Below, one piece after another: positions 1-64,000 of a stretch of 64,000 nt of DNA (within the stretch, counting starts at the first letter, position 1; each line of letters opens with the position of its first letter). The notes under the pieces were generated by a model, which saw only the letters and a program-made list of their open reading frames with translations, was not told the origin of the DNA and did not search any database. Made by a program: the position numbers and the translations under genes. The DNA comes from Parasphingopyxis algicola. GTDB taxonomy: Bacteria; Pseudomonadota; Alphaproteobacteria; Sphingomonadales; Sphingomonadaceae. The DNA is taken from contig NZ_CP051131.1 in NCBI RefSeq assembly GCF_013378075.1, forward strand, positions 806,001 through 870,000, in the 5' to 3' direction.

Positions 1-66
1 GACATCGAACAGTTTCAGATTCTTGGAAAGCTTGGCCTGTCCCTGGGTTTCGGCTTCACCGGCCAT
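1..66 (-). CDS. N-terminus of a membrane transporter, possibly APC-family permease (partial)
   Basis: Only the first 22 codons are inside the window; the gene runs off the left edge. The peptide starts MAGEAETQ and continues with LSKNLKLFDV. A basic and polar stretch ending in LxLFDV is what precedes the first membrane helix in amino-acid/polyamine/organocation (APC) permeases, so that family is my inference. No membrane segment is visible in this fragment. The start is the only ATG in frame. The 183 bp between it and the neighbouring acetyltransferase hold no gene I can recognise. Confidence 0.4.
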   Translation of the reverse strand, partial: MAGEAETQGQAKLSKNLKLFDV

Positions 67-249
67 CGTTCTTTTCCTACGCAAAAAATGGTTCCGATTC
101 CATCCCTTAGGCTTGAAGCGCTGGAACAGGCAATGAAGACCGCAAGCAGCAGCGGCCAATTCTGCTTCGCATCCGTTGTTCGGACACCGCCGCCCCTTCA
201 ATCGCGAAAGCGCGCACCGCGTTTCAGGACCGATATCCCGGCGCCCGGT

Positions 250-873
250 TCAGCCGATCGGTGCGGTCTCGAATGCAGCGAAGACCTCCGTCAGCCCGCG
301 CGGTTCGGCCATCCGCTTCAGGCGCGAAAGCGTTTGTTCGACATCGAGGCTGTAGGTGATCACCGTGGACGCCTTGGAGCGCGTCTCCGCGCCGAGGGAT
401 TTGACGAGCGTTATCGCCGGCGTGTTGGCGTAGAGGATGTCGAACGTCAGCTCGGTGAGACCGGCCGCCCGGCAATCGAGAACCAGCGCGGCGAGCAGCA
501 GGCGGGCTATGCCGCGGTCGTGATACCGATCGAGCACGGCGATGGCGAGATCGGCGGTATCGGAATCATGGCTGCCGCGGATGGCATGCGCGGCGGCGAC
601 CGGCGGCTGGCCGTCTTCGTCGGTCATCACCGCGCCCCAGGCGATATGATCGAACCCGTCGACGGCCGACAGACGCTCGACGACCGAAGGCGGCGCGCTC
701 TTGAAGGACGAGAAGAACCGCAGATAGCGGGAGCGGTCGGAGAGCTCCTGGATACCCCGCTCTATCGCCTCCTCGTCCGACGGGCGGATCGGGCGCAGGC
801 AGATCGGCGCACCGTCGTCGAGATGCGTTTCCACCGCACGCGGACGGTTCCGGAAATCGACACGGGCGGGCAT
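250..873 (-). CDS. GNAT family N-acetyltransferase
   Basis: A 207-residue protein of the Gcn5-related acetyltransferase superfamily, which moves an acetyl group from acetyl-CoA to an amine; the substrate is unknown. The acetyl-CoA binding motif A is visible near residues 130-145 (LDRYHDRGIARLLL), preceded by a typical beta strand (DLAIAVL). The N-terminal half begins with a strand and arginine-rich loop (ICLRPIRPSDEEAI) that is normal for the fold. The start is an ATG with AAAGGA about 6 bases upstream. It stands alone between the partial transporter gene and a gene remnant, so context gives no substrate clue. Confidence 0.8.
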   Translation of the reverse strand: MPARVDFRNRPRAVETHLDDGAPICLRPIRPSDEEAIERGIQELSDRSRYLRFFSSFKSAPPSVVERLSAVDGFDHIAWGAVMTDEDGQPPVAAAHAIRGSHDSDTADLAIAVLDRYHDRGIARLLLAALVLDCRAAGLTELTFDILYANTPAITLVKSLGAETRSKASTVITYSLDVEQTLSRLKRMAEPRGLTEVFAAFETAPIG

Positions 874-1026
874 GCGTTATCCTTTCCGGCTTTGCCGAGC
901 GGCGGGGCGACCGGAAGACTCCATATCCGGGATTCGCGCGGATGTCCCCGAAAAGCCGACATGGCGATGCCCGATTTGAACCGGCCCCGTGGCGAAAACG
1001 CGCGGCTACGCCGGATTGCGGGGGTT

Positions 1027-1449
1027 CTAACGCATGATCGACGAACCCAGGCCCGCCTCGATGAAACCGGCGCCGAACACATCGCGGATGACCGCCAGCG
1101 CATGTTCGCCCGTGCAGTGACCCGGCGCGATATGGCGCACCCGCCACTCGTCGCGCAGCGCTTCAGCGACGCGCCGGATCTCGCGATCGTCGGCCGGCAG
1201 CAGATGGAGGCCGCCGATGATCGTGTCGACCGACCGCCCCGTGGCTTCGGTCGCCGTCCGGACGATGGTTTCGATCGTCGGATGGCTGCAGCCGACGATC
1301 AGGACCAGTCCGTTTTCGGTTTCGATCGCGAGCGACAGTTCCTTCACGTCGAGATCGACGCCCCAATGGCCGTGGTTGGCCATCAGATAGGCGAAGGCGT
1401 TCGCACGTGCATGGAAGAGCTGGTGAAAGATGATGGTTTCGCTCCATGG
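1027..1449 (-). pseudogene. Remnant of an MBL-fold metallo-hydrolase (C-terminal part only)
   Basis: This frame encodes the C-terminal half of a metallo-beta-lactamase-fold protein of the dihydropterin/ribofuranosylaminobenzene phosphate synthase-like branch. Visible motifs are VGCSHP, IIGGLHLL and HIAPGHCTGE, which carry the last metal ligands. Intact family members are about 250-300 residues, and the N-terminal HxHxDH metal motif is missing here. In-frame coding similarity continues upstream of the first ATG (1383) through TIIFHQLFHARANAFAYL to about 1446, and then stops at a long GC-rich hairpin. I read this as a 5'-deleted gene. A 118-residue product from the ATG at 1383 is possible, but it would lack half of the active site. 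Confidence 0.65.
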
Positions 1450-1480
1450 GCGGGGCGGCGGCGCTTTCCGCCGCCCCGCC
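1449..1480 (-). terminator. GC-rich hairpin after the 1-Cys peroxiredoxin gene
   Basis: A perfect 13-bp inverted repeat (1449-1461 and 1468-1480) with a 6-base loop lies about 30 bp past the peroxiredoxin stop codon. It has no T tract on either strand, so it may not be an intrinsic terminator. It also marks the point where the metallo-hydrolase remnant loses its coding similarity. Confidence 0.45.
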
Positions 1481-1511
1481 TCGGGGGGATGGTTCGCGAC
1501 CCTTTTTGCGG

Positions 1512-2180
1512 TCAGGCCGCGTCCGCCATTTTCGGCTGGGGCACGATGCGCATGTACGGGAGCCGGCTGGTCCAGGAGCCGAACATCTCGGCCGCCTGTT
1601 CGTCGCCGATCGACGGCAGGATGAAGACGTCTTCGCCCGGCTGCCAGTTGGCCGGCGTCGCGACCTGGTTGTTTTCGGTCAGCTGCAGCGAGTCGAGAAC
1701 GCGCAGCAGCTCGGCGAAATTGCGCCCCGTGCTCATCGGATAGGCCATCGCCATGCGCACCGTCTTGTCGGGCGCAATCATGAAGACGGTCCGCACCGTC
1801 GCATTGTCCGCGGCGGTCCGCTCGTCGGAAGAACCCTCGGCATCGGCCGGCAGCATGCCGAACATTTTCGAGATCGCAAGGTCCGTGTCGGCGATCATCG
1901 GGAAGGCCGGCATGAAGCCCGTCACCTTCTGGATGTCCTGCGACCAGTCGTTATGCCGCTCCGCGCCGTCGACGCTGAGGCCCATCAGCTTCGCGCCACG
2001 CCGCTCGAACTCGGCCGACAGGCGCGCGGCCTCGCCGAGTTCGGTCGTGCAGACCGGCGTGAAGTCCTTCGGATGCGAGAAGAGGACGCACCATTTGTCC
2101 GCCATCCAGTCGTGAAAATCGATCGCGCCGCAATTCGTTTCGGCGCGAAAATCGGGAACCGTGTTTCCAATAGTCAGCAT
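1512..2180 (-). CDS. 1-Cys peroxiredoxin (Prx6 type)
   Basis: A 222-residue cytoplasmic thiol peroxidase that reduces hydrogen peroxide and organic hydroperoxides. The peroxidatic cysteine is Cys44 in PKDFTPVCTTE, the Prx6 signature. The length and the extended C-terminal part fit the Prx6 subfamily rather than AhpC or BCP. The start is supported by AAAGGACGG just upstream of the ATG. It is divergent from a LysR-type regulator across 125 bp, an arrangement common for peroxide-responsive gene pairs. A hairpin follows the stop codon. Confidence 0.93.
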   Translation of the reverse strand: MLTIGNTVPDFRAETNCGAIDFHDWMADKWCVLFSHPKDFTPVCTTELGEAARLSAEFERRGAKLMGLSVDGAERHNDWSQDIQKVTGFMPAFPMIADTDLAISKMFGMLPADAEGSSDERTAADNATVRTVFMIAPDKTVRMAMAYPMSTGRNFAELLRVLDSLQLTENNQVATPANWQPGEDVFILPSIGDEQAAEMFGSWTSRLPYMRIVPQPKMADAA

Positions 2181-2305
2181 GATTGTCCGTCCTTTCGGTT
2201 GTGCGATGGACGGCGTGATAGGGCGGCATCGATCCTGCAGTCACGCAGCTTGTTTTCGACCTCGGGTTGCAATTTCGCAGGATCGGGAACAGAAGTGTGA
2301 TCTCA

Positions 2306-3133
2306 ATGCATTGGGACGATCTTCGCATCGCCTCGGCGATCCTGCGCAGCGGCAGCTATGCCGGGGCGGCGCAGCAGCTCGGCCTCAACGAGACCACCGT
2401 TTCGCGGCGACTCGCCCGGCTCGAGGGCGATCTGGGGTTCAAGATCTTCGATACCGCCGACGGCCAGCGCCGCCCGACCGCGGCCGGGCGCCGCGTGCTC
2501 GAAGCGGCGAAGCGGATGAAGAAGGAGGCCGAGCGGCTGCGGATCCCCGAGGAGGCGGACCGGCCGGTGGTGCGCCGGCGGATCGCCGCCGTGGAGGCGA
2601 TGGCGACCCATTATCTCGCGCCCGGGCTATCGTCGCTGATCGCCAAGCACCCGCACCTCCATATCGAGATCCTGCTGTCGACCGAGCTGGCGAGCTTTTC
2701 CCGCTGGGAGACCGATATCGCGCTCCGGCTCGCGCGGCCCGAGCGCGGCAATCTCGTCATGCGCAAGCTGACCGATTTCGAATGGGTCCTGGTTCGCCCG
2801 GCCGACCGCGAACCCGCCTTCGTAACCGGCTATTCTTCGCAGCACCCGAAAAAGGAGGAACGCGAGACGCTGCGCGCCAAGGTCGGCGTCAAGCTCCCGA
2901 TGATCATCGTCAACGGCATGTCGCCGTCCAAGCGGATGCTGCTCAATGGCGACGGCATCGGTTTCCTGCCCGATTTCATGTGCGGCGACCTTTGGGACAA
3001 GCCCGAACTGAAGCTCGAGCGCCTCGGGCTCACCCGTCCGATCTGGCTGCTCGTGCAGGAGCATCTGCGCGACGATCCGGACACGCGCATCGTGACCGAC
3101 TGGCTGGCGGACGTCTTCGACACGTTCAAATAG
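2306..3133 (+). CDS. LysR family transcriptional regulator
   Basis: A 275-residue DNA-binding regulator. The N-terminal winged helix-turn-helix covers roughly residues 5-60 (SYAGAAQQLGLNETTVSRRL is the HTH core), and the rest is the substrate-binding-like effector domain. I start it at the ATG of MHWDDLRI; an in-frame GTG three codons upstream is an alternative. It is divergent from the peroxiredoxin gene and may control it. It is unlikely to be an OxyR: the effector domain shows a single cysteine (FMCGDLW) rather than the redox pair OxyR needs. Its inducer is unknown. Confidence 0.88.
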   Translation: MHWDDLRIASAILRSGSYAGAAQQLGLNETTVSRRLARLEGDLGFKIFDTADGQRRPTAAGRRVLEAAKRMKKEAERLRIPEEADRPVVRRRIAAVEAMATHYLAPGLSSLIAKHPHLHIEILLSTELASFSRWETDIALRLARPERGNLVMRKLTDFEWVLVRPADREPAFVTGYSSQHPKKEERETLRAKVGVKLPMIIVNGMSPSKRMLLNGDGIGFLPDFMCGDLWDKPELKLERLGLTRPIWLLVQEHLRDDPDTRIVTDWLADVFDTFK

Positions 3134-3177
3134 AGTCAGCCGTCAAGTGAAGTCGGCCGGACCGATCCGCCGCCCGA

Positions 3178-3738
3178 TCAGGCATGTCCCGCGTCATGCG
3201 CCAGCAGCGCCGGGTCGACGCCCGCCCTGCGATAGCTCTCCGCCCAGCGTTTCTCGGCCTCGGTATCGAACAGGATGTCGGCATCGCCCTCGGCGGTGAA
3301 CCAGCCGTGACGGGTCATCTCCTCGTCGAGCTGACCCGGCGACCATCCGGCATAGCCGAGCGCGGAGAGCCAGCGTTCGGGCCCCCTGCCCTCGGCGATC
3401 GCGCGCAATATGTCGAGCGTTCCGGTCAGTCCCCATTTGTCGCCGACCTGCACGCTATCCTCGCCGCCCCAGTCGAGGCTGTGGATGATGAACCCGCGCT
3501 GCGGCTCGACCGGCCCGCCGAGATGCACAGGCGCGTCCGGCGCGTCGCCGACCTCGATCTCGAGCTGGTTCAGCAGCGTATGGAAACCGACATTGGCGAT
3601 CACATTGCCGATCCCGATGCCGAGCGCGCCCTGCTCGTCATGCGCGCACATCGCGATGACGGCGCGCTCGAACCGCGGATCGCCCATGCCGGGCAAGGCG
3701 AGCAGCAACTGGCCGGAGTAGAAGGTCGGTGAATCCAT
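3178..3738 (-). CDS. YqgE/AlgH family protein
   Basis: A 186-residue protein of the UPF0301 family, found in most proteobacteria and of uncertain function (linked in some species to alginate or envelope regulation). It begins FYSGQLLLALPGMGDPRFERAV, the family's usual opening, and contains VHLGGPVEPQRGFIIHS, the conserved core, near residue 75. The frame extends upstream, but homology starts at MDSPTF, so the ATG at 3738 is chosen. It stands alone between convergent LysR and a lipoprotein gene. Confidence 0.92.
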   Translation of the reverse strand: MDSPTFYSGQLLLALPGMGDPRFERAVIAMCAHDEQGALGIGIGNVIANVGFHTLLNQLEIEVGDAPDAPVHLGGPVEPQRGFIIHSLDWGGEDSVQVGDKWGLTGTLDILRAIAEGRGPERWLSALGYAGWSPGQLDEEMTRHGWFTAEGDADILFDTEAEKRWAESYRRAGVDPALLAHDAGHA

Positions 3739-3815
3739 AACCGGGACTGTAGCGGGTGGGCGCTTCGGGTCCAGTGTATCCCGGCCCGAAACGCACCCCA
3801 TACGCCCCGAAATGA

Positions 3816-4334
3816 CTACCCGGCCGACGCCGTGCTCGTCTCGCAGGTCGGCAAACCCGTTTCGCGATCCAGCGCCACCTGCTCGTCGAACGTCGAGGCC
3901 GCAAAGAAATCCTGCTGCCGCGCGATCAGGCCGTCCTCGATATCGAAGATCGTGACGAAGGCCATTTCGAATGGACAGCCGAACCATGCGCCGCTCATCA
4001 CGCCGTTCACCGCGACACTTTGTCCGTCCACCATCACCTTGTCGATCTGCCACTCGACGTCGCGATAATTGGATTCTGGCGTTCCCAACTGTCCGAAGAC
4101 ACCCATAAGACCGTCGTGCCCCCGGACGTCGATACGGAACGTCGGATCGACGAATTCCACATCCTCGGCATAATGGGTCAGCAACTGCTCGGCCGTGACG
4201 CCCGGACGAAGATAGTCGCCGTAATAGCTATCCACCCATTGGCGGAGCGCTGCGTCGTCCACTTCGCTCACATCGTCCGCAGCTTGCGCGCAGGACGCCA
4301 GAGCCACGCATAGTAGCGGCCAGATATATCGCAT
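3816..4334 (-). CDS. SnoaL/NTF2-like lipoprotein
   Basis: A 172-residue predicted lipoprotein. The signal peptide ends in a lipobox (ALASC, Cys near residue 15), so the protein should be anchored in the envelope. The mature part resembles the NTF2-like/SnoaL fold: a helix with LRQWVDSYY, then DVEFVDPTFR, GHDGLMGVF, and a beta-rich end. Proteins of this fold bind small ligands or act as isomerases, but no catalytic set is obvious. The start at MRYIWPLL is favoured over an ATG nine codons upstream because GGAGAGACGG precedes it. Confidence 0.65.
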   Translation of the reverse strand: MRYIWPLLCVALASCAQAADDVSEVDDAALRQWVDSYYGDYLRPGVTAEQLLTHYAEDVEFVDPTFRIDVRGHDGLMGVFGQLGTPESNYRDVEWQIDKVMVDGQSVAVNGVMSGAWFGCPFEMAFVTIFDIEDGLIARQQDFFAASTFDEQVALDRETGLPTCETSTASAG

Positions 4335-4452
4335 GTCCGTCTCTCCCCATTGCGACGACACGCATCGGAGTATCAGACACGCGCGGAATTACAGCGGGGC
4401 GTTCGACCGGTCAGCCGACATCATCGACGAATCGCAAACCGACCGGGCAGTC

Positions 4453-4734
4453 TCAATCCTCTTCGGGCGGCTGCGCGCGCGCATTGCTGTAGTAGATCTC
4501 GTCGCAATAGGCGCGTTCATGATCTTCCATGCATTCGCGCCATTCGCGGCCGAGCCGTTCCTCTTCCTCGCGAATCTCCCTGCCCCGATTGCGATCGGCT
4601 TCGTCCTGGCTGGTCGTCGCCCAGTCGGCGGCCTGACCGACCGCCTTGAACGGCGCGGTGACGACGCTCGCGGCGGTTCGCGCGATGCAGCCGCTCAGCA
4701 GCAGCGCCATCAGGGTCACGATCATGATACGCAT
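4453..4734 (-). CDS. Small hypothetical lipoprotein
   Basis: A 93-residue protein with a lipoprotein signal peptide (MALLLSGC; lipidated Cys at residue 16). The mature part is highly charged, with a helix rich in Glu and Arg (NRGREIREEEERLGREW) and two further cysteines (ECMEDHERAYC) that could form a disulfide in the periplasm. I do not recognise a named family. It lies between the SnoaL-like lipoprotein and a divergent peroxiredoxin. The ATG is preceded by GGAGAG. Confidence 0.65.
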   Translation of the reverse strand: MRIMIVTLMALLLSGCIARTAASVVTAPFKAVGQAADWATTSQDEADRNRGREIREEEERLGREWRECMEDHERAYCDEIYYSNARAQPPEED

Positions 4735-4917
4735 AACACTCTCCAAAAAGGGCACAAAATGGCCGATGCCGGTTACGATCCGTTCCCCATGGCATAGCCG
4801 CCATAACAGATCATGTGCAACGATGCGCCTTTTTCGGCGAATTGCGCTGGACGTCCGCAAACATTCATGGTTGATCGGTATCACGCTATTCAGACCCCCA
4901 ATCAGCAGGAGCCCATC

Positions 4918-5394
4918 ATGACGATCAGCGAAGGCGACACCCTCCCCAAGACCAATTTCGTGACGATGACCGAAAACGGCCCGCAGCCGGTCGATCACGA
5001 CGCGTTTTTCGACGGACGAAAGATCGCGCTCTTCTCCGTACCCGGCGCCTTCACGCCGACCTGCTCGGCCAAGCATCTGCCCAGCTATGTCGAAAAGGCC
5101 GACGAGCTGAAGGCCAAGGGTATCGACGAGATCGCGACGACGGCCGTGAACGACGCCTTCGTGATGGGCGAATGGACCAAGGACGCCGACCAGGTGACGG
5201 CACTCGCCGACGGCAACGGCGAATTCGTGGAAGCGGTCGGCCTGACGATGGACGGCACCGGTTTCGGCATGGGCACGCGCGGCCAGCGTTTCTCGATGGT
5301 GGTCAATAACGGCGTGGTCGAGACGCTCAATGTCGAGGCGCCCGGCGAATACAAGGTCAGCTCGGCCGAATATATGCTCGGTCAGCTTGACTGA
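4918..5394 (+). CDS. Peroxiredoxin, Prx5 type
   Basis: A 158-residue thiol peroxidase. The peroxidatic cysteine sits in VPGAFTPTCSAKHLP near residue 48, the hallmark of the Prx5/AhpC-TSA group in which the thiolate is reduced by glutathione/glutaredoxin or thioredoxin. The conserved Prx5 C-terminal strands are present (RGQRFSMVVNNGVVETLNVE). The start at MTISEGD has CAGGAG 7 bases upstream. The stop overlaps the likely TTG start of the AMP nucleosidase gene, so the two are probably co-translated. Confidence 0.92.
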   Translation: MTISEGDTLPKTNFVTMTENGPQPVDHDAFFDGRKIALFSVPGAFTPTCSAKHLPSYVEKADELKAKGIDEIATTAVNDAFVMGEWTKDADQVTALADGNGEFVEAVGLTMDGTGFGMGTRGQRFSMVVNNGVVETLNVEAPGEYKVSSAEYMLGQLD

Positions 5395-6847
5395 GGCGGA
5401 ACGCACGGAAGCCGTAACCGCGGTCGTCGAGGCACTCGACCGGCATTATCGGGAGAGCATCGACCGGCTGCGCGATGCCGTGCGCGCCTATATCGAAAAC
5501 GGCACGCCGCCCGATCCCGATATGCGCCGGTCGGGCGGCTTCGCCTATCCCGAAATCCGGCTCAGCTATGGCGGCGAAGGACCGGCGGAGGACCGGCGGC
5601 CACGCTCCTACGGCCGGCTGCCCGAAGCCGGGGACTATGCGATCACCGTCACGCGGCCTGAACTGTATCGCGACTATCTGGCCGAACAGCTCGGCATCCT
5701 GATGGCCGATTACGGGGTGAGCGTCGATGTTGCGCCCAGCCATCAGGAAATCCCTTTCCCCTATGTGCTCGACGGCAGCGGTATCGAGCTTGGCGAATTG
5801 CGGGCCGAGGAGCTGGCCCGGCATTTCCCGGCCACCGAACTCGCGCATATCGGCGACGAGCTGGCCGACGGACTGTGGGACAGCGAGCGCGCCAGATACC
5901 GGCCGCTGGCGCTGTTCGATGCGTTGCGCACAGATTTCAGCCTCGCCCGGCTGCGCCATTACACCGGCACCCCGCCCGAGCATGTGCAGCGCTATATCCT
6001 GTTCACCAACTATCAGCGCTATGTCGACGAGTTCGTCGAGTGGGGCTGCGAGCAGCTCAAGAATGGTGACCGGTACCGGACGCTCTCCGGCGCGGGCGGG
6101 ATCGAGCTGACCTGCGACGATGCCGATCCGGCGGCGCTGGAAACCGCCGCTGCGGCACGCAAACACCAGATGCCGGCCTATCACCTGACCGCCGAGGGCC
6201 GGGGCGGGATTTCGATCGTCAATATCGGCGTCGGCCCGTCCAACGCGAAGACGATCACCGATCATCTCGCGGTGCTGCGCCCCGAGGCCTGGCTGATGAT
6301 CGGCCATTGCGGGGGCTTGAGGCCCAGCCAGCGGATCGGCGATTATGTGCTCGCCCATGCCTATCTGCGCGATGACAATGTGCTCGATGCGGTGTTGCCG
6401 CCCGAAATCCCGATCCCGCCGATCGCCGAGGTCCAGCAGGCGCTCGAAGCCGCGGCGCGCAGCGTGACCGGCGAAGAGGCCGATGCGCTGAAGCGGCGCA
6501 TGCGCACGGGCACGCTGGTGACGACCGACGACCGCAACTGGGAGCTTCGGTACAGCCAGTCGGCGTTGCGCTTCTCGCTCTCGCGCGCCGTCGCGATCGA
6601 TATGGAATCGGCGACGATCGCCGCTCAGGGCTATCGCTACCGGGTGCCCTACGGCACCCTGCTCTGCGTGTCGGACAAGCCGCTCCATGGCGAGCTCAAG
6701 CTGCCCGGCCAGGCCAATCTCTTCTACGATCGCGCGGTGCGCGAGCATATCGAGATCGGCATCGCCGCGGTCGCCGAACTGCGCGCCTTCGGAACCCGGC
6801 TGCACAGCCGCAAGCTGCGCGCTTTCGACGAACCGCCCTTCCGCTAG
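5387..6847 (+). CDS. amn: AMP nucleosidase
   Basis: A protein of about 486 residues that splits AMP into adenine and ribose 5-phosphate, tuning the adenylate pool. The N-terminal domain (about residues 1-160) is the AMP nucleosidase-specific regulatory domain; the C-terminal half is a nucleoside phosphorylase fold with IGHCGGLRPSQRIGDYVLA and FSLSRAVAIDMESATIAAQG, where the MESA segment supplies ribose contacts. The frame is open from 5330, but that stretch is inside the peroxiredoxin gene. I propose the TTG at 5387, which overlaps the peroxiredoxin stop. The start is the weakest part of this call. Confidence 0.9.
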   Translation: MTEAERTEAVTAVVEALDRHYRESIDRLRDAVRAYIENGTPPDPDMRRSGGFAYPEIRLSYGGEGPAEDRRPRSYGRLPEAGDYAITVTRPELYRDYLAEQLGILMADYGVSVDVAPSHQEIPFPYVLDGSGIELGELRAEELARHFPATELAHIGDELADGLWDSERARYRPLALFDALRTDFSLARLRHYTGTPPEHVQRYILFTNYQRYVDEFVEWGCEQLKNGDRYRTLSGAGGIELTCDDADPAALETAAAARKHQMPAYHLTAEGRGGISIVNIGVGPSNAKTITDHLAVLRPEAWLMIGHCGGLRPSQRIGDYVLAHAYLRDDNVLDAVLPPEIPIPPIAEVQQALEAAARSVTGEEADALKRRMRTGTLVTTDDRNWELRYSQSALRFSLSRAVAIDMESATIAAQGYRYRVPYGTLLCVSDKPLHGELKLPGQANLFYDRAVREHIEIGIAAVAELRAFGTRLHSRKLRAFDEPPFR

Positions 6848-6981
6848 GCGGGATATGTGCTAGGCCCGTTCAGGGTCGTTACAGCTGCGAAAGCATAGTC
6901 CTCCGTCCTGCGATGGAACGGAATGCCGTTTCGCGAATTGGTTAGACAATAGGACATCACGCCACAGGAGGCCCGAACATC

Positions 6982-7383
6982 ATGGCAAGCAAACCGACCA
7001 AACCCGCCGCGAAACCGGCAGCGAAAAGTACGGCGAAAGCGCCGCCCGCCGAAAAGCCCGGCATGACCGACAAGATCAGCGCCACGGCCAAATCCGCAGC
7101 CGGCAAGGCTGGCGAGACGGCCAAGGGCGCGGCCGCCAAAGTCAGCGAAACCGCAAAAGGCACGGCGACCAAGGTGGGCGAGACCGCCAAGGGAGCGGCC
7201 GGCAAGGTCGGCAGCGGCGCGAAGACCGTCGGCGAGACGGTCAAGAAGCACCCGATCAAGACCGCCGCCGCGGTCGGCGGCGTCGCCGCGGCAGCCGCCG
7301 GCGCCGTGGTCGGCAAGAAAATGTACGACAAGCGCAAGGATGCGAAGGCCACACCGCCCAAGGTGAAGCCGCGGGCCGACTGA
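6982..7383 (+). CDS. Ala/Lys/Gly-rich repeat protein with a C-terminal hydrophobic segment
   Basis: A 133-residue low-complexity protein. Residues 1-30 are Lys-Ala-Pro rich, like histone H1 tails. Residues 35-85 hold five or six degenerate 11-residue repeats of the form GETAKGAAxKV, resembling LEA-type desiccation proteins. Residues about 90-110 (HPIKTAAAVGGVAAAAAGAVVG) are a Gly-Ala membrane segment followed by a basic end, reminiscent of the anchor of ElaB/YqjD (DUF883) proteins. Function is unknown; a DNA-, ribosome- or membrane-associated stress protein is plausible. CAGGAGG lies 9 bases before the ATG. A strong terminator follows. Confidence 0.7.
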   Translation: MASKPTKPAAKPAAKSTAKAPPAEKPGMTDKISATAKSAAGKAGETAKGAAAKVSETAKGTATKVGETAKGAAGKVGSGAKTVGETVKKHPIKTAAAVGGVAAAAAGAVVGKKMYDKRKDAKATPPKVKPRAD

Positions 7384-7405
7384 ACGCGGTACCAAAACCG
7401 GAACC

Positions 7406-7440
7406 GGGGCGGTGGTCGATCCGGCTGCCGCCCCTTTTTT
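7406..7440 (+). terminator. Intrinsic terminator after the repeat protein gene
   Basis: A GGGGCGG/CCGCCCC stem (7406-7412 and 7428-7434) is followed directly by six T residues. It ends the plus-strand repeat-protein gene 23 bp after its stop codon and abuts the stop of the convergent SDR gene. Confidence 0.85.
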
Positions 7441-8323
7441 ACGCGCTTTCGAGCCCGACCAGCCGGGCGCTATCGTCCCATAACTTGCGCGCGGCCGCCG
7501 CGTCGCGCGCCAGATCGGAGGGTTCGGCCTTCACCAGATCGGGGCCGCGCACCGACCAATAGTCGCCCTGCCCGCGCGCATAGCGATCGTCGACGGCCAG
7601 GTCCGCGAGGTAGCGGCCGGAGCGCGGGACGGTGCTCGTCCGGTCGCGCGCCATCAGCAGCGGAATGACGCGCGAGACGATCGCCATCAGCCATTTCGGA
7701 TAGTCCCGCGCCAGTCCCGTCGTCGGAACATAGCCGGGATCGTAGGACAGGGCAGTGAATTCGGGATGGCGGGCGGCAAACTCGCGCGCCGTCATGATGT
7801 TGCAGAGCTTGGAGGATGAATAGGCGCGGGCGCAGAATTTGCGCGTGCCCTTCGCCGGATTCGGATCGCGTTCGGGATAGGCTAGCCATTCGGCCTCGGC
7901 ATGGTCGGGCGGCGTGACCGGTGTATTCTCGGCCGGATCGTGCGTGCCGCTGCCGGTCAGGACGACCCGCGCGCCCGGCGCGAGCGAACCGGTCAGCAGC
8001 CGCAACATCAGGTAATGGGCGAGATGGTTGACTGCGAACGTCCGCTCGAAGCCGTCGGCGCTCTTTTCGGGTCTGGCCAGCTGAAGTCCGGCATTGAGAA
8101 GCAGCCGGTCGACCGGGCCCCTTTCCCGCACCGCATCGGCAAAGCGCCGCTCATTCTCGAGACTGTCCATGTCGAGCGGCAGCACGGTCAGCCGCTCGCT
8201 CTGCGGGAGACCGCTGGCACCGCTACGCGATCCGATGGTGAGATGCACGTCCGCGCGTTCGAGCAGGATCTTCGCCGCCTCTTCGCCGATCCCCGAAGTC
8301 GCGCCGGTCATCACGATATGCAT
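7439..8323 (-). CDS. Short-chain dehydrogenase/reductase (SDR)
   Basis: A 294-residue NAD(P)-dependent oxidoreductase. It shows the Rossmann motif TGATSGIG at residues 6-13, LLLNAG in the fourth strand and the catalytic YSSSK near residue 175; together with its length and long C-terminal segment it looks like the retinol-dehydrogenase/protochlorophyllide-reductase-like SDR branch. The substrate is unknown. The ATG at 8323 (MHIVMTG) is chosen over one seven codons upstream because CAGGAG lies 7 bases before it. A TetR gene lies just upstream on the same strand, with an inverted repeat between them. Confidence 0.88.
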   Translation of the reverse strand: MHIVMTGATSGIGEEAAKILLERADVHLTIGSRSGASGLPQSERLTVLPLDMDSLENERRFADAVRERGPVDRLLLNAGLQLARPEKSADGFERTFAVNHLAHYLMLRLLTGSLAPGARVVLTGSGTHDPAENTPVTPPDHAEAEWLAYPERDPNPAKGTRKFCARAYSSSKLCNIMTAREFAARHPEFTALSYDPGYVPTTGLARDYPKWLMAIVSRVIPLLMARDRTSTVPRSGRYLADLAVDDRYARGQGDYWSVRGPDLVKAEPSDLARDAAAARKLWDDSARLVGLESA

Positions 8324-8335
8324 GCTCTGCTCCTG

Positions 8336-8353
8336 ATTGGTCAACCAACCAAT
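8336..8353 (-). promoter_or_regulatory. Candidate TetR operator between tetR and the SDR gene
   Basis: An 18-bp inverted repeat, ATTGGT-N6-ACCAAT, which also contains the shorter palindrome TTGGT-CA-ACCAA, lies just upstream of the SDR start codon. A half-site GACCAACC recurs about 20 bp away. Position and symmetry suit binding by the adjacent TetR protein, but the pairing is inferred. Confidence 0.5.
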
Positions 8354-8402
8354 TTATGAGCCAGACCAACCACCGGGTCAAGTGGTGGGACAGGCGCGGG
8401 GA

Positions 8403-8978
8403 TCAGTCTTTGGCGATCATCTCCCGGACCGCGCCTTCCCATACGTCGAACGTCTCACGCATGGGATAGCCCGGCTGGCTGAGCCAGGAGAGCATGATGC
8501 CCTCGAACGAGGATTTGGCCGTCCGGGCGATCGCATGATGCCGTTCGCCCGGCTTCGCCGCCCTCATATGCGCAGCGAAAATCTGCGCCATGGAGTCCTG
8601 GGCACGGGCGTTGGCCTGTGCCAGCTTCTCGCCCAGAGCCGGATCGTTCATCGCGCGCACCGCCAGTCCGAGCCGAACCCGAAACAGGTCGCGATGCGCC
8701 TCCAGATTGTCGCGGATGAAATCCGCGTAAGCGGCCAGCACCCGATCGGGCGGCGTGTCCGCGAGCAGCCCGCGCAGCCGGTCCAGATAGGTTTCGAGGC
8801 CGCGTTCGACCGCCGCCTCGAGAACCTCGTCCTTGGTCTTGAAATGATAATGAAGGAGGCCGGGCTTCACCCCGGCCTCGGCGGCGATCGCCTTGACGCT
8901 GGCCGCATCCAGGCCGTCGCGGGCGACGACACGGAATGCGGCATCGATCAGGCGATCCCGGGTGGACGGAGCGGTCAT
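8403..8978 (-). CDS. TetR family transcriptional regulator
   Basis: A 191-residue repressor-type regulator. The N-terminal TetR helix-turn-helix covers about residues 8-55 (ASVKAIAAEAGVKPGLLHYHF is the core recognition unit), and the remaining helices form a ligand-binding and dimer domain without an identifiable subfamily. It is followed on the same strand by an SDR gene 79 bp downstream, with a palindrome in the gap, so it probably represses that gene and perhaps itself. Confidence 0.9.
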   Translation of the reverse strand: MTAPSTRDRLIDAAFRVVARDGLDAASVKAIAAEAGVKPGLLHYHFKTKDEVLEAAVERGLETYLDRLRGLLADTPPDRVLAAYADFIRDNLEAHRDLFRVRLGLAVRAMNDPALGEKLAQANARAQDSMAQIFAAHMRAAKPGERHHAIARTAKSSFEGIMLSWLSQPGYPMRETFDVWEGAVREMIAKD

Positions 8979-9024
8979 GGGATCAGACTAGCAGCTGAGA
9001 TGACAGGCGTGTCAATTCGGCGTA

Positions 9025-9723
9025 TTACCGTTCGAGCGCGTAATCGACCCACAACTCAACGCTTGTCTCGATCTCGCCGATCGCGAAAGGCGCGATGCGG
9101 CTGGCAGTGACGATGATGGCATTGCTGCTTTCGAATTGTGGATTGCGCTCGCTCGCTTGCAGAACGCGACCGACACGCATCCCGAAGGCGGAAGCATAAT
9201 CCTCAGCTTCCAGTCGGGCAGCCTCCACAGCTCGAGCGCGCGCCTCTCGCAAAGCAGCCTCAGGGTTCGCCAGCGACAGTTGTGGTCCGTCGATATCATT
9301 GGCTCCATTCTCCGACATCAGCGCGTAAACTGCCGGAATATGCTCAAGCTCATCGAGCATGACGGTCACCCGATTTGACGCGACATAGCCGACGATCTCG
9401 ACATCCGAGGGTGCACGAATATTCCGATCATCCCTGTAGCGCGGTTCGACGCTAACGCGACGGGTCTCGATCGTCACAATCGGGACGTTTTCACCCCGCA
9501 AGGCGTCGATCAATCGGTTCGCCAGCACGTTATTGGCCCCGATCGCGTCCAGCGCTGTCGTTCCTGAGGTCACCACTGCAGCGTCGAACGTCGCACGATC
9601 CGGTGCAGTTCTGACGACGCCTTCCGCCTCGACCTTGAGAAGGATCTCACCGGTCTGCAACTGGACGCTCTGCGCCGCAACGGGCGCCGAGATGAACAGC
9701 AGAAGCCAGGTTACCAACCGCAT
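9025..9723 (-). CDS. SIMPL domain (DUF541) periplasmic protein
   Basis: A 232-residue exported protein. The signal peptide (MRLVTWLLLFISAPVAAQS) predicts cleavage after AAQ near residue 18. The rest is a SIMPL/DUF541 domain: EAEGVVRTAPDRATFDAAVV at its start, a central GYVASNRVTVMLDELE segment, and REARARAVEAARLEAEDYA near the end. The family includes the E. coli oxidative-stress protein YggE; its biochemical role is unsettled. The start overlaps the end of the M2 peptidase gene by 13 bp, so the two are likely transcribed together. Confidence 0.85.
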   Translation of the reverse strand: MRLVTWLLLFISAPVAAQSVQLQTGEILLKVEAEGVVRTAPDRATFDAAVVTSGTTALDAIGANNVLANRLIDALRGENVPIVTIETRRVSVEPRYRDDRNIRAPSDVEIVGYVASNRVTVMLDELEHIPAVYALMSENGANDIDGPQLSLANPEAALREARARAVEAARLEAEDYASAFGMRVGRVLQASERNPQFESSNAIIVTASRIAPFAIGEIETSVELWVDYALER

Positions 9724-11546
9724 TCCCGGCCTTCATTCTGCCCCTGGAGCCAGGTCTGGAGCGGCTCGAAATAGGCGAGTAGCGGCTCGGCCGACATTTC
9801 GCGGGTCCCGGTGAACGCTTCCAGCGCTTCGGGCCAGGGCCGCGAGGAGCCCATTTCGAGCATCGCGTTCAGCCGCGCGCCGACTTCCTCGTTGCCATAG
9901 AAGGAGCAGCGATGCAGCGGCCCTTCCCAGCCGACCTGCTCGCAGGCTGCCTGGTAGAACTGGAACTGCAGGATCCGTGCGAGGAAATAGCGGGTGTAGG
10001 AGACACTGTTCGGCACATGATATTTGGCGCCCGGGTCGAAATTCGCCTCGGTCCGCTCGACCGGGGGCGCGATGCCCTGATAGCGCAGCCGCATCTCGTT
10101 CCATGCCGCGTTGTAATTATCGGGCGTGATCGAACCGTCGAAGACGCCCCAGCGCCAGCGGTCGATCAGCAGGCCGAAGGGCAGAAAGGCGACCTTGTCC
10201 ATCGCCTGGCGGAGCAACAGGCCGAGATCGCGATCCGGGCCCGGCACATCGGCCTCGTCGAGCAGGTCGACCTGCACCAGATATTCGGGCGTGACGCTCA
10301 GCGCGATCATATCGCCGATCGCCTCGTGGAAGCCGTCATTCGCGCTGTTCTGGTAAATCAGCGGCTGCTGGTTATAGGCGCGCTGATAGTAATTATGCCC
10401 CAGCTCGTGATGCACGGTGACGAAATCGTCGGCATTGACGCGCGTGCACATTTTGATGCGCAGATCGTCGACGCTGTCGATGTTCCAGGCGCTGGCATGG
10501 CAGACGACGTTGCGATCCCGGGGTTCGGTGATCTGCGAACGGGTCCAGAAGGTTTCGGGCAGCGGATCGAAGCCGAGCGAGCTGAAAAAGGCCTCGCCCG
10601 TCCGGACGATCCGCTCCGGCGTGTAGTCAGCCGCGGCCAGAAGTTCGGTCAGGTCGTAACCGACATCGCCCGCCCGTTCCGGCGCGACGATCTCGTAGAT
10701 ATTGCCCCATTCCTGCGCCCACATATTGCCGAGCAGATCGGCGCGGATCGGGCCGTTTTCCGCCTGCACTTCGTCGCCATATTCCTCGTTGAGTTCGGCG
10801 CGGACATAGCAGTGCAGTTCTTCGTAGAGCGGGCGGGTCTCGTTCCAGAGCCGCTCGGTCATGGCGGCGAACTCGTCCGGCGTCATGTCGTAGCCCGAAC
10901 GCCAGAGATCGCCGACATTGTCATAGCCGAGCTCGGTCGCGCCCTCATTGGCGATGGTCACGATACGCGAATAATTGTCGCGCATATCGGCGGCGTCATT
11001 GTGCCAGCTGGTCCACATCTCGGCGAGCAGCGCGGGATCGCGGACGGTGCCCATCCGGGCCTCAGCCTCGTTGCCGTTGATTTCCTCTCCGTTCATCGTC
11101 GCCCGGCCGGTCGAATAGGCGGTGCTCAGCGCCGTTGCGAGTTCGTTGAGTTCGGCGGCGGCCCTATCGCGGGTCGGCGCCGGCATGCCGATCCCCGAGC
11201 GCAGCTGATCGAGCTGGCGGCTGGTATCGTAATCGAGCCCGTCGACCTCGGCATATTCGGCCGCCTGATTGGCGAGCCGCACCAGCATCTGCGTGATCAG
11301 GGTACCGAAATAGGTATTCAGCGCGTCGGTATCCTGGTTGAGATAGGTCGAATTGACCCAGGCCGCGCGGGACGAGATGGTGAAGAGATCGCGCATCTCG
11401 ACCATCGACTGATCGAGAAACGCGCGCGCGGCCTCGGGCGTGCGCTCGGCGGCCGGCGCCTCGTGATTGTCGGCCAGCGCCGGCGTGGCGGCGAGGACAG
11501 CGCCGAGCGCGAGCGCGGATGCGCCGATTTTCGCAAAGATTTTCAT
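9711..11546 (-). CDS. M2 family peptidyl-dipeptidase (ACE-like zinc metallopeptidase)
   Basis: A 611-residue exported zinc peptidase homologous to angiotensin-converting enzyme, removing C-terminal dipeptides in the periplasm or outside the cell. A signal peptide covers residues 1-25 (ending PALADN). The zinc site is HELGH near residues 380-384 with the third ligand in FHEAIGDM about 24 residues later. The length matches bacterial M2 enzymes. It is followed by the SIMPL gene with a short overlap. The ATG has a weak GAGAG upstream. Confidence 0.95.
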   Translation of the reverse strand: MKIFAKIGASALALGAVLAATPALADNHEAPAAERTPEAARAFLDQSMVEMRDLFTISSRAAWVNSTYLNQDTDALNTYFGTLITQMLVRLANQAAEYAEVDGLDYDTSRQLDQLRSGIGMPAPTRDRAAAELNELATALSTAYSTGRATMNGEEINGNEAEARMGTVRDPALLAEMWTSWHNDAADMRDNYSRIVTIANEGATELGYDNVGDLWRSGYDMTPDEFAAMTERLWNETRPLYEELHCYVRAELNEEYGDEVQAENGPIRADLLGNMWAQEWGNIYEIVAPERAGDVGYDLTELLAAADYTPERIVRTGEAFFSSLGFDPLPETFWTRSQITEPRDRNVVCHASAWNIDSVDDLRIKMCTRVNADDFVTVHHELGHNYYQRAYNQQPLIYQNSANDGFHEAIGDMIALSVTPEYLVQVDLLDEADVPGPDRDLGLLLRQAMDKVAFLPFGLLIDRWRWGVFDGSITPDNYNAAWNEMRLRYQGIAPPVERTEANFDPGAKYHVPNSVSYTRYFLARILQFQFYQAACEQVGWEGPLHRCSFYGNEEVGARLNAMLEMGSSRPWPEALEAFTGTREMSAEPLLAYFEPLQTWLQGQNEGRECGW

Positions 11547-11629
11547 GGAACATGCTCTCCGTAAGACGTTTCTATGGCGCGCGTTTGACCAAGGCGCTTG
11601 CCGACGGTCAAGGGCCGTTCGTCGAAAGC

Positions 11630-12403
11630 CTAGGCGGGTTTGCCAAGCCAGTCGGCGAGCGCCGCGCCGAATTCGGGTTTCACGATGCAGCTCATATGGC
11701 CGCCCGGCACTTCGCGGTGATCGGCATTGGGGATCAGCGCCGCGAGATCTTCATGGCTGCCATTGTCCCGATCTTCCTCGCCGGCGAGAATGAGCGTCGG
11801 CACCGCGATCGCCCGGATCGCCGCTTCCGGCGTGTTGGTGAAAACGTTGAGGACCTGCAGCAGCGCCTCGGGATCGCCCTTGGTCGTCTTCAGGAACGCT
11901 TCGGCCATCCATTCGGGCGAATGTTTGGGATGGTTGCCGAGATCGGTCAGGACATGCCGGAAATGATCGGCCCGGCTCGCGAGGCTCGTGAGGCCAGACA
12001 GCCCCATGCCCGAAATGATCAGCCGGGCCGGGCGCGCGCCCAGCACATGCATTCGGACGACCGTCCGCGCGCCGAGCGAATAGCCGCCGAGATCATAGTC
12101 GGTCAGCCCGAGATGCGTGACCAGCGCCAGTCCGTCCCGCGCCAATATGTCCGCCGGATAGGCTGCCGGATCGTGCGGTTTTGCGCTGTCGCCATGCGCG
12201 CGCAGGTCCGGCATGATCAGGCGATAGCCGTTGGCCGCGATCGTCTCGGCATGGCCGTAGCGGATCCAGTTGGTGACGGCGTTGGAGAAAAAGCCATGCA
12301 GGAGGACGAGCGGCCGCCCGTCGCCCATTTCCCGATAGGCCAGCCGGTAGCCGTCCTGACTGCTGAAGCAATGGACCGGCGGATCAATCGGGGAGTTTGC
12401 CAA
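11630..12403 (-). CDS. Alpha/beta hydrolase
   Basis: A 257-residue alpha/beta hydrolase-fold protein. The oxyanion segment VLLHGFFSN is near residue 33, the nucleophile elbow GYSLGA near residue 107 (Ser nucleophile), the acid in LILAGEEDRD and the histidine in VPGGHMS. The substrate is unknown. The start is a TTG with AAGGA 6 bases upstream, overlapping the end of the GFA gene by 20 bp. It is the last gene of an overlapping set with two GFA proteins and a GST-kappa-like isomerase. Confidence 0.85.
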   Translation of the reverse strand: MANSPIDPPVHCFSSQDGYRLAYREMGDGRPLVLLHGFFSNAVTNWIRYGHAETIAANGYRLIMPDLRAHGDSAKPHDPAAYPADILARDGLALVTHLGLTDYDLGGYSLGARTVVRMHVLGARPARLIISGMGLSGLTSLASRADHFRHVLTDLGNHPKHSPEWMAEAFLKTTKGDPEALLQVLNVFTNTPEAAIRAIAVPTLILAGEEDRDNGSHEDLAALIPNADHREVPGGHMSCIVKPEFGAALADWLGKPA

Positions 12404-12827
12404 CTTTTTCCTTCCAGCGTTTGACGATCGGTTCGTATTCGTCCGCCCGGTGGCGGTTCAGGCTGCGCGTATCCAACCAGGCCTGATGCATACCCTCGAC
12501 GCCGAAATGATGTTTCGGAACGAACCCGAAAGGATCGTCGATCGATCCGACCGTGATGTCCATCTTGTCGCTGTCGGGAAACTCGAAACCGAGCGGCGTC
12601 CCGCATTGCGAACAGAAGGCCCGACGCGCGATCGGCGAGCTTTCATACCAGTCGGGTTCGGTTTCCCACTCGACGCTCGCCTTGGGCAGGTTCTTGAACG
12701 CGATCGATACGCCGCCCGTCGCGCGCTGGCACATCCGGCAGTGACACAGATAAGCGTCGCGATCGTCGATCGTGGCCGTGTAGCGTATCCGGCCGCACTG
12801 GCAGCCGCCCTTTATCGTCTCAGGCAT
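12384..12827 (-). CDS. GFA family protein (glutathione-dependent formaldehyde-activating-like)
   Basis: A 147-residue zinc-binding protein of the GFA/CENP-V family. Cysteine pairs of the fold are present: CQCGRIRY near residue 9, CHCRMCQR near residue 29 and FCSQCGTPL near residue 74. The founding member was proposed to speed the reaction of formaldehyde with glutathione; most homologues are uncharacterised. It overlaps the neighbouring genes at both ends, so it is part of a translationally coupled group with a second GFA gene. Confidence 0.88.
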   Translation of the reverse strand: MPETIKGGCQCGRIRYTATIDDRDAYLCHCRMCQRATGGVSIAFKNLPKASVEWETEPDWYESSPIARRAFCSQCGTPLGFEFPDSDKMDITVGSIDDPFGFVPKHHFGVEGMHQAWLDTRSLNRHRADEYEPIVKRWKEKVGKLPD

Positions 12828-13275
12828 CAGCGCCTCCCAATCCCAATATCGTCATCCATTCCTGCTGCGTTTCCGGCTGCGTATCGTACAGGATCGCGTC
12901 CTCGGGCAGAACCAGCCAGGGTTGTTTGCTCCTCACCCACAAATGTGCGCGCGGAACCAGCGCACTGCTCTCGTCCAGCGTCCCCGCGCGGAGCACGACA
13001 ATCCCCGGACGCGCCGTGTTCTCGGCATATATGCGGACCGCGCATTTTGCGCAGGTCCAATAGGATACGGCGATTCCGTCGGCCGTTTGTCGCTGGCCCT
13101 TTCCGAGTTCGCCTTTCACATCGAGCATCGTCCCGAACAACGGCATTTGCAGCCCGAACGCGCTACCCGACTGGGTCTGGCAATCGGTGCAATGACAGGC
13201 GTAGCAAGCGGGCATCGGCTCGGTTTCGATGCGATAGCGCACCGCGCCGCACAGACATCCGCCCTCGATGCTCAC
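12820..13275 (-). CDS. GFA family protein, second copy
   Basis: A 151-residue GFA-domain protein with the same cysteine layout as its neighbour: GGCLCGAVRY at the N-terminus, CHCTDCQTQSGS near residue 30 and WTCAKCAVRIYAEN near residue 80. The frame is open upstream, but homology starts at a GTG (13275) that overlaps the stop of the isomerase gene as GTGA and is preceded by GGAAGAG. The two GFA proteins are clearly diverged, so they probably have separate substrates. Confidence 0.87.
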   Translation of the reverse strand: MSIEGGCLCGAVRYRIETEPMPACYACHCTDCQTQSGSAFGLQMPLFGTMLDVKGELGKGQRQTADGIAVSYWTCAKCAVRIYAENTARPGIVVLRAGTLDESSALVPRAHLWVRSKQPWLVLPEDAILYDTQPETQQEWMTILGLGGADA

Positions 13276-13919
13276 CGCTCTTCCAGCCCCTTCTGCTTCA
13301 ATCGCCAGATTGCGACATCGATCCGGTCCTGTCCGAAAAACGGTTCGCCCTCGAAGACCAGCGTCGGCACGCCCCAATGGCCGGCGGCCTCCAGCGCCTC
13401 CTGGTTCGCGGCGATCTCGGCGTCGAGTGCGTCCGGCTCGGCTAGCGTTTCGGCATCGAGTTCGGCCAGATCGAGGCTTGCGCGTGCCGCTGCATCCTTC
13501 AGATGATCGCCTTCATGCCAGTTTTCGGTTCCGCCCCAGATAATCTGCGAAACCTCGTCGGCAAAAGCGAGCCCCTTGCCGCGCCGCGCGGCCGCCTGGC
13601 CGAGCCGGGTCAACCGATAGGCATAGGGCTGGTCCTCGGCGATCTTGCGTGTCGCCATGTCCTGGACGATCGGATCGGGGCGCGGCGGCGCCATCGGGAT
13701 CTTCAGAAATTGCGAGAGGCGCATGACGTCGACCAGGGTGTAGCGCAGCCAGTTGGGATGGTTGCGTTCGAAGAAATCGGGTTCGCGGATCGCGAGCGGA
13801 TAGACGGGCCTCAGCGCGATATCGATGTCGTGGCTCTCGGTCAGCGCGCGATAGCGGCGGGTCGCCAGATAGCTGTAGGGGCTGCGGAACGACCAGTAGA
13901 GATCGGCGTGCAGGGTCAT
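13272..13919 (-). CDS. DsbA-family isomerase (2-hydroxychromene-2-carboxylate isomerase/GST kappa-like)
   Basis: A 215-residue thioredoxin-fold protein. The active-site region YWSFRSPYSYLA near residue 7 has Ser where DsbA has the CxxC motif, which is the hallmark of the HCCA isomerase/kappa-class glutathione transferase group. WGVPTLVFEGEPFFGQDRID at the end holds the cis-proline loop (VPT). The start at MTLHADLYW is preceded by GGAGG at about 10 bases. It leads an overlapping group with two GFA proteins and a hydrolase, which hints at glutathione-linked aldehyde or aromatic metabolism. Confidence 0.85.
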   Translation of the reverse strand: MTLHADLYWSFRSPYSYLATRRYRALTESHDIDIALRPVYPLAIREPDFFERNHPNWLRYTLVDVMRLSQFLKIPMAPPRPDPIVQDMATRKIAEDQPYAYRLTRLGQAAARRGKGLAFADEVSQIIWGGTENWHEGDHLKDAAARASLDLAELDAETLAEPDALDAEIAANQEALEAAGHWGVPTLVFEGEPFFGQDRIDVAIWRLKQKGLEER

Positions 13920-14100
13920 CTCGGCATATCCTCCGCTATTCGCCGGCACCGGAACCCGGCATTAACGGGCTGATAAGCCGAAAACCATAACAGGGCCACT
14001 GTGACTCAAAAGACTCACTTTTTCCGTCTTTTTCCAAAAAGTCTCGCCAAGACCCAAAGTCTGTGCGATTTTCGGCGTTCGTCTGGGAGGATGGGGCAAA

Positions 14101-15177
14101 GTGGCCGAACAGGACCCGCAGATAAGGGTGGACACGATGGCTGAACAGGGAACGGCCGAACGCAAGCGGTCGCCTGTGCGGCTGATCGCGATGCTGATCG
14201 TACCGGCGCTGGTGATCGGGATCGGCGCCTACTGGTATATCACGTCGGGCCGCTACGTCTCGACCGACAATGCCTATGTCCAGCAGGACATCGTCGAGAT
14301 CAGCCCGGAAGTCGGCGGCCGGATCGTCGCCGTTCTGGTCGAGGAGAATGAACAGGTCGAGGCCGGCGATATCCTGTTCCGGATCGATCCCGAACCCTAT
14401 CGCATCGCTGTCCAGCAGGCCGAAGCCGATATCAGCGATGCGCGGCTCGCACTCAGCCAGGCCGAAACGGCGGTTTCGACAAGTGGCGTCGACATCTCGA
14501 CGGCGCAGGCCAATGTCGAGTTCGCCCGGCGCAATCTCGCCCGCGAGCGCGAACTGATGGAGCGCGGCTTCAACACCCGCGCACGTGTCGAATCCTTCGA
14601 AAACCAATTGTCCGACGCGCGGGCGCGGCTGAATGCCGCCCGGGCCGCGCAGATGGACGCCCGCGCTGCCGTCGGCAGCGCGGGCAGCCGCAGCGCGCGT
14701 TCCGAATTTCCCGCCGTCGCTGCCGCGATCGCTCGGCGCGAAGAGGCCCAGCTCAACCTCGAGCGCACGGTCGTCCGCGCGCCGGTGAGCGGCACGATCA
14801 GCGAGGTCGACCGGCTCCAGATCGGTCAGATGGCGAGTCCGGGAACCGCAGTCGTGAGCATCGTCGCGCGCAACGAGACCTGGATAGAGGCGAACTTCAA
14901 GGAAACCGATCTCGACCGGATGCGGGTCGGCCAGCCCGCCCGGATCACCTTCGACGCCTATCCCGATCTTGTCGTGCCGGGCCGGGTCGGCAGCATCGGC
15001 GCGGGCACCGGCGCCGAATTCTCGATCCTCCCCCCGCAAAATGCCACCGGAAACTGGGTGAAGGTCACCCAGCGTGTGCCCGTGCGCATCGAGATCGAGG
15101 GCACGCCAGCGCGGCAGATGATCACCGGCCTCAGCGCCGATGTCCGCGTCGATATCCGCGACGATGGCGAGCGCTAA
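14101..15177 (+). CDS. emrA: HlyD/EmrA family efflux adaptor
   Basis: A 358-residue periplasmic adaptor that links an inner-membrane pump to an outer-membrane channel. One N-terminal membrane helix (about residues 25-45), a biotinyl-lipoyl-like half (YVSTDNAYVQQDIVEISPEV), a long coiled-coil hairpin (residues about 95-195) and a second lipoyl half (VVRAPVSGTISEV) are in the standard order. The GTG at 14101 is chosen because GGGAGG lies 11 bases upstream; an ATG 12 codons later is possible. It is followed by its cognate DHA2 transporter. No TolC-like gene is in the window. Confidence 0.9.
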   Translation: MAEQDPQIRVDTMAEQGTAERKRSPVRLIAMLIVPALVIGIGAYWYITSGRYVSTDNAYVQQDIVEISPEVGGRIVAVLVEENEQVEAGDILFRIDPEPYRIAVQQAEADISDARLALSQAETAVSTSGVDISTAQANVEFARRNLARERELMERGFNTRARVESFENQLSDARARLNAARAAQMDARAAVGSAGSRSARSEFPAVAAAIARREEAQLNLERTVVRAPVSGTISEVDRLQIGQMASPGTAVVSIVARNETWIEANFKETDLDRMRVGQPARITFDAYPDLVVPGRVGSIGAGTGAEFSILPPQNATGNWVKVTQRVPVRIEIEGTPARQMITGLSADVRVDIRDDGER

Positions 15178-15194
15178 GTCGCACAAGATAATTC

Positions 15195-15283
15195 CGTTCG
15201 GGCTGAGCTTGTCGAAGCCCTGCCTTTCTGTCCTTTGGCATGGAAGGAGTAAGGACAGCCCTTCGACAAGCTCAGGGCAAGCG
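15195..15283. repeat. REP-like palindrome built on CTTCGACAAGCTCAG
   Basis: An imperfect palindrome between emrA and the transporter gene. The outer arms are a perfect 15-bp inverted repeat (15203-15217 and 15261-15275) and the inner arms an 8-bp repeat (CTGTCCTT/AAGGACAG). This sequence family is scattered through many proteobacterial genomes as intergenic palindromes. A decayed relative lies at 62290-62365. It may also modulate the ratio of adaptor to pump within the operon. Confidence 0.8.
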
Positions 15284-15296
15284 GTAGGGGAATGGA

Positions 15297-16877
15297 ATGG
15301 CTAGCGCCGCCTCCGATAAGCAAGCTGCGCCCGACGGCGACGCCCTTCTCCCGGTCCGTTACAAGGGGCTTCTGACCTTCGCCATCATGATGGCGATGAT
15401 GATGCAGATCCTCGATACGACGATCGCCAATGTCGCTCTCCCGCACATGCAGACGAGCCTCGGCGCGACGATCGACACGATCGCCTGGGTTCTGACCAGC
15501 TATATCGTGGCGACGGCGGTGGCGATCCCGATCACCGGCTGGCTCGCCGACCGGATCGGATCGCGCAACCTGTTCCTCTGGGCGGTCGCCTTTTTCATCG
15601 TGACCTCGATGTTGTGCGGCGCGGCGACCAGCCTCGAACAGATGGTCACCTTCCGCATCATGCAGGGGATCGCAGCGGCCTTTATCGGCCCGATCTCGCA
15701 GACCGCGATGCTCGATATCAACCCGTCGCACAAGCATGGCCAGGCTATGGCGATCTGGAGCCTCGGCGCAGTGTTGGGGCCGATCCTGGGCCCGCTGATC
15801 GGCGGCTATATAACCGAATATTACAACTGGCGCTGGGTGTTCTACGTCAACCTGCCGATCGGCACGCTGATCCTCGTCATGCTCTGGTTCCTGTTGCCGA
15901 GCCGCCCGATCAGCCGGCGCGGCTTCGACCTGTTCGGTTTTTCGATGTTCGCGCTGGGCCTCGCGGCGCTCCAGCTCGTGCTCGATCGCGGCCAACAGCT
16001 CGATTGGCTCGACAGCACCTCGATCTGGATCGGCATCGGCTGCATCATCATCGGCTTCTGGGTGTTCATCGTCCATATGCTAACCGGTAAAAACACGCTG
16101 CTGACCCCAGCCATCTTCACCGACCGCAACCTGGTCGGCTCACTGATATTCGTCGCTTTTGTCGGCGTCGTGGTGTTCGCGATCATCGCGCTGATCGCGC
16201 CGATGCTGCAGGGCGTGCTCGACTATCCGGTGATCACCGCGGGTTACCTGCTGGCGCCGCGGGGACTCGGCGTGATCGTCGCCATGGGCGTCGCCGCGCG
16301 GCTGATGAACGTGATGGATGCGCGGATCATCCTCGCCGTCGGCTGGGCGATCACGGCCTGGTCCTGCTACATGATGACGCACTGGATGATCGGCATGGAC
16401 TCCGGCCCGATCATCACCGTGGGCGTGATCCAGGGGCTCGGCATCGGCTTCATCTTCGTGCCGCTCAACGTCATCGCTTTCGCCACCCTGCCGGTCAGCC
16501 TGCGACCCGAGGGCGCGGCACTGATGAACCTGCTGCGCAATGTCGGCGCGTCGATCGGTATTTCGATCACCGCGAGCAATGTCGCGCGCAACCTGCAGAT
16601 CAGCCATGCCGATCTCGGCGAGCATATCACCCCTTCAACGGTGCCATCTCTCCGCCTCGAACGGCTGAACCTTCCCGCAGAACAGGTCGCGGCCCTGCTC
16701 GATAACGAGATCAACCGCCAGGCGCTGATGATCGGCTATATCAACAATTTCTGGCTGATCATGTGGGGCTGCATCATCGCAGTCCCCGCCTCGATGCTGC
16801 TCAAGAAGCTGCCCAAGACCGGCACCGCTAGCGTAGACGAAGCGGACCCGGACCGCGAACCGCAACCGGCCGAATAG
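15297..16877 (+). CDS. emrB: DHA2 family multidrug efflux MFS transporter (EmrB-like)
   Basis: A 526-residue inner-membrane drug:proton antiporter with about 14 membrane segments. Motif A appears as GWLADRIGSRNLFL near residue 80, motif C-like sequence as LGPILGPLIGGYI near residue 160, and the DHA2 opening LDTTIANVALPHM near residue 38, including the conserved Asp. The charged C-terminal tail is cytoplasmic. It lies 119 bp after its HlyD-type partner with a REP-like palindrome in between, so the two probably form a tripartite pump with an outer-membrane channel encoded elsewhere. Confidence 0.93.
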   Translation: MASAASDKQAAPDGDALLPVRYKGLLTFAIMMAMMMQILDTTIANVALPHMQTSLGATIDTIAWVLTSYIVATAVAIPITGWLADRIGSRNLFLWAVAFFIVTSMLCGAATSLEQMVTFRIMQGIAAAFIGPISQTAMLDINPSHKHGQAMAIWSLGAVLGPILGPLIGGYITEYYNWRWVFYVNLPIGTLILVMLWFLLPSRPISRRGFDLFGFSMFALGLAALQLVLDRGQQLDWLDSTSIWIGIGCIIIGFWVFIVHMLTGKNTLLTPAIFTDRNLVGSLIFVAFVGVVVFAIIALIAPMLQGVLDYPVITAGYLLAPRGLGVIVAMGVAARLMNVMDARIILAVGWAITAWSCYMMTHWMIGMDSGPIITVGVIQGLGIGFIFVPLNVIAFATLPVSLRPEGAALMNLLRNVGASIGISITASNVARNLQISHADLGEHITPSTVPSLRLERLNLPAEQVAALLDNEINRQALMIGYINNFWLIMWGCIIAVPASMLLKKLPKTGTASVDEADPDREPQPAE

Positions 16878-17906
16878 CTACGCCGCTTTTTGCAAATGCC
16901 GCCGGCCGAGCAGCTCGGCGACCTGGACGGCATTGAGCGCCGCGCCCTTGCGCAGATTGTCCGAAACGCACCAGAGGACCAGCCCGTTCTCGACTGTCGG
17001 GTCTTCGCGGACACGGCTGATGAAGGTTGCGCCGTCGCCGACGCATTCGACCGGCGTCACATAGCCGCCATCCTCGCGCTTATCGACGAGCATGATGCCC
17101 GGCGCCTCGCGCAGGATATTCTGGGCCTCTTCGGCCGACAACTCGTTTTCAAACTCGATATTGATCGCCTCGCTATGCCCGACGAACACCGGTACGCGGA
17201 CACATGTCGCGCTCAGCTTGATCTTCGGATCGAGGATCTTTTTCGTCTCGACGACCATCTTCCATTCTTCCTTGGTCGAACCGTCGTCCAGGAAGGCGTC
17301 GATATGCGGGATCACGTTGAAGGCGATCTGCTTGGTGAACTTCTTCGCTTCGGCCTGGTCGCCGACGAAGATGTCGCGCGACTGGTTGAAGAGCTCGTCC
17401 ATGCCGTCCTTGCCCGCGCCAGATACCGACTGATAGGTCGAGACCACGACGCGCTTGATCGTCGCGGCGTCATGCAGCGGCTTCAGAGCGACGACCATCT
17501 GGGCGGTCGAGCAATTGGGGTTGGCGATGATATTCTTCGCGAGATAACCGTCGATCGCCTCGGGATTCACCTCGGGCACGATCAGCGGGACGTCCGGGTC
17601 CATTCGGAAAAGCGAGCTATTGTCGATCACCGTGCAACCGGCCTCGGCCGCCTTGGGCGCATATTCTTTCGCCGGGCCCGATCCCGCCGCGAACAGCGCA
17701 ATATCCCAGCCGGAAAAATCGAAATGCTCGATATTGCGGCATTTGAGCATCGTGCCGGTTTCGCCGAATTCGACTTCGACGCCCTGCGACCGCGGCGAGG
17801 CGACGGCCGCAACCTCGTCCGCCGGAAATTCGCGCTCGGCGAGGCAGGCGAGCATTTCGCGCCCGACATTCCCCGTCGCTCCGACTACCGCTACCCGATA
17901 ACCCAT
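16878..17906 (-). CDS. asd: Aspartate-semialdehyde dehydrogenase
   Basis: A 342-residue NADPH-dependent enzyme that reduces aspartyl phosphate to aspartate semialdehyde, the branch point to lysine/diaminopimelate, threonine and methionine. The Rossmann motif VVGATGNVGREML is at the N-terminus, the catalytic cysteine is in IANPNCSTAQM near residue 132, and SVSGAGKDGM follows. The product pathway is continued in the window by dapF. The gene is convergent with the efflux operon with no gap. Confidence 0.96.
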   Translation of the reverse strand: MGYRVAVVGATGNVGREMLACLAEREFPADEVAAVASPRSQGVEVEFGETGTMLKCRNIEHFDFSGWDIALFAAGSGPAKEYAPKAAEAGCTVIDNSSLFRMDPDVPLIVPEVNPEAIDGYLAKNIIANPNCSTAQMVVALKPLHDAATIKRVVVSTYQSVSGAGKDGMDELFNQSRDIFVGDQAEAKKFTKQIAFNVIPHIDAFLDDGSTKEEWKMVVETKKILDPKIKLSATCVRVPVFVGHSEAINIEFENELSAEEAQNILREAPGIMLVDKREDGGYVTPVECVGDGATFISRVREDPTVENGLVLWCVSDNLRKGAALNAVQVAELLGRRHLQKAA

Positions 17907-18096
17907 GGTGTTATTCCTCTGTTCGAGCGTGGGGAACTAGCGCGACTTCGGGCATTCGCCAAGACAAACATTGTTGCGGTGCAATAAATTTGGCTTTCCG
18001 TAGCGTCATTGCGTGATCGCGTCGATCGGAGTACCCTTTGGACCATCGAAATCCGGGGGCCGCAAACGGCAGGCGTTTCTGCCGACGGAGATCGCT

Positions 18097-18909
18097 ATGT
18101 CCCAGGAAGCCTCGCTCGACACCACGCCGGCCACCGTTCCCCTGCCCGTGCGAACGATCACCGCCGTCGATCTGAACGAAAGTCTGGCCGCAGGTTATGC
18201 GGATTTCAAAGCGAAACGCGGCGATCTGATCTTCGTCGGGCTGCTCTATCCGCTCGTCGGCGCCGTCGCTTCGGTCGTGATGACCGGCAGCGACATATCG
18301 ATGCTCTTTCCGCTCTTCGCGGGCCTCTCGCTGCTCGGCCCGCTCGTCGCGACCGGTTTCTACGAACTGGCGAAACGGCGCGAAGCCGGCCGGGATTCGA
18401 GCTGGTGGCATTTCTTCGGCGTTCTGAAAAACCGGTCGATCCTGTCGATCGCCGCGGTTGGTGTCGGGCTGCTGGCCATCTTCGGCGCCTGGCTGGCAGC
18501 GGCGGCGCTGATCTACACCTTCTTCTTCGGACTGCAGCCGCCGGGGACCGCCGCCAATTTCGCCGAGATGGTCCTGACGACCCAGGCCGGCTGGGGCATG
18601 ATCGTCGTCGGCAACCTTGTCGGCCTCCTGTTCGCGATCGTCGTGCTCGCGGTCAGCGTGGTTTCGCTGCCGTTACTGGTCGACCGCAAGGTCAGCGCCG
18701 AACGCGCGGTCGCAACGTCGCTCGCCGCATTCCGCCGCAATCCCGCGGTGCTGCTGCGCTGGGGGGTTACGGTCGGCTTGATCCTCACCGTGGCGGCGAT
18801 ACCGCTGCTGATCGGGCTCGCGGTGGCGCTGCCGGTGCTCGGCTACGCCACCTGGCACCTCTATACCCGGCTCGTCGACCGGGACGAGCTGGCGCGGATG
18901 GGCCGATAG
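18097..18909 (+). CDS. DUF2189 family membrane protein
   Basis: A 270-residue integral membrane protein with about six hydrophobic segments (for example around residues 50-70, 75-95, 125-150, 175-200 and 225-255). The family is found in alphaproteobacteria and has no known function. The short N-terminal segment contains RTITAVDLNESLAAGYADFK, the conserved opening of the family. The start at MSQEAS is chosen because CGGAG lies 8 bases upstream; the frame is open for 28 more codons. Confidence 0.8.
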   Translation: MSQEASLDTTPATVPLPVRTITAVDLNESLAAGYADFKAKRGDLIFVGLLYPLVGAVASVVMTGSDISMLFPLFAGLSLLGPLVATGFYELAKRREAGRDSSWWHFFGVLKNRSILSIAAVGVGLLAIFGAWLAAAALIYTFFFGLQPPGTAANFAEMVLTTQAGWGMIVVGNLVGLLFAIVVLAVSVVSLPLLVDRKVSAERAVATSLAAFRRNPAVLLRWGVTVGLILTVAAIPLLIGLAVALPVLGYATWHLYTRLVDRDELARMGR

Positions 18910-18939
18910 CGACAAGGGAAAGCCTTTTCTCCCTATAGT

Positions 18940-18968
18940 TTGACATGTCTTTCGTGATGTTGTGTATT
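18940..18968 (+). promoter_or_regulatory. Sigma-70-type promoter of the EreA-like gene
   Basis: TTGACA (18940-18945), a 17-bp spacer and TGTATT (18963-18968) form a good housekeeping-type promoter about 30 bp before the GTG start of the downstream secreted protein. The -10 overlaps a perfect inverted repeat. Confidence 0.6.
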
Positions 18969-18981
18969 GCAACGGCAATAC
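18964..18981 (+). promoter_or_regulatory. Palindrome overlapping the -10 element (candidate operator)
   Basis: GTATTGC-AACG-GCAATAC is a perfect 7-bp inverted repeat with a 4-base spacer. It overlaps the predicted -10 hexamer and the transcription start region, a typical place for a repressor. The cognate regulator is not identifiable here. Confidence 0.45.
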
Positions 18982-18997
18982 AGTGGAAGGACATGAC

Positions 18998-20239
18998 GTG
19001 ATAAAACGATGGGCGATGATTGCCGCTTTGCTCGTAACCGGAACCGGCGCGACTGCGCAGACGGCCGCGGTCGAGGATGTGCTGGGCGAGGCGGTGCGGG
19101 CGAGCATGCTCGACATCGCGCGCGACGCCGAGGGCAACCTTTATGGATCCGGCTGGGACCGGCTCATGACGGATGCGGCCGAGGCGCAATTCTTCCTTAT
19201 CGGCGAACAGCATGCGACCGCCGATATCGCCGAGATTTCCGCCGCCATCCATCGCGGTCTCGCCCAGCGCGACTATGAATATATGGCAGTCGAGATCGGC
19301 CCCTGGTCGACCCGCTATGCCGAGCAGCTGATCCGCGAAAATAACGATGCGGTAGCGGCGATCGGCGATGCCCCGGGCGGCGGCTTCGCCCTGCCCTTTC
19401 TCTTCTTTGCCGAGGATGCCGAATTGACGGCCCAGGCGGTTCGCCTGTCGTCGGCCTCGTCCCACGCGTTGTTTGGCCTCGACCAGGAATTCATCGCTGC
19501 GGGGCCCGTGCTGGCGTTGCGGCTCGAAGAACTGGTCCGGACCGATGAACAGCGAAGTGTGGTGGCAGCCTTTGCCGAGGCTACGGCGGCGAATGTCATG
19601 TATCTGGGTACCGCAGAACCCGAGCAGTTCGCACCATTGAGAACCGCTTTCGATGCGGGCGAAGACGCCGAAGCGCTCGCGCTCGTCGATGCGATGCTGC
19701 TTTCCAACGAGATCTACGGCCCGTTCGTGCGGCAAACCGGGCCGATTTACCCGGCCAATCTCGCGCGCGAAAACTATATGAAGCGCAACTTTCTCGACCA
19801 ATTCGCACGGATCGAGGAACGCGACGGCCACCCGCCGCGCATATTCTTCAAATTCGGCGCCAGCCACATGATGCGCGGACACAGCACCACCAATGTCCCC
19901 GCGCTCGGCGATTTTCTCGTCGAATGGGGCCGGACGCGCGAATTCGGCCTGGTCAATGTCATGATCGATTGCCGGGACGGCAGCGTGGTGGACGTCCGCT
20001 CGGGCGCGATATCGCCTTGCCAATCCTATATGCTCGAAGAGGGCTCGCTGTTGGGCGAGGCCGCCGATGGGCGAGCACTGACCCTGATCGACCTGCGGCC
20101 GCTGCGGTCGCTCATCCGCTCGAGCACCGAAATCGACGATGCCTCGCGCGACATGATCTTTGCGTTCGACTATTATCTCGCGGTTGCCGATGTGCGGCCC
20201 GCAACCGTTATTCCCGCGCCCATCGTGCCAGCGGAATAG
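18998..20239 (+). CDS. Secreted erythromycin esterase-like (EreA/ChaN-fold) protein
   Basis: A 413-residue exported protein with a signal peptide (WAMIAALLVTGTGATAQT). The mature part has FFLIGEQHATADIAEISAAI near residue 65 and FFKFGASHMMRGHSTTNV near residue 285, which match the two histidine-bearing core motifs of the EreA/TraB/ChaN superfamily (GExHG-type and FGxxHxxRG-type). Many sphingomonad members lack known substrates, so resistance should not be assumed. The GTG start has GGAAGGA about 6 bases upstream. It has its own promoter and ends at a bidirectional terminator. Confidence 0.6.
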   Translation: MIKRWAMIAALLVTGTGATAQTAAVEDVLGEAVRASMLDIARDAEGNLYGSGWDRLMTDAAEAQFFLIGEQHATADIAEISAAIHRGLAQRDYEYMAVEIGPWSTRYAEQLIRENNDAVAAIGDAPGGGFALPFLFFAEDAELTAQAVRLSSASSHALFGLDQEFIAAGPVLALRLEELVRTDEQRSVVAAFAEATAANVMYLGTAEPEQFAPLRTAFDAGEDAEALALVDAMLLSNEIYGPFVRQTGPIYPANLARENYMKRNFLDQFARIEERDGHPPRIFFKFGASHMMRGHSTTNVPALGDFLVEWGRTREFGLVNVMIDCRDGSVVDVRSGAISPCQSYMLEEGSLLGEAADGRALTLIDLRPLRSLIRSSTEIDDASRDMIFAFDYYLAVADVRPATVIPAPIVPAE

Positions 20240-20240
20240 C

Positions 20241-20270
20241 AAAAGGGCCGCCCCGCGGGACGGCCCTTTT
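20241..20270. terminator. Bidirectional intrinsic terminator
   Basis: A GGGCCG..CGGCCC stem with AAAA on one side and TTTT on the other lies between the convergent EreA-like gene and rplS and should serve both. Confidence 0.85.
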
Positions 20271-20296
20271 CATCGTCTCAATTCGTTCGCGCGATC

Positions 20297-20707
<411 letters not shown>

Positions 20708-20708
20708 C

Positions 20709-21452
20709 TCATTCGTCCTTTGCTTTATCGCGTTGCGCGCCAGAGGGCGACTGATCCGGAGCGCCACTATAGAGCTCCCAAAGATCCGGCCGCCGTGACC
20801 GTGTTATCTCTTCGGCCTGGCGTTTCCGCCATGCCGCAATTTTCGCATGATCCCCCGATCGCAACACTTCAGGGATACTGCGCCCTTCCCATTCAACAGG
20901 CCGGGTGTAATGCGGATATTCGAGAAGCCCCTGTTCGAAGCTTTCCTCATCGCCGCTTGAAGCCGCGCCCATTACCCCGGGAAGCAGCCTGATGCAAGTG
21001 TCGAGCAGCGCCAAAGCGCCGATTTCGCCGCCCGACAATACATAATCGCCAATCGAGACTTCCTCAACCGGGCGAGCTTCGAAAATACGCTCGTCAAACC
21101 CTTCGAAACGACCGCACAGGATCGTGACGCCGGGGCCGGTCGAAAGCGCGCGTATCCGGGATTGCGTCAGCGGCTTTCCGCGCGGCGACATGGCCAGCAC
21201 CGGGGCATTTGGCTGGCGCTCCAGCGCCTCGTCAACGGCTCCCGCGAGCACATCGGCCTTCATGACCATGCCCGCACCGCCGCCAGCTGGCTTGTCGTCC
21301 ACCGTATGATGCTTGTCGGCCGCGAAATCCCGGATTTGCAGAGTCTCCAGCGACCATTTCCCCTCGTCCCGCGCCCGTCCGGCAATTGAATGGCCAAGCG
21401 GCCCCGGAAACATCTCGGGATAGAGGGTGAGGATGGTCGCGGCGAAGGCCAT
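20709..21452 (-). CDS. trmD: tRNA (guanine-37-N1) methyltransferase
   Basis: A 247-residue SPOUT-class enzyme that adds a methyl group to G37 of tRNAs to keep the reading frame. It opens [23 protein letters not shown], with [15 protein letters not shown] near residue 55, [13 protein letters not shown] near residue 110 and the S-adenosylmethionine-binding knot [14 protein letters not shown] near residue 135. The ATG at 21452 agrees with the family start; an upstream in-frame extension is not conserved. It precedes rplS by one base. Confidence 0.97.
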
Positions 21453-21495
21453 GGTCTGATCAACTCGCAAGCGCAAAGCCTGTCAAGATTCTCCT

Positions 21496-22038
21496 CTAAA
21501 CAGCCCGGATCGGGAAGAGCTTGTCATTATGGAGCACCCCGCCCTGCGACAGGAGCTGCGCAATTGCCTTCTGCTCGTGGATGGTCGCCTCCTCACCCAA
21601 ATCCGGCGGGTTGTTTGCGCTCAGAAACTGGACCGTCAAAAAGGGGGCCAGACAACCGAAGAGAAGCGTACAGCGCTCTATATGAAACGCCGAGGTCACG
21701 ACACTGCATGCGCTGCAGCCATGATCGGCCGTATACCGAGCAATCATCGCAACATCTTCGACTGTGTTACCGCTTTCAAGACCCGTCTTGCTGATGGCCT
21801 CCTCCGGAACGCCTTCCAACAACAGGTCTCGCCGCACATAGACCCAATGCGGCCGGGGTCCCCGATTGAAATGCGCGCCATGGCCACCAGTCGGGACGAT
21901 AAGGGGACGGCGACCGCTCGCCAGCCTATCTTTGCAAATAGATGCCGCGGTTTCCACTCGCGCGCGCGCAAGCTGGGAAAGTCCGCCATTTTCGTCGTTC
22001 GGCGCACCTAATATGAAAATGGGATCGATCTCATTCAT
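21496..22038 (-). CDS. YdcF-like DUF218 protein inserted in the rimM-trmD block
   Basis: A 180-residue DUF218/YdcF-type protein. It begins IFILGAPNDENGGLSQLARARVETAA, has the family's VPTGGHGAHFN near residue 50, and SGNTVEDVAMIARY near residue 93 with the conserved ExxSxNTxE-like helix. VVTSAFHIERC follows. The family includes SanA/ElyC envelope proteins; here there is no membrane anchor, so a cytoplasmic role is likely. Codon use looks less GC-rich than its neighbours. It overlaps the rimM stop by 8 bp. The usual order has rimM directly before trmD, so this gene is an insertion. Confidence 0.8.
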   Translation of the reverse strand: MNEIDPIFILGAPNDENGGLSQLARARVETAASICKDRLASGRRPLIVPTGGHGAHFNRGPRPHWVYVRRDLLLEGVPEEAISKTGLESGNTVEDVAMIARYTADHGCSACSVVTSAFHIERCTLLFGCLAPFLTVQFLSANNPPDLGEEATIHEQKAIAQLLSQGGVLHNDKLFPIRAV

Positions 22039-22516
22039 CACAAAAATCGGGCGAGATGATGATCGGATCGCCGAGCGTTAGCGCCTCCACTCGAACCGGC
22101 ACCATGAAATCCGAACCATCCGGCTTGCGAATTTCCAGAATATTGCCCGCGCCGAAATTTTCGACGGCGATGACTTCGCCCACCGGGTCACCGCTTTCGG
22201 TAACGCAGGGCAAGCCAACGATGTCGGCATGATAATATTCGCCCTCCTCGAGCGGCGGTAGCGCCGAACGTGGCACGGTCAGCTCCTTGCCGCGCAGCGC
22301 CTCGGCGGCGGTGCGATCGGCGATCTCGGCGAACCGCGCGATCGGCATTTTGCCGGTTTCGCGCACGGATTTGAGCGTGAGCGATTGCCCGTCCGCCCCG
22401 AACGTCGTGTAACGTTTGAAGCTGTCCAAGCTCTCGGAGAACAGCTTGAGACGCACCTCGCCGCCAATGCCATGCGCTCCGGCAATGGCGGCGAGGGTAA
22501 TGCGCTTTTCGGCCAA
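22031..22516 (-). CDS. rimM: 16S rRNA processing protein RimM
   Basis: A 161-residue assembly factor for the head of the 30S subunit. The N-terminal RimM domain (AAIAGAHGIGGEVRLKLFSES) is followed by a PRC-barrel domain with EGEYYHADIVGLPCV near residue 90 and VPVRVEALTLGDPIIISPDF at the end. The start is a TTG four bases after the rpsP stop codon, with no strong ribosome binding site, which suggests coupling to rpsP. Confidence 0.95.
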   Translation of the reverse strand: MAEKRITLAAIAGAHGIGGEVRLKLFSESLDSFKRYTTFGADGQSLTLKSVRETGKMPIARFAEIADRTAAEALRGKELTVPRSALPPLEEGEYYHADIVGLPCVTESGDPVGEVIAVENFGAGNILEIRKPDGSDFMVPVRVEALTLGDPIIISPDFCDE

Positions 22517-22519
22517 GGC

Positions 22520-23101
22520 TTAACTCTTGGCTTCTTCTTTCTCCGCGTCTTCGGGAGCGGCTTCGTCGCCCGCACCGGGTTCGGCGGCTTCGGACGCCGG
22601 GGTCTCGGCTTCTGCCGGCTCTTCGGCGGTCTTCTCTTCCGTCGAAGCCTCTTCGGCAGCGGCTTCCTCAGCAGGCGCCTCTTCCGCAGCGGCGCCTTCA
22701 GCCGGAGCCTCGGCTTCTTCGGCCGGCGCTTCCTCGGCCGGAGCGGCAGCGGCTTCAGCGACGACCTTTTCCTTCTCGGAACGCTCCTCGGCGCGTTCCT
22801 TGGCCTTGTCACCCGGTTCCGCCTTTTGCGGGTTGTTGCGCGCCGGGCGTTCCATGATGCCGGCTGCATCGAGGAAACGCATCACCCGGTCGGACGGCTG
22901 CGCGCCCACCGACAGCCAATGCTTGGCACGATCCTCGTCGAGCTTCACGCGCTCGGGATTGTCCTTGGCGAGCAGCGGGTTATAGCTGCCGATCCGCTCG
23001 ATAAACTTGCCGTCCCGCGCCTTGCGGGAATCCGTCACGACGATCTTGTAGTAAGGCCGCTTCTTGGCGCCACCGCGCGACAGCCGAATTGCTACTGACA
23101 T
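22520..23101 (-). CDS. rpsP: 30S ribosomal protein S16 with a long acidic tail
   Basis: A 193-residue S16. Residues 1-80 are the normal ribosomal protein ([20 protein letters not shown], then [14 protein letters not shown] and [16 protein letters not shown]). Most bacteria end near residue 80-90; here about 100 further residues follow, first a charged stretch and then almost only Ala, Glu and Pro. The tail is probably disordered and strongly negative. Start is the ATG before SVAIRL. It lies between ffh and rimM. Confidence 0.97.
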
Positions 23102-23144
23102 TGATATTTCCTTCTTTAAAAAATCCAAATTCAATTCAAAATTT

Positions 23145-24596
23145 CTAGCGTTTCAGTAATTTATCGAGCCCCGGAGGGATACCCTGCCCCGGCATTCCGG
23201 GGAGACCCGGCATACCGCCGGGCGGCATGTCTCCGGGATCGGTCGGCAGGCCGTCCGGACCGCCCCCGAACATCTTCATCAGCCCCTTGATGCCGCCCAT
23301 CTTCTTGATGCGCTTCATCGCGGTCGCCATTTCCTTGTGCATCTTGAGGAGCTTGTTGACCTCCTGCACGGTCGTGCCCGAGCCCATCGCCACGCGCCGC
23401 TTGCGCTTGGCGTTGAGAAGGCCCGGCTTCGCCCGCTCCTCCACGGTCATCGAACCGATCATCGCGTCCATGTGAACGAGCACCTTGTCGTCCATATTGC
23501 TGGCGGCCATCGCAGCCTGCGCCTTTTTCATGCCCGGCAGCATGCCGGCCAGCGCGCCGAGCCCGCCCATGCGCTGCATCTGCGCCAGTTGCGTGCGCAA
23601 ATCGTTCAGGTCGAACTGGCCCTTGGCCATCTTCTTGGCGAAGGCTTCGGCTTCGTCCTTCTCGACCGTCTCCGCCGCGCGTTCGACCAGGCTGACGACA
23701 TCGCCCATGCCGAGGATGCGGCCGGCAACGCGCTCGGGATGGAATTCCTCGATCTCGTCCAGCTTCTCGCCGACGCCGACGAACTTGATCGGCGTGCCCG
23801 TAACCGCGCGCATCGACAGCGCCGCGCCGCCGCGCGCATCACCGTCCATCCGGGTGAGCACGGTACCCGTCAGCGGCACCTGTTCGGAGAAGTTCTGCGC
23901 GACGTTGACCGCGTCCTGGCCAGTCAATGCATCGACGACGAGCAGGATTTCCTCCGGCTCGGAAACGTCCGCGACCGCCTTCATCTCGTCCATCAGCTGC
24001 TGGTCGACATGGAGACGGCCGGCGGTATCGAGCATCACGACATCGAAACCCTGCAGTTTCGCTGCCTGAAGCGCGCGCTTGGCGATATCGACAGGCTGCT
24101 GCCCATCGACAATGGGAAGCGTCGCGACGTCGGTCTGTTGGCCGAGCACCGCCAGCTGTTCCTGCGCCGCCGGACGATTAACGTCCAGTGACGCCATCAG
24201 CACCTTTTTACGGCCCTTTTCTGTCAGCCGCTTGGCGATCTTGGCGGTGGTGGTGGTTTTGCCCGAACCCTGCAGGCCGACCATCATCACGACATTGGGC
24301 GGAGTCCCCTCGACATTGAGCTCGGATGCCTCGGCTCCCAGCATCTCGACAAGCGCGTCGTTAACGATCTTGACGACCTGCTGGCCCGGCGTGACGGATT
24401 TCAGCACCTGCTGGCCGACCGCCTGTTCCGTCACCCCGTCGACGAACTCACGCGCAACCGGCAGCGCGACATCGGCCTCGAGCAACGCGATACGCACTTC
24501 GCGCATCGCCGCCCGGACATCGTTTTCGCTGAGCGCACCGCGGCCTTTCAAACGGTCGAATACGCCGCCGAGCCGATCGCTGAGACTGTCGAACAT
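23145..24596 (-). CDS. ffh: Signal recognition particle protein Ffh
   Basis: A 483-residue SRP GTPase that binds signal sequences on the ribosome with the SRP RNA. The N-domain is at residues 1-90; the GTPase has [15 protein letters not shown] near residue 108, DTAGRLHVD near residue 190 and [10 protein letters not shown] near residue 248; the C-terminal M domain is rich in methionine and ends with a Gly-Pro-Met segment. Both its partners, FtsY and the SRP RNA, are also in this window. It heads the rpsP-rimM-trmD-rplS block. Confidence 0.98.
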
Positions 24597-24825
24597 CGTA
24601 CAATTCCTTCCTGTTCCGGCGAATAACGCAAAAAGCGCCGGCGGGCGAAACCTCGCCGGCCAGCGGACGCCATATCGGCGCGTCGATCTGCATTCCTCGC
24701 GGAACTGAGAGCCGCAAATACTGCGCGAAAGCGGAATTTACAAGGCCCGGACGCAAACGCCGGAAATTAACCCGGTCTTCACTCAGTTCGTGCCATTAAG
24801 CAGCTCTGTTTACGGGAAACACGTT

Positions 24826-26478
24826 ATGCGCGAACGCGAGACCATCGCTTCGAGTTCAAATCCGACCGTTCCGGTGCCGACTGAGGATCGGCAACCTCGC
24901 GCGCTGGTTTCGGGCGCCGTCGCCCTCACCGCGATCCTCATGTTTGCCGGTCTCGGCGGACAGGTCATCGCCAGTATAATCGCCGGCACCGCATCCGAAC
25001 GCGATCCCGTTCTCGCCGTCGCCCTTATCCTGAACATCGCGCTTATCCTCATCGGCTGGCGCCATCACAATGAAGTCAGCGAACAGATCAAGTCGCACAA
25101 AGATGCGGCCAAGCGCGCCCGCCTGCTGGCACTGCGCGATCCGCTCACCGGTTTTCTGAACCGGCGCGCGCTGAGCAGCGAGGCCGGCGAGATGATCAAA
25201 CGGGCCGAGCAGCGCGATCGGGTCGTCGCTATGTTCGTGATCGACCTCGACAGCTTCAAATATGTGAACGATCTCAACGGCCACCATATCGGCGACGTGC
25301 TGCTGCGCGAGGTCGGCAAGCGGATCATGAGCGCCCTGCCCGGTTCGGCGCTGGGCGCGCGCCTTGGCGGCGACGAATTCGCGGCCGCTTTCCAGTTCGA
25401 TCCCTCCAACCCGGCTGCGGTCGACGCTGTCGCCGACGAGCTTGTCGATCGGATCTCCCAGCCCTTCGAGATCGAACGCCAGTCGATCCAGACCAGCGCC
25501 TCGGTCGGTATCGCCCGGTCCGATCATGACTGCAACGGCGTCGATACGCTGCTGCGCCGCGCCGATATTGCGATGTATGCCGCCAAGCATCAGGGCAAGA
25601 ACCGCGCCGTCTGGTTCGATGGCAGCATGGAGCGGATGCTGGAGGAACGGAACCGGGTCGAAGAGGGCATGCGCAAGGGCATCCCGGCCGGCGAATTCGC
25701 ACCCTATTACGAGCAGCAGATCGACCTGCTGACCGGCAAGCTGCATGGCTTCGAAGTCCTGGCCCGCTGGGAGCATCCCACCCGGGGCGTGATCCTGCCG
25801 GAAGAATTCATTCCGGTCGCCGAAGAATGCGGCGTGATCGCCGAACTCTCCGAATGCGTGATGCGCCAGGCCTTTATCGAAGCGCGGGATTGGGATCCGA
25901 ACCTGACGCTCTCGGTCAATATTTCACCAGCGCAGCTCAAGGACCCTTGGCTAGCCCAGAAGATTATCAAATTGCTGACCGAGACGAATTTCCCGGCCAG
26001 CCGCCTCGAGATCGAGATCACCGAAACGGCGCTGTTCGACAATCTCGGGATCGCGCAATCGATCATCTCGAGCCTCAAGAACCAGGGTATCCGCGTGGCG
26101 CTCGACGATTTCGGAACAGGTTATTCGAGCCTTGCCCATCTGCGCGCCCTGCCGTTCGACCGGATCAAGATCGATCGCAGCTTCGTGACCTCGATCAACG
26201 ATGACAATGAAAGCGCGGCGATCGTCGATGCGATTACGCGCCTCGGCGCCAGCCTCGGCCTGCCGGTGACCGCCGAAGGCATCGAGAACGAACAGATCGA
26301 AGCAAGCCTCAAGGATCTGGGTTCGATGGCCGGACAGGGCTGGTATTTCGGCAAACCGATGGCCATCGGCCAGACACGGCGGCTGCTCGCCGACAAGGAC
26401 ATGCTGACGTCGCGGCCCAGCGAAGAGGTTGCCGAGGAAGCGCTCGACGATCTCCGCAAGCTGCGCCGGGCCAGTTAA
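24826..26478 (+). CDS. Membrane-bound diguanylate cyclase/phosphodiesterase (GGDEF-EAL)
   Basis: A 550-residue cyclic-di-GMP protein. Two membrane helices (about residues 25-47 and 60-78) are followed by a GGDEF domain with an intact RLGGDEFAAAF and an EAL domain near residues 280-530. The phosphodiesterase signature reads FEVLARW, so EVL replaces EAL, but the downstream metal and catalytic motifs are present (NIS, ETAL, DDFGTGYSSL, KIDRSFV, TAEGIE). Both activities are therefore possible. I start at the ATG of MRERET, preceded by GGGAA; a GTG 12 codons upstream is an alternative. Its expression signal and input are unknown. Confidence 0.92.
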   Translation: MRERETIASSSNPTVPVPTEDRQPRALVSGAVALTAILMFAGLGGQVIASIIAGTASERDPVLAVALILNIALILIGWRHHNEVSEQIKSHKDAAKRARLLALRDPLTGFLNRRALSSEAGEMIKRAEQRDRVVAMFVIDLDSFKYVNDLNGHHIGDVLLREVGKRIMSALPGSALGARLGGDEFAAAFQFDPSNPAAVDAVADELVDRISQPFEIERQSIQTSASVGIARSDHDCNGVDTLLRRADIAMYAAKHQGKNRAVWFDGSMERMLEERNRVEEGMRKGIPAGEFAPYYEQQIDLLTGKLHGFEVLARWEHPTRGVILPEEFIPVAEECGVIAELSECVMRQAFIEARDWDPNLTLSVNISPAQLKDPWLAQKIIKLLTETNFPASRLEIEITETALFDNLGIAQSIISSLKNQGIRVALDDFGTGYSSLAHLRALPFDRIKIDRSFVTSINDDNESAAIVDAITRLGASLGLPVTAEGIENEQIEASLKDLGSMAGQGWYFGKPMAIGQTRRLLADKDMLTSRPSEEVAEEALDDLRKLRRAS

Positions 26479-26550
26479 GGCGCACGGCAAGCGCGAACAA
26501 AAGCGCCGTGCAAGTGGACAGCGCCCCTTCCCGACCCTAAATCGCGCGCC

Positions 26551-27372
26551 ATGCGCCCCTCGTCCCGCTCATTGGCCTTTCACAAGATGCACGGCCTCGG
26601 CAACGATTTCGTCGTTATCGATGCCCGTGACCGGTCCGTCGAGATGACGGAGGCCCTTGCGCGCGCGCTGGCCAACCGGCGCACCGGGATCGGCTGCGAC
26701 CAACTCATCCTGCTCGAACCGTCGGACGCCGCCGATCTGACCATGCGGATATTCAACGCCGACGGGGGCGAGGTAGAGGCCTGCGGCAATGCCGCGCGCT
26801 GCGTGACGCAGCTGGTCGGCGATGGCGCGGTGATCGAAACCGCCGGTGGCACCATCTCGGGTCGGGCGAACAGCGCGGGCGCGACGCTCGAAATGGGCGA
26901 ACCCCGGTTCGACTGGGACGCGATCCCGCTCGCCTATGCGATGGATCCCGCGAACATGCCGGTCGGCTGGGAGAATCTCGAAAATCCGGCTGCGGTCAAT
27001 GTCGGCAATCCGCATATCGTTTTCTTTGTTGCGGACGCTCCGGCGATCGATCTCGCGCGGCTCGGCCCGATCATCGAGAATGACCCGCTCTTTCCCGAAC
27101 GCATAAACGTCAACGTCGCGACGATCGAGCCCGATGGCAGCATCACTCTGCGCGTCTGGGAGCGCGGCGCCGGCCTGACCCGCGCCTGCGGTACCGGCGC
27201 CTGTGCGACGATGGTCGCCGCGGTGCAGCGGAAACTGGTCGATGGCGAGACGGTCGTGCATCTGCCCGGCGGCGATCTGAAGATCGAATGGGCGCCGGGC
27301 AGGACGATCCGGATGACCGGCCCCGCGACCCATGTGTTCAGCGGCGAGATCGACACGGAGAAGCTGCTGTGA
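26551..27372 (+). CDS. dapF: Diaminopimelate epimerase
   Basis: A 273-residue enzyme converting LL- to meso-diaminopimelate for lysine and peptidoglycan. The two catalytic cysteines are in EACGNAARC near residue 73 and RACGTGACA near residue 212. FHKMHGLGNDFVVID is the usual N-terminal motif. It overlaps the next gene (mtaB) through GTGA, and mtaB overlaps ftsY in the same way, giving a tightly coupled set. Confidence 0.97.
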   Translation: MRPSSRSLAFHKMHGLGNDFVVIDARDRSVEMTEALARALANRRTGIGCDQLILLEPSDAADLTMRIFNADGGEVEACGNAARCVTQLVGDGAVIETAGGTISGRANSAGATLEMGEPRFDWDAIPLAYAMDPANMPVGWENLENPAAVNVGNPHIVFFVADAPAIDLARLGPIIENDPLFPERINVNVATIEPDGSITLRVWERGAGLTRACGTGACATMVAAVQRKLVDGETVVHLPGGDLKIEWAPGRTIRMTGPATHVFSGEIDTEKLL

Positions 27373-28619
27373 GCGGCCCCGAACTCATCACTCTGGGCTG
27401 CCGGCTGAATTTCGCCGAGAGCGAAGCGATGCGCGCCATGGCGGCCGATCGCGACGATCTCGTGATCGTCAACAGCTGCGCGGTGACCGCCGAAGCCGTG
27501 CGCAAGACGCGCCAACAGATCCGCAAGGCCAAGCGCGCGCGGCCCGATGCCGAAATCGTCGTCACCGGCTGCGCGGTCCAGACCGAACCGGATAGCTTCG
27601 ACGCGATGCCCGAAGTCAGCCAGCTGCTCGGCAATCGCGAAAAGATGCTGCCCGAGAGCTTCGCGTCGAACCGCTCGCTCGTTTCCGACATCATGGCAGT
27701 CCGCGAAACGGCGCCCCATCTCGTCACCGGTTTTTCCGAACGCGCCCGCGCTTTTGTCGAGGTACAGAATGGCTGCGACCATCGCTGCACCTTCTGTGTC
27801 ATCCCCTATGGCCGCGGCAACAGCCGATCCGTCCCGGCCGGGCTGGTCGTCGACCGGATCAAGGCGCTGGTCGACGAGGGCTTCGAGGAGGTCGTGCTGA
27901 CCGGCGTCGATGTCACCAGCTATGGGCCAGACCTTCCCGGCAATCCCAGCCTCGGCCTGCTCGTGGAGCGCATCCTCAAGGGTGTGCCCGCCCTGCCCCG
28001 CCTGCGGCTTTCCTCGCTCGATTCGATCGAGATCGACGAGCGGCTGTTCGAGATCATCACCGGCGAACCCCGCTTCATGCCGCATCTTCATCTCTCGCTC
28101 CAGGCAGGCGACGACATGATCCTGAAACGGATGAAGCGCCGCCACAGCCGCGCGCAGTCGGTCGAGATGGTCGCGCGCCTTAAGGCCAGGCGGCCCGAAA
28201 TCGCGATCGGCGCCGATATCATCGCGGGCTTCCCGACCGAAACCGACGAGATGGCGACGAATACCTTGGCGCTGGTCGACGACTGCCAGATCGTGTTCGG
28301 CCATATCTTCCCCTATTCGGCGCGGCGCGGCACGCCGGCGGCCAGGATGCCGCAGGTCCCGGTGCCCGCGCGCAAGGAGCGGGCGTACAAGCTGCGGGAC
28401 GCGACGGCGCGGCAGAAAAAGACATGGCTGGACGGCCTTGTCGGAACCCGGCAACGCGTTCTCGTCGAACGGGACGACGGGATCGGTCATGCCGAGAATT
28501 TCGCCGAAGTGGCGATCGACGATCGATCCGGCGGGAACGGCGCTAATCGAGTGGGACGGATTGTCGAGACCCGGATCGTCGGTGTCGAAGACGGCATATT
28601 GGCCGGGGAAGTTTCGTGA
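27369..28619 (+). CDS. mtaB: tRNA t6A37 methylthiotransferase MtaB
   Basis: A 416-residue radical-SAM enzyme that converts t6A37 to ms2t6A in tRNAs reading ANN codons. The N-terminal UPF0004 domain supplies three cluster cysteines (TLGCRLNFAE, NSCAVT, TGCAVQ), the radical-SAM motif is GCDHRCTFCVIPYGRG near residue 135, and a TRAM-like domain lies at the end (RVLVERDDGIGHAENF). The GTG start at 27369 overlaps the dapF stop. The end overlaps the ftsY start. Confidence 0.94.
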   Translation: MSGPELITLGCRLNFAESEAMRAMAADRDDLVIVNSCAVTAEAVRKTRQQIRKAKRARPDAEIVVTGCAVQTEPDSFDAMPEVSQLLGNREKMLPESFASNRSLVSDIMAVRETAPHLVTGFSERARAFVEVQNGCDHRCTFCVIPYGRGNSRSVPAGLVVDRIKALVDEGFEEVVLTGVDVTSYGPDLPGNPSLGLLVERILKGVPALPRLRLSSLDSIEIDERLFEIITGEPRFMPHLHLSLQAGDDMILKRMKRRHSRAQSVEMVARLKARRPEIAIGADIIAGFPTETDEMATNTLALVDDCQIVFGHIFPYSARRGTPAARMPQVPVPARKERAYKLRDATARQKKTWLDGLVGTRQRVLVERDDGIGHAENFAEVAIDDRSGGNGANRVGRIVETRIVGVEDGILAGEVS

Positions 28620-29557
28620 GCGAACAGAAAAGCTGGGGCGAGAAACTGCGCTTCGGGTTCAAGCGCACCTCCGACAGGCTGGGCGGTAATCTGACCGGCC
28701 TCGTCACCAAGGAAAAACTGGACGATGAGACGCTCGACGAGATCGAGGAGGCGTTGATCGCATCCGATCTTGGGCCCTCGGTCGCCGCGCGCGTGCGCGA
28801 CCGGCTGGCGAGCGGCCGCTACAACCGGCATCTGTCCGAACTCGATATCCGCGAGATCGTCGCCGAAGAACTCGAAGAGATATTGCGCCCGGTCGCCGTG
28901 CCGCTAGAGATCGACGCCTTTCCGCGCCCGCAGGTGATGCTGGTCATCGGCGTCAACGGCTCTGGCAAGACGACCACGATCGCCAAGCTCGGCCATCTCT
29001 TCCTCGAAGACGATTACAACGTCATGCTCGTCGCCGGTGACACGTTCCGCGCGGCGGCGATCGGCCAGCTCAAGGTCTGGGCCGAGCGACTCGGCGTGCC
29101 GATCATCGCAGGAGAGGAAGGCGGCGATGCGGCGAGCCTCGTGTTCGAGGGGGTCAAGCGCGGTACCGAGATCGGCACGGACGTGCTCATTGTCGACACG
29201 GCGGGGCGCTTGCAAAACAAGAGTCACTTGATGGACGAGCTTTCGAAAATCCGCCGGGTGCTTGGGCGGCTCAACGAACAAGCCCCCCACAATGTGATCC
29301 TGGTGCTCGACGCGACCACCGGGCAAAATGCCCTGTCCCAGATCGAGGTGTTCAAGGAGGTGGCCAATGTCACGGGCCTTGTTATGACCAAGCTGGACGG
29401 GACCGCCCGGGGCGGCGTTCTGGTCGCGGCGGCCGAGAAATTCGGCCTGCCGATCCATGCGATCGGCGTCGGCGAAACGCTGGAGGATTTGCGTCCCTTC
29501 GATCCTCGCGCAGTCGCGCGCGCGATCACGGGCGCGGACGAGTTTGATGGAGAGTAG
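28616..29557 (+). CDS. ftsY: SRP receptor FtsY
   Basis: A 313-residue GTPase that docks SRP-ribosome complexes at the membrane. The NG domain is complete: P-loop GVNGSGKTTTIAKLG near residue 105, DTFRAAA, DTAGRLQNKS near residue 193 and TKLDGTARGG near residue 258. It lacks the long acidic A domain of the E. coli protein and starts only 17 residues before the N domain. The GTG start overlaps the mtaB stop. Its partner ffh is 4 kb upstream on the other strand. Confidence 0.97.
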   Translation: MSEQKSWGEKLRFGFKRTSDRLGGNLTGLVTKEKLDDETLDEIEEALIASDLGPSVAARVRDRLASGRYNRHLSELDIREIVAEELEEILRPVAVPLEIDAFPRPQVMLVIGVNGSGKTTTIAKLGHLFLEDDYNVMLVAGDTFRAAAIGQLKVWAERLGVPIIAGEEGGDAASLVFEGVKRGTEIGTDVLIVDTAGRLQNKSHLMDELSKIRRVLGRLNEQAPHNVILVLDATTGQNALSQIEVFKEVANVTGLVMTKLDGTARGGVLVAAAEKFGLPIHAIGVGETLEDLRPFDPRAVARAITGADEFDGE

Positions 29558-29560
29558 AGT

Positions 29561-30181
29561 ATGAGCGAAGGCGAAACCAAAGGGGAGCTGTCGTCCGGAA
29601 TGCGCATGGCGCTGGATTTCGGGCCGGTGCTGATCTTCTTCGCGGTCAATTTCCTGGCGCCACCGCCGCTCGGGATATTCTACGCGACAGGCGCCTTCAT
29701 GGCCGCGATGATGGTCGCTCTCGTAATATCCTGGGCAAAAGTCGGCAAGATTTCACCGATGCTGCTCTTTTCGGGCGTGATGGTGGTGATTTTCGGCGGC
29801 ATCACATTGTTCCTGCGCGACGAGACCTTCATCAAGATCAAGCCGACCATCTATTATGTCTTCATCGCCGCGATCCTCATCTTCGGGCTACTGATGAAAC
29901 GGCCGACGCTCAAGGCCCTGCTGGGCAGCGCCTATCCGGGGCTCAGCGATCGGGGCTGGGACATGCTGTCGCGCAACTGGGCGATCTTCTTTCTGGCCAT
30001 GGCCGTGCTCAACGAAGCGGTATGGCGCAATTTCAGCACCGATTTCTGGGTCGGATTCAAGCTATGGGGCGCGATCCCGCTGACCCTCATCTTCGCCTTC
30101 GCCAATGTGCCGATGCTGCTGAAGAACGGCCTCAATCTCGACAAGGCGGACGAGCCGCCCATGCCCGAAGCCCATGAATAG
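29561..30181 (+). CDS. yciB: Inner-membrane septation protein YciB/IspZ family
   Basis: A 206-residue integral membrane protein of the septation protein A (YciB/IspZ) family with about six membrane helices. Family markers are LDFGPVLIFFAVNF near residue 18, IKPTIYYVFIAAIL, and a conserved NWAIFFLAMAVLNEAVWRNF near residue 145. It links to cell envelope synthesis and division in enterobacteria. It starts 4 bp after ftsY, so it is probably in the same transcript. Confidence 0.93.
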   Translation: MSEGETKGELSSGMRMALDFGPVLIFFAVNFLAPPPLGIFYATGAFMAAMMVALVISWAKVGKISPMLLFSGVMVVIFGGITLFLRDETFIKIKPTIYYVFIAAILIFGLLMKRPTLKALLGSAYPGLSDRGWDMLSRNWAIFFLAMAVLNEAVWRNFSTDFWVGFKLWGAIPLTLIFAFANVPMLLKNGLNLDKADEPPMPEAHE

Positions 30182-30218
30182 GGCTCCGGGCGAGCGGCTC
30201 GGGATCAACCGATAGGGC

Positions 30219-30836
30219 TCAGCCCTGATCGGCTCGACTGACGCCGTTGCCATCGATATTCTGGGCGACGAATTCCCAGTTCACATGATCGAGCAGCGCA
30301 TCGACATAAGCGCCGCGATCATTCTGGTAGTCCAGATAATAGGCATGCTCCCACACATCGAGCGTCAAGAGCGGCTTCATCCCCTCGTGCGCGACCGGGG
30401 TGTCGGCGTCGTGGAGCGAGGTGATCTCGAGCGTGTCGCCATTGAGGACGAGCCAGGCCCAGCCGCTGGCGAAATGCCCGGTCGCTTCTTCCTTGAACGC
30501 CTCGAGCATGTCCGACTTGGATCCGAAACAGTCTTCGATATGGGCGGCGAGCGCGCCCGACGGATTCTGTTTTTCGGGGCTCAGGCACTTCCAGTAGAAA
30601 CTGTGGTTCCAGACCTGGGCCGAATTGTTGAACAGCCCTTGGTCGCCCTTCTCCTTCGCCGCGAGAATCACCTGCGACAGCTTGGCGTCCGCCAGATCGC
30701 CACCTTCGATGGCGTCGTTCGTCTTGTTCACATAGGCCTGATGGTGTTTTCCGTGGTGGAAATCGAAAGTCTTCGAGGAAATCAGATCGCCGAAAGCGTC
30801 CTTCGCATAGGGAAGGTCGGGCAGTTCGAAAGGCAT
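30219..30836 (-). CDS. sodB: Superoxide dismutase, Fe/Mn family
   Basis: A 205-residue cytoplasmic enzyme that disproportionates superoxide. The first metal ligand region is LISSKTFDFHHGKHHQAYV near residue 25, the second WNHSFYW near residue 74, and DVWEHAYYLDYQN near residue 160 gives the Asp and His ligands. The Gly-Gly-free pattern around residue 70 and the overall sequence favour the Fe type. The start ATG follows GGAG. It is monocistronic by appearance. Confidence 0.95.
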   Translation of the reverse strand: MPFELPDLPYAKDAFGDLISSKTFDFHHGKHHQAYVNKTNDAIEGGDLADAKLSQVILAAKEKGDQGLFNNSAQVWNHSFYWKCLSPEKQNPSGALAAHIEDCFGSKSDMLEAFKEEATGHFASGWAWLVLNGDTLEITSLHDADTPVAHEGMKPLLTLDVWEHAYYLDYQNDRGAYVDALLDHVNWEFVAQNIDGNGVSRADQG

Positions 30837-30942
30837 GGGAAAGTCTCCTGCTGGTCGGTCTTACATGACGGTAACGCACGGGGTCTTCAAGGGTATCCAT
30901 ACGATCGAAATGAGAATTTTCGCCTCGGGTTCGGGACGCCCG

Positions 30943-30982
30943 AAAAAAGGGGCCGGCCGCCTCGCGAGAAGGCGGCCGGCCC
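30943..30982 (-). terminator. Intrinsic terminator after the first TPR gene
   Basis: A perfect 12-bp stem (30950-30961 with 30971-30982) and a 9-base loop, followed on the minus strand by six T residues. It lies 28 bp past the stop of the TPR gene. Confidence 0.9.
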
Positions 30983-31010
30983 TTCTTCCGGCGCAATAAA
31001 TGGCCTGCGT

Positions 31011-31574
31011 TTAGCCGTTCGGTTCGACGATGAAGTTCGACAGGTCGTTGCGCGGCGCATCCCATTCGGGCGCCAGTTCGGTTGCTGTCAGGATATCGTT
31101 ATAGGCTGCCGTCAAATCGCCGTTCAGGTGATGGGCGAGGCCACGCCCATAATGCGCGACCGCCGGTTGTTCCGTCCCCAAATCGAGCGCGCGCGTGAAA
31201 TAGGGCAACGCCTCCTCGCCACGCTCGTCGCGCCGCATCAGGGTGATCGCCTTGTTCAGCATCGCTTCGGGCTGTTCGGGATCCATCCGGAGAGCCCGGT
31301 CGAAATCGGTAAGCGCCAGATTATACTGGCCGCGGTGGAACTGGATGATACCCCGGTTAACATAGGTTGCGATCCGGTCCCGATGGGTCAGCGCTTCTTC
31401 TTGGAGCGCGAAATCGCAGGGCCTGAGATCGCCGCGCGAATCCGATTGCCGCGCCGCTGCGGTATAGCAGGATTCCGCTGAACTGTTTCCGCTGACCAGA
31501 ACCGCGCTGTTGGCCGCGCCGGCCATAACCGTCACGGCAAGCGCGCTGGCTGCGAGTTTGAGCATCATTTGCAT
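31011..31574 (-). CDS. Exported tetratricopeptide-repeat protein A
   Basis: A 187-residue periplasmic protein. A signal peptide (ending AANSA near residue 23) is followed by a cysteine pair (ESCYTAAARQ and RPCDFAL, about residues 36 and 53) and two to three TPR-like units: DRIATYVNRGIIQFHRGQYN, PEQPEAMLNKAITLMRR and PAVAHYGRGLAHHLNG. The 34-residue units are protein-binding scaffolds. It is a paralogue of the next gene upstream. Start ATG follows AGGAGGATGCC, a strong ribosome binding site. Confidence 0.8.
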   Translation of the reverse strand: MQMMLKLAASALAVTVMAGAANSAVLVSGNSSAESCYTAAARQSDSRGDLRPCDFALQEEALTHRDRIATYVNRGIIQFHRGQYNLALTDFDRALRMDPEQPEAMLNKAITLMRRDERGEEALPYFTRALDLGTEQPAVAHYGRGLAHHLNGDLTAAYNDILTATELAPEWDAPRNDLSNFIVEPNG

Positions 31575-31624
31575 GGCATCCTCCTGTAGGCGTCGCCATT
31601 ATGCAGAAAATCGACATATCCGCA

Positions 31625-31666
31625 CAAAAAACGGGCCGTCTCCGTCATAATATTCGCCGAACGGCC
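31625..31666 (-). terminator. Intrinsic terminator after the second TPR gene
   Basis: On the minus strand a GGCCGT..ACGGCC stem with a 21-base loop is followed by CG and six T residues. It lies about 40 bp past the stop of the upstream TPR gene and separates the two paralogues. Confidence 0.6.
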
Positions 31667-31704
31667 GATTGGACACGACGAACGGCAGGCTGCGAAGGGC
31701 GGCT

Positions 31705-32271
31705 CTAGCCGCCCTGTCCGCCGACGACGCGGAACCGCGCCAGATCGCGGGCCGGCACATCCCATTCCGGATCGATGTCGGTGGCCCGCCGGATATCGTA
31801 ATAGGCCGACGAAATGTCTCCGTTCATCTCGTGCGCCACACCGCGTCCGTAATAGGCGAGCGCCGGTTCGCGCGTGCCATATTCGATGGCGGCGGTGAGC
31901 AGCGCCACGATCTCGGACGGGTTCTCGCGCTGGTGCAGCAGCGCCAACCCCTTGTTGAGATAGGCTTCGGGTTCGCTGCTATCGAGGTCGATTGCCCGGT
32001 CGTAATCCGCGATGGCCCGGCCATAGTCGCCGTTCTGGACATGCAATATGCCGCGATTGACATGGCTCGCGACGCGATCCCGGCCGGTGATCAGCCGATC
32101 CTCGATGGCTTGGGTGCAGACGCGAATGTCGCTGGGTCGGGACCGTTCGTTGAGCGCCGACTCATAACAGGTGCGCGCGGTGCTGTTGCCGACGACGCTG
32201 ATCGCGGCATGGGCGGTTCCGGCGGCGAAACCGGCGACGGCGAGAGCCGCGACGATGGATAATCCACGCAT
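31705..32271 (-). CDS. Exported tetratricopeptide-repeat protein B
   Basis: A 188-residue periplasmic protein paralogous to the neighbour at 31011: same length, same signal peptide style (GTAHA cleavage near residue 21), the same cysteine pair (RTCYESAL, RVCTQAIED) and matching TPR units (DRVASHVNRGILHVQNGDY, SEPEAYLNKGLALLHQ, PALAYYGRGVAHEMNG). The start at MRGLSIV is preceded by GGGAG; a longer in-frame ATG is less likely. The pair seems a tandem duplication, each copy with its own terminator. Confidence 0.8.
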   Translation of the reverse strand: MRGLSIVAALAVAGFAAGTAHAAISVVGNSTARTCYESALNERSRPSDIRVCTQAIEDRLITGRDRVASHVNRGILHVQNGDYGRAIADYDRAIDLDSSEPEAYLNKGLALLHQRENPSEIVALLTAAIEYGTREPALAYYGRGVAHEMNGDISSAYYDIRRATDIDPEWDVPARDLARFRVVGGQGG

Positions 32272-32325
32272 GGCATTTCTCCCTTTCGTGCGCGGAATAT
32301 ACGCCATTTGGCCGATTTTGGCGAA

Positions 32326-33339
32326 TCAGCCGATCATTTCGTGGCGCTTGAGCGCATGGCGCAGCTGATCATAGCTCAATCCCAATGCCTTGGCGGTCTG
32401 GCGCTGATTGTAACGCGCCCGTTCCAGCGCCGCCTCCAATATCTCTTTTTCATAATGCTCGACCGCCGCCTTGAAGTCCGAGACTACGGGCTTGCGCGGC
32501 TCGGCGGCGGGCCGTGACGGCGCGGCGGCGGTCTTCTCTTCCGCCTCCGGCTCGGGCGGTATTTGCCAGGGGGAGTCGAACGGATCGAGCTGTATGCTGT
32601 CGACAGGCTCTGCGGCCCGTTCCCAGCGATAGACCGCGCGTTCGACGACGTTGCGCAGCTCGCGGACATTGCCGGGCCAGTCATGCGCCATCAGCGCCGT
32701 TACCGCATTGTCGCCGAAGCCCGGCCAGGACGGCCAGTCCAGCTCGACCGCCATCCGCCGGCCGAAATAGTCGGCGAGGATCAGGATGTCGCTCTCCCGG
32801 ACGCGAAGCGGCGGCAGCGTGACGACTTCGAAGGAGAGACGGTCGAGCAGGTCGGCGCGGAACCGGTTGTGCTCGACCAGGCTCGGCAGGTTTTCGTTGG
32901 TCGCCGCAACGATCCGGACATCGACCCGGATTGGGGTGTTGGAACCGATCCGGCTGACCTCGCCATATTCGACCGCGCGGAGCAGGCGCTCCTGCGCGGC
33001 GGCGGAGAGAGTCGCCAACTCGTCGAGGAACAGGGTGCCGCCATCGGCCTCCTCGAACGCCCCGGCCCGGGCGCGCGTCGCGCCGGTAAAGGCGCCGGCC
33101 TCGTGGCCGAACAGCTCGGCCTCGATCAGCGTTTCGGGCAAAGCCGCGCAGTTGAGCGTGATCAGCGGACCCTCCCAGCGCTGGCTCAGGCGGTGCAGGC
33201 GTTCGGCGATCAGCTCCTTGCCCGTCCCGCGCTCGCCGATTACGAGGACCGGGCGGTCCAGCGCGGCCGCGCGGCTGGCCATCTCGACCGCATCGAGAAA
33301 GGCACCGGACTCTCCGACAAATTGGGCTTCGCGTTCCAT
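32326..33339 (-). CDS. pspF: Phage-shock sigma-54 activator PspF
   Basis: A 337-residue AAA+ enhancer-binding protein without an N-terminal sensing domain, as expected for PspF, which is held inactive by PspA. The Walker A motif is GERGTGKE near residue 36, the sigma-54 contact loop GAFTGA is intact near residue 83, Walker B is GGTLFLDE near residue 100, and a Fis-type helix-turn-helix ends the protein (NQRQTAKALGLSYDQLRHAL). A Pro/Ala/Glu-rich linker of about 45 residues separates the two, longer than in E. coli. It is divergent from the psp genes. Confidence 0.95.
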   Translation of the reverse strand: MEREAQFVGESGAFLDAVEMASRAAALDRPVLVIGERGTGKELIAERLHRLSQRWEGPLITLNCAALPETLIEAELFGHEAGAFTGATRARAGAFEEADGGTLFLDELATLSAAAQERLLRAVEYGEVSRIGSNTPIRVDVRIVAATNENLPSLVEHNRFRADLLDRLSFEVVTLPPLRVRESDILILADYFGRRMAVELDWPSWPGFGDNAVTALMAHDWPGNVRELRNVVERAVYRWERAAEPVDSIQLDPFDSPWQIPPEPEAEEKTAAAPSRPAAEPRKPVVSDFKAAVEHYEKEILEAALERARYNQRQTAKALGLSYDQLRHALKRHEMIG

Positions 33340-33348
33340 TCCGATTCT

Positions 33349-33365
33349 TTAGCGTAAAATACTAA
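33349..33365. promoter_or_regulatory. Candidate PspF upstream activating site
   Basis: TTAGCGTAAAATACTAA is a TTAG..CTAA inverted repeat resembling PspF sites. It lies about 77 bp upstream of the sigma-54 -24 element and just ahead of pspF, where one site could serve both promoters. Assignment is by resemblance only. Confidence 0.5.
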
Positions 33366-33439
33366 ACAATAGCAATATGCACCGCTCGAATTTCACTCGC
33401 GACCCGCTTAAGCACTTGTTTTTCTTGAATAATCAAAAA

Positions 33440-33456
33440 TTGGCACACTCCCTGCA
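33440..33456 (+). promoter_or_regulatory. Sigma-54 promoter of the psp operon
   Basis: TTGGCACACTCCCTGCA matches the -24/-12 pattern: GG at 33442-33443 and GC at 33454-33455 with the required 10 bp between. It lies about 80 bp before the first small gene and points toward the psp genes. PspF is divergently encoded. Confidence 0.85.
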
Positions 33457-33537
33457 ATGAATGGGACGTTAACAGTCACAACGACGATAACCCAGTTTCA
33501 AAACCCCGATTGGGGGCCAAGGTTCAGGAGACCAGAC

Positions 33538-33714
33538 ATGACCAGCATCAAAGACATCAGCCAGAACATCGCCGCCGCAATGGCCGCTCTCGCCGTCACC
33601 GGCGTCTGCGTCCTCGGAACGGTCGGCCCGGTCCAGGCCGGCAACACCGGCGAGCCGGTCGAGCTGCAGGCCGACCAGGACGAGATTATCATCGTTACCG
33701 GCCGCATCGCATAG
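33538..33714 (+). CDS. 58-residue exported peptide, first gene of the psp operon
   Basis: A small protein with a signal-like hydrophobic segment (residues about 12-32, ending VQAGN) and a short mature part of about 25 residues ending QADQDEIIIVTGRIA. The end resembles the TonB box at the start of sphingomonad TonB-dependent receptors (EIVVTG type). I do not recognise a named family. The ATG at 33538 has AGGAGAC just upstream; the longer frame from 33457 would start before the expected transcription start. It is 83 bp before pspA, with a hairpin between. Confidence 0.65.
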   Translation: MTSIKDISQNIAAAMAALAVTGVCVLGTVGPVQAGNTGEPVELQADQDEIIIVTGRIA

Positions 33715-33726
33715 GCCACCAAGTCA

Positions 33727-33769
33727 GGCCGGGGAGGCGGCTGCCCCTCCCCCTCCCCGGCCAAAAAAA
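33727..33769 (+). other. Hairpin between the small peptide gene and pspA
   Basis: An 11-bp perfect inverted repeat (33727-33737 and 33752-33762) followed by seven A residues. On the plus strand it lacks a T tract, so it is not a normal terminator; it could stabilise the upstream message or partly attenuate transcription into pspA. Confidence 0.5.
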
Positions 33770-33797
33770 TGTTCGAGGGGCATTAGGAGTAGCTACC

Positions 33798-34484
33798 ATG
33801 GGAATTTTCTCCCGCACTCGCGACATTATCGCCGCCAACGTCACCGATATTCTCGACAAGGCTGAAGATCCGGCCAAGATGGTCCGGATGATCATCCTCG
33901 AGATGGAGGAAACGCTGGTGGAAGTTCGCGCCTCCGCTGCCCGGACGATCGCCGACCAGAAGGAAATGCGCCGGTCGATCACCAAGCTCGAACAGCTCCA
34001 GGAAAGCTGGAAGGAAAAGGCCGAACTCGCGCTGTCCAAGGACCGCGAAGATCTCGCCAAGCAGGCGCTGGTCGAAAAGCAGAAGGCCGCGGACATGGCG
34101 GACCGGCTCAACGGCGAAATCGAAATCCTCGATGAATCGCTGCGAGCCTATGAACAGGACATCTCGAAGCTCCAGGGCAAGCTTCGCGAGGCCCGCAGCC
34201 GCCAGAACACCATCTCGGCCCGGCTCGAAACCGCGGAAAACCAGATCAAGCTGCGCGACCTCTACAATGGCGATCGCGTGCAGGATGCCTTTTCCCGTTT
34301 CGAAATGCTCGAACGCCATGTCGACATGGCCGAAGGCCGTGCCGATGCGCTCGCGCTGGGCAGCAACCAGCCGAAGACGCTCGAGGAAGAGATCGACGAA
34401 CTCGAAACGAGCGACAAGGTCGAAGCCGAACTCGCGGCCATGAAAAAGGCCAGCAAGAAACCCTCCGAAACCAAGGAAGCATAA
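33798..34484 (+). CDS. pspA: Phage shock protein A
   Basis: A 228-residue ESCRT-III/Vipp1-like coiled-coil protein that binds stressed membranes and inhibits PspF. It starts MGIFSRTRDIIAANVTDIL, an amphipathic helix, and has the family segment DPAKMVRMIILEMEETLVEV, followed by an almost continuous helix with LRDLYNGDRVQDAFSRFEMLERH near residue 155. The C-terminus is short. The ATG at 33798 has AGGAG 9 bases upstream. Confidence 0.97.
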   Translation: MGIFSRTRDIIAANVTDILDKAEDPAKMVRMIILEMEETLVEVRASAARTIADQKEMRRSITKLEQLQESWKEKAELALSKDREDLAKQALVEKQKAADMADRLNGEIEILDESLRAYEQDISKLQGKLREARSRQNTISARLETAENQIKLRDLYNGDRVQDAFSRFEMLERHVDMAEGRADALALGSNQPKTLEEEIDELETSDKVEAELAAMKKASKKPSETKEA

Positions 34485-34487
34485 CCC

Positions 34488-34811
34488 ATGGAAGACATCC
34501 TCGTACCCATCGGCGTCGTCGGGATGCTCTTCATCGGGCTTCCCTGGCTGATCCTCCACTACTCCACCCAGTGGAAGCGCGCCGGATCGATCACCCGGGA
34601 AGACGAAGATCTGCTGGATGAACTTTATGACGCCGCCCGGCGACTGGACGACCGGATGAACACGATCGAACGGATCATCGCCGCCGACAATCCCGAATGG
34701 GCCCGCGAACGCGCGCTGCGCCACGAGCCTCCCAGGGACGATCGGATCGAGGCGCGTATGGAAGACCGGATTGCCGAACAGGATATGAGCCGCGCCGACC
34801 GCCGGCGGTAA
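34488..34811 (+). CDS. pspB: Phage shock protein B
   Basis: A 107-residue inner-membrane protein that, with PspC, relays stress to PspA-PspF. One membrane helix covers residues 5-25 (VPIGVVGMLFIGLPWLIL), followed by HYSTQWKRAGSIT and a coiled coil with RLDDRMNTIERIIAADNPEW, the conserved PspB end motif. It then adds an unusual charged tail of about 35 residues (RHEPPRDDRIEARMEDRI). It begins 3 bp after pspA. Confidence 0.92.
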   Translation: MEDILVPIGVVGMLFIGLPWLILHYSTQWKRAGSITREDEDLLDELYDAARRLDDRMNTIERIIAADNPEWARERALRHEPPRDDRIEARMEDRIAEQDMSRADRRR

Positions 34812-34836
34812 CGAGACAAGGAACAGGAGACCGACA

Positions 34837-35214
34837 ATGCATGACCGCCGTACGAAATTCTATCTCGACAAGCAGAATGCCAAGTTTCTGGGCGTCTGTG
34901 CCGGCGTCGCCGACTATACCGGGATCGATACGCTCTGGACCCGGATCGGGTTCATGGTCACCGCGCTCTTCTTCTTCCCGCCGCTGTTCCTCGTCTATTT
35001 CATCGTCGCCTGGCTGGCTCCGAAAAAGCCGCTCGGCCTCTACGAGGACAAGGAAGAGGAGAAATTCTGGCAGGGCACCCGCGCCAATCCGCGGCGCTCG
35101 GTCAACGAGATCCGCTCGCGGTTTCGCGATGTCGATCGCCGGCTCGCCGATGTCGAGCTGATGGTGACGAGCCGCAACACGCGCCTCGCCCAGGAAATCG
35201 ACGCACTGCGCTAG
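34837..35214 (+). CDS. pspC: Phage shock protein C with a coiled-coil tail
   Basis: A 125-residue membrane protein. The PspC domain is clear: KFLGVCAGVADYTGIDTLWT near residue 17 and a membrane helix with FMVTALFFFPPLFLVYFIVAW at residues 38-60. After that comes a cytoplasmic or periplasmic tail ending RRLADVELMVTSRNTRLAQEIDALR, which matches the coiled-coil motif of the five small proteins that follow. E. coli PspC also has a leucine-rich tail, but not this motif. AGGAGACC precedes the ATG. Confidence 0.92.
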   Translation: MHDRRTKFYLDKQNAKFLGVCAGVADYTGIDTLWTRIGFMVTALFFFPPLFLVYFIVAWLAPKKPLGLYEDKEEEKFWQGTRANPRRSVNEIRSRFRDVDRRLADVELMVTSRNTRLAQEIDALR

Positions 35215-35250
35215 GGTTCGGGGCGATAAGGTTCAGGGAGGAAATATCAG

Positions 35251-35553
35251 ATGAATTGGGGAAGTCCGGTCTTTGTCTTGGCAATCGTGGGAATGAGTTT
35301 CCTCGCCTGGATCATTACGACCGCCATCCGCGCCAAACACGGCTATCCGCTGGAGAATGAATGGGGCGGATCGACCCACCGGCCAGACCCGGAGAACAAC
35401 CGCAAGATCGAATTGCTCGCCAACGAGAATGGCGAACTGAAAGACAAGATCGTCCGGCTCGAAGAGCGTATTTCGGTCCTGGAACGGATCGCGACGGACG
35501 GCAGCACACGGCTCGCGGACGAGATCGAAAACCTCCGCGACGCGGCGAAGTAG
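35251..35553 (+). CDS. PspB-like small membrane coiled-coil protein 1
   Basis: A 100-residue protein. A single membrane helix (residues 6-26) is followed by RAKHGYPLENEWGG, a juxtamembrane motif shared with the next protein, and a C-terminal coiled coil (about residues 48-98) with ERISVLERIATDGSTRLADEIENLR. That motif matches the PspB and PspC tails. I infer an inner-membrane partner of the Psp sensor; no enzyme motif is seen. The leader AAGGTTCAGGGAGG precedes the ATG. Confidence 0.8.
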   Translation: MNWGSPVFVLAIVGMSFLAWIITTAIRAKHGYPLENEWGGSTHRPDPENNRKIELLANENGELKDKIVRLEERISVLERIATDGSTRLADEIENLRDAAK

Positions 35554-35564
35554 AAAGGGAAACA

Positions 35565-35870
35565 ATGCTCGAAACACCTGCAATTGCCATCGCGCTTGTC
35601 GGATTGCTCGCCGTGGGCGGCTGGATCTTCACCACTTGGTTGCGTGTGAAGAACGGATATCCGCTCGACGGTGCTTGGGGGCAAGCTGTCTATCCGCGGA
35701 AGAACGCTGAAACCGAAGAGCGGGTGAAACTGCTCAGCCAGGAAAATGCGCAGCTGCGCGCCGAGATCGGTTCGGTCAAAGACCGACTCACCAATATCGA
35801 ACGCATCGTCACCGACGGCGGTTATGTTCTCGAGCAGGAAATCGAAAGCCTGCGCGGGAAGGCCAACTAG
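35565..35870 (+). CDS. PspB-like small membrane coiled-coil protein 2
   Basis: A 101-residue close paralogue of the preceding gene. One membrane helix (residues 6-26), then RVKNGYPLDGAWGQ in the same place, then a coiled coil with LLSQENAQLRAEIGSVKDR and DRLTNIERIVTDGGYVLEQE. It lies 11 bp downstream of the previous stop and has AAAGGGAAAC before the ATG. The pairing of the GYPL motif suggests direct duplication of gene 1. Confidence 0.8.
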   Translation: MLETPAIAIALVGLLAVGGWIFTTWLRVKNGYPLDGAWGQAVYPRKNAETEERVKLLSQENAQLRAEIGSVKDRLTNIERIVTDGGYVLEQEIESLRGKAN

Positions 35871-35881
35871 GAGAGATCGTG

Positions 35882-36151
35882 ATGGACTTGGAGCTGATGG
35901 GCATTTTGCTGATGACGGTCGTCTTCCCGATCTGCGCCGTCACCTTCTGGATATTCGGCGGCAAATGGTTCGAGCTCCGCAAGACCGAAGCCGAAGCCAA
36001 TGCCAGGATGGCAGCGGAAAGTGCCGCGCAATATGCGGCGAAGACCGAGCGGCTCGAACAGCGGGTCGCCACATTGGAGCGAATCCTCACGGATCGCTCG
36101 ACGAATTTGAGCGACGAGATCGAAAATCTGCGGGACAAACCGCTTAACTAG
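35882..36151 (+). CDS. PspB-like small membrane coiled-coil protein 3
   Basis: An 89-residue protein with an N-terminal membrane helix (residues 5-27, LMGILLMTVVFPICAVTFWI), a linker GGKWFELRKTEAEANARM and a coiled coil with EQRVATLERILTDRSTNLSDE. The KWFELRKTEAE linker recalls bona fide PspB more than proteins 1 and 2 do. The ATG at 35882 is preceded by GGAGAG; an overlapping GTG one codon upstream is possible. Confidence 0.78.
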   Translation: MDLELMGILLMTVVFPICAVTFWIFGGKWFELRKTEAEANARMAAESAAQYAAKTERLEQRVATLERILTDRSTNLSDEIENLRDKPLN

Positions 36152-36178
36152 ACACGAACAAGGTTCAGGGAGGTAATT

Positions 36179-36436
36179 ATGGGTCCGTTTGAAATGGTCG
36201 TTGCGATCGTTCTGATCACCGCGATCGCCGGCGTTATGCGCGCCAGATACAAGGCCGGAATCATTGAGGACGAAAACGGCGTCGAACGTCGGATCGTGGA
36301 TCCGGACGCGGGGCGCATGCGCGAGGAAATCAAACAGCTGAAGGAGCGGATCGCCGTTCTCGAGCGGATCGCGACCGACAAGGGCAATCGGCTCGAACAG
36401 GAAATCGAAGCTCTGCGCGACAGTACGCATAGCTAG
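36179..36436 (+). CDS. PspB-like small membrane coiled-coil protein 4
   Basis: An 85-residue protein. A short membrane helix (residues 4-20) is followed by a charged segment (RARYKAGIIEDENGVERRIV) and the coiled coil KERIAVLERIATDKGNRLEQE. Its tail is almost identical in pattern to protein 1. The leader AAGGTTCAGGGAGG is repeated before its ATG, and the spacing from the previous stop is 27 bp. Confidence 0.78.
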   Translation: MGPFEMVVAIVLITAIAGVMRARYKAGIIEDENGVERRIVDPDAGRMREEIKQLKERIAVLERIATDKGNRLEQEIEALRDSTHS

Positions 36437-36471
36437 AAGAAGAACAAGGTTCAGGAAAGAAAGGTATAATC

Positions 36472-36714
36472 ATGCAGGATCAGATACCGACTTTAGCCAT
36501 TGCGGCGACCGGATTGATCGGGCTGATAATCGCCAGCTACGCGGGCCTGAGGGGGTGGCGCGGATGGCTGGAACTGAAGCGGCTCGAACTCCAGCAAAAA
36601 GCGGCAATGTCCGGCGATGTGCCGGCGCCGAGCACCGGATCGCGGATCGAGGTCGCCGACCTCAAGGAACGGGTCCGCAAGCTGGAGGCGATCGCCGCCG
36701 GCATCGAACTTTAA
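36472..36714 (+). CDS. PspB-like small membrane coiled-coil protein 5 (shortened motif)
   Basis: An 80-residue protein with a membrane helix at residues 8-26 (LAIAATGLIGLIIASYAGL), a basic linker (RGWRGWLELKRLELQQK) and a truncated coiled coil ending DLKERVRKLEAIAAGIEL, so the last third of the shared motif is missing. The leader AAGGTTCAGGAA precedes the ATG. It is the last gene of the psp set; a double hairpin follows. Confidence 0.75.
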   Translation: MQDQIPTLAIAATGLIGLIIASYAGLRGWRGWLELKRLELQQKAAMSGDVPAPSTGSRIEVADLKERVRKLEAIAAGIEL

Positions 36715-36752
36715 GACCAACGCGTTTCGTCATTCCGCCAGCCCCGCGGAAT

Positions 36753-36807
36753 CTTTTCGGCCCGGCCAGAAACTCCCGCCGAAAAGGCCCCGGCATCCGT
36801 GCCGGGG
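36753..36807. repeat. Double hairpin after the psp gene set
   Basis: Two perfect inverted repeats in series: CTTTTCGGC/GCCGAAAAG (36753-36761 and 36778-36786) and CCCCGGCA/TGCCGGGG (36788-36795 and 36800-36807). Neither has a T tract. They could end or protect the psp transcript, or be an intergenic palindrome family. Confidence 0.55.
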
Positions 36808-36832
36808 TGACGACCGGCCGGCCAGCCCCTAA

Positions 36833-37255
36833 ATGGCGGGCATGACCGAACTTCCCTCTCTCGACGATGTCCGCGAGGAATATGAATTTCTCGAAAGCGA
36901 CGACCGCTATCGGCTGCTGATCGAACTCGGCCACGGCCTCGAAGACATGCCCGACGCGCTGAAAACGGATGCGACGCTGGTCCGCGGCTGCTCGGCGGCG
37001 GTCTGGGTCTATCCGACGAAAACGGACGATGGCCGGCTGCACTTCCTCGCCGACAGCAACGCGGCGATCACCAAGGGGATCATCGCGCTCGTCCTGCTGA
37101 CGGTGCAGGATCGGACCGCGGACGAAATCCTGGCTACAAATATCGAGGGCGGGCTGGCCAGTTTCGACCTGAAGAACCAGCTGAGTTCGAACCGGACCCA
37201 GGGGATCCCCAACATGATCGCGCTGATCCGCAAAACCGCCGAACGCTATTCCTGA
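36833..37255 (+). CDS. sufE: SufE family Fe-S assembly protein
   Basis: A 140-residue sulfur-transfer protein that accepts persulfide from a cysteine desulfurase and stimulates it. The acceptor cysteine is in LVRGCSAAVWVYP near residue 52, and the C-terminal half has the family's LSSNRTQGIPNMIALIRKTA. The start could be this ATG or one three codons later; no good ribosome binding site distinguishes them. Two cysteine desulfurases lie 17-19 kb away. Its last 10 bp overlap the convergent ferredoxin gene. Confidence 0.93.
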   Translation: MAGMTELPSLDDVREEYEFLESDDRYRLLIELGHGLEDMPDALKTDATLVRGCSAAVWVYPTKTDDGRLHFLADSNAAITKGIIALVLLTVQDRTADEILATNIEGGLASFDLKNQLSSNRTQGIPNMIALIRKTAERYS

Positions 37256-37557
37256 GACGGGCCGACGCCGAGCGCCTCGGATACCTTCTCCATTGGCATG
37301 CCGGGCTTGACCAGAACCCAGTTGAGCAGGTTGCCGGACTGCACCACGGTCACCGCCTTTTTGGGACAGACCGACAGGCAATTCACTTCGACGATGCCGA
37401 GCCGGGCCGTGCGGCCCTTCTTGCCGCCCAGATGCTTGCTTAGCGCCTTGGCGAGACGCGTCTTGCCCTTCGGTCCGAACCCGCCGCCGAGGCGTTTCGA
37501 GCATTTGCGGCAGACGAGGATCGCGCTTTGCCAGTCGGATCGGACGGTCTTGATCAG
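37246..37557 (-). CDS. Thioredoxin-like (2Fe-2S) ferredoxin with a non-AUG start
   Basis: A 103-residue protein of the thioredoxin-like 2Fe-2S ferredoxin family. Residues 1-9 read (L)IKTVRSDW, then AILVCRKCSKR with the first two cluster cysteines near residues 16 and 19, and IVEVNCLSVCPKKAVTVV near residue 57 with the second pair. An in-frame stop lies 9 codons upstream, and there is no ATG, GTG or TTG before the first cysteines. CTG at 37557, overlapping the J-domain stop as CTGA and preceded by GGAAAGG, is my best start; ATC next to it is the alternative. Its function is unknown. Confidence 0.7.
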   Translation of the reverse strand: MIKTVRSDWQSAILVCRKCSKRLGGGFGPKGKTRLAKALSKHLGGKKGRTARLGIVEVNCLSVCPKKAVTVVQSGNLLNWVLVKPGMPMEKVSEALGVGPSQE

Positions 37558-38090
37558 ACGCCTTTCCAGGTCCGGCGTTCTTCAGCGGCGCGCAACACGT
37601 CCCAGGCCGCCTGCCCCGCCTGAAACCGCTTGGCGGCCTCGGTGTCGCCGGGCTTCACGTCCGGATGGTTTTCCTTGGCGAGCTTGCGCCACGCCTTTTT
37701 CACCGTCGCGATATCCGCGTCGCCGTCCAGCTCGAAAATCTCGAGCGCCCGCAATTCGTCGGCGCTGCGCGTCCCGTCGCCCGGACCGCCCCAGCCATAA
37801 TGCGATGCCTGGCCGAACCCGCTCGCGTCGCGCTGTTCGTCATGCTCGCGCTGCTTGCGCTGTTCCTTGGTCAGGCCTTCGAAATAATTATAGTTGCGGT
37901 TGTACTCGGCCGCATGCTTTTCGCAGAAATACCAGCGTTCCGGGCTGTTCGGCGCCTTGGGCGCGGGCCGGTCCCCCGGTTCTTCGCAGCCGTCCCGGTC
38001 GCACAGGCGCACTTCGACCGTCTCGCGCGACGAATCATAGCCGCGCCAGCGGGGAAAGCCCCAGTCGTTAGATCGTCTTGCGCCAGCCAT
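37554..38090 (-). CDS. J-domain protein with an N-terminal Cys/His module
   Basis: A 178-residue DnaJ-type co-chaperone. The J domain is at the C-terminus (residues about 115-178) with the essential HPD in LAKENHPDVKPGD. The first 75 residues have CDRDGCEEPG and WYFCEKHAAEYN, which could bind a metal. No Gly/Phe region or zinc-finger domain of true DnaJ is present, so it is a dedicated partner of Hsp70. The adjacent ferredoxin-like gene overlaps its stop by 3 bp. Confidence 0.88.
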   Translation of the reverse strand: MAGARRSNDWGFPRWRGYDSSRETVEVRLCDRDGCEEPGDRPAPKAPNSPERWYFCEKHAAEYNRNYNYFEGLTKEQRKQREHDEQRDASGFGQASHYGWGGPGDGTRSADELRALEIFELDGDADIATVKKAWRKLAKENHPDVKPGDTEAAKRFQAGQAAWDVLRAAEERRTWKGV

Positions 38091-38118
38091 ATCGCGCTAT
38101 TCTAGCTCCTGAATCGGG

Positions 38119-38149
38119 AGCGGGCCATGCCGAACCGGCATGACCCGCT
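38119..38149 (-). terminator. Hairpin after the Yip1 gene
   Basis: A 14-bp nearly perfect stem (38119-38132 and 38136-38149, one mismatch) with a 3-base loop. It lies about 50 bp past the stop of the Yip1 gene. No T tract follows, so it may be a Rho-assisted end or an attenuation hairpin. Confidence 0.45.
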
Positions 38150-38196
38150 TTCCCGGATATTCGCTTGGCGGAACGACTTTCGCTCCGCCCTGTCGG

Positions 38197-38802
38197 TCAG
38201 CTGTAAGCAGCTGCGCCGATCAACCCCGCTGTACCGACCAGCGAGGATATGAGGATACCGATGATCACGCCCATCACGACGAACGAGGCGATGATCCAGA
38301 TAATGATCGTAACGGCGGTGAAACCGACCGCCTTGCTTTCCGGCACTTTCATTGCCGTCTGGCTGCCGAGATAGAGCAGATAGGCGGAATAACCGAACGC
38401 CGCCAGCGACAGCAGCACGTTCAGCCCCGGAATGAAGCCGAAAAAGCCGGCGATCCATGTCGGGGTCGCCGAATAGACGACAAGTTTCATCGCCGACAGA
38501 TCGTTCTTCTCGCCGTCGAAGCTGGGTACCAGCGCGTTGACGATAATGCCCATCAGATAGACGATGCCGAGACCGATGACATAGCCGGCGATCGCCGAGA
38601 CGAGGAAATAGCTCATCCCGAAATAGCGATAGGGCCCGATCGAAAGCCCCAAAGCGATCAGCGTGCCGACGACCGGCAGGGCGGCCAGGATCATCGCGTA
38701 ACCGGTGAACAATCCGCCGACTGTACCGTCCTCGGCTTCGATTTTCGTCCATTCCGTCTTCGGCGACAAAAGAATGTTCTTTGCGCGGTCGATCAAGCTC
38801 AT
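38197..38802 (-). CDS. Yip1 domain membrane protein
   Basis: A 201-residue membrane protein of the Yip1 superfamily with about five helices. It begins SLIDRAKNILLSPKTEWTKIEAE, the family's characteristic cytoplasmic N-terminus, followed by hydrophobic segments starting near residues 32, 60, 110, 135 and 170. Functions of bacterial Yip1 proteins are mostly unknown. The ATG at 38802 has GGGGGAAG upstream and is preferred over one four codons earlier. Confidence 0.87.
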   Translation of the reverse strand: MSLIDRAKNILLSPKTEWTKIEAEDGTVGGLFTGYAMILAALPVVGTLIALGLSIGPYRYFGMSYFLVSAIAGYVIGLGIVYLMGIIVNALVPSFDGEKNDLSAMKLVVYSATPTWIAGFFGFIPGLNVLLSLAAFGYSAYLLYLGSQTAMKVPESKAVGFTAVTIIIWIIASFVVMGVIIGILISSLVGTAGLIGAAAYS

Positions 38803-38904
38803 ATCTTCCCCCAATATGTCCTCTGCCCATGGTGGACCAGTTTGCTTGATTCGTAAAGCAAAGGCGGATTTGCGGAGCTGTGCTCCAGATCACGGAAAAT
38901 CGTT

Positions 38905-39270
38905 GCCAGAGGGCCTGTAAGCCGGGTTCTGTCCGGCGGATCGCTCCGCCTGTGCGGCCATTCCTCTAGGGACGGGATCGCTCCCGCCCTCAAGCAACCA
39001 ACCCGGACGACAGGCCGGACCCGGGCCTATATGCCATCCCTATTCGGTCTTGCTCCCGGTGGGGTTTGCCGTGCCGCGGCCGTTGCCGGCGCGCGCGGTG
39101 CGCTCTTACCGCACCCTTTCACTTTTCACCGGGTCGAAACCTTGGGTGACCTGCTCTCTGTGGCACTTTCCCTGGGGTCGCCCCCGCCGGGCATTATCCG
39201 GCACCGCGGGTCCATGGAGCCCGGACTTTCCTCGCGGCATCGCTGCCCCGTGGCCGCCCGGCCCTCTGGC
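38905..39270 (-). ncRNA. rnpB: RNase P RNA
   Basis: The catalytic RNA of RNase P, about 366 nt, type A-like. On the minus strand it begins GCCAGAGGGCC, continues through GAGGAAAGTCCGGGCTCC (the conserved P4 upstream strand region), and ends ACAGAACCCGGCTTACAG then GGCCCTCTGGC. The two ends pair as helix P1 (11 bp). The 5' end sits next to the amidase stop codon, so its promoter is inside that gene. Exact ends are estimated from pairing. Confidence 0.93.
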
Positions 39271-39275
39271 CCCTC

Positions 39276-39968
39276 CTATCTAGCGTCGCCCTGTTCGCGT
39301 TCCAAGAGCAGCTGGAAAAGAATGGCGCGGGACTGGCCGTCGATCGTGCCGTCGATCAGCTCGGGGCGGAACCGCCGCTGAAAAGCGACGACGGCGGCCA
39401 TCTTGTCTTCGATATCGTAGCCGAACCGCTCGAGCGCGATCAGGAACGCGCTGTCGGTCCAGCCAGGATCAGTGGCGGCATTTTCGGGCCGGGCCAGCGC
39501 CAGGTTCAGCCGGGCGAGCTTGTCCCACGGGAAGAGTTCGCCCGGATCCTGCCTGCGGGCCGGCGCGACATCCGAATGGCCTACGACATTGGTGCGGGGA
39601 ATGTCGTGCCGCTTGCGGATCTCGTTGGCCAGCCTGACGACCGACGCGATCTGGTCGCCCGGAAAGGGCCGATAGCCGAATTCATGCCCCGGATTGACGA
39701 TCTCGATCCCGATGCTGGCCGAATTCACGTCGGTGATGCCGCGCCAATAGGAGGCCCCTGCATGCCAGGCGCGCTTGCCCTCGTCGACGAGCCGCAGCAC
39801 CGTGCCGTCCTCGTTGACGACATAATGGGACGAGACGCCCGAATCCGCGCTGGTCAGCCGGCGAATCGCCGACGCGCCGTCGGCCATCCCCGTATAATGC
39901 ATGACGAGGATCGAAACCGGCAGCTTGCGGTCGTTGAAATTCGGCGATGGCGTATCGACGATCGTCAC
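39276..39968 (-). CDS. N-acetylmuramoyl-L-alanine amidase (Amidase_2 type)
   Basis: A 230-residue peptidoglycan amidase of the AmpD/PGRP fold. Zinc ligands are visible in LVMHYTGM near residue 23 and GHSDVAPARRQDPG near residue 130; the conserved AWHAGAS and IGIEIVNPG segments lie between. The last 60 residues (IALERFGYDIED..VAFQRRFRPELIDG) form a peptidoglycan-binding-like helical domain. No signal peptide is seen, so a cytoplasmic, recycling-type role is likely. The GTG start has GGAGG 8 bases upstream. Confidence 0.9.
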   Translation of the reverse strand: MTIVDTPSPNFNDRKLPVSILVMHYTGMADGASAIRRLTSADSGVSSHYVVNEDGTVLRLVDEGKRAWHAGASYWRGITDVNSASIGIEIVNPGHEFGYRPFPGDQIASVVRLANEIRKRHDIPRTNVVGHSDVAPARRQDPGELFPWDKLARLNLALARPENAATDPGWTDSAFLIALERFGYDIEDKMAAVVAFQRRFRPELIDGTIDGQSRAILFQLLLEREQGDAR

Positions 39969-40060
39969 GCAGATCGCCTCCGCAATCGGACTGATAAAGG
40001 CAACAGATCGGACATCGCGCGGATACCGCCCAAATTCCGGCGCGCCGTCAAGGGTGATAT

Positions 40061-40903
40061 CTAGCCGACACTCGATTTCCGCGCCGGCTCGGCCGGCGTC
40101 GGCCGATAGAGCGAGCGCACACCGGGCAGAATCTCGAACCGGTCGCTATAGCCGAGCACGGTTTCGCCGGCGCCGAGCATCAATGCACCGTCGGGCGCCA
40201 GCGCCGAAGCGACATTCTCGAGCGCCAGGCTGCGATTGGCCGCCGGGAAATAGAGAAGGACGTTGCGGCACAGTATGAGGTCGAAGCGGCCGGGCAGCGG
40301 CGGCTCCAGAATATTATGCTGGCGGAAGCGCACCATCTGGCGCAGCTCGTCGTCGATCTGCCAGCGATCGCCATCCTGGTCGAACCAGCGGAGCATGTGC
40401 AGGGTCGGCAATCCGCGCTGGATCTCGAACTGGCTGTAATTGCCCGCGCGCGCCTTAGCGATCGCGGTCCGCGAGATATCGGTGCCGAGCAAGTCGATGG
40501 ACCAGTCCCGCCAGCGCGCCGCATTCTCGCGAAACTGCATCGCAAGCGAATAGATTTCCTGTCCAGTCGAACAGCCGGCGCTCCAGATCCGGAGGCTGCG
40601 CCTGTCCTGACGGCAGGCGGCGATCGCGTCGATCACCTTGGGCAGATGCGAAAACGCGTCGCTGTCGCGGAAGAAATAGGTTTCATTGTTGAGCAGCGCG
40701 TCGACCGTCTCACCACAGAGCGGCCCGCCGTCCGGCCGGGTAAGCCGCGCCGCCAGTTCCTCGCCGCTCGCAATGCCGTGCGATTTCAGGATCGGCGTAA
40801 GCGCCATCTCGATCCGCCAATGCCGCCCTTCGGACAGGCGCTGGCCCGTGCGGGCTTCCAGCAGCGACGACAAGACGCGCAGGGCGGCGGGACTCAACTG
40901 CAT
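40061..40903 (-). CDS. cheR: Chemotaxis methyltransferase CheR
   Basis: A 280-residue enzyme that methylates glutamates of chemoreceptors. The N-terminal helical domain (residues 1-75) is followed by a SAM-binding domain with IWSAGCSTGQEIYS near residue 105, LLGTDIS, and LILCRNVLLYF near residue 205. The ATG overlaps the cheB stop by 10 bp and is preceded by AAGGG. It ends a che cluster without any receptor gene in the window. Confidence 0.95.
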   Translation of the reverse strand: MQLSPAALRVLSSLLEARTGQRLSEGRHWRIEMALTPILKSHGIASGEELAARLTRPDGGPLCGETVDALLNNETYFFRDSDAFSHLPKVIDAIAACRQDRRSLRIWSAGCSTGQEIYSLAMQFRENAARWRDWSIDLLGTDISRTAIAKARAGNYSQFEIQRGLPTLHMLRWFDQDGDRWQIDDELRQMVRFRQHNILEPPLPGRFDLILCRNVLLYFPAANRSLALENVASALAPDGALMLGAGETVLGYSDRFEILPGVRSLYRPTPAEPARKSSVG

Positions 40904-41991
40904 CCGAACGCCCTTCCCCGCCGCGCGACATGGGCCGCGAGATCCGCGGGCGGCGCGATCACGTGCGCGATACCTTGCTGTGCGACTGCCCCGGGCATGC
41001 CCCAGATGACGGAGCTCTCGCTGTCCTGGACGAGCAGTTCGCCACCGGCCTCGGCCAGATTGGCCGCGCCGAGCGCACCATCGCGCCCCATACCCGTAAG
41101 GATCACGCCAATCGCATCTTCGCCATAGGCGCGGGCGACGCTCGCCAGCATCGGATCCACCGACGGACAAAAACCGTTCGGCGAAGGATTTCGGTCGAAA
41201 CTGATCCGGACATGCTCGTCGCTGCGAACGACCGTCAGATGCGCATCGCCGGGCGCGACGAGAATTTCCGACGGCGAGACACGCTGGCCGTCCCGCGCCG
41301 GCGCGGCCTTGCGGCCCGAGATCGCCCGCAGCTGCTGGGCGAAATAGACCATGAAATCGGCGGGCAGATGCTGGGTAACGAGGATCGGCATGTCGAGATC
41401 GCGCGGCAGCGCGGAAAAGAAGGTCGACAGGGCGTGGATGCCGCCGGTCGAGGCGCCGATCGCCAGGCATTTGAGCGGCCGTTGCAACGGCGCATGCGCG
41501 GCCGATTGCGCCGCCGCCGGTACCTCATCGGATTCCGCCGGCATCGCCTCGCGCTCGGTCAGACGGATCATCTTCTCGCGTAGCCCAGCCGCGAATTGTT
41601 CGGTCTGCGACCTGTTGTCCGGCTTCAGGATGATATCGCTAGCCCCCATTGCCATCGCCCGGACCGACGATTCGGCATCCTCGCGGCAGTGCGAGGAGAC
41701 GACGAGAATGGGAGCGTCGAAGCTGCTTCGGATGATGTGGGGAATGGCCTCGATCCCGTCCATGCCCGGCATCTCGATATCGAGAATGACGAGGTCGACG
41801 GACGCCGTGCGCAATTTCTCCAGCGCTTCTTCGGCAGTGCCGGCATTGCCGGCAACGACGAACTGTTCGGTTTCGTTGATCACCCGCTGGACGATCAATC
41901 GCGCAACCGCCGAGTCGTCTACTACGAGGACACTGCGAGGTCTTGTCTCCGCACCTGAGGCGGGCACTATGCCGTCAGGCCGACTGGCCAC
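40894..41991 (-). CDS. cheB: Chemotaxis methylesterase CheB
   Basis: A protein of about 365 residues that removes methyl groups from receptors when phosphorylated. The receiver domain has the phospho-acceptor in VILDIEMPGMDG near residue 70. The esterase domain has the catalytic Ser in IGASTGGIHA, His in VTQHLP and Asp in LTGMGRDGAL. The start is uncertain: TTG at 42003, GTG at 41991 and GTG at 41967 are all in frame, and I use 41991, which overlaps the end of cheY. It overlaps cheR at its 3' end. Confidence 0.93.
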   Translation of the reverse strand: MASRPDGIVPASGAETRPRSVLVVDDSAVARLIVQRVINETEQFVVAGNAGTAEEALEKLRTASVDLVILDIEMPGMDGIEAIPHIIRSSFDAPILVVSSHCREDAESSVRAMAMGASDIILKPDNRSQTEQFAAGLREKMIRLTEREAMPAESDEVPAAAQSAAHAPLQRPLKCLAIGASTGGIHALSTFFSALPRDLDMPILVTQHLPADFMVYFAQQLRAISGRKAAPARDGQRVSPSEILVAPGDAHLTVVRSDEHVRISFDRNPSPNGFCPSVDPMLASVARAYGEDAIGVILTGMGRDGALGAANLAEAGGELLVQDSESSVIWGMPGAVAQQGIAHVIAPPADLAAHVARRGRAFGCS

Positions 41992-42361
41992 AGCCCGTAC
42001 CAATCTGAACGAGTTCGAGCTTGCTCTGCAGCGTCTCGCGATCGAAGGGCTTCATGATATATTCGTCGGCCCCCGCGTCCATGGCCTCGCGGATATGGTC
42101 GATATCGTTTTCGGTCGTACAGAAAATCACCTTGGGCGGGTTGTCGAGGCCGAGATCGCGAAGTGCCTTGAGGAACTGCATGCCGTCCATGACGGGCATG
42201 TTCCAGTCGAGCAGGACGACATCGGGCACCGCCCGCTTGACGCTATCGAGCGCTTCGCTGCCGTCAGCGGCCTCCTCGACCGCAAAATCGAGCGTTTCCA
42301 GCATATGGCAGGCGACTTTCCGAATGACCTTCGAATCATCGACAACAAGACATTTTTTCAC
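41975..42361 (-). CDS. cheY: Chemotaxis response regulator CheY
   Basis: A 128-residue single-domain response regulator. It begins KKCLVVDDSKVIRK with the acidic pocket, has the phosphorylated Asp in VVLLDWNMPVMDG near residue 51 and the conserved Lys in EYIMKPFDRETL near residue 103. The GTG at 42361 fits the family start and has GGGAG 7 bases upstream; an ATG six codons upstream is possible. It lies between cheW and cheB. Confidence 0.93.
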   Translation of the reverse strand: MKKCLVVDDSKVIRKVACHMLETLDFAVEEAADGSEALDSVKRAVPDVVLLDWNMPVMDGMQFLKALRDLGLDNPPKVIFCTTENDIDHIREAMDAGADEYIMKPFDRETLQSKLELVQIGTGCGQSA

Positions 42362-42462
42362 ACGACCACTCCCAGCCAATGCTCACGCGGAGTTACTAAG
42401 ATGAAACTGTGTAGAGCATTGCGGTAACTTTGACGTTAACGGATTGTCCTGCCGTCGAAATG

Positions 42463-42897
42463 TCACGCTGCCTCCGCTTCCGGCGCAAGCACCAGCGCCG
42501 CCGGATCGACGACGGCGACCGCATGATCGTCGATTTCGATCACGCCGGTGGATATCCTGCGCCAGCCCGGCTCGAATGCGGCGCCGAGCCGCTCGGGCCG
42601 CGCCGAACATTCGCGCACGTCATGCACGGTATCCACGGCCAGCCCGTATAGGAAATCGTCGACCTTGACGACGACGAGAGATCGCCCCTTCTCTACCGAA
42701 GCGGGGCGGTCGTCGATCACCGCCATCGTGTCGATCACCGTGATCACCTTGCTGCGGAGCGCCGCAACGCCGGCCACTCTGGGTTCGGCCAGAGGCACGG
42801 GAATGACCTCGGACGCGGTCACGACCGATTCGACGACATCGGCCTCGATCGCGAAATTCGATCCCCCGGCCTCGGCGATCAGATAGAGTTTGTCCAT
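42463..42897 (-). CDS. cheW: Chemotaxis coupling protein CheW
   Basis: A 144-residue SH3-like adaptor joining receptors to CheA. The domain runs over most of the length (KLYLIAEAGGSNFAIEADVVE at the start, VAALRSKVITVIDT near residue 45, VVVKVDDFLYGLAVDTVHDV near residue 75). It lies 5 bp downstream of cheA, so translation is probably coupled. Confidence 0.9.
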   Translation of the reverse strand: MDKLYLIAEAGGSNFAIEADVVESVVTASEVIPVPLAEPRVAGVAALRSKVITVIDTMAVIDDRPASVEKGRSLVVVKVDDFLYGLAVDTVHDVRECSARPERLGAAFEPGWRRISTGVIEIDDHAVAVVDPAALVLAPEAEAA

Positions 42898-42902
42898 GGC
42901 GG

Positions 42903-45245
42903 CTACCCCCTCGCCTTCAGGCGTGCATGCAACGCGTCGACGATCGCCGTGCGGTCATAGCGATAAAGCTTGCCCGCGCCCGGCGACGGATCGGCCGTCA
43001 GCCGCACGACATTGTCGCGATCATCGCGCACAACCGCATCCGCGTCGCTGGCGTCGATCACCAGCGCCGCGTCTTCGTTTTCGTCGAACGTGACTTCATA
43101 GCCTGCCAGCTCGATCAGCGGCGCGAGCAGTTCATGACGCCACAGATCGTCGCCGCCGACCACGAGGCATCGCGGCTTGCCGGCACGTGGCGCGGGTCCA
43201 CCGGAGAATTCGGCAAACAGGAAGTGCGCGTCGAGCAGTTCGACGGCCTTGCCCTGATGCACCGCGACGCCGGCGATCCGCCCGGCGCGCGCGGCCGGTT
43301 CGAATTCATCGGGCAGCGGGGCGACGTCGGCGGTTCCGCTGGTGATCGCATAAGCGATTGCCCGGCTGCCGTCGCTCAGACGTAACAGACGGACGATACC
43401 GGTTTCGGGTAGCGGCGCGCTCGCGACGACCGGGATCGTTTCGTCGCCCTTGACGAGCCGTAACAGGCCGGCGCGCTCGCTGATCGCATCGACATCGGTG
43501 TCGATGATCCGTTCGACGAGACCCATGCGGACCGCCCGGCGTTTTCCGTCGAGATCGATGAACATCAAGGCATCGGGGCTGGCGACTGTCCGATGCGCAT
43601 CTTCGGCTTCTTCATCTAAATAGTCGGCGAGCGACAGCCGCAATCCGGCGGCCGAGGCCAGTCCTGCGATATCGAGAAGCAGCAGCGGAAGGCCGTTGTC
43701 CGGCAAAGCCGTCCCGGCATAGATTCCCGATCCCATGATGCACGGCGGAGCGGGCTTCACCACAAGTTCCTCATGGTCGAACACCGCGGATACCATGACC
43801 GCGAACCGTTCGCGCCGGCTGGAACGCACGATAACCAGATGGCGTGCATCGGCGGTTTCGGCAGGATCGTCCGCAGCGCCATCGGCACCGAACATTTCGG
43901 CGATCCGCACCACCGGCAGCCGTTTCCCGCGCACCTTGGCGATTTCGGTGCCACCAACCTTTTCGAGGCGGGCGCGCTCCTTGTCGAGCGACACGATCTC
44001 CTCGATGCTCGCCCGCGGGACGGCATAGCGGCCGTCGCCGACGCCGAAGATGAGGGCCGGTATGATCGTCAGCGTCAGCGGGACAAGGAGCGACAGCGTC
44101 GTGCCCTCGCCGACGCTGCTCTCGACATCGATCGTGCCGCCGATCCGCTCGACGTTCGAGCGCACGATATCCATGCCGACGCCCCGGCCGGAAACGGTGC
44201 TGATTGCATCCGCAGTCGACACGCCAGGCTGGAACACGAGGTCGAGCAGTTCCGCGTCGCTCATCCCGTTCGCGGTATCGGTTGCGATGCTCCCGGAATC
44301 GATTGCCCGCTTTCTGAGCTTTTGCGGATCGATGCCGCGCCCGTCGTCGGCGACCCGGATCTGGATCTGGTTGCCGGACTGGCGCGCACCGATGCGCAGC
44401 ACGCCGTCGTGCGGTTTACCGGCTTCGGTCCGCTGGTCGGGCGTTTCGATGCCATGGTCGAGCGCGTTGCGCACGATATGGGTCAGCGGATCGCGCAGCA
44501 TCTCGATCATCTCGCGATCGAGCTCGACATCCGCGCCGTCGATTTCGAGCTGGACGGACTTGCCCAGTTCGGCCGAAAGATCGCGGACGAGCCGGGGCAG
44601 CGCGGCGAACAGGCTTTCGATCCGCTGCATCCGCGCCCAAGTAATCGCATCGCGCATCTCCGCGACGCAGACCGACATGCGTTCGAACGCCGTATCGATC
44701 TGATCGTCGCCGCGCGACCGGCGGAGCTGTCGGGAGAGTTCGTTGCGGGCGAGGACGAGGTCGGATACGCCGCCCATCAGCCGGTCCAGCAGCTCGAGCG
44801 GAACCCGGATGCTGCGCGCCGGGTTGCGCAGTTCGGTCGTCGACTGGTTGGATATCGCGATCGTTTCATCGCCGTCATCGGCGGTATTGAGCGCCGCAAT
44901 CAGGGGCTCGTCGATGGCCTCGTCTATCTCCTCGCCGCGTTCGAGCGCATCGGTCACCTCGCCGATCCGGTCGATGATGGCGAGGATCGCGCTGACCAGA
45001 CGGGGGCTCGGCTCCCGCTTGCCATCCCGCAGGTCGGACAGCGCATTCTCGGCCTCATGGCTGACCCGCTGGAGATGCGTCAGATCGAGAAAGCCGCAGC
45101 TGCCCTTCACGGTGTGGACGAAGCGGAAAACCGCGTCGAGCCGCCGCCGGTCGTTGGGATCGGCTTCCCAGGCGACGATTTCGCCGGAAATCGTGCCCAG
45201 CATTTCGCGCGTTTCGGCAATGAATTCTGCGAGAAGATCGTCCAT
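42903..45245 (-). CDS. cheA: Chemotaxis histidine kinase CheA, atypical architecture
   Basis: A 780-residue kinase. The histidine phosphotransfer domain has His44 in FRFVHTVKGSCGF. No recognisable P2 (CheY-binding) domain follows; the dimerisation helices start about residue 148. The ATPase has HIVRNALDHGIE, DDGRGIDP and GRGVGMDIV. A CheW-like domain is at about 405-545. Then comes a second CheW-like region (about 555-690), and the end (about 695-780) looks like a degenerate receiver without a clear acceptor Asp. The ATG of MDDLLAE is used; one three codons upstream is possible. Confidence 0.92.
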   Translation of the reverse strand: MDDLLAEFIAETREMLGTISGEIVAWEADPNDRRRLDAVFRFVHTVKGSCGFLDLTHLQRVSHEAENALSDLRDGKREPSPRLVSAILAIIDRIGEVTDALERGEEIDEAIDEPLIAALNTADDGDETIAISNQSTTELRNPARSIRVPLELLDRLMGGVSDLVLARNELSRQLRRSRGDDQIDTAFERMSVCVAEMRDAITWARMQRIESLFAALPRLVRDLSAELGKSVQLEIDGADVELDREMIEMLRDPLTHIVRNALDHGIETPDQRTEAGKPHDGVLRIGARQSGNQIQIRVADDGRGIDPQKLRKRAIDSGSIATDTANGMSDAELLDLVFQPGVSTADAISTVSGRGVGMDIVRSNVERIGGTIDVESSVGEGTTLSLLVPLTLTIIPALIFGVGDGRYAVPRASIEEIVSLDKERARLEKVGGTEIAKVRGKRLPVVRIAEMFGADGAADDPAETADARHLVIVRSSRRERFAVMVSAVFDHEELVVKPAPPCIMGSGIYAGTALPDNGLPLLLLDIAGLASAAGLRLSLADYLDEEAEDAHRTVASPDALMFIDLDGKRRAVRMGLVERIIDTDVDAISERAGLLRLVKGDETIPVVASAPLPETGIVRLLRLSDGSRAIAYAITSGTADVAPLPDEFEPAARAGRIAGVAVHQGKAVELLDAHFLFAEFSGGPAPRAGKPRCLVVGGDDLWRHELLAPLIELAGYEVTFDENEDAALVIDASDADAVVRDDRDNVVRLTADPSPGAGKLYRYDRTAIVDALHARLKARG

Positions 45246-45318
45246 CGGGCCCATCCAGGAAAGTCGCTCGACCGCCCTGATGCGCCCCGTTGGTTAAGAT
45301 GTCGTTTACCCGGGCCGG

Positions 45319-45948
45319 TCAGTCGGCGAAAGTTACCCCGAAAAGCAGGACATTGTCCTCCGGTTCGGACACCTGGACCTCGCCGCCGCCATCGCGGACC
45401 AGCACATGGACAAGCCAGGCCGCCGCCGCGCGCGGCGTCAGTGCATCAGCATCAGTCTTGCCGAGCAGTGCCGTCTTGAGTTCGGGATCGAGTACGATCC
45501 GCTCGCCCTCGGCCCGGACGACGATTTCCCCGCCCTCGGCGCCGACCAGCAGCGCCCCGCCGCGCACCAGCGCATCGGCGGCGATCAGCGCCAGATTGAG
45601 CAGGATCTTGATTTTCGCCTTGGACATCGAGGGCTGTTCGACCATCCAGTCGAGTTCGACCCGGCCCTGCGTTCCCACCAGCCCCTCGATCGCCGTTTTC
45701 GCCTCGCGGCTGTCGATTTCGTCGTCGAAGCCGCCCGCGGCGCCGAAAGCGAGCCGGAAGAATTTGAGCTTGGTTGCCGAGGTTTTGGCGCTTTCGGCCA
45801 GTAATTCCATGCAGCGCTCGCGCATTTCCGGATCATGTTCGTCGGCGAGCAGTTCGATGCCGTTGTTGAGCGCGCCGATCGGACTTAAAAGATCGTGGCA
45901 CAGGCGCGACGCCAAAAGGCTCGCAAATTCAACGCTTTTGCTGTCCAT
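45319..45948 (-). CDS. chpT: Histidine phosphotransferase ChpT
   Basis: A 209-residue phosphotransferase that in alphaproteobacteria passes phosphate from CckA to CtrA and CpdR. It resembles a kinase core without ATP binding: the phosphorylated His is in SRLCHDLLSPIGALNNGIELL near residue 19, followed by the DHp helices and a degenerate ATPase-like C-terminal domain (LLNLALIAADALVRGG). The ATG at 45948 is chosen because homology starts at MDSKSVEF. It lies just upstream of cheA on the same strand. Confidence 0.9.
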   Translation of the reverse strand: MDSKSVEFASLLASRLCHDLLSPIGALNNGIELLADEHDPEMRERCMELLAESAKTSATKLKFFRLAFGAAGGFDDEIDSREAKTAIEGLVGTQGRVELDWMVEQPSMSKAKIKILLNLALIAADALVRGGALLVGAEGGEIVVRAEGERIVLDPELKTALLGKTDADALTPRAAAAWLVHVLVRDGGGEVQVSEPEDNVLLFGVTFAD

Positions 45949-45986
45949 CGTCTGCGGATTCCCGTTTTCTGCCTCTGCGCACGCCC

Positions 45987-46400
45987 CTAATGTCGGCTGG
46001 ACGCAGGGCTTGCAAGGGCTAGCTCCACAGGCTCGAGCCGGCCGGCCGCAGCGGCGCGCCAAAGCCCCATCTCGCCCCCGGCGACGATCAGCCACAGCCG
46101 GCCGGTGTCGAGCGCCATCGCGGCATCCCGCGCCGAGGGTTCGGCCGGGCCAGCCGGATGCGAATGATAATAGCCGACGAGCCGGTCGCCACCGTCGCGT
46201 TCGGCCCGGATCGCGGCAAACAGGTCCGCCGGGTCGATCTCGAAGCGTCTCGCCGGGTCGTCCGCGACATTTTCGGTGGGAGATGCGCGCGATATCCGGG
46301 ATTCCGACCCGAAAAGGAGACCGCATGCTTCGATATCCGGATTTTCGCTGCAATGGCGCAGGATTCTGCGTTTCGCGGCCCTTGAAATTGTCACGCTCAC
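45987..46400 (-). CDS. JAMM/MPN metallopeptidase (M67 family)
   Basis: A protein of about 137 residues with the JAMM zinc peptidase motif: Glu in ACGLLFG near residue 27, then YYHSHPAGPAEPSARDAAMA with HxH and a distal Asp. Bacterial M67 proteins cut isopeptide-like or C-terminal tails, for example in sulfur carrier or pilin-like ubiquitin systems. The open frame reaches 46439, but that overlaps the divergent rluD start, so a GTG at 46400 or 46394 (preceded by GGGGG) is more likely. It is followed by chpT. Confidence 0.8.
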   Translation of the reverse strand: MSVTISRAAKRRILRHCSENPDIEACGLLFGSESRISRASPTENVADDPARRFEIDPADLFAAIRAERDGGDRLVGYYHSHPAGPAEPSARDAAMALDTGRLWLIVAGGEMGLWRAAAAGRLEPVELALASPASSRH

Positions 46401-46417
46401 CCCCAGATTGGTAAGCA

Positions 46418-47374
46418 ATGACGGGGGTCTTGTCGACATTGGAAGCGCGTATTTCGGCCGATACCGATGGCTGGCGCCTGGACCGGGCTCTGGCCGCGGC
46501 CCTGCCCCAGTTTTCGCGCGAGCGGCTCAAGAAACTGATCGCTTCGGGCCATGTCCGCACAACAGACGGCTCCGAGATCCGCGACCCCCGCAGTGCGGTC
46601 GAATCGGGCCAGAATTTCACGGTTTCCGTGCCTGCGCCGGAGCCTGCGGAGGCCAAGGCGCAGGATATTCCGCTCGATATCGCGTTCGAGGACGAACATC
46701 TGGTCGTTATCGACAAGCCGGCGGGCCTTGTCGTCCATCCGGCGGTCGGCAATGCCGACGGCACGCTGGTCAATGCGCTGCTGCACCATTGCGCGGGCAA
46801 ATTGTCCGGGATCGGCGGGGTCGCCCGGCCCGGTATCGTCCACCGGATCGACAAAGACACGTCAGGGCTGATCGTCGCCGCAAAGACCGACGAGGCGCAT
46901 GAAGGACTGGCGAAACAATTCGCGGCGCACAGCATCAATCGCGTTTACAGTGCGATAGTGAATAAGGTTGTGAATAAGTCTGAGGATAAGATCGAGACGA
47001 ACCTCGCTCGATCGTCGCAAAATCGCCAGAAGATGGCGGTCGTCGAACCGCCGAAGGGCAAGCATGCAATTACGCACTACCGCCGGCTTCAGGCGCTCAA
47101 CGATGCGACCCTGATCGAATGCCGGCTCGAAACGGGCCGGACCCACCAGATCCGGGTCCATATGGCGCATATCGGCCATTCCCTGGTCGGTGATCCGGTA
47201 TATGGGAGGCCCAGACCTGCCCTAAAGGACATACTGAAAAGACTGGATTTCAAGCGCCAGGCACTGCATGCTAAACGCCTCGGGTTTATCCATCCCGTCA
47301 CAAGCGAAGCTTTAGCCTTTGAAAGCGATCTCCCTGTCGACATACAGGAACTATTCAGGGCATTAAACGTATAG
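46418..47374 (+). CDS. rluD: 23S rRNA pseudouridine synthase RluD
   Basis: A 318-residue enzyme that makes pseudouridines in helix 69 of 23S rRNA. The N-terminal S4 RNA-binding domain (RLDRALAAALPQFSRERLKKL) is followed by the synthase with catalytic Asp in VHRIDKDTSGLIV near residue 142 and LETGRTHQIRVHM near residue 230. The ATG at 46418 has GGTAAG a few bases upstream. It precedes rpoH. Confidence 0.93.
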   Translation: MTGVLSTLEARISADTDGWRLDRALAAALPQFSRERLKKLIASGHVRTTDGSEIRDPRSAVESGQNFTVSVPAPEPAEAKAQDIPLDIAFEDEHLVVIDKPAGLVVHPAVGNADGTLVNALLHHCAGKLSGIGGVARPGIVHRIDKDTSGLIVAAKTDEAHEGLAKQFAAHSINRVYSAIVNKVVNKSEDKIETNLARSSQNRQKMAVVEPPKGKHAITHYRRLQALNDATLIECRLETGRTHQIRVHMAHIGHSLVGDPVYGRPRPALKDILKRLDFKRQALHAKRLGFIHPVTSEALAFESDLPVDIQELFRALNV

Positions 47375-47393
47375 ATAATGTAAGGATTTCCGG

Positions 47394-47411
47394 GGTTATT
47401 CCGGGATAACC
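47394..47411 (+). promoter_or_regulatory. Small hairpin in the rpoH leader
   Basis: GGTTAT-TCCGGG-ATAACC is a 6-bp inverted repeat 25 bp before the rpoH start codon, followed by AAGGTTCAAGGAG. It could affect translation initiation, as rpoH leaders often do, but this is only positional evidence. Confidence 0.35.
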
Positions 47412-47436
47412 AAGGTTCAAGGAGCACAGGAACGAA

Positions 47437-48333
47437 ATGGCCAAAGCCGTTGCGACAATTCCGGCGATCGGGGGCGAAATCGGCCTCAATCGTTACATGA
47501 CAGAAATCAAGAAATTCCCGATCCTGTCCCAGGAAGAGGAATATATGCTTGCCAAGCGCTTCGAGGAGCATGACGACCGCGAAGCCGCCCAGAAGCTCGT
47601 GACGTCGCATCTGCGTCTCGTCGCGAAGATTGCCATGGGCTATCGCGGCTATGGCCTGCCCGTTGCCGAGCTGATCTCGGAGGGCAATATCGGCCTGATG
47701 CAGGGCGTGAAGAAATTCGAAGCCGATCGCGGCTTCCGCCTCGCCACCTATGCGATGTGGTGGATCCGCGCGTCGATTCAGGAATATATTCTGCGCTCGT
47801 GGAGCCTCGTGAAGATGGGCACCACCGCCGCGCAGAAGAAGCTGTTCTTCAACCTGCGCAAGATGAAGGCGCGGCTCAACGCGTTCGAGGACGGCGACCT
47901 GAAGCCCGAAGATGTCGAGAAGATCGCCAGCGATCTCGGTGTGACCGAGGACGAGGTGACTTCGATGAACCGCCGCATGGCGATGGGCGGCGATACGTCG
48001 CTCAACGTGCCGATGCGCGAGGACGGCGAAGGCCAGTGGCAGGACTGGCTCGTCGACGACGAGCCGCTGCACGATCAGACGATCGCCAACGAGCAGGAAG
48101 CCGATGTCCGCCGCGAAATGCTGATGGAAGCGATGGGCGAACTCAACGAGCGCGAACAGCACATCCTCACCGAGCGCAAGCTGACCGACGATCCGCAAAC
48201 GCTCGAGGAGTTGAGCCAGGTCTATGGCGTGTCGCGCGAGCGCATCCGCCAGATCGAGGTCCGCGCCTTCGAAAAGATCCAGAAAGCGATGATGCGGATC
48301 GCCGAAGAAAAGAAGCTGCTGCCGGCGAGCTAG
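47437..48333 (+). CDS. rpoH: Heat-shock sigma factor RpoH (sigma-32)
   Basis: A 298-residue alternative sigma factor. Region 2 has LVTSHLRLVAKIAMGYRGYGLP and YAMWWIRASIQEYILRSWSLVK; the RpoH box that contacts core polymerase and the DnaK system is AAQKKLFFNLRKMKA near residue 128; region 4 has LEELSQVYGVSRERIRQIEV. The leader AAGGTTCAAGGAG precedes the ATG. A strong terminator follows. Confidence 0.96.
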   Translation: MAKAVATIPAIGGEIGLNRYMTEIKKFPILSQEEEYMLAKRFEEHDDREAAQKLVTSHLRLVAKIAMGYRGYGLPVAELISEGNIGLMQGVKKFEADRGFRLATYAMWWIRASIQEYILRSWSLVKMGTTAAQKKLFFNLRKMKARLNAFEDGDLKPEDVEKIASDLGVTEDEVTSMNRRMAMGGDTSLNVPMREDGEGQWQDWLVDDEPLHDQTIANEQEADVRREMLMEAMGELNEREQHILTERKLTDDPQTLEELSQVYGVSRERIRQIEVRAFEKIQKAMMRIAEEKKLLPAS

Positions 48334-48351
48334 ATACGGCCAACCAATATC

Positions 48352-48394
48352 GAAACGCCGTCCCCGCGAAATATCGGGGATGGCGTTTTTCTTT
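48352..48394 (+). terminator. Intrinsic terminator after rpoH
   Basis: A long stem (AACGCCGTCCCCG/CGGGGATGGCGTT, with one mismatch) with a 8-base loop, followed by TTTTTCTTT, ends rpoH 18 bp past its stop codon. Confidence 0.9.
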
Positions 48395-48414
48395 GGGCAG
48401 GATAAACCGGCGCC

Positions 48415-49101
48415 ATGGCCGCTCGCACCCGATCCCTGCCCGGACGCGTCTTCGTCTTCGCCTTCAAGGCGATCCTCTGGTTCCTCCTGATCACATTCCT
48501 CTGGGTCTTGCTCTACCGTTTCGTGCCGCCGCCGATCACGGCCACTATGGTGCTGGACGAAAACGGCTCGGGCCGGGACTGGATGAGCCTCGAAGAGATG
48601 GACCAGGCCATGGCGGTCGCGGTGATCGCGGCGGAGGACGGCATTTTCTGCATCCATGACGGTTTCGATTACGAGGCAATCCAGCGGGCCTGGGAGGAGC
48701 GCCAGTCGGGCGAGCGGCAACGCGGCGGCTCGACGATCAGCCAGCAGACGGCGAAGAACGCGTTTCTCTGGCAGGGCGGCGGCTGGTTCCGCAAGGGACT
48801 GGAAACCTATTTCACCGTGCTGATCGAATTTCTCTGGGACAAGCCGCGGATCATGGAAGTCTATCTGAACGTCGCGGAAACCGGGATCGGGACTTATGGC
48901 GCCAATGCCGGCGCGCAGCGCTATTTCGGTCATGATGCGAGCCAGCTGAGCGATCTGGAGGCCGCGCGGATCGCCGCCGTTCTCCCCGCTCCCAAAACGC
49001 GCGACGCCACCCGGCCCGGCAGCTGGACCGCGCGCTACGCCAACCGGCTCGTCGCGCGCATGGGACAGGTGCGGGCGAGCCCCCTGGACGACTGCCTATG
49101 A
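48415..49101 (+). CDS. mtgA: Monofunctional peptidoglycan glycosyltransferase
   Basis: A 228-residue GT51 enzyme that polymerises lipid II. One N-terminal membrane helix (residues about 15-40) is followed by the active-site motif AAEDGIFCIHDGFDY near residue 70 (the catalytic Glu), RGGSTISQQTAKNAFLW near residue 103 and KPRIMEVYLNVAETG near residue 143. No transpeptidase domain is present, so it is monofunctional. Its stop overlaps the start of the next gene as ATGA. Confidence 0.95.
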   Translation: MAARTRSLPGRVFVFAFKAILWFLLITFLWVLLYRFVPPPITATMVLDENGSGRDWMSLEEMDQAMAVAVIAAEDGIFCIHDGFDYEAIQRAWEERQSGERQRGGSTISQQTAKNAFLWQGGGWFRKGLETYFTVLIEFLWDKPRIMEVYLNVAETGIGTYGANAGAQRYFGHDASQLSDLEAARIAAVLPAPKTRDATRPGSWTARYANRLVARMGQVRASPLDDCL

Positions 49102-49973
49102 CGGAGACGCCGAAGATCGACAGCGCGGCCATGGAAACATGGCGCTCGGGCGGCGCGATGATGGAGCTGCACGGCCACCATATCTTCACCCGCATCTGCG
49201 GCGATTCCGATGCGCCGCCGCTCCTCCTGCTGCACGGCTTTCCGACGTCGAGCCTCGACTGGCTGCCCGTCTGGCCCGGTCTCGCCGATCGGTATCGCCC
49301 AGTTGCGCTCGATTTTCTCGGTTACGGCTTTTCCGACAAGCCGCACCCGCACGACTATCGCCTCGTCGAACAGGCGAACATCGTCGAGGCGCTGCTCGCG
49401 GAAATGGGCATCGAGAGTTACCACATATTCGCGCACGACTATGGCGTCAGCGTCGCGCAGGAATTGCTGGCGCGGCGCGGCGCGGCAGTCCGCAGCTGTG
49501 CGTTTCTCAATGGCGGCCTTCTGCCCGAACAGCATCGGCCCCGCCCGATTCAGGAGCTGCTCGCCGGACCACAGGGCCCCGAAATCGTCAAACATATGAA
49601 CTGCGCGGCGTTCGGCGCGGGCTTTTCGGAGGTTTTCGGCCCGGACACTCAGCCGTCAGAGGCCGAACTCGACGCCTATTGGGCAGTAATCAGCGAGAAT
49701 GACGGACAGCGCGTCCAGCCCGCCCTGCTCGCCTATATGGCCGAGCGCGCCGAGCATGCCGATCGCTGGCGAAGCGTACTCATCGATCCGCCCTGCCCGC
49801 TTGCGATGATCAACGGAGTCCATGATCCGGTGTCGGGCGGGCATCTCGCCGACGCGCTCGAGGCGTTGAACCCGGATATCGCCGTGACGCGGCTCGATGT
49901 CGGCCATTATCCGCAGGTCGAGGCGCCCGAGGCGGTGCTCGCAGCCTATCGCGCCTTTCGGGCCGCGTCCTAG
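49098..49973 (+). CDS. Alpha/beta hydrolase (haloalkane dehalogenase/epoxide hydrolase-like)
   Basis: A 291-residue hydrolase. The oxyanion segment is LLLHGFPTSSLDW near residue 40, and the nucleophile is an Asp in FAHDYGVSVAQEL near residue 113, which places it with dehalogenases and epoxide hydrolases rather than Ser esterases. The conserved His is in DVGHYPQVEAPE near residue 275. The substrate cannot be told. The ATG overlaps the mtgA stop, so it is probably co-translated. Confidence 0.87.
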   Translation: MTETPKIDSAAMETWRSGGAMMELHGHHIFTRICGDSDAPPLLLLHGFPTSSLDWLPVWPGLADRYRPVALDFLGYGFSDKPHPHDYRLVEQANIVEALLAEMGIESYHIFAHDYGVSVAQELLARRGAAVRSCAFLNGGLLPEQHRPRPIQELLAGPQGPEIVKHMNCAAFGAGFSEVFGPDTQPSEAELDAYWAVISENDGQRVQPALLAYMAERAEHADRWRSVLIDPPCPLAMINGVHDPVSGGHLADALEALNPDIAVTRLDVGHYPQVEAPEAVLAAYRAFRAAS

Positions 49974-50269
49974 TTGCCTTCCACTGCGTCTGCCGCGTCC
50001 TGCGCGGCGGCGCCAACCTGCTGCGCTGCATCGCCGACATTTTCAGCAGCCTCGGTAATAGCCTCGGTTTCGACCGCTTCACGCGCACCGCTCTGGCTCA
50101 GAAAATAGGCGCCGCCAGCAACCGCAACGAGCAAGATGATGGCGATCACCCAGCCTGCACCGCCGCCGCGGCGTTCGATAATCACCGTCTTGTCTGCGTC
50201 ATCGCTGCGTTCGACCGTACGTTCGGTGGTCACACCGTCGTCACGTTCGGTAATCTTCTCTTCGGCCAT
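49970..50269 (-). CDS. Small membrane protein under a candidate EcfG promoter
   Basis: A 99-residue protein. The N-terminal half is charged (EEKITERDDGVTTERTVERS), one membrane helix spans about residues 38-58 (GWVIAIILLVAVAGGAYFL), and the Ala/Glu-rich end (AAENVGDAAQQVGAAAQDAADA) is probably helical. No named family is recognised. A GGAAC-N16-CGTT promoter lies 29 bp upstream of the start, suggesting control by the general stress response. Confidence 0.7.
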   Translation of the reverse strand: MAEEKITERDDGVTTERTVERSDDADKTVIIERRGGGAGWVIAIILLVAVAGGAYFLSQSGAREAVETEAITEAAENVGDAAQQVGAAAQDAADAVEGN

Positions 50270-50297
50270 GATATATTCTCCCTATGATGGACCGGAA

Positions 50298-50322
50298 AAC
50301 GGCCCCGGGAGACGGAAGTTCC
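50298..50322 (-). promoter_or_regulatory. EcfG-type (general stress sigma) promoter
   Basis: On the minus strand GGAAC (50322-50318), 16 bp, then CGTT (50301-50298) matches the alphaproteobacterial EcfG consensus exactly. It points to the small membrane protein gene. Confidence 0.7.
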
Positions 50323-50353
50323 GCGAATTAGTCCGGAATATTCGGAACTCGGC

Positions 50354-50677
50354 CTAGAAAGGCAGCTTGAAGCCCGGCGGGAGCGGCAGGCCGCTCGTCA
50401 TCTTGCTCATTTCCTCCTGGCTCGCCGCATCCGCTTTCGCCCGCGCATCGTTGAGCGCGGCGGCGATCAGGTCCTCGAGCACCGGCTTTTCATCCGGTTT
50501 CATCAGGGATTCGTCGATCTCGACGCCCTTGATCGTGCCCTTGGCGCTGGCGCGTACCTTGACGAGGCCGCCGCCCGATACGCCCTCCACCTCGATATTC
50601 TCGAGATTCGCCTGCGCCTTTTGCAGTTCCTCCTGCACATTTTGCGCGGCCTTCATGATGTCTTCGAAATTCTGCAC
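50354..50677 (-). CDS. ybaB: YbaB/EbfC nucleoid-associated protein
   Basis: A 107-residue DNA-binding protein that forms tweezer-like dimers. [19 protein letters not shown] and [26 protein letters not shown] are the family core. The GTG at 50677 is chosen because AGGAG lies 8 bases upstream; an ATG 11 codons earlier lies next to the dnaX stop. The dnaX-ybaB order is conserved in many bacteria. Confidence 0.92.
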
Positions 50678-50696
50678 GGGATCAGCTCCTATTGGG

Positions 50697-52382
50697 TCAG
50701 CCTCTGCCACCGGGGGCCAGCTTGTAATCGATCAGTTCGGCATCGGGAAACGCCTCGAACGCCGCTTTCACCATCGGGGATTGCAACACGGCCTCGCGTT
50801 CTGCGCTCGCCGCCGCCTGTTCCTGTTCGAGCAGGCTGGGTTCCCCCGCCTCGTCGCTCGTCTCGATGGTCCAGGCCTGGCCGGTCTCCTCGCGCAGCAG
50901 CCGGCCGAGATCGCGGAAGAACTCCTCATCGCGCGGCCGGGTCGGCCGGATCACGAGACGGGGCGGATCGTAACAGACCAGTCGCGCATCGCGCTCGAGA
51001 TACTGCGCGGTTTTCCAGCTAGCATCGTCGTGCCGGCTTTCCGCGACCATCCTGACCAGCGCCGCATAATCGGCCGGGAAACTGCCCTGCACGCCTCCGC
51101 CGGGCCCCGAGGGCGCCTGGGCCGGGGCGGCAGCCGCAGCCAATGCTCCGCTCTCGAACTTGCGCGCCAGTTCGCCCGGATCGGGCAGGCCCGCGGCATG
51201 AACGATCCGGAGCAGCGCCATTTCCGCGGCTTCGATCGGCATCGGCGCAGTCTCGACCTCGTGCAGGCCTTTCAGCAGCAGCTGCCAGATGCGGTGGAGA
51301 GCGGCGAAGCCGAGCCGGCTCGCCCAGTCGGAAAACGCTTCGCGTTCCTCGGCCGAGAGCGCCGGATCGTCGGCCCCGCCCACCTTGGCGCGGACGATGC
51401 CGTGCGCGGTTTCGAGCAGGCCGCGAAACAGCGACGCCGGATCGGTACCGAGATCGTGCTGCTCCTGCACCGTCGCCAATACCGCCTGCGCGTCGCCCGC
51501 GAGCAGCTGGCCGAACAGGGTGCGCACCGCGCCGCGATCGGACAGCCCGATCATCTCGCGGACCTGCGCGGCGGTCACGCCTTCGGGGCCATGGGCAATC
51601 GCCTGGTCGAGGATCGAGAGCCCGTCACGCACCGAACCCTCGGCCGCGCGCGCGATCAGCGCCAGCGCCTCGTCTTCGGCCTCGGCACCCTCCTCTCCGA
51701 CGATCCAGCGAAAATGCTCGGCCAGCCGATCGGCCGGGATGCGCCGGAGATCGAAGCGCTGGCAGCGCGAAAGCACCGTCACCGGCACCTTGTTGACCTC
51801 GGTCGTCGCGAAGAGGAACTTCACATGCGGCGGCGGCTCCTCGAGCGTCTTCAGGAGCGCGTTGAATGCGTTCTTAGACAGCATATGGACTTCGTCGATG
51901 ATATAGACCTTGTAGCGTGCCGAGACCGCCGCATAGCGCACCGCCTCGATAATCTCGCGCACATCGTCGACGCCGGTATGCGAGGCAGCGTCCATTTCGA
52001 CGACATCGATATGCCGCCCCTCGGCGATCGCGACACACGGTTCGCACTGGCCGCACGGATCGATCGTCGGCCCACCCTCGCCATCGGGGCCGATACAGTT
52101 GAGCGCCTTGGCGATCAGCCGCGCGGTCGAGGTCTTGCCGACCCCGCGGACACCGGTGAGCAGAAAGGCATGGGCCAGCCGGTCGCGCTTGATCGCGTTG
52201 CCGAGCGTCTGGACCATCGCGTCCTGCCCGATTAACGCATCGAAGCTCTGCGGGCGATATTTGCGGGCCAGCACGCGATAGGGCTGCGCACCTTCGGGCG
52301 GCGCGGGCTGGGCCGGCTCGTCTAGGCCGAGGCCCGGGCCGGAATCGGCGGCGGGCTCCATCGTCTCCTGGGAATCGGACAT
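50697..52382 (-). CDS. dnaX: DNA polymerase III subunits gamma/tau
   Basis: A 561-residue clamp-loader ATPase. Walker A is [19 protein letters not shown] near residue 65, a zinc module follows (four cysteines between residues about 90 and 105), then [11 protein letters not shown] and [23 protein letters not shown]. The C-terminal third corresponds to tau. The SRP RNA gene lies upstream and ybaB downstream, a common order. Confidence 0.96.
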
Positions 52383-52471
52383 GAGCAGAGACTAGACCCT
52401 GCGGCGCGTCATGTCGAAAGGGTTATGCGCGGAATTTTCGGTTAACCGTGTGGAAGTTTGGTTCTCGGACT

Positions 52472-52656
52472 CTTTTTCGTCAGACCTTCGCTACGCTCAG
52501 GCGCGCCACCGGCCCGCTCCCCCTCCCGGCCTCCCAATAAGTGTACCCTGTGGGAGGCCGGGAGGGGGAGCGGGCCGGTGGCGCGAACTTCCGTCAGGAA
52601 GTTTCTGACAAGCAAAATCCGGCGCTCGACTGTTAAGTCGAGTCTGACAAAAAACT
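52472..52656. repeat. Long-hairpin intergenic element, copy 1
   Basis: An element of about 185 bp between dnaX and the SRP RNA. Its centre is a perfect 34-bp inverted repeat (52503-52536 and 52551-52584) with a 14-base loop containing AGTGTA. A second small hairpin CTCGAC/GTCGAG and the ends TTTTTCGTCAGAC and GTCTGACAAAAAAC (nearly inverted) follow. A relative lies at 57119-57254. No coding frame fits it. Confidence 0.85.
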
Positions 52657-52671
52657 GATGATGTTAGCTAA

Positions 52672-52768
52672 AGTGGAAGCCGGAACGACCCGCGGCGAAA
52701 TCGTTACGGCTGCTTCCTTCCGGACCTGACCGGGTTGGCGAATGCCGCGTCCGCCCGACTTCCGAATG
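52672..52768 (-). ncRNA. ffs: Signal recognition particle RNA (4.5S)
   Basis: About 97 nt on the minus strand. The universal apical loop is present: GGTCAGGTCCGGAAGGAAGC, then AGCCGTAACG. The flanking arms (GCCAACCCGGTC and the complementary CGCGGG region) allow a long hairpin. It is the RNA partner of Ffh and FtsY, both encoded in this window. Ends are estimated from pairing. Confidence 0.92.
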
Positions 52769-52801
52769 GGCATATGGCGATGTCCGCGCCGAAATGCAAT
52801 G

Positions 52802-53698
52802 TCAGCCGATATTCCGCTCACTCATGTAAAAGGCCGCCAGTTCACCGATCTCCGCAATCGCCGCATCGACTTCGGCGGCATCAGCTGTCGGGCGGTCGAT
52901 ATAGACGGTCAGAACGAAGGCGGGGCCGCTGGGCGGCCAGATGATGCCGATATCGTTATAGGCGGTGCCGCAGCTGCCGGTCTTGTCGCCGACCGTCCAG
53001 CCCTCGGGCACCCCGGCGCGGATGCGGTTGTCGCCGGTCCGGTTGGCGATCGCCCAGGCTGCCAGCTGCGCGCGGCTTTCCTCGCCCAGCGCGTCGCCGA
53101 ACATCAGCCGCTGGACCAGCCCCGCCATCGCGACCGGGCTCGTCGTATCGCGCTCGTCGCCGGGCGCATTCTCGTTCAGCTCGGGCTCCATCCGGTCGAG
53201 GCGGGTCACCTCGTCGCCATGCCGGCGGAAGAAGGCGGTTATGCCCTCGGGCCCGCCGATCGCGTCGTCCAGCAGCAGATTGGCAGCCGTGTTATCGCTC
53301 AACGTGCTGATCGCTTCGGCCGCCTCCACCACGCTCATCTCGCCGGAAACGAGATGATCGCGCGCAGCGGGCGCATAATCGAGAAGGTCGTCCTCGCCGA
53401 AAGCCAGCGCATCTTCCATCGCCATATCGCCCGCCTCCACCTGCTCGAGCACCGCCGCACTCAGCGCCAGCTTGAAGGTCGAGCACATCGCGAACCGCTC
53501 GTCGCCGCGATAGGCGCGGAGCAGGTTGCCCGTCTCGTCGGTCAGCGCGACGCCGACCCGGCCGCCGATCCGCTGCTCGATTCCCTCAAGAACATGATCG
53601 CCGAGGATCGTCTCGATTTGCGAAGTGCCCTGCGGTTCGGACGCGCAGCCCGCCCAGAGCGTGGCCGCGACAAACAGGCATGTGATGCGCTTCAACAC
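52802..53698 (-). CDS. Class A beta-lactamase, predicted lipoprotein
   Basis: A 298-residue serine beta-lactamase. It shows the catalytic set: CSTFKLA with the active Ser near residue 77, LSDNTAAN near residue 137, the Glu in EPELNENAPGDERDTTSP near residue 172 and GDKTGSCG near residue 240. Its signal peptide ends with LWAGCAS, a lipobox, so it is probably lipid-anchored. I start at GTG 53698 because GGGAG is 6 bases upstream; an ATG two codons earlier sits on the binding site itself. Its spectrum cannot be told. Confidence 0.92.
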   Translation of the reverse strand: MLKRITCLFVAATLWAGCASEPQGTSQIETILGDHVLEGIEQRIGGRVGVALTDETGNLLRAYRGDERFAMCSTFKLALSAAVLEQVEAGDMAMEDALAFGEDDLLDYAPAARDHLVSGEMSVVEAAEAISTLSDNTAANLLLDDAIGGPEGITAFFRRHGDEVTRLDRMEPELNENAPGDERDTTSPVAMAGLVQRLMFGDALGEESRAQLAAWAIANRTGDNRIRAGVPEGWTVGDKTGSCGTAYNDIGIIWPPSGPAFVLTVYIDRPTADAAEVDAAIAEIGELAAFYMSERNIG

Positions 53699-53700
53699 AA

Positions 53701-54036
53701 TCATCTCCCTTGCATATTGTGGACCGCGCCCGGGATTCGCACGGTCAGGCTCTCCAGCTCCTCGTTCAGCCAGATCTGGCAGGCAAGCCGGCTGTAGCGG
53801 TTCACGTCGGCGGCGAGATCGAGCATGTCGTCCTCCATCTCCTGCGCGCGCGGCAGTTTCGCGAAATCGTCCGGATCGACATGCACATGGCAGGTCGAGC
53901 AGGCCATCTGCCCCTCGCACGTGCCTTCCAGCGGCTGGCCGTCGGCCTGAGCAAGATCGAGCAGCCGGTCGCCGGGCGCGCCATCGACCTCGCTCACCTG
54001 CCGGCCATCGGCGGAGATGAAACGGACTTTGGTCAT
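53701..54036 (-). CDS. fdx: 2Fe-2S ferredoxin (adrenodoxin type)
   Basis: A 111-residue electron carrier. Cluster cysteines are in GTCEGQMACSTCHVHV near residues 39-48 and RLACQIW near residue 85, the vertebrate-type spacing used by Isc-associated ferredoxins. Its ATG overlaps the end of the cysteine desulfurase gene by 4 bp, supporting a role in Fe-S assembly. The beta-lactamase gene begins immediately after it. Confidence 0.94.
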   Translation of the reverse strand: MTKVRFISADGRQVSEVDGAPGDRLLDLAQADGQPLEGTCEGQMACSTCHVHVDPDDFAKLPRAQEMEDDMLDLAADVNRYSRLACQIWLNEELESLTVRIPGAVHNMQGR

Positions 54037-55223
54037 TCGCCCTCACCTTCCATCAGCTGCGTTTCGTCCTCGGAATGCGGTTCCTCGCCTTCCACCGGCC
54101 GGCCGGGCAACTGTTCCGCCGCGGCTTCGAGGATCAGGTCGATCGCCTTTTCCAGATCCTCCTCGCTCGTATAGCGGCCGAAGCCGAGACGGATGCTGGC
54201 ATTCGCCTCCTCCTTCGACAGTCCGAGCGCCGAAAGGACATGGCTCGGCCGTCCCGATCCGCTGGCGCAGGCGGAGCCCGCGGAAAAGGCGACGCCGCGC
54301 ACATCGGAAATCAGCCGGGCCGCATCGAGCCCGTCGAGGCGGATGTTGAGATTGCCCGGATAGCGGGCGCAGTCCGAACCGTTGATCGTCCAGCGATCTC
54401 CGAAGCGGTGAGTCGCGACAGCCCATAGTTTCTCGACATGCGCGCAATCGTCATCGACCCGCTCGGCCATCAACGCCGCGGCCGCGCCGAATCCCGCGCA
54501 CAGCGCCGGCGCCAGGGTGCCGGAGCGCAGATCGCCCTCCTGTCCGCCGCCATGCATTAGCGGCGTGGGTTTCACCCCGTCGGCCAGCCAGAGCGCACCG
54601 ACGCCCTTGGGCCCGTGAATCTTGTGCGACGACATGGCAATCATGTCGCACTGCTGCCACGGGATTTCGACCCGGCCGAGCGCCTGGACGGCATCGCAAA
54701 ACATCAGCGCGCCGCATTTTTCGGCCAGCGGGCCGATCTCGGCGATCCGCTGGATGACGCCGATCTCGTTGTTGACGAGCATCAGCGCGACAAGCGCGAC
54801 ATCCTCGTCCAGCACCTCCTCGACCGCCATCGGATCGACGAGCCCCTCCTCGGACACGTCGAGCACGGTCAGTGCGCAACCCCAGTCTTCCAGAAATTCG
54901 CAGGTGTCGAGCACACAGGCATGCTCGGTCGCGACCGTTACGATACGGTTGCGGCCTTCGGGCGCCTTGGCCAGCGCGCCCTTGATCGCCCAGTTCGCCG
55001 CTTCGGTCGCGCCGCTCGTGAAATAGAGGTTGCCGCTCTCCGCGCCGATGCAGTCCATCACCTGGTCGCGCGCGACTTCGACGGCCGCAGCGGCCTCGCG
55101 GCCCATCTTGTGCGGCGAATGCGGATTGCCGAACTTCTCGTCGAGAAAGGGCAGCATCGCTTCGCGCGCCTCGGGCGCCATCGGGGTCGTCGCCTGATAG
55201 TCGAGATAGATGGTGTCGCTCAT
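54033..55223 (-). CDS. Cysteine desulfurase (IscS/NifS type), copy 1
   Basis: A 396-residue PLP enzyme that takes sulfur from cysteine. It has IYLDYQATTPMAPEAREAM at the start, the PLP Lys in AMSSHKIHGPKGVGALWL near residue 205 and the active Cys in FSAGSACASGSGRPSHV near residue 328. About 20 extra acidic residues end the protein. It follows a second desulfurase with an overlap of 4 bp and precedes the ferredoxin, giving a sulfur-transfer operon. Confidence 0.93.
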   Translation of the reverse strand: MSDTIYLDYQATTPMAPEAREAMLPFLDEKFGNPHSPHKMGREAAAAVEVARDQVMDCIGAESGNLYFTSGATEAANWAIKGALAKAPEGRNRIVTVATEHACVLDTCEFLEDWGCALTVLDVSEEGLVDPMAVEEVLDEDVALVALMLVNNEIGVIQRIAEIGPLAEKCGALMFCDAVQALGRVEIPWQQCDMIAMSSHKIHGPKGVGALWLADGVKPTPLMHGGGQEGDLRSGTLAPALCAGFGAAAALMAERVDDDCAHVEKLWAVATHRFGDRWTINGSDCARYPGNLNIRLDGLDAARLISDVRGVAFSAGSACASGSGRPSHVLSALGLSKEEANASIRLGFGRYTSEEDLEKAIDLILEAAAEQLPGRPVEGEEPHSEDETQLMEGEGE

Positions 55224-56293
55224 GCCGCGCGCCCCTTCCCTTCTGCCGCCAGTCGCTTCCAGACATCCATGAAGCGATAGATATCTGCACGGTTCGTCTG
55301 GGGCCCGAAGCTGACACGGATTACCTCGGCGGCGTCGGCTTCGCTCCAGCCCATCGCAATCAGCACATGACTGGGTTTGAGGCTGCCCGACGAACAGGCG
55401 CTGCCCGCGGAAACGGCGATCCCCGCCATGTCGAACTGGATCAACTGGGCGTTCGCGGCGACCCCCGGCATCCGGTAGGATGCGATGGTCGGGATGCGGT
55501 CGGCATCCCTGGCGACCACGATCCCGCCCTCCTGCTCGATCGCCTTGTCGAGATGCTCGCGCAATTCGGCGGCGCGCGACACCCAGCCCGTCGGCGCTTC
55601 AAGCGCGACGGCGAAACCGAGCGCGGCCGGCAGGTTTTCGGTACCCGGCCGATAGCCGCGCTCCTGCCCGCCCAGCGCATGCAGACTGGCGAAATCCTTC
55701 ACGAGCAGCGCGCCGATCCCCGGCGGGCCGCCGAGCTTGTGCGCCGAGATCGCGATCAGATCGGCATCGGGCAGCGGCAGTTTCCCGGCCGACTGGCTGC
55801 AATCGGCGAACAGCCAGTTGCCGCCGACATGGATGCGCTGCTTGAGATCTTCGAGATCCTGTTTGACGCCCGTTTCGCTGTTAACCGCCTGGATCGCGAC
55901 CAGCGCCGTTTCGTCCGACCCCGACAGCATCCAGTTCAATTTGCCGCCATCGACCTGGCCCAAGACGTCGACGGCGATCCGTTCGACATCTCCGGCCGCG
56001 CGCAGCACCGCATCATGCTCGACCGCGCCAACGATCACCCGATCGGCTTTCGTGCACGAGATGGCGAGCGCGATCGCCTCGCTCGCGCCGCTGGTGAAAA
56101 CGATCTCTCCGCCCCAATCGAGCGCCTTGCCAATCCGCTTGCGCGCGTCCTCGAGTGCGGCCCGGGCGTCGCGACCTTCGCCGTGCGGCGAAGACGGGTT
56201 GGCCCAGCCTTCGAATCCCGCCGAAACCGCATCGCGCGCTTCGGGGAGCATCGGCATGGTCGCCGCATGGTCGAGATAAAGGCGTTCTTTCAA
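55220..56293 (-). CDS. Cysteine desulfurase, copy 2
   Basis: A 357-residue paralogue of the neighbouring desulfurase. The PLP Lys is in AISAHKLGGPPGIGALL near residue 190 and the active Cys in VSAGSACSSGSLKPSHVL near residue 305. The two are only moderately similar, so they are probably specialised (for example for Fe-S and tRNA sulfur). The start is a TTG with GGAT just upstream. It is the first gene of the set. Confidence 0.92.
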   Translation of the reverse strand: MKERLYLDHAATMPMLPEARDAVSAGFEGWANPSSPHGEGRDARAALEDARKRIGKALDWGGEIVFTSGASEAIALAISCTKADRVIVGAVEHDAVLRAAGDVERIAVDVLGQVDGGKLNWMLSGSDETALVAIQAVNSETGVKQDLEDLKQRIHVGGNWLFADCSQSAGKLPLPDADLIAISAHKLGGPPGIGALLVKDFASLHALGGQERGYRPGTENLPAALGFAVALEAPTGWVSRAAELREHLDKAIEQEGGIVVARDADRIPTIASYRMPGVAANAQLIQFDMAGIAVSAGSACSSGSLKPSHVLIAMGWSEADAAEVIRVSFGPQTNRADIYRFMDVWKRLAAEGKGRAA

Positions 56294-56412
56294 TCACTTA
56301 TCCGGTTTTAGTTGCGAAAAGAGACCTGAACATCATATAGGCCACATGCCGCTTATGCCCGCATAAGCCCGATTCCCGCCCGTTTCCAGCCAAAGGGTTG
56401 CACCGAACCGAT

Positions 56413-57069
56413 ATGCCTGAAGTCATTTTTCCCGGTCCCGACGGCCGCCTCGAAGGCCGTTTTTCTCCGCCGCCGCGCCCGCGCGCGCCGGTCGCGATGA
56501 TCCTCCATCCGCACCCCCAGGGCGGCGGCACGATGAACAATGCGGTCGTGCAGGCACTCTACAAGACCTTCGTGCGCCGCGGTTTCGCAACGCTGCGCTT
56601 CAACTTCCGCGGCGTCGGCAAGAGCCAGGGCGAATTCGACAATGGCGTCGGCGAACTCTCCGATGCCGCCGCCGCGCTCGACTGGCTCCAGAGCTTCCAT
56701 CCCGAAGCCGAGACGACCTGGGTCGCGGGCTTTTCCTTCGGCTCGCTGATCGGCATGCAGTTGTTGATGCGCCGGCCGGAGATTCGCGGTTTCATTACGA
56801 TCGCGCCGCCCGCGAACATGTACGATTTCAGCTTCCTCGCCCCCTGCCCGGCCTCGGGCGTCATCATTCAGGGCGATGCCGACGAAGTCGCGACGCCGTC
56901 CGGCACGCAGAAGCTCGTCGACAAGCTGCGGACCCAAAAGCATATCACGATCCAGCACGACGTGATCCCGGGCGCCAACCATTTCTTCGAGCGCGAGATG
57001 GATCCGCTGATGAAATCGGTCGACGACTATCTCGACATGCGGTTGGATCCGGACTGCCCGATTAAGTAG
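56413..57069 (+). CDS. Alpha/beta hydrolase of the COG2945 type
   Basis: A 218-residue predicted hydrolase with MILHPHPQGGGTMNNAVV near residue 30, FNFRGVGKSQGEFD near residue 63 and the nucleophile elbow GFSFGSLIG near residue 111. The family is widespread and uncharacterised, thought to act on small esters or peptides. The catalytic His is in PGANHFFE near residue 194. The ATG at 56413 (MPEVIF) is preferred; a TTG five codons upstream also exists. Confidence 0.85.
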   Translation: MPEVIFPGPDGRLEGRFSPPPRPRAPVAMILHPHPQGGGTMNNAVVQALYKTFVRRGFATLRFNFRGVGKSQGEFDNGVGELSDAAAALDWLQSFHPEAETTWVAGFSFGSLIGMQLLMRRPEIRGFITIAPPANMYDFSFLAPCPASGVIIQGDADEVATPSGTQKLVDKLRTQKHITIQHDVIPGANHFFEREMDPLMKSVDDYLDMRLDPDCPIK

Positions 57070-57118
57070 CGGTTTCATTCGCCGGACCTTCGACTTCACG
57101 TCAGGCGCCACAAGCTAT

Positions 57119-57254
57119 TTGTCAGAATTTCCCTGTCGCGAAATCGCCGCACCGGCCCACTCCCCCACCCGGCCTCCCACTCAGTGTATTCTATGGGAGG
57201 CCGGGTGGGGGAGTGGGCCGGTGCCGCGCTCGACCGCATGGTCGAGTCTGACAA
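57119..57254. repeat. Long-hairpin intergenic element, copy 2
   Basis: A 136-bp element with perfect 8-bp ends (TTGTCAGA and TCTGACAA). Its centre is a perfect 30-bp inverted repeat (57150-57179 and 57194-57223) with a 14-base loop sharing AGTGTA with copy 1, and a small CTCGAC/GTCGAG hairpin near the right end. Two arm positions differ from copy 1, and both are compensated on the opposite arm. Confidence 0.85.
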
Positions 57255-57255
57255 G

Positions 57256-57435
57256 TTAAACCGGATTGGGCACCGTCCAGATCAACACGTTCGCCAAGAT
57301 CACGATCGCCGCGGCGAGCATCAGCAGGCCCCGCTGCTTCTCGCCGCGCTTGACCCACAGCCAGATGCCCCCTGCGCCCAGCGCGAAGACGGAAACCATG
57401 GCGATCGAGAGCGCGATATTGGCGGCAAGCAGCAT
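57256..57435 (-). CDS. Small two-helix membrane protein (59 residues)
   Basis: A 59-residue frame with two hydrophobic helices: residues 2-27 (MVSVFALGAGGIWLW is its end) and 36-56 (MLAAAIVILANVLIW), joined by VKRGEKQRG. It starts 9 bp after the threonine dehydratase stop codon and is probably co-transcribed. No family is recognised. Codon use looks coding, with strong third-position GC. Confidence 0.6.
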   Translation of the reverse strand: MLLAANIALSIAMVSVFALGAGGIWLWVKRGEKQRGLLMLAAAIVILANVLIWTVPNPV

Positions 57436-57444
57436 CGGTCTGTT

Positions 57445-58413
57445 CTAGCCCTGGATGATCTCGGCGAAAACCGCCGGATCGACATTGCCGCCCGAGAGCG
57501 TAACGAGCGTCCGGCCGGTCGGCTTCACCTTGCCCGCGAGCACGGCAGCCAGCGCCACGGCGCCGCCCGGTTCGACGACGAGTCGCAGTCGCGAAAAGGC
57601 GGTGCGCACGGCGTGGGCGACTTCTTCTTCGGTCACCGCGACGCCCGTCGCGCTCTGGACAGATAGAATATCGAAGGTAACCGGCGCGACGCGCAAGGTC
57701 TGGAGCGCGTCGCAGCGCGTGTCGGGCGGATCGGGCTGGACGGGGACGATCTCTCCGGCCTCCAGCGAGCGCGCCATATCGTCCCAGCCCGCGGGTTCGA
57801 CGACCGTGATCTTCGCGTCCGGCAGCACCAGCGCCGCACCCGCCGAAAGCCCGCCGCCGCCGCAACAGATGACCGCGCTGTCCGGCGGACCGCCCGCCAT
57901 CGCCTCCATCTGCTCGACCGCTTCGAGGGTCGCCGTCCCCTGCCCTTCGACGACCCAGGGATCGTCGAAGCTCGGCACGAGGATCGCATTGCGCTCGGCG
58001 GCCAGGTCCGCGGCCAGCTTTTCGCGGCTGCCGCTCATCCGGTCATAGCTGACGATCTCCGCGCCCAGGGCCTTCGTCGCTTCGAGCTTCGCGCGCGGCG
58101 CGTCTTTGGGCATCACGATCAGCGCCGGCATGGAGAGCCGTTTCGCGGCCCAGGCGACGCCTTGCGCATGATTGCCCGAGGAAAAGGCGACGACGCCGGT
58201 CTCGCGCTCCGCCGCGCTCATTGCGGCGAGCCGGTGATAGCCGCCGCGCAGCTTGAATGCGCCGATCGGCTGGAGATTCTCGCATTTGAGCCAGATTTCG
58301 CCGTGCTCGGTCTCGAACGGGATCAGCGGTGTCGGCGGAACGACGTCGCGGATGCGCGCCGCGGCTTCCCGGATGCCTGCCAGAGTCGGTGCGCGCGATT
58401 CGATATCCGTCAT
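57445..58413 (-). CDS. Threonine/serine dehydratase (PLP fold type II)
   Basis: A 322-residue enzyme that deaminates threonine or serine. The PLP Lys is in IGAFKLRGGYHRL near residue 53, SSGNHAQGVAWAA near residue 78 binds the substrate, and ICCGGGGLSAGA near residue 181 binds the phosphate. There is no C-terminal ACT-like regulatory domain, so it is the short form; it could also be a racemase-like member. The ATG agrees with the family length. Confidence 0.9.
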   Translation of the reverse strand: MTDIESRAPTLAGIREAAARIRDVVPPTPLIPFETEHGEIWLKCENLQPIGAFKLRGGYHRLAAMSAAERETGVVAFSSGNHAQGVAWAAKRLSMPALIVMPKDAPRAKLEATKALGAEIVSYDRMSGSREKLAADLAAERNAILVPSFDDPWVVEGQGTATLEAVEQMEAMAGGPPDSAVICCGGGGLSAGAALVLPDAKITVVEPAGWDDMARSLEAGEIVPVQPDPPDTRCDALQTLRVAPVTFDILSVQSATGVAVTEEEVAHAVRTAFSRLRLVVEPGGAVALAAVLAGKVKPTGRTLVTLSGGNVDPAVFAEIIQG

Positions 58414-58521
58414 GCGCCCCGGCTAGCCTGCACGTCCCGATGCCGCAACGTCAGGCCCGTTGCATTTGACAGTTTTCCGGTGCTGCCGCAGTCTCCCGGC
58501 ATCACGAAAAAGGGGAGCATA

Positions 58522-58953
58522 ATGAACAGTGCCATTCTCGCGCCCGCGGCGGTTCTCGTCGTCTGGACGCTGATCATGATGATCTGGGTCATGGTGACCC
58601 GTCTTCCGGCGATGAAGAAGATCGGCGTCGATATGGGCGCCCGGCCCGGCGGCCGCGGCCAGGACCTGGAAGGCGTCGTGCCGGACAGCGTCAACTGGAA
58701 GGCCCACAACTATAACCATCTGATGGAGCAGCCGACGATCTTCTACGCGACCGTCTTCATCGTCGCGCTGACCGGGACCGGGGATGTCTGGCTCAACGTC
58801 TGGCTGGCCTGGGCCTATGTGGGCCTCAGGATCGTGCACAGCATCATCCAGGCGACATGGAACCATGTGCCCGCGCGTTTCATGGTGTTCGTGCTGAGCA
58901 GCCTCGCGCTGCTGGCTCTCGCGCTTCACGCGACCGCGGCGGCCCTGCAATAA
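58522..58953 (+). CDS. MAPEG family membrane protein, copy 1
   Basis: A 143-residue protein of the membrane-associated eicosanoid/glutathione (MAPEG) superfamily with four helices (about residues 5-25, 70-92, 95-112 and 120-140). The conserved WKAHNYNHLMEQPTIFYA near residue 60 and WAYVGLRIVHSIIQATWN near residue 98 are the family core. Members conjugate or reduce with glutathione; the substrate is unknown. AGGGGAG precedes the ATG. Confidence 0.88.
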   Translation: MNSAILAPAAVLVVWTLIMMIWVMVTRLPAMKKIGVDMGARPGGRGQDLEGVVPDSVNWKAHNYNHLMEQPTIFYATVFIVALTGTGDVWLNVWLAWAYVGLRIVHSIIQATWNHVPARFMVFVLSSLALLALALHATAAALQ

Positions 58954-58978
58954 ACCGGAAAAAGAACGGAGACATATC

Positions 58979-59404
58979 ATGGAAGGCAACAGCCCCATCC
59001 TCGCGCCCGTCGTGGCGCTCGCTATCTGGACCATCGTCATGTGGATCTGGATGTACGCCACCCGAATCCCGGCGATGAACGCGGCCAAGGTCGATTTCAC
59101 CCCGGGCGTCTACACCAATGAGGACCTCAGAAAACTGCCGGTGAGAGTCCAGTGGCAGGCGGACAATTACAACCATCTGCACGAAGCGCCGACGGTCTTC
59201 TACGCGATCGCCCTGACCCTGGCCCTGATCGGCGCCGGCGACGGCATCAATCTGACATTGGCCTGGGCCTATGTCGGGCTGCGTATCGCCCACAGCATCT
59301 GGCAGAGCACGGTCAATATCGTGCCGATCCGCTTCCTGATCTTCACCCTGAGCACGATCGTGCTCGGCTGGCTGATCGTGAACACTGCGCTGCTCGTCTT
59401 CTGA
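58979..59404 (+). CDS. MAPEG family membrane protein, copy 2
   Basis: A 141-residue paralogue of the preceding protein with the same layout: an N-terminal helix, WQADNYNHLHEAPTVFYAIA near residue 58 and WAYVGLRIAHSIWQSTVN near residue 97. It lies 25 bp downstream of copy 1, so the pair is a tandem duplication. Its stop overlaps the nitrilase start as TGATG. Confidence 0.88.
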   Translation: MEGNSPILAPVVALAIWTIVMWIWMYATRIPAMNAAKVDFTPGVYTNEDLRKLPVRVQWQADNYNHLHEAPTVFYAIALTLALIGAGDGINLTLAWAYVGLRIAHSIWQSTVNIVPIRFLIFTLSTIVLGWLIVNTALLVF

Positions 59405-60363
59405 TGCCGCGCATCGCCGCCGCCATTGTCCAGGCCGAACCGGTCCCGCTCGACGTCACGGGCGGGATCGCGGCCCTGCCGGCGCATATCGAGGCGGCGG
59501 CGGACGGCGGCGCGACGGTTGTCGCGTTCGGCGAGACCTTTCTCGGCGGCTATCCGATCTGGCTCGACGAGGCGCCGGGCGCGGCGCTCTGGGACCATCC
59601 CGGCAGCAAGGCGATGCACCGCATCCTGCTCGACCAGGCAATCCGGCCCGGTGACGAACGGCTCGCGCCGATACAGAAGCTCGTCGATCGGCGCGGCCTG
59701 ATCGTCTCGGTCGGCGCGCATGAGCGGGTGCGATCGAGCCTCGTCAACACGCAATTGCTGTTCCGGCCAGGCCAGCCGCCGCTGCCCCATCGCAAGCTCG
59801 TGCCGACCCATGGCGAACGGCTGATCTGGGCGCGCGGCGACGGATCGACGCTCGGTGTCCATCAGGCGGACTGGGGGAATGTCGGGCACCTGATCTGCTG
59901 GGAGCACTGGATGCCGCTCGCCCGCGCGGCGATGCACAACCAGCGCGAGGCCGTGCACGTCGCCGCCTGGCCGACCGTGCGCGACACCTATGCCATCGCC
60001 TCGCGCCACTATGCGTTCGAGGGCCGGTGTTTCGTGCTCGCCGCAGGGACAGTGCTCAACCGGGATACGCTGCTCGACGGCCTCGGCCGCTGCGGCGGCG
60101 ATCCCGAGGCGCGGGCGCTGATCGAGGCCATGCCCGACGGTCAGCTCCAATATGGCGGCAGCATGATCATCGCGCCCAATGGCGATATTCTCGCCGAAGC
60201 GGGCGGGCATGAAGAGATACTCCATGCCGAACTCGATCTCGACCTGATCGGCCAGGGCCTCGCCGCGCTCGACACCGACGGCCATTATGCGCGGCCCGAC
60301 GTATTCAAGCTGAATGTGAACACGGCCGAGCAGGCGGGCGTGGTTTTCGAGGACAAGTCTTAG
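59404..60363 (+). CDS. Nitrilase-superfamily carbon-nitrogen hydrolase
   Basis: A 319-residue hydrolase of the nitrilase superfamily. The catalytic triad is Glu in VVAFGETFLGGYP near residue 46, Lys in PHRKLVPTHGERLIW near residue 126 and Cys in HLICWEHWMP near residue 162. The CWEH motif and length fit nitrilase branch 1 (nitrile to acid and ammonia). Tight coupling to two MAPEG genes is unusual. The substrate is unknown. Confidence 0.88.
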   Translation: MPRIAAAIVQAEPVPLDVTGGIAALPAHIEAAADGGATVVAFGETFLGGYPIWLDEAPGAALWDHPGSKAMHRILLDQAIRPGDERLAPIQKLVDRRGLIVSVGAHERVRSSLVNTQLLFRPGQPPLPHRKLVPTHGERLIWARGDGSTLGVHQADWGNVGHLICWEHWMPLARAAMHNQREAVHVAAWPTVRDTYAIASRHYAFEGRCFVLAAGTVLNRDTLLDGLGRCGGDPEARALIEAMPDGQLQYGGSMIIAPNGDILAEAGGHEEILHAELDLDLIGQGLAALDTDGHYARPDVFKLNVNTAEQAGVVFEDKS

Positions 60364-60371
60364 CTGTCTCG

Positions 60372-60467
60372 CCGTCATTGCGAGCGCAGCGAAGCAATCC
60401 AGAGCGCCAAGCGATGCGCTTGCGGCTCTGGATTGCCGCGTCGCCTTACGGCTCCTCGCAATGACGG
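60372..60467. repeat. CGTCATTGCGAG palindromic repeat
   Basis: An imperfect palindrome of about 96 bp. The outer arms CCGTCATTGCGAG and CTCGCAATGACGG and inner CAATCCAGAGC/GCTCTGGATTG arms are inverted. The same repeat family is widespread in alphaproteobacteria. It reaches into the 3' end of the NAD(P)HX repair gene and supplies its last codons and stop. Confidence 0.85.
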
Positions 60468-61879
60468 AGTAACGGGCTAGCTTGGAGGCAACTCGCCAGT
60501 GCCCCCGGCAACGCATCGAGCAGATCGTCGGCGATCAGGAACGCTCCCGCCCGCCGGCCCGCTTCGCCATGCAGCCAGACCGCCTCGCAAGCCGCTTCGA
60601 ACGGATCGTCATTCTGCGCGAAGCGAGCGGCGGCAATGCCCGTCAGTACATCGCCGGTGCCGGCCGTCGCCAGCCAGGCCGGCGCGGGCGGCGCGATCGC
60701 GGCGCGGCCGTCCGGCGCGGCGATCACGGTGTCATTGCCCTTGTAGACGATCACCGCATTCGCCGCTTCCGCCGCGGCGCGCGCGCGATCGACCTTGCTC
60801 CCCTCGCCGTCTCCGAACAGCCGGACGAACTCGCCATGATGCGGCGTCAGGATCGGCACATGCGCCAGATCGGCAAGACTGTCCGCACGGCGCCCGGCGA
60901 CCAGCGTCAGCGCATCGGCGTCGAGAACGAGCCGCCGCCCGGAATCCAGCACCCGGTCGAGCCGCGCCTCGGCCTTGCCGTTCAAGCCGAGCCCCGGCCC
61001 GATCGCGGCGACATCGACCCGGTCGTCGTCGAGCAAATCGCCTAGGGTCCGCGGATCGGCGGCGAGGCGATAAACCAGCGCCAGCGGCCCTTCGGGATGG
61101 TCGGGCCCGGCCAATGCGACATAACCCGCCCCGCCCCGGATCGCGGCATCGGCGGTTAGGCTCGCCGCCCCCGCCATCGCGCCACCCGCGACGAGCACAT
61201 AGCCGCGCGAATATTTGTGATCGTCGGGACCCGGCGCGGCAAGCTTCGGCCGGCCAAGCGCGTGCAGTTTGCTTTCCGCCGGAATGCCGATCTCGCCGGG
61301 CATCACGCGGCCCAGATAACGCGCCGAAGGCTGGAGCAGATGCGCGGGCTTGAGCGCGCCGAGCGCTGCGGTCGCGGTGAATTCCGGCACCGGCGAGAAC
61401 AACGCGCCGCTGTCCGTCTCTATCCCGCTCGGCAGGTCGACGGCGACGCTGTGCCGCGCACCGTTCACATGATCGGCCAGCAGCTTGGCCAGCGAACCGT
61501 CCAGCGGCCGCATCAGCCCCGTCCCGAACAGCGCATCGACGACCAGCGGCGCCCCTTTTGCGTCGGCAATCTTCTCGACGGGGCCCTTCCAGCGTTCGCG
61601 CGCTTCCTTCGCGACATCGGTCTTGGGATCGGTCAGCGCCGCCACCCGGACATCGCATCCACGCTCGGCGAGCAGGCGCGCGACGACATAGCCGTCGCCG
61701 CCATTGTTGCCCGGCCCGCACAGGATCAGCGTGTCGCTCCTCCCGGCCATGCGCCAGGCGATATCGGCGACCGCTTTGCCGGCCCGCTCCATCAATTCGC
61801 CGACCGATACGCCATCCGCCATCGCGGCCTCTTCCGCCGCGACCATTTCGGCGGCCGTGAGGATCGGCCCGGCGATCAC
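60446..61879 (-). CDS. nnr: Bifunctional NAD(P)H-hydrate repair enzyme
   Basis: A 477-residue fusion of an epimerase and a dehydratase that repair hydrated NADH and NADPH. The N-terminal YjeF domain has LILCGPGNNGGDGYVVARL near residue 50; the C-terminal kinase-like domain has LTPHHGEFVRLFG near residue 340 and TAGTGDVLTGIAAA near residue 400. The GTG at 61879 overlaps the upstream stop codon. The end reads LLRHCEEP, encoded by the repeat, so the natural C-terminus has been replaced. Confidence 0.93.
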   Translation of the reverse strand: MIAGPILTAAEMVAAEEAAMADGVSVGELMERAGKAVADIAWRMAGRSDTLILCGPGNNGGDGYVVARLLAERGCDVRVAALTDPKTDVAKEARERWKGPVEKIADAKGAPLVVDALFGTGLMRPLDGSLAKLLADHVNGARHSVAVDLPSGIETDSGALFSPVPEFTATAALGALKPAHLLQPSARYLGRVMPGEIGIPAESKLHALGRPKLAAPGPDDHKYSRGYVLVAGGAMAGAASLTADAAIRGGAGYVALAGPDHPEGPLALVYRLAADPRTLGDLLDDDRVDVAAIGPGLGLNGKAEARLDRVLDSGRRLVLDADALTLVAGRRADSLADLAHVPILTPHHGEFVRLFGDGEGSKVDRARAAAEAANAVIVYKGNDTVIAAPDGRAAIAPPAPAWLATAGTGDVLTGIAAARFAQNDDPFEAACEAVWLHGEAGRRAGAFLIADDLLDALPGALASCLQASPLLRHCEEP

Positions 61880-62268
61880 CGGACCGTCGCCGGGAGCCGG
61901 TAGCGGTCGAAGGCGATCGCCACCTCGATTTCGCGCTCGGATACCGGATTGACGACCGCCGGTTCTGCGCCGTCCGCCGCCACCAGACCCCGCCCGTCGC
62001 CCGTCACCAACAGCCGTCGGAAGCCGCCGTCGGGATGGCGCAGGGTGAGGATCAGGCCGTCGCTGCTCCGCGTGCGTTCGATCCGGCAGTCGGGCCGGAA
62101 ACTGGCGGCCCCGTTGACCGCGCAATAGACCATACCGCTTTCGGCCAGTTCGGCCCGGGCTTCGGTTTCCGCCTCAATCAGCGGATCGGCTTCGGCGGTC
62201 TGTTCGTCCGCCGCCGATCCGCAGGCGGACAGGGCGAGCGCAACAGAGCAGAAAATGAGAGGGCGCAA
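61876..62268 (-). CDS. Small lipoprotein of unknown function
   Basis: A 130-residue predicted lipoprotein. A signal peptide (PLIFCSVALALSAC, lipidated Cys near residue 16) is followed by an acidic linker (EQTAEADPLIEAETEAR) and a beta-rich domain with YCAVNGAASFRPDCRIERT, which holds two cysteines, and LTLRHPDGGFRRLLV. The only possible start close to the signal is a TTG at 62268; the longer frame runs through the repeat and into the antisense of ilvD. It overlaps the nnr start by 4 bp. Confidence 0.7.
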   Translation of the reverse strand: MRPLIFCSVALALSACGSAADEQTAEADPLIEAETEARAELAESGMVYCAVNGAASFRPDCRIERTRSSDGLILTLRHPDGGFRRLLVTGDGRGLVAADGAEPAVVNPVSEREIEVAIAFDRYRLPATVR

Positions 62269-62289
62269 TACCGGAGCCCGCCCAATTCC

Positions 62290-62365
62290 GCTGAGGCTGA
62301 GCTTTTCGAAGCCCTGCCCTTCTTGTTGAAGAAAAGGACGACCCTTAGACAGGCTCAGGGTGCGC
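62290..62365. repeat. Degenerate CTTCGACAAGCTCAG palindrome
   Basis: A decayed relative of the element at 15195-15283 between the lipoprotein gene and ilvD: CTGAGCTTTTCGAAG on one side and CTTAGACAGGCTCAG on the other, with two or three mismatches in the arms. Confidence 0.6.
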
Positions 62366-62392
62366 GGAGGGAGTTTCGGTCGCACGGCGATC

Positions 62393-64000
62393 CTAAATAT
62401 CCGCATAGACATGGGTCTCGGCCCTGGCGCCCGGATGGGTGACGGCACCCTCATGGGCCGGGCCGACATTCTGGGCGTAGCGCCAGAGCGTGCCCGATTG
62501 ATAATCGTTCCGACGCGACTTCCATGCCGCGCGCCGCTGTTCGAGCACCGCTTCTTCGACATCGAGGTCGATCTTCCCGGCCTCGGCGTCGATCCGGATC
62601 GTATCGCCGTCCTCGATCAGCGCGATCGGCCCGCAATCGGCGGCTTCGGGGCCGACATGGCCGATGCAGAAACCCCGCGTCGCGCCGGAGAAGCGGCCGT
62701 CCGTGATCAGCGCGACCTTCTCGCCCATCCCCCGGCCGTAGAGCGCCGCGGTCGTCGACAGCATCTCGCGCATGCCGGGGCCGCCCTTGGGCCCCTCATA
62801 GCGGATGACGATGACCGAGCCCTCGGCGATATCGCGCTCCTCGACCGCCTTGAAACACTCCTCCTCACTGTCGAAACAGCGGGCCGGACCCGTGAATTGC
62901 AGCCGCTCCATCCCGGCGACCTTGACGATCGCGCCATCGGGGGCGAGCGAGCCCTTGAGGCCGACGACCCCGCCGGTCGGCGTGATCGGATCGTCGACAG
63001 CGTAAATGACCTTCTGGTCGGGGTTCCACGTCACTTCATCAATGTTTTCGCCCAACGTCCTGCCGGTCACGGTCAGGCAATCGCCATCGAGCAGGCCTTC
63101 GGACAGCAAGGTCTTCATCAGCATATAGACGCCGCCCGCCTCATACATGTCCTTCGCGACATATTTGCCGCCGGGCTTGAGGTCGGCGAGATAGGGCGTC
63201 GATTTGAACGTCTCGGCGACGTCGAACAGGTCGAAATCGATCCCGCATTCGTTCGCCATCGCCGGCAGGTGGAGCGCCGCATTGGTCGAGCCGCCCGTCG
63301 CCGCGACGACGCGGGCCGCATTCTGGAACGCCTCTTTCGTGCAGAGGTCGCGCGGACGGATATTGTTCGCGAGCAGCTCCATCACCTGCTCGCCCGCCGC
63401 GCGCGCGATATCGTCGTTGGACTCATACGGCGCGGGCACCATGTTGCTGTTGGGCAGCGAGAGGCCGATCGCTTCGCCGACACAGGCCATGGTGTTGGCG
63501 GTGAACTGCCCGCCGCACGCGCCATGTCCGGGGCAAGCGACTTTCTCCAGCTCGATCAGCTCCTGCAGCGGGCAGGCTTCGGCCTCATACTGGCCGACCG
63601 CCTCGAACACGTCGACGACGGTGACGTCCTTGTCGTGGAACCGCCCGGGCAGGATCGAGCCGCCATAGACGAAGATCGAGGGCACGTTGAGGCGCAGCAT
63701 CGCCATCATCATGCCGGGCAGCGACTTGTCGCATCCGGCAAAGCCGACCAGCGCGTCATAGCAATGGCCGCGCACCGAAAGCTCGACGGAATCGGCGATC
63801 ACCTCGCGGCTGACGAGCGAGCTTTTCATCCCCTGATGGCCCATCGCGATGCCGTCGGTCACCGTGATCGTGTTGAACCGGCGCGGCAGCCCGCCGCCCG
63901 TGATCACGCCCTCACGGCAGACATTTGCCTGATGGTCGAGCCGGGTATTGCAGGGCGCGCTGTCATTGCCCGCGCTCGCGACCGCGACGAAGGGCTGCTC
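62393..64000 (-). CDS. ilvD: Dihydroxy-acid dehydratase (5' end outside the window)
   Basis: At least 535 residues are seen; the start is beyond the right edge. It makes the 2-keto acids for valine, isoleucine and leucine, using a Fe-S cluster. Cluster cysteines appear as [23 protein letters not shown] and [20 protein letters not shown]; the C-terminal half has [18 protein letters not shown] inside the gene (63907) should not be taken as the start. Confidence 0.96.

Follow-up and report, generated by a model that had tools for sequence, protein, structure and literature searches.

It has long been asked how the phage-shock (membrane-stress) proteins PspB and PspC relay a membrane signal to PspA. 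The PspC tail has so far been studied mainly within one two-gene pair of Enterobacteria. In the silent state, the PspC tail is paired with PspB. For Yersinia, an exchange of PspB and PspA on this tail was reportedly described by Flores-Kim and Darwin in 2015. Residues 40-119 of E. coli PspC, consisting of one membrane segment and the tail, bound PspA and, when overexpressed, switched psp on, for which neither PspB nor a loss of pmf was needed; mutation of the leucine zipper in the tail abolished PspA binding (PMC3068692). At low levels, however, this fragment did not support stress induction (PMC3068692), so that tails alone need not signal. The C-terminal domain of Yersinia PspC bound PspA in the on state, and regulatory and protective roles of PspBC were separable (PMC5596341). 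In Enterobacteria, the PspF regulon also includes the small accessory proteins PspD and PspG. In the relevant passages of Ravi et al. 2024 (PMC11237479), 'PspB duplicates' in pspFABC operons are mentioned in one phrase with AOL22920.1 as example, as is a 'divergent PspB' fused to PspC.

The psp operon and its five small genes

In the window, i.e. the whole 64 kb stretch of DNA analysed here, pspABC are followed by five consecutive genes, s1 to s5 (Table 1). The initial annotation had proposed these as an extension of the operon. They are indeed real genes on the + strand encoding proteins of 80-101 amino acids, and their place within the psp operon was borne out by a sigma54 site, a divergently oriented pspF and intergenic gaps of only 3-36 nt from pspA through to s5. 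The putative promoter is the sole sigma54 site with at most one mismatch on both strands of the window, the number of sites expected by chance in the gap between pspF and pspA being 0.004 as estimated from shuffles. Among 81 psp loci surveyed in Sphingomonadaceae, a site of this quality is found upstream of pspA in 78 and a divergent pspF in 79. Judged from sequence, the locus thus combines a sigma54 promoter, a divergent pspF and a continuous operon, as expected for the PspF regulon, and s1-s5 are members of one PspF/sigma54 psp operon. The small reading frame spORF is located upstream of pspA in eight of nine loci of the window's genus, the ninth locus ending at a contig end; searches of Pfam and NCBIfam with spORF yielded no match, and no Rfam match was obtained within the operon.

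Table 1. Location of the psp genes and associated elements in the window.
Feature	Position	Strand	Remarks
pspF, sigma54 enhancer-binding activator	32326..33339	-	TIGR02974, 484.5 bits (cut-off 443.55); divergent from operon
sigma54 -24/-12 promoter, TGGCACACTCCCTGCA	33441..33456	+	sequence match
spORF	33538..33714	+	58 aa; exported-looking; first operon gene in the window's genus
pspA	33798..34484	+	TIGR02977, 270 bits, above cut-off
pspB	34488..34811	+	TIGR02976, 80.7 bits, and PF06667, 87.7 bits, both above cut-off
pspC	34837..35214	+	TIGR02978, 116.5 bits, above cut-off; PF04024, 62 bits
s1	35251..35553	+	100 aa; juxtamembrane KHGYPLE-WGG motif; PspC-type tail
s2	35565..35870	+	101 aa; KNGYPLD-WG; sister class of s1; PspC-type tail
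s3	35882..36151	+	89 aa; PspC-type tail; nearest to PspB among s1-s5
s4	36179..36436	+	85 aa; PspC-type tail; penultimate gene where s5 is present
s5	36472..36714	+	80 aa; final gene; first half of motif only

Comparison of the small proteins with PspB and PspC

Each of the five proteins has a single N-terminal hydrophobic stretch, behind which lies a charged tail resembling a coiled coil, as described in the initial annotation, which regarded them as PspB-like. With PspB they share the size (70-110 aa), a single N-terminal membrane helix (modelled for s1, deduced from the sequence for the others), the first half of the tail with its ER[IL] and the operon, and profile-profile comparison ties the small proteins to PspB with probabilities of 84-96. 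Nevertheless, none of the five reaches the PspB cut-offs. The closest, s3, scored 19.3 of 25.6 bits required by Pfam PF06667 and 27.7 of 51.7 bits required by NCBIfam TIGR02976 (under the cut-off despite an E value of 2.5e-6); s1 scored 12.8 of 51.7 bits with TIGR02976, and s2, s4 and s5 were not among the matches listed. The HMM searches did not place s1-s5 in unrelated families because none of the curated families of Pfam and NCBIfam covers them, yet they remain below the PspB thresholds. PspB ends soon after ER[IL] with a DNPEW-type terminus, whereas s1-s4 run on with TDx4L..EIE.LR, which is missing from 80 of 80 PspB sequences. The long motif previously said to end PspB is represented there by its first half only (R..[IV]ER[IL], residues 57-72 of 107), nearly all columns from T-D onward being missing. 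Cut-offs and tail columns together rule out PspB duplication as a sufficient description.

The motif itself is present in all four of s1-s4, but T-D and the next conserved L are separated by four residues and not by five as first given. In full length it forms the C-terminus of the window's PspC (RLADVELMVTSRNTRLAQEIDALR), which had been overlooked: the last 35 residues of PspC contain the entire tail motif common to s1-s4. A six-frame scan of the window with the relaxed long motif yielded five matches only, namely s1, s2, s3, s4 and the PspC tail, and the same five were the only ones found with the family profile in the whole 3.67 Mb genome (E<=0.001). BLAST comparison of the PspC tail with s1-s4 gave E values of 1e-5 to 2e-4, and profiles of small-protein tails and PspC tails matched each other reciprocally. 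The matches of s1-s4 to TIGR02978 are subthreshold, but every one ends at column 121 of 121 (columns 73-121 for s2 and 77-121 for s3). Small proteins and PspC tails have the conserved columns R53, E58, L68, E71, I72, L75 and R76 in common; these are kept in 77-80 of 80 PspC tails, and among the approximately 307 small proteins E71 occurs in 202 (Q in 89), R76 in 286 and the other shared columns in at least 194. Compared column by column, the defining tail of s1-s4 is homologous to the PspC tail, which runs as R..[LVI]E..[TVS][DS]x4L..EI[DE].LR to the last model column and is encoded in the same operon. s1-s4 differ from PspC in lacking the PF04024 head (for which no match was found in any of s1-s5), in having one membrane helix of their own sequence and in occurring in several copies. 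The fifth protein does not reach the end of the PspC model; as originally noted, s5 retains only the first part of the motif (RVRKLEAIAAGIEL). It forms a separate class (class branch 99 in the SH-aLRT tree) and is present in 71 of 81 loci.

Tails of this kind are short and amphipathic, and unrelated small membrane proteins near psp might display similar heptads by chance. Structure prediction could be read in this way, as AlphaFold gave helices at residues 6-30 and 47-99 of s1 with a mean pLDDT of only 73 and a poor model of PspC (55), and a search of the PDB returned generic coiled coils alone for s1 and no relatives of PspC. Such a generic resemblance is, however, extremely improbable: either tail profile searched against 20,990 ORFs (1.5 Mb) up to E=1 retrieved nothing beyond the small-protein, PspC, PspB and s5 groups, which rules out chance coiled-coil similarity. 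Moreover, T-D is a conserved non-heptad position of the tails, the only matches in the genome lie in the operon, and the array is lost together with pspA.

We favour, with a probability of about 0.55, the reading of s1-s4 as free-standing PspC tails, carried by interchangeable anchors of one membrane helix each, which reinforce recruitment of PspA. One membrane segment plus the PspC tail is also the architecture of E. coli PspC40-119 (PMC3068692); that fragment was engineered and overexpressed, whereas s1-s4 are natural proteins whose membrane segments and juxtamembrane regions are unrelated. Another view emerges from the first half of the tail. Where PspB has residues of the E-R-[IL] type and PspC an aromatic or other residue, s1-s4 have E-R-[IV] (columns 58-60 read E-R-I, like those of PspB), and they could thus equally partner the PspC tail in the way of PspB. 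Such caps would hold the PspC tail off or return PspA to PspF, raising the threshold and shutting the response off after induction by negative feedback. The profile link to PspB, including the E value of s3, and the partner exchange reported for Yersinia would agree with brakes of this kind. We nevertheless consider them unlikely, since the second half of the motif, diagnostic of PspC, is conserved as strongly as the first, and since small proteins persist in a genome (G459) in which the PspC tail to be capped has been lost.

Classes, distribution and separated PspC modules

In genome G459, PspC is reduced to its head, pspF is intact and two tail proteins follow directly behind; a genome-wide search for PspB (E<=0.1) found none. 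The second-best match to the PspC profile in this genome is one of the array tail proteins and extends over columns 52-121 of 121. Two further loci (L057 and L060) encode a PspC without tail followed by a tail protein, and two loci of another family (L085 and L086) a PspC tail without its head, along with a second PspB tail, each on a new single helix. PspC heads and tails have therefore been separated naturally in some genomes.

Among 200 genomes, 191 contain both pspA and the array, eight from five genera contain neither, one has pspA alone and none the array alone, confirming that the small genes are found together with pspA. The array is carried by nearly all Sphingomonadaceae; one genome (G467) possesses pspFABC without any array. 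Stand-alone tail relatives distant from psp genes occur in other families and in Gammaproteobacteria, and use of the tail is thus not confined to psp operons. A limited literature search found no publication specifically on psp in Sphingomonadaceae. The 'PspB duplicates' of Ravi et al. 2024 are, by their description, probably in part the same phenomenon; distribution, classes, PspC-type tail, co-loss and split PspC are not described in those passages (PMC11237479).

That several diverged copies share one operon was confirmed: the classes differ in the head, with a between-class identity of 17% compared to 46% for the tails. SH-aLRT values for the class branches were 96 for s1, 96 for s1+s2, 83 for s2 and 96 for s4. 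The classes are common to several genera and, on this evidence, are ancient orthologues, which rules out a recent tandem duplication within the window's genome. Nor was there support for concerted evolution or gene conversion affecting the tails, as cross-class identity was not in excess within genomes (0.462 versus 0.458 between genomes). In the window's genus, the array is under purifying selection (pN/pS of 0.25 for s1).

Array size ranges from 0 to 8 members across the 81 loci, s5 being counted separately. Such a variable copy number combined with a constant tail might indicate effector scaffolds without any part in PspF regulation, which would tile PspA or protect the membrane in the manner of PspG or PspBC, copy number tracking the membrane type. 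The separability of regulatory and protective PspBC roles (PMC5596341) would agree with this; the retention of ancient, separate classes differing in their heads is left unexplained, however, and this alternative appears quite improbable.

Proposed role of the array

According to the favoured reading of s1-s4 as anchored PspC tails, stress would free PspF, and transcription of the operon would supply many membrane anchors, each exposing a PspC-type PspA-docking tail to the cytoplasm. These would supplement or replace the tail of PspC and join the partner exchange between PspA, PspB and PspC. Since the shared tail matches the PspA-binding part of PspC, many interchangeable docking points may replace one. 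By analogy with PspC, the tails of s1-s4 may bind PspA, PspB or PspC. By holding PspA at the membrane, away from PspF, the anchors could sustain the response, on which the effect of the array would be positive, and they could multiply the attachment sites for a PspA coat. The diverse heads may decide the location, partner or insult of each anchor and may sense different things. A hetero-oligomeric sensor with different inputs, as suggested in the initial annotation, is possible and would fit the diversity of the heads versus the uniformity of the tails.

The array represents a natural domain-swap experiment across one bacterial family, in which a conserved tail is combined with as many as eight membrane heads and, in one genome, PspC itself is tail-less. 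Whether the tail suffices for recruitment of PspA and whether the heads set the stimulus are directly testable in it, and a so far unannotated protein family with scattered relatives in Gammaproteobacteria gains a correct name in place of 'PspB duplicates'. More tentatively, PspC may have been split into the heads and tails of a modular receptor, in which alternative heads (e.g. with KHGYPLE-WGG) share one PspA-docking tail and PspF-driven tail synthesis leads to a self-sustaining on state. If this is true, different membrane insults would converge on PspA via one tail.

Layout of the extended psp operon

The five small genes (s1-s5) that the initial annotation had placed behind pspA, pspB and pspC were found at their positions. 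The plus-strand operon runs in the order spORF (a 58-aa, exported-looking ORF), pspA, pspB, pspC and s1-s5, with intergenic gaps of 3-36 nt from pspA to s5. Within the 64 kb window, its sigma54 site is the sole -24/-12 match with no more than one mismatch, and shuffled sequences gave an expectation of 0.004 such sites in the pspF-pspA gap by chance; a search within the operon for sigma70-type promoter-like sites yielded none. The gene located 118 nt downstream of the operon is, judging from its sequence, presumably sufE. The spORF, which matches no known family, occurs in every Parasphingopyxis locus extending far enough upstream, and paralogues precede a second pspA locus. The element GGTTCAGG was detected ahead of s1 and s4 in nine out of nine Parasphingopyxis loci and never ahead of pspA, pspB, pspC, s2 or s3; it is perhaps an extended ribosome-binding site. 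Downstream of pspF, two adjoining genes encode paralogous exported proteins with TPR-like repeats, which have the motif S.NS(T/S)A..CY in common after the signal peptide.

Features of the psp region in the window
Feature	Position	Strand	Remark
Exported TPR-like protein	31011-31574	-	downstream of pspF
Exported TPR-like protein	31705-32307	-	downstream of pspF
pspF	32326-33339	-	divergent from psp operon
sigma54 -24/-12 site	33441-33456		precedes operon; <=1 mismatch
GGTTCAGG	33521, 35230, 36162, 36448		immediately upstream of spORF, s1, s4, s5
spORF	33538-33714	+	first in operon, between sigma54 promoter and pspA
s1-s5 (starts)	35251, 35565, 35882, 36179, 36472	+	

Identity of the C-terminal tail

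The small proteins had been regarded as PspB-like; none of s1-s5 reached a Pfam or NCBIfam cut-off. Below threshold, matches of s1, s2, s3 and s4 to the PspC model started at columns 73-86 and all ended at its last column (121/121). BLAST of the PspC tail against s4, s3, s1 and s2 yielded values of 1e-5 to 2e-4 in this small comparison. In profile-profile alignments, s1-s4 matched the PspC tail with 92-96% probability across 37-39 columns, and s5 with only 4%; the values against PspB were 84-96% across 22-53 columns, chiefly in the first half. Analysis of 307 small proteins together with 80-81 PspC and PspB sequences (81 loci) demonstrated that columns R53, E58, L68, E71, I72, L75 and R76 are conserved alike in small tails and PspC tails. 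The motif had been said to end PspB as well, which held for the first half (R53, E58, R59 and I/L60 in common), whereas PspB has essentially nothing of it from column 63 on. With this conservation pattern, the small tail reads as a PspB-type first half joined to a PspC-type second half, and the full motif is that of PspC. Both profiles proved specific when run against 20,990 ORFs (1.5 Mb): up to E=1, the small-tail profile had no matches beyond the small proteins, PspC, PspB and three s5, and the PspC-tail profile retrieved only PspC, 260 small proteins and one PspB.

Between classes, heads (membrane segment and juxtamembrane part) are 17% and tails 46% identical. The s1 and s2 heads carry the conserved juxtamembrane motif [HN]GYPL(E/D)..WG. 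The AlphaFold model of s1, monomeric and uninformative on partners, comprises a membrane helix (6-30) and a long helix (47-99; mean pLDDT 73.3).

Age and distribution of the array

In nine Parasphingopyxis loci, pN/pS was 0.25-0.42 for s1-s5 compared to 0.16-0.35 for pspA, pspB and pspC; s1-s5 are thus under purifying selection. Built from 83 proteins of 15 genomes, a tree with few columns and unresolved deep forks recovered s1, s2, s4 and s5 as cross-genus classes, and s3 nearly so, with seven class-label changes (minimum 5, shuffled mean 51). That these classes are common to several genera argues that the array predates much of the Sphingomonadaceae.

Using a mixed profile (A1), relatives were detected in 191 of 200 Sphingomonadaceae genomes, with 1-9 matches per genome, counts that sometimes include the PspC tail itself. 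The array was found together with pspA, which is present in 192 of the same 200 genomes, these not being independent. Eight of the nine genomes without small proteins, from five genera, also lack pspA, consistent with co-loss; the exception (G467) has pspA, and its psp operon ends after pspC. Counts of small genes per locus, leaving aside s5 (present in 71 of 81 loci), were 0 (2 loci), 1 (11), 2 (5), 3 (13), 4 (21), 5 (17), 6 (7), 7 (4) and 8 (1).

Elsewhere in the same order, single unlinked copies were observed. One other alphaproteobacterial family has pairs or singles, several gammaproteobacterial families carry 1-3 scattered stand-alone copies in varied neighbourhoods (L112-L126), and in most other Alphaproteobacteria sampled PspB itself was the only match. 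Two of the unlinked copies within the order, the stand-alone tail proteins L058:4396-4668 and L061:4212-4484, are encoded 22-34 nt behind a gene which we take, from its sequence, to be rpoD, a spacing that suggests co-transcription with the housekeeping sigma factor gene.

Separated PspC heads and tails and a possible role in PspA recruitment

In genome G459 (estimated 100% complete, 40 contigs), the psp operon consists of pspA, preceded by a sigma54 site with one mismatch, a PspC ending after the head, and s3-like and s4-like proteins, the latter being the second match of the PspC model (columns 52-121). No PspB was found anywhere in this genome at E<=0.1, and pspF, scoring above cut-off, is sited elsewhere. 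L057 and L060 each have a second PspC without a tail, and a tail protein lies behind it. A different alphaproteobacterial family possesses an extended psp operon of its own (L085/L086), where pspC precedes two single-helix proteins, one bearing a PspC tail and one a PspB tail. Additional low-scoring PspC proteins were detected in L032, L047 and L095, the last with a 65-residue head and no tail. P. algicola itself carries a second operon (L079, C1:3534500-3545500) with its own sigma54 site TGGCACGGCTTCTGCA, spORF, a paralogue of pspA and a PspC-like protein whose tail is shortened; upstream lie a duplicated spORF and a pspA fragment. L080 is similar. In another Sphingomonadaceae genome, away from the psp locus, the same tail is found on a protein without obvious membrane helix but with N-terminal CxxC zinc-ribbon-like pairs (L084:4704-5117).

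The existence of extra small genes in psp operons is not new, since the brief mention of "PspB duplicates" by Ravi et al. 2024 (PMC11237479) probably covers part of the phenomenon. In the accessible literature, we found no account of the tail being that of PspC, of ancient classes, or of co-loss and split-PspC cases; the accessible part of a 2022 survey (PMC9239133) describes PspA and PspC paralogues, and nothing on the small-protein array was found there.

PspA inhibits PspF, and in the on state the C-terminal domain of PspC binds PspA (PMC5596341). E. coli PspC40-119, consisting of one membrane segment and the tail, binds PspA, and its leucine-zipper mutant does not; overexpressed, the fragment switches psp on independently of PspB, and the pmf is not lowered, and low amounts of it failed to support induction by stress (PMC3068692). 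The main rival explanation is a brake, in which the small proteins would cap the PspC tail in a PspB-like manner. By analogy with PspC40-119, whose architecture s1-s4 possess while being encoded in the psp operon itself, we infer instead that the tails of s1-s4 may serve as docking points for PspA, and that PspF-driven production of these proteins would reinforce PspA recruitment.
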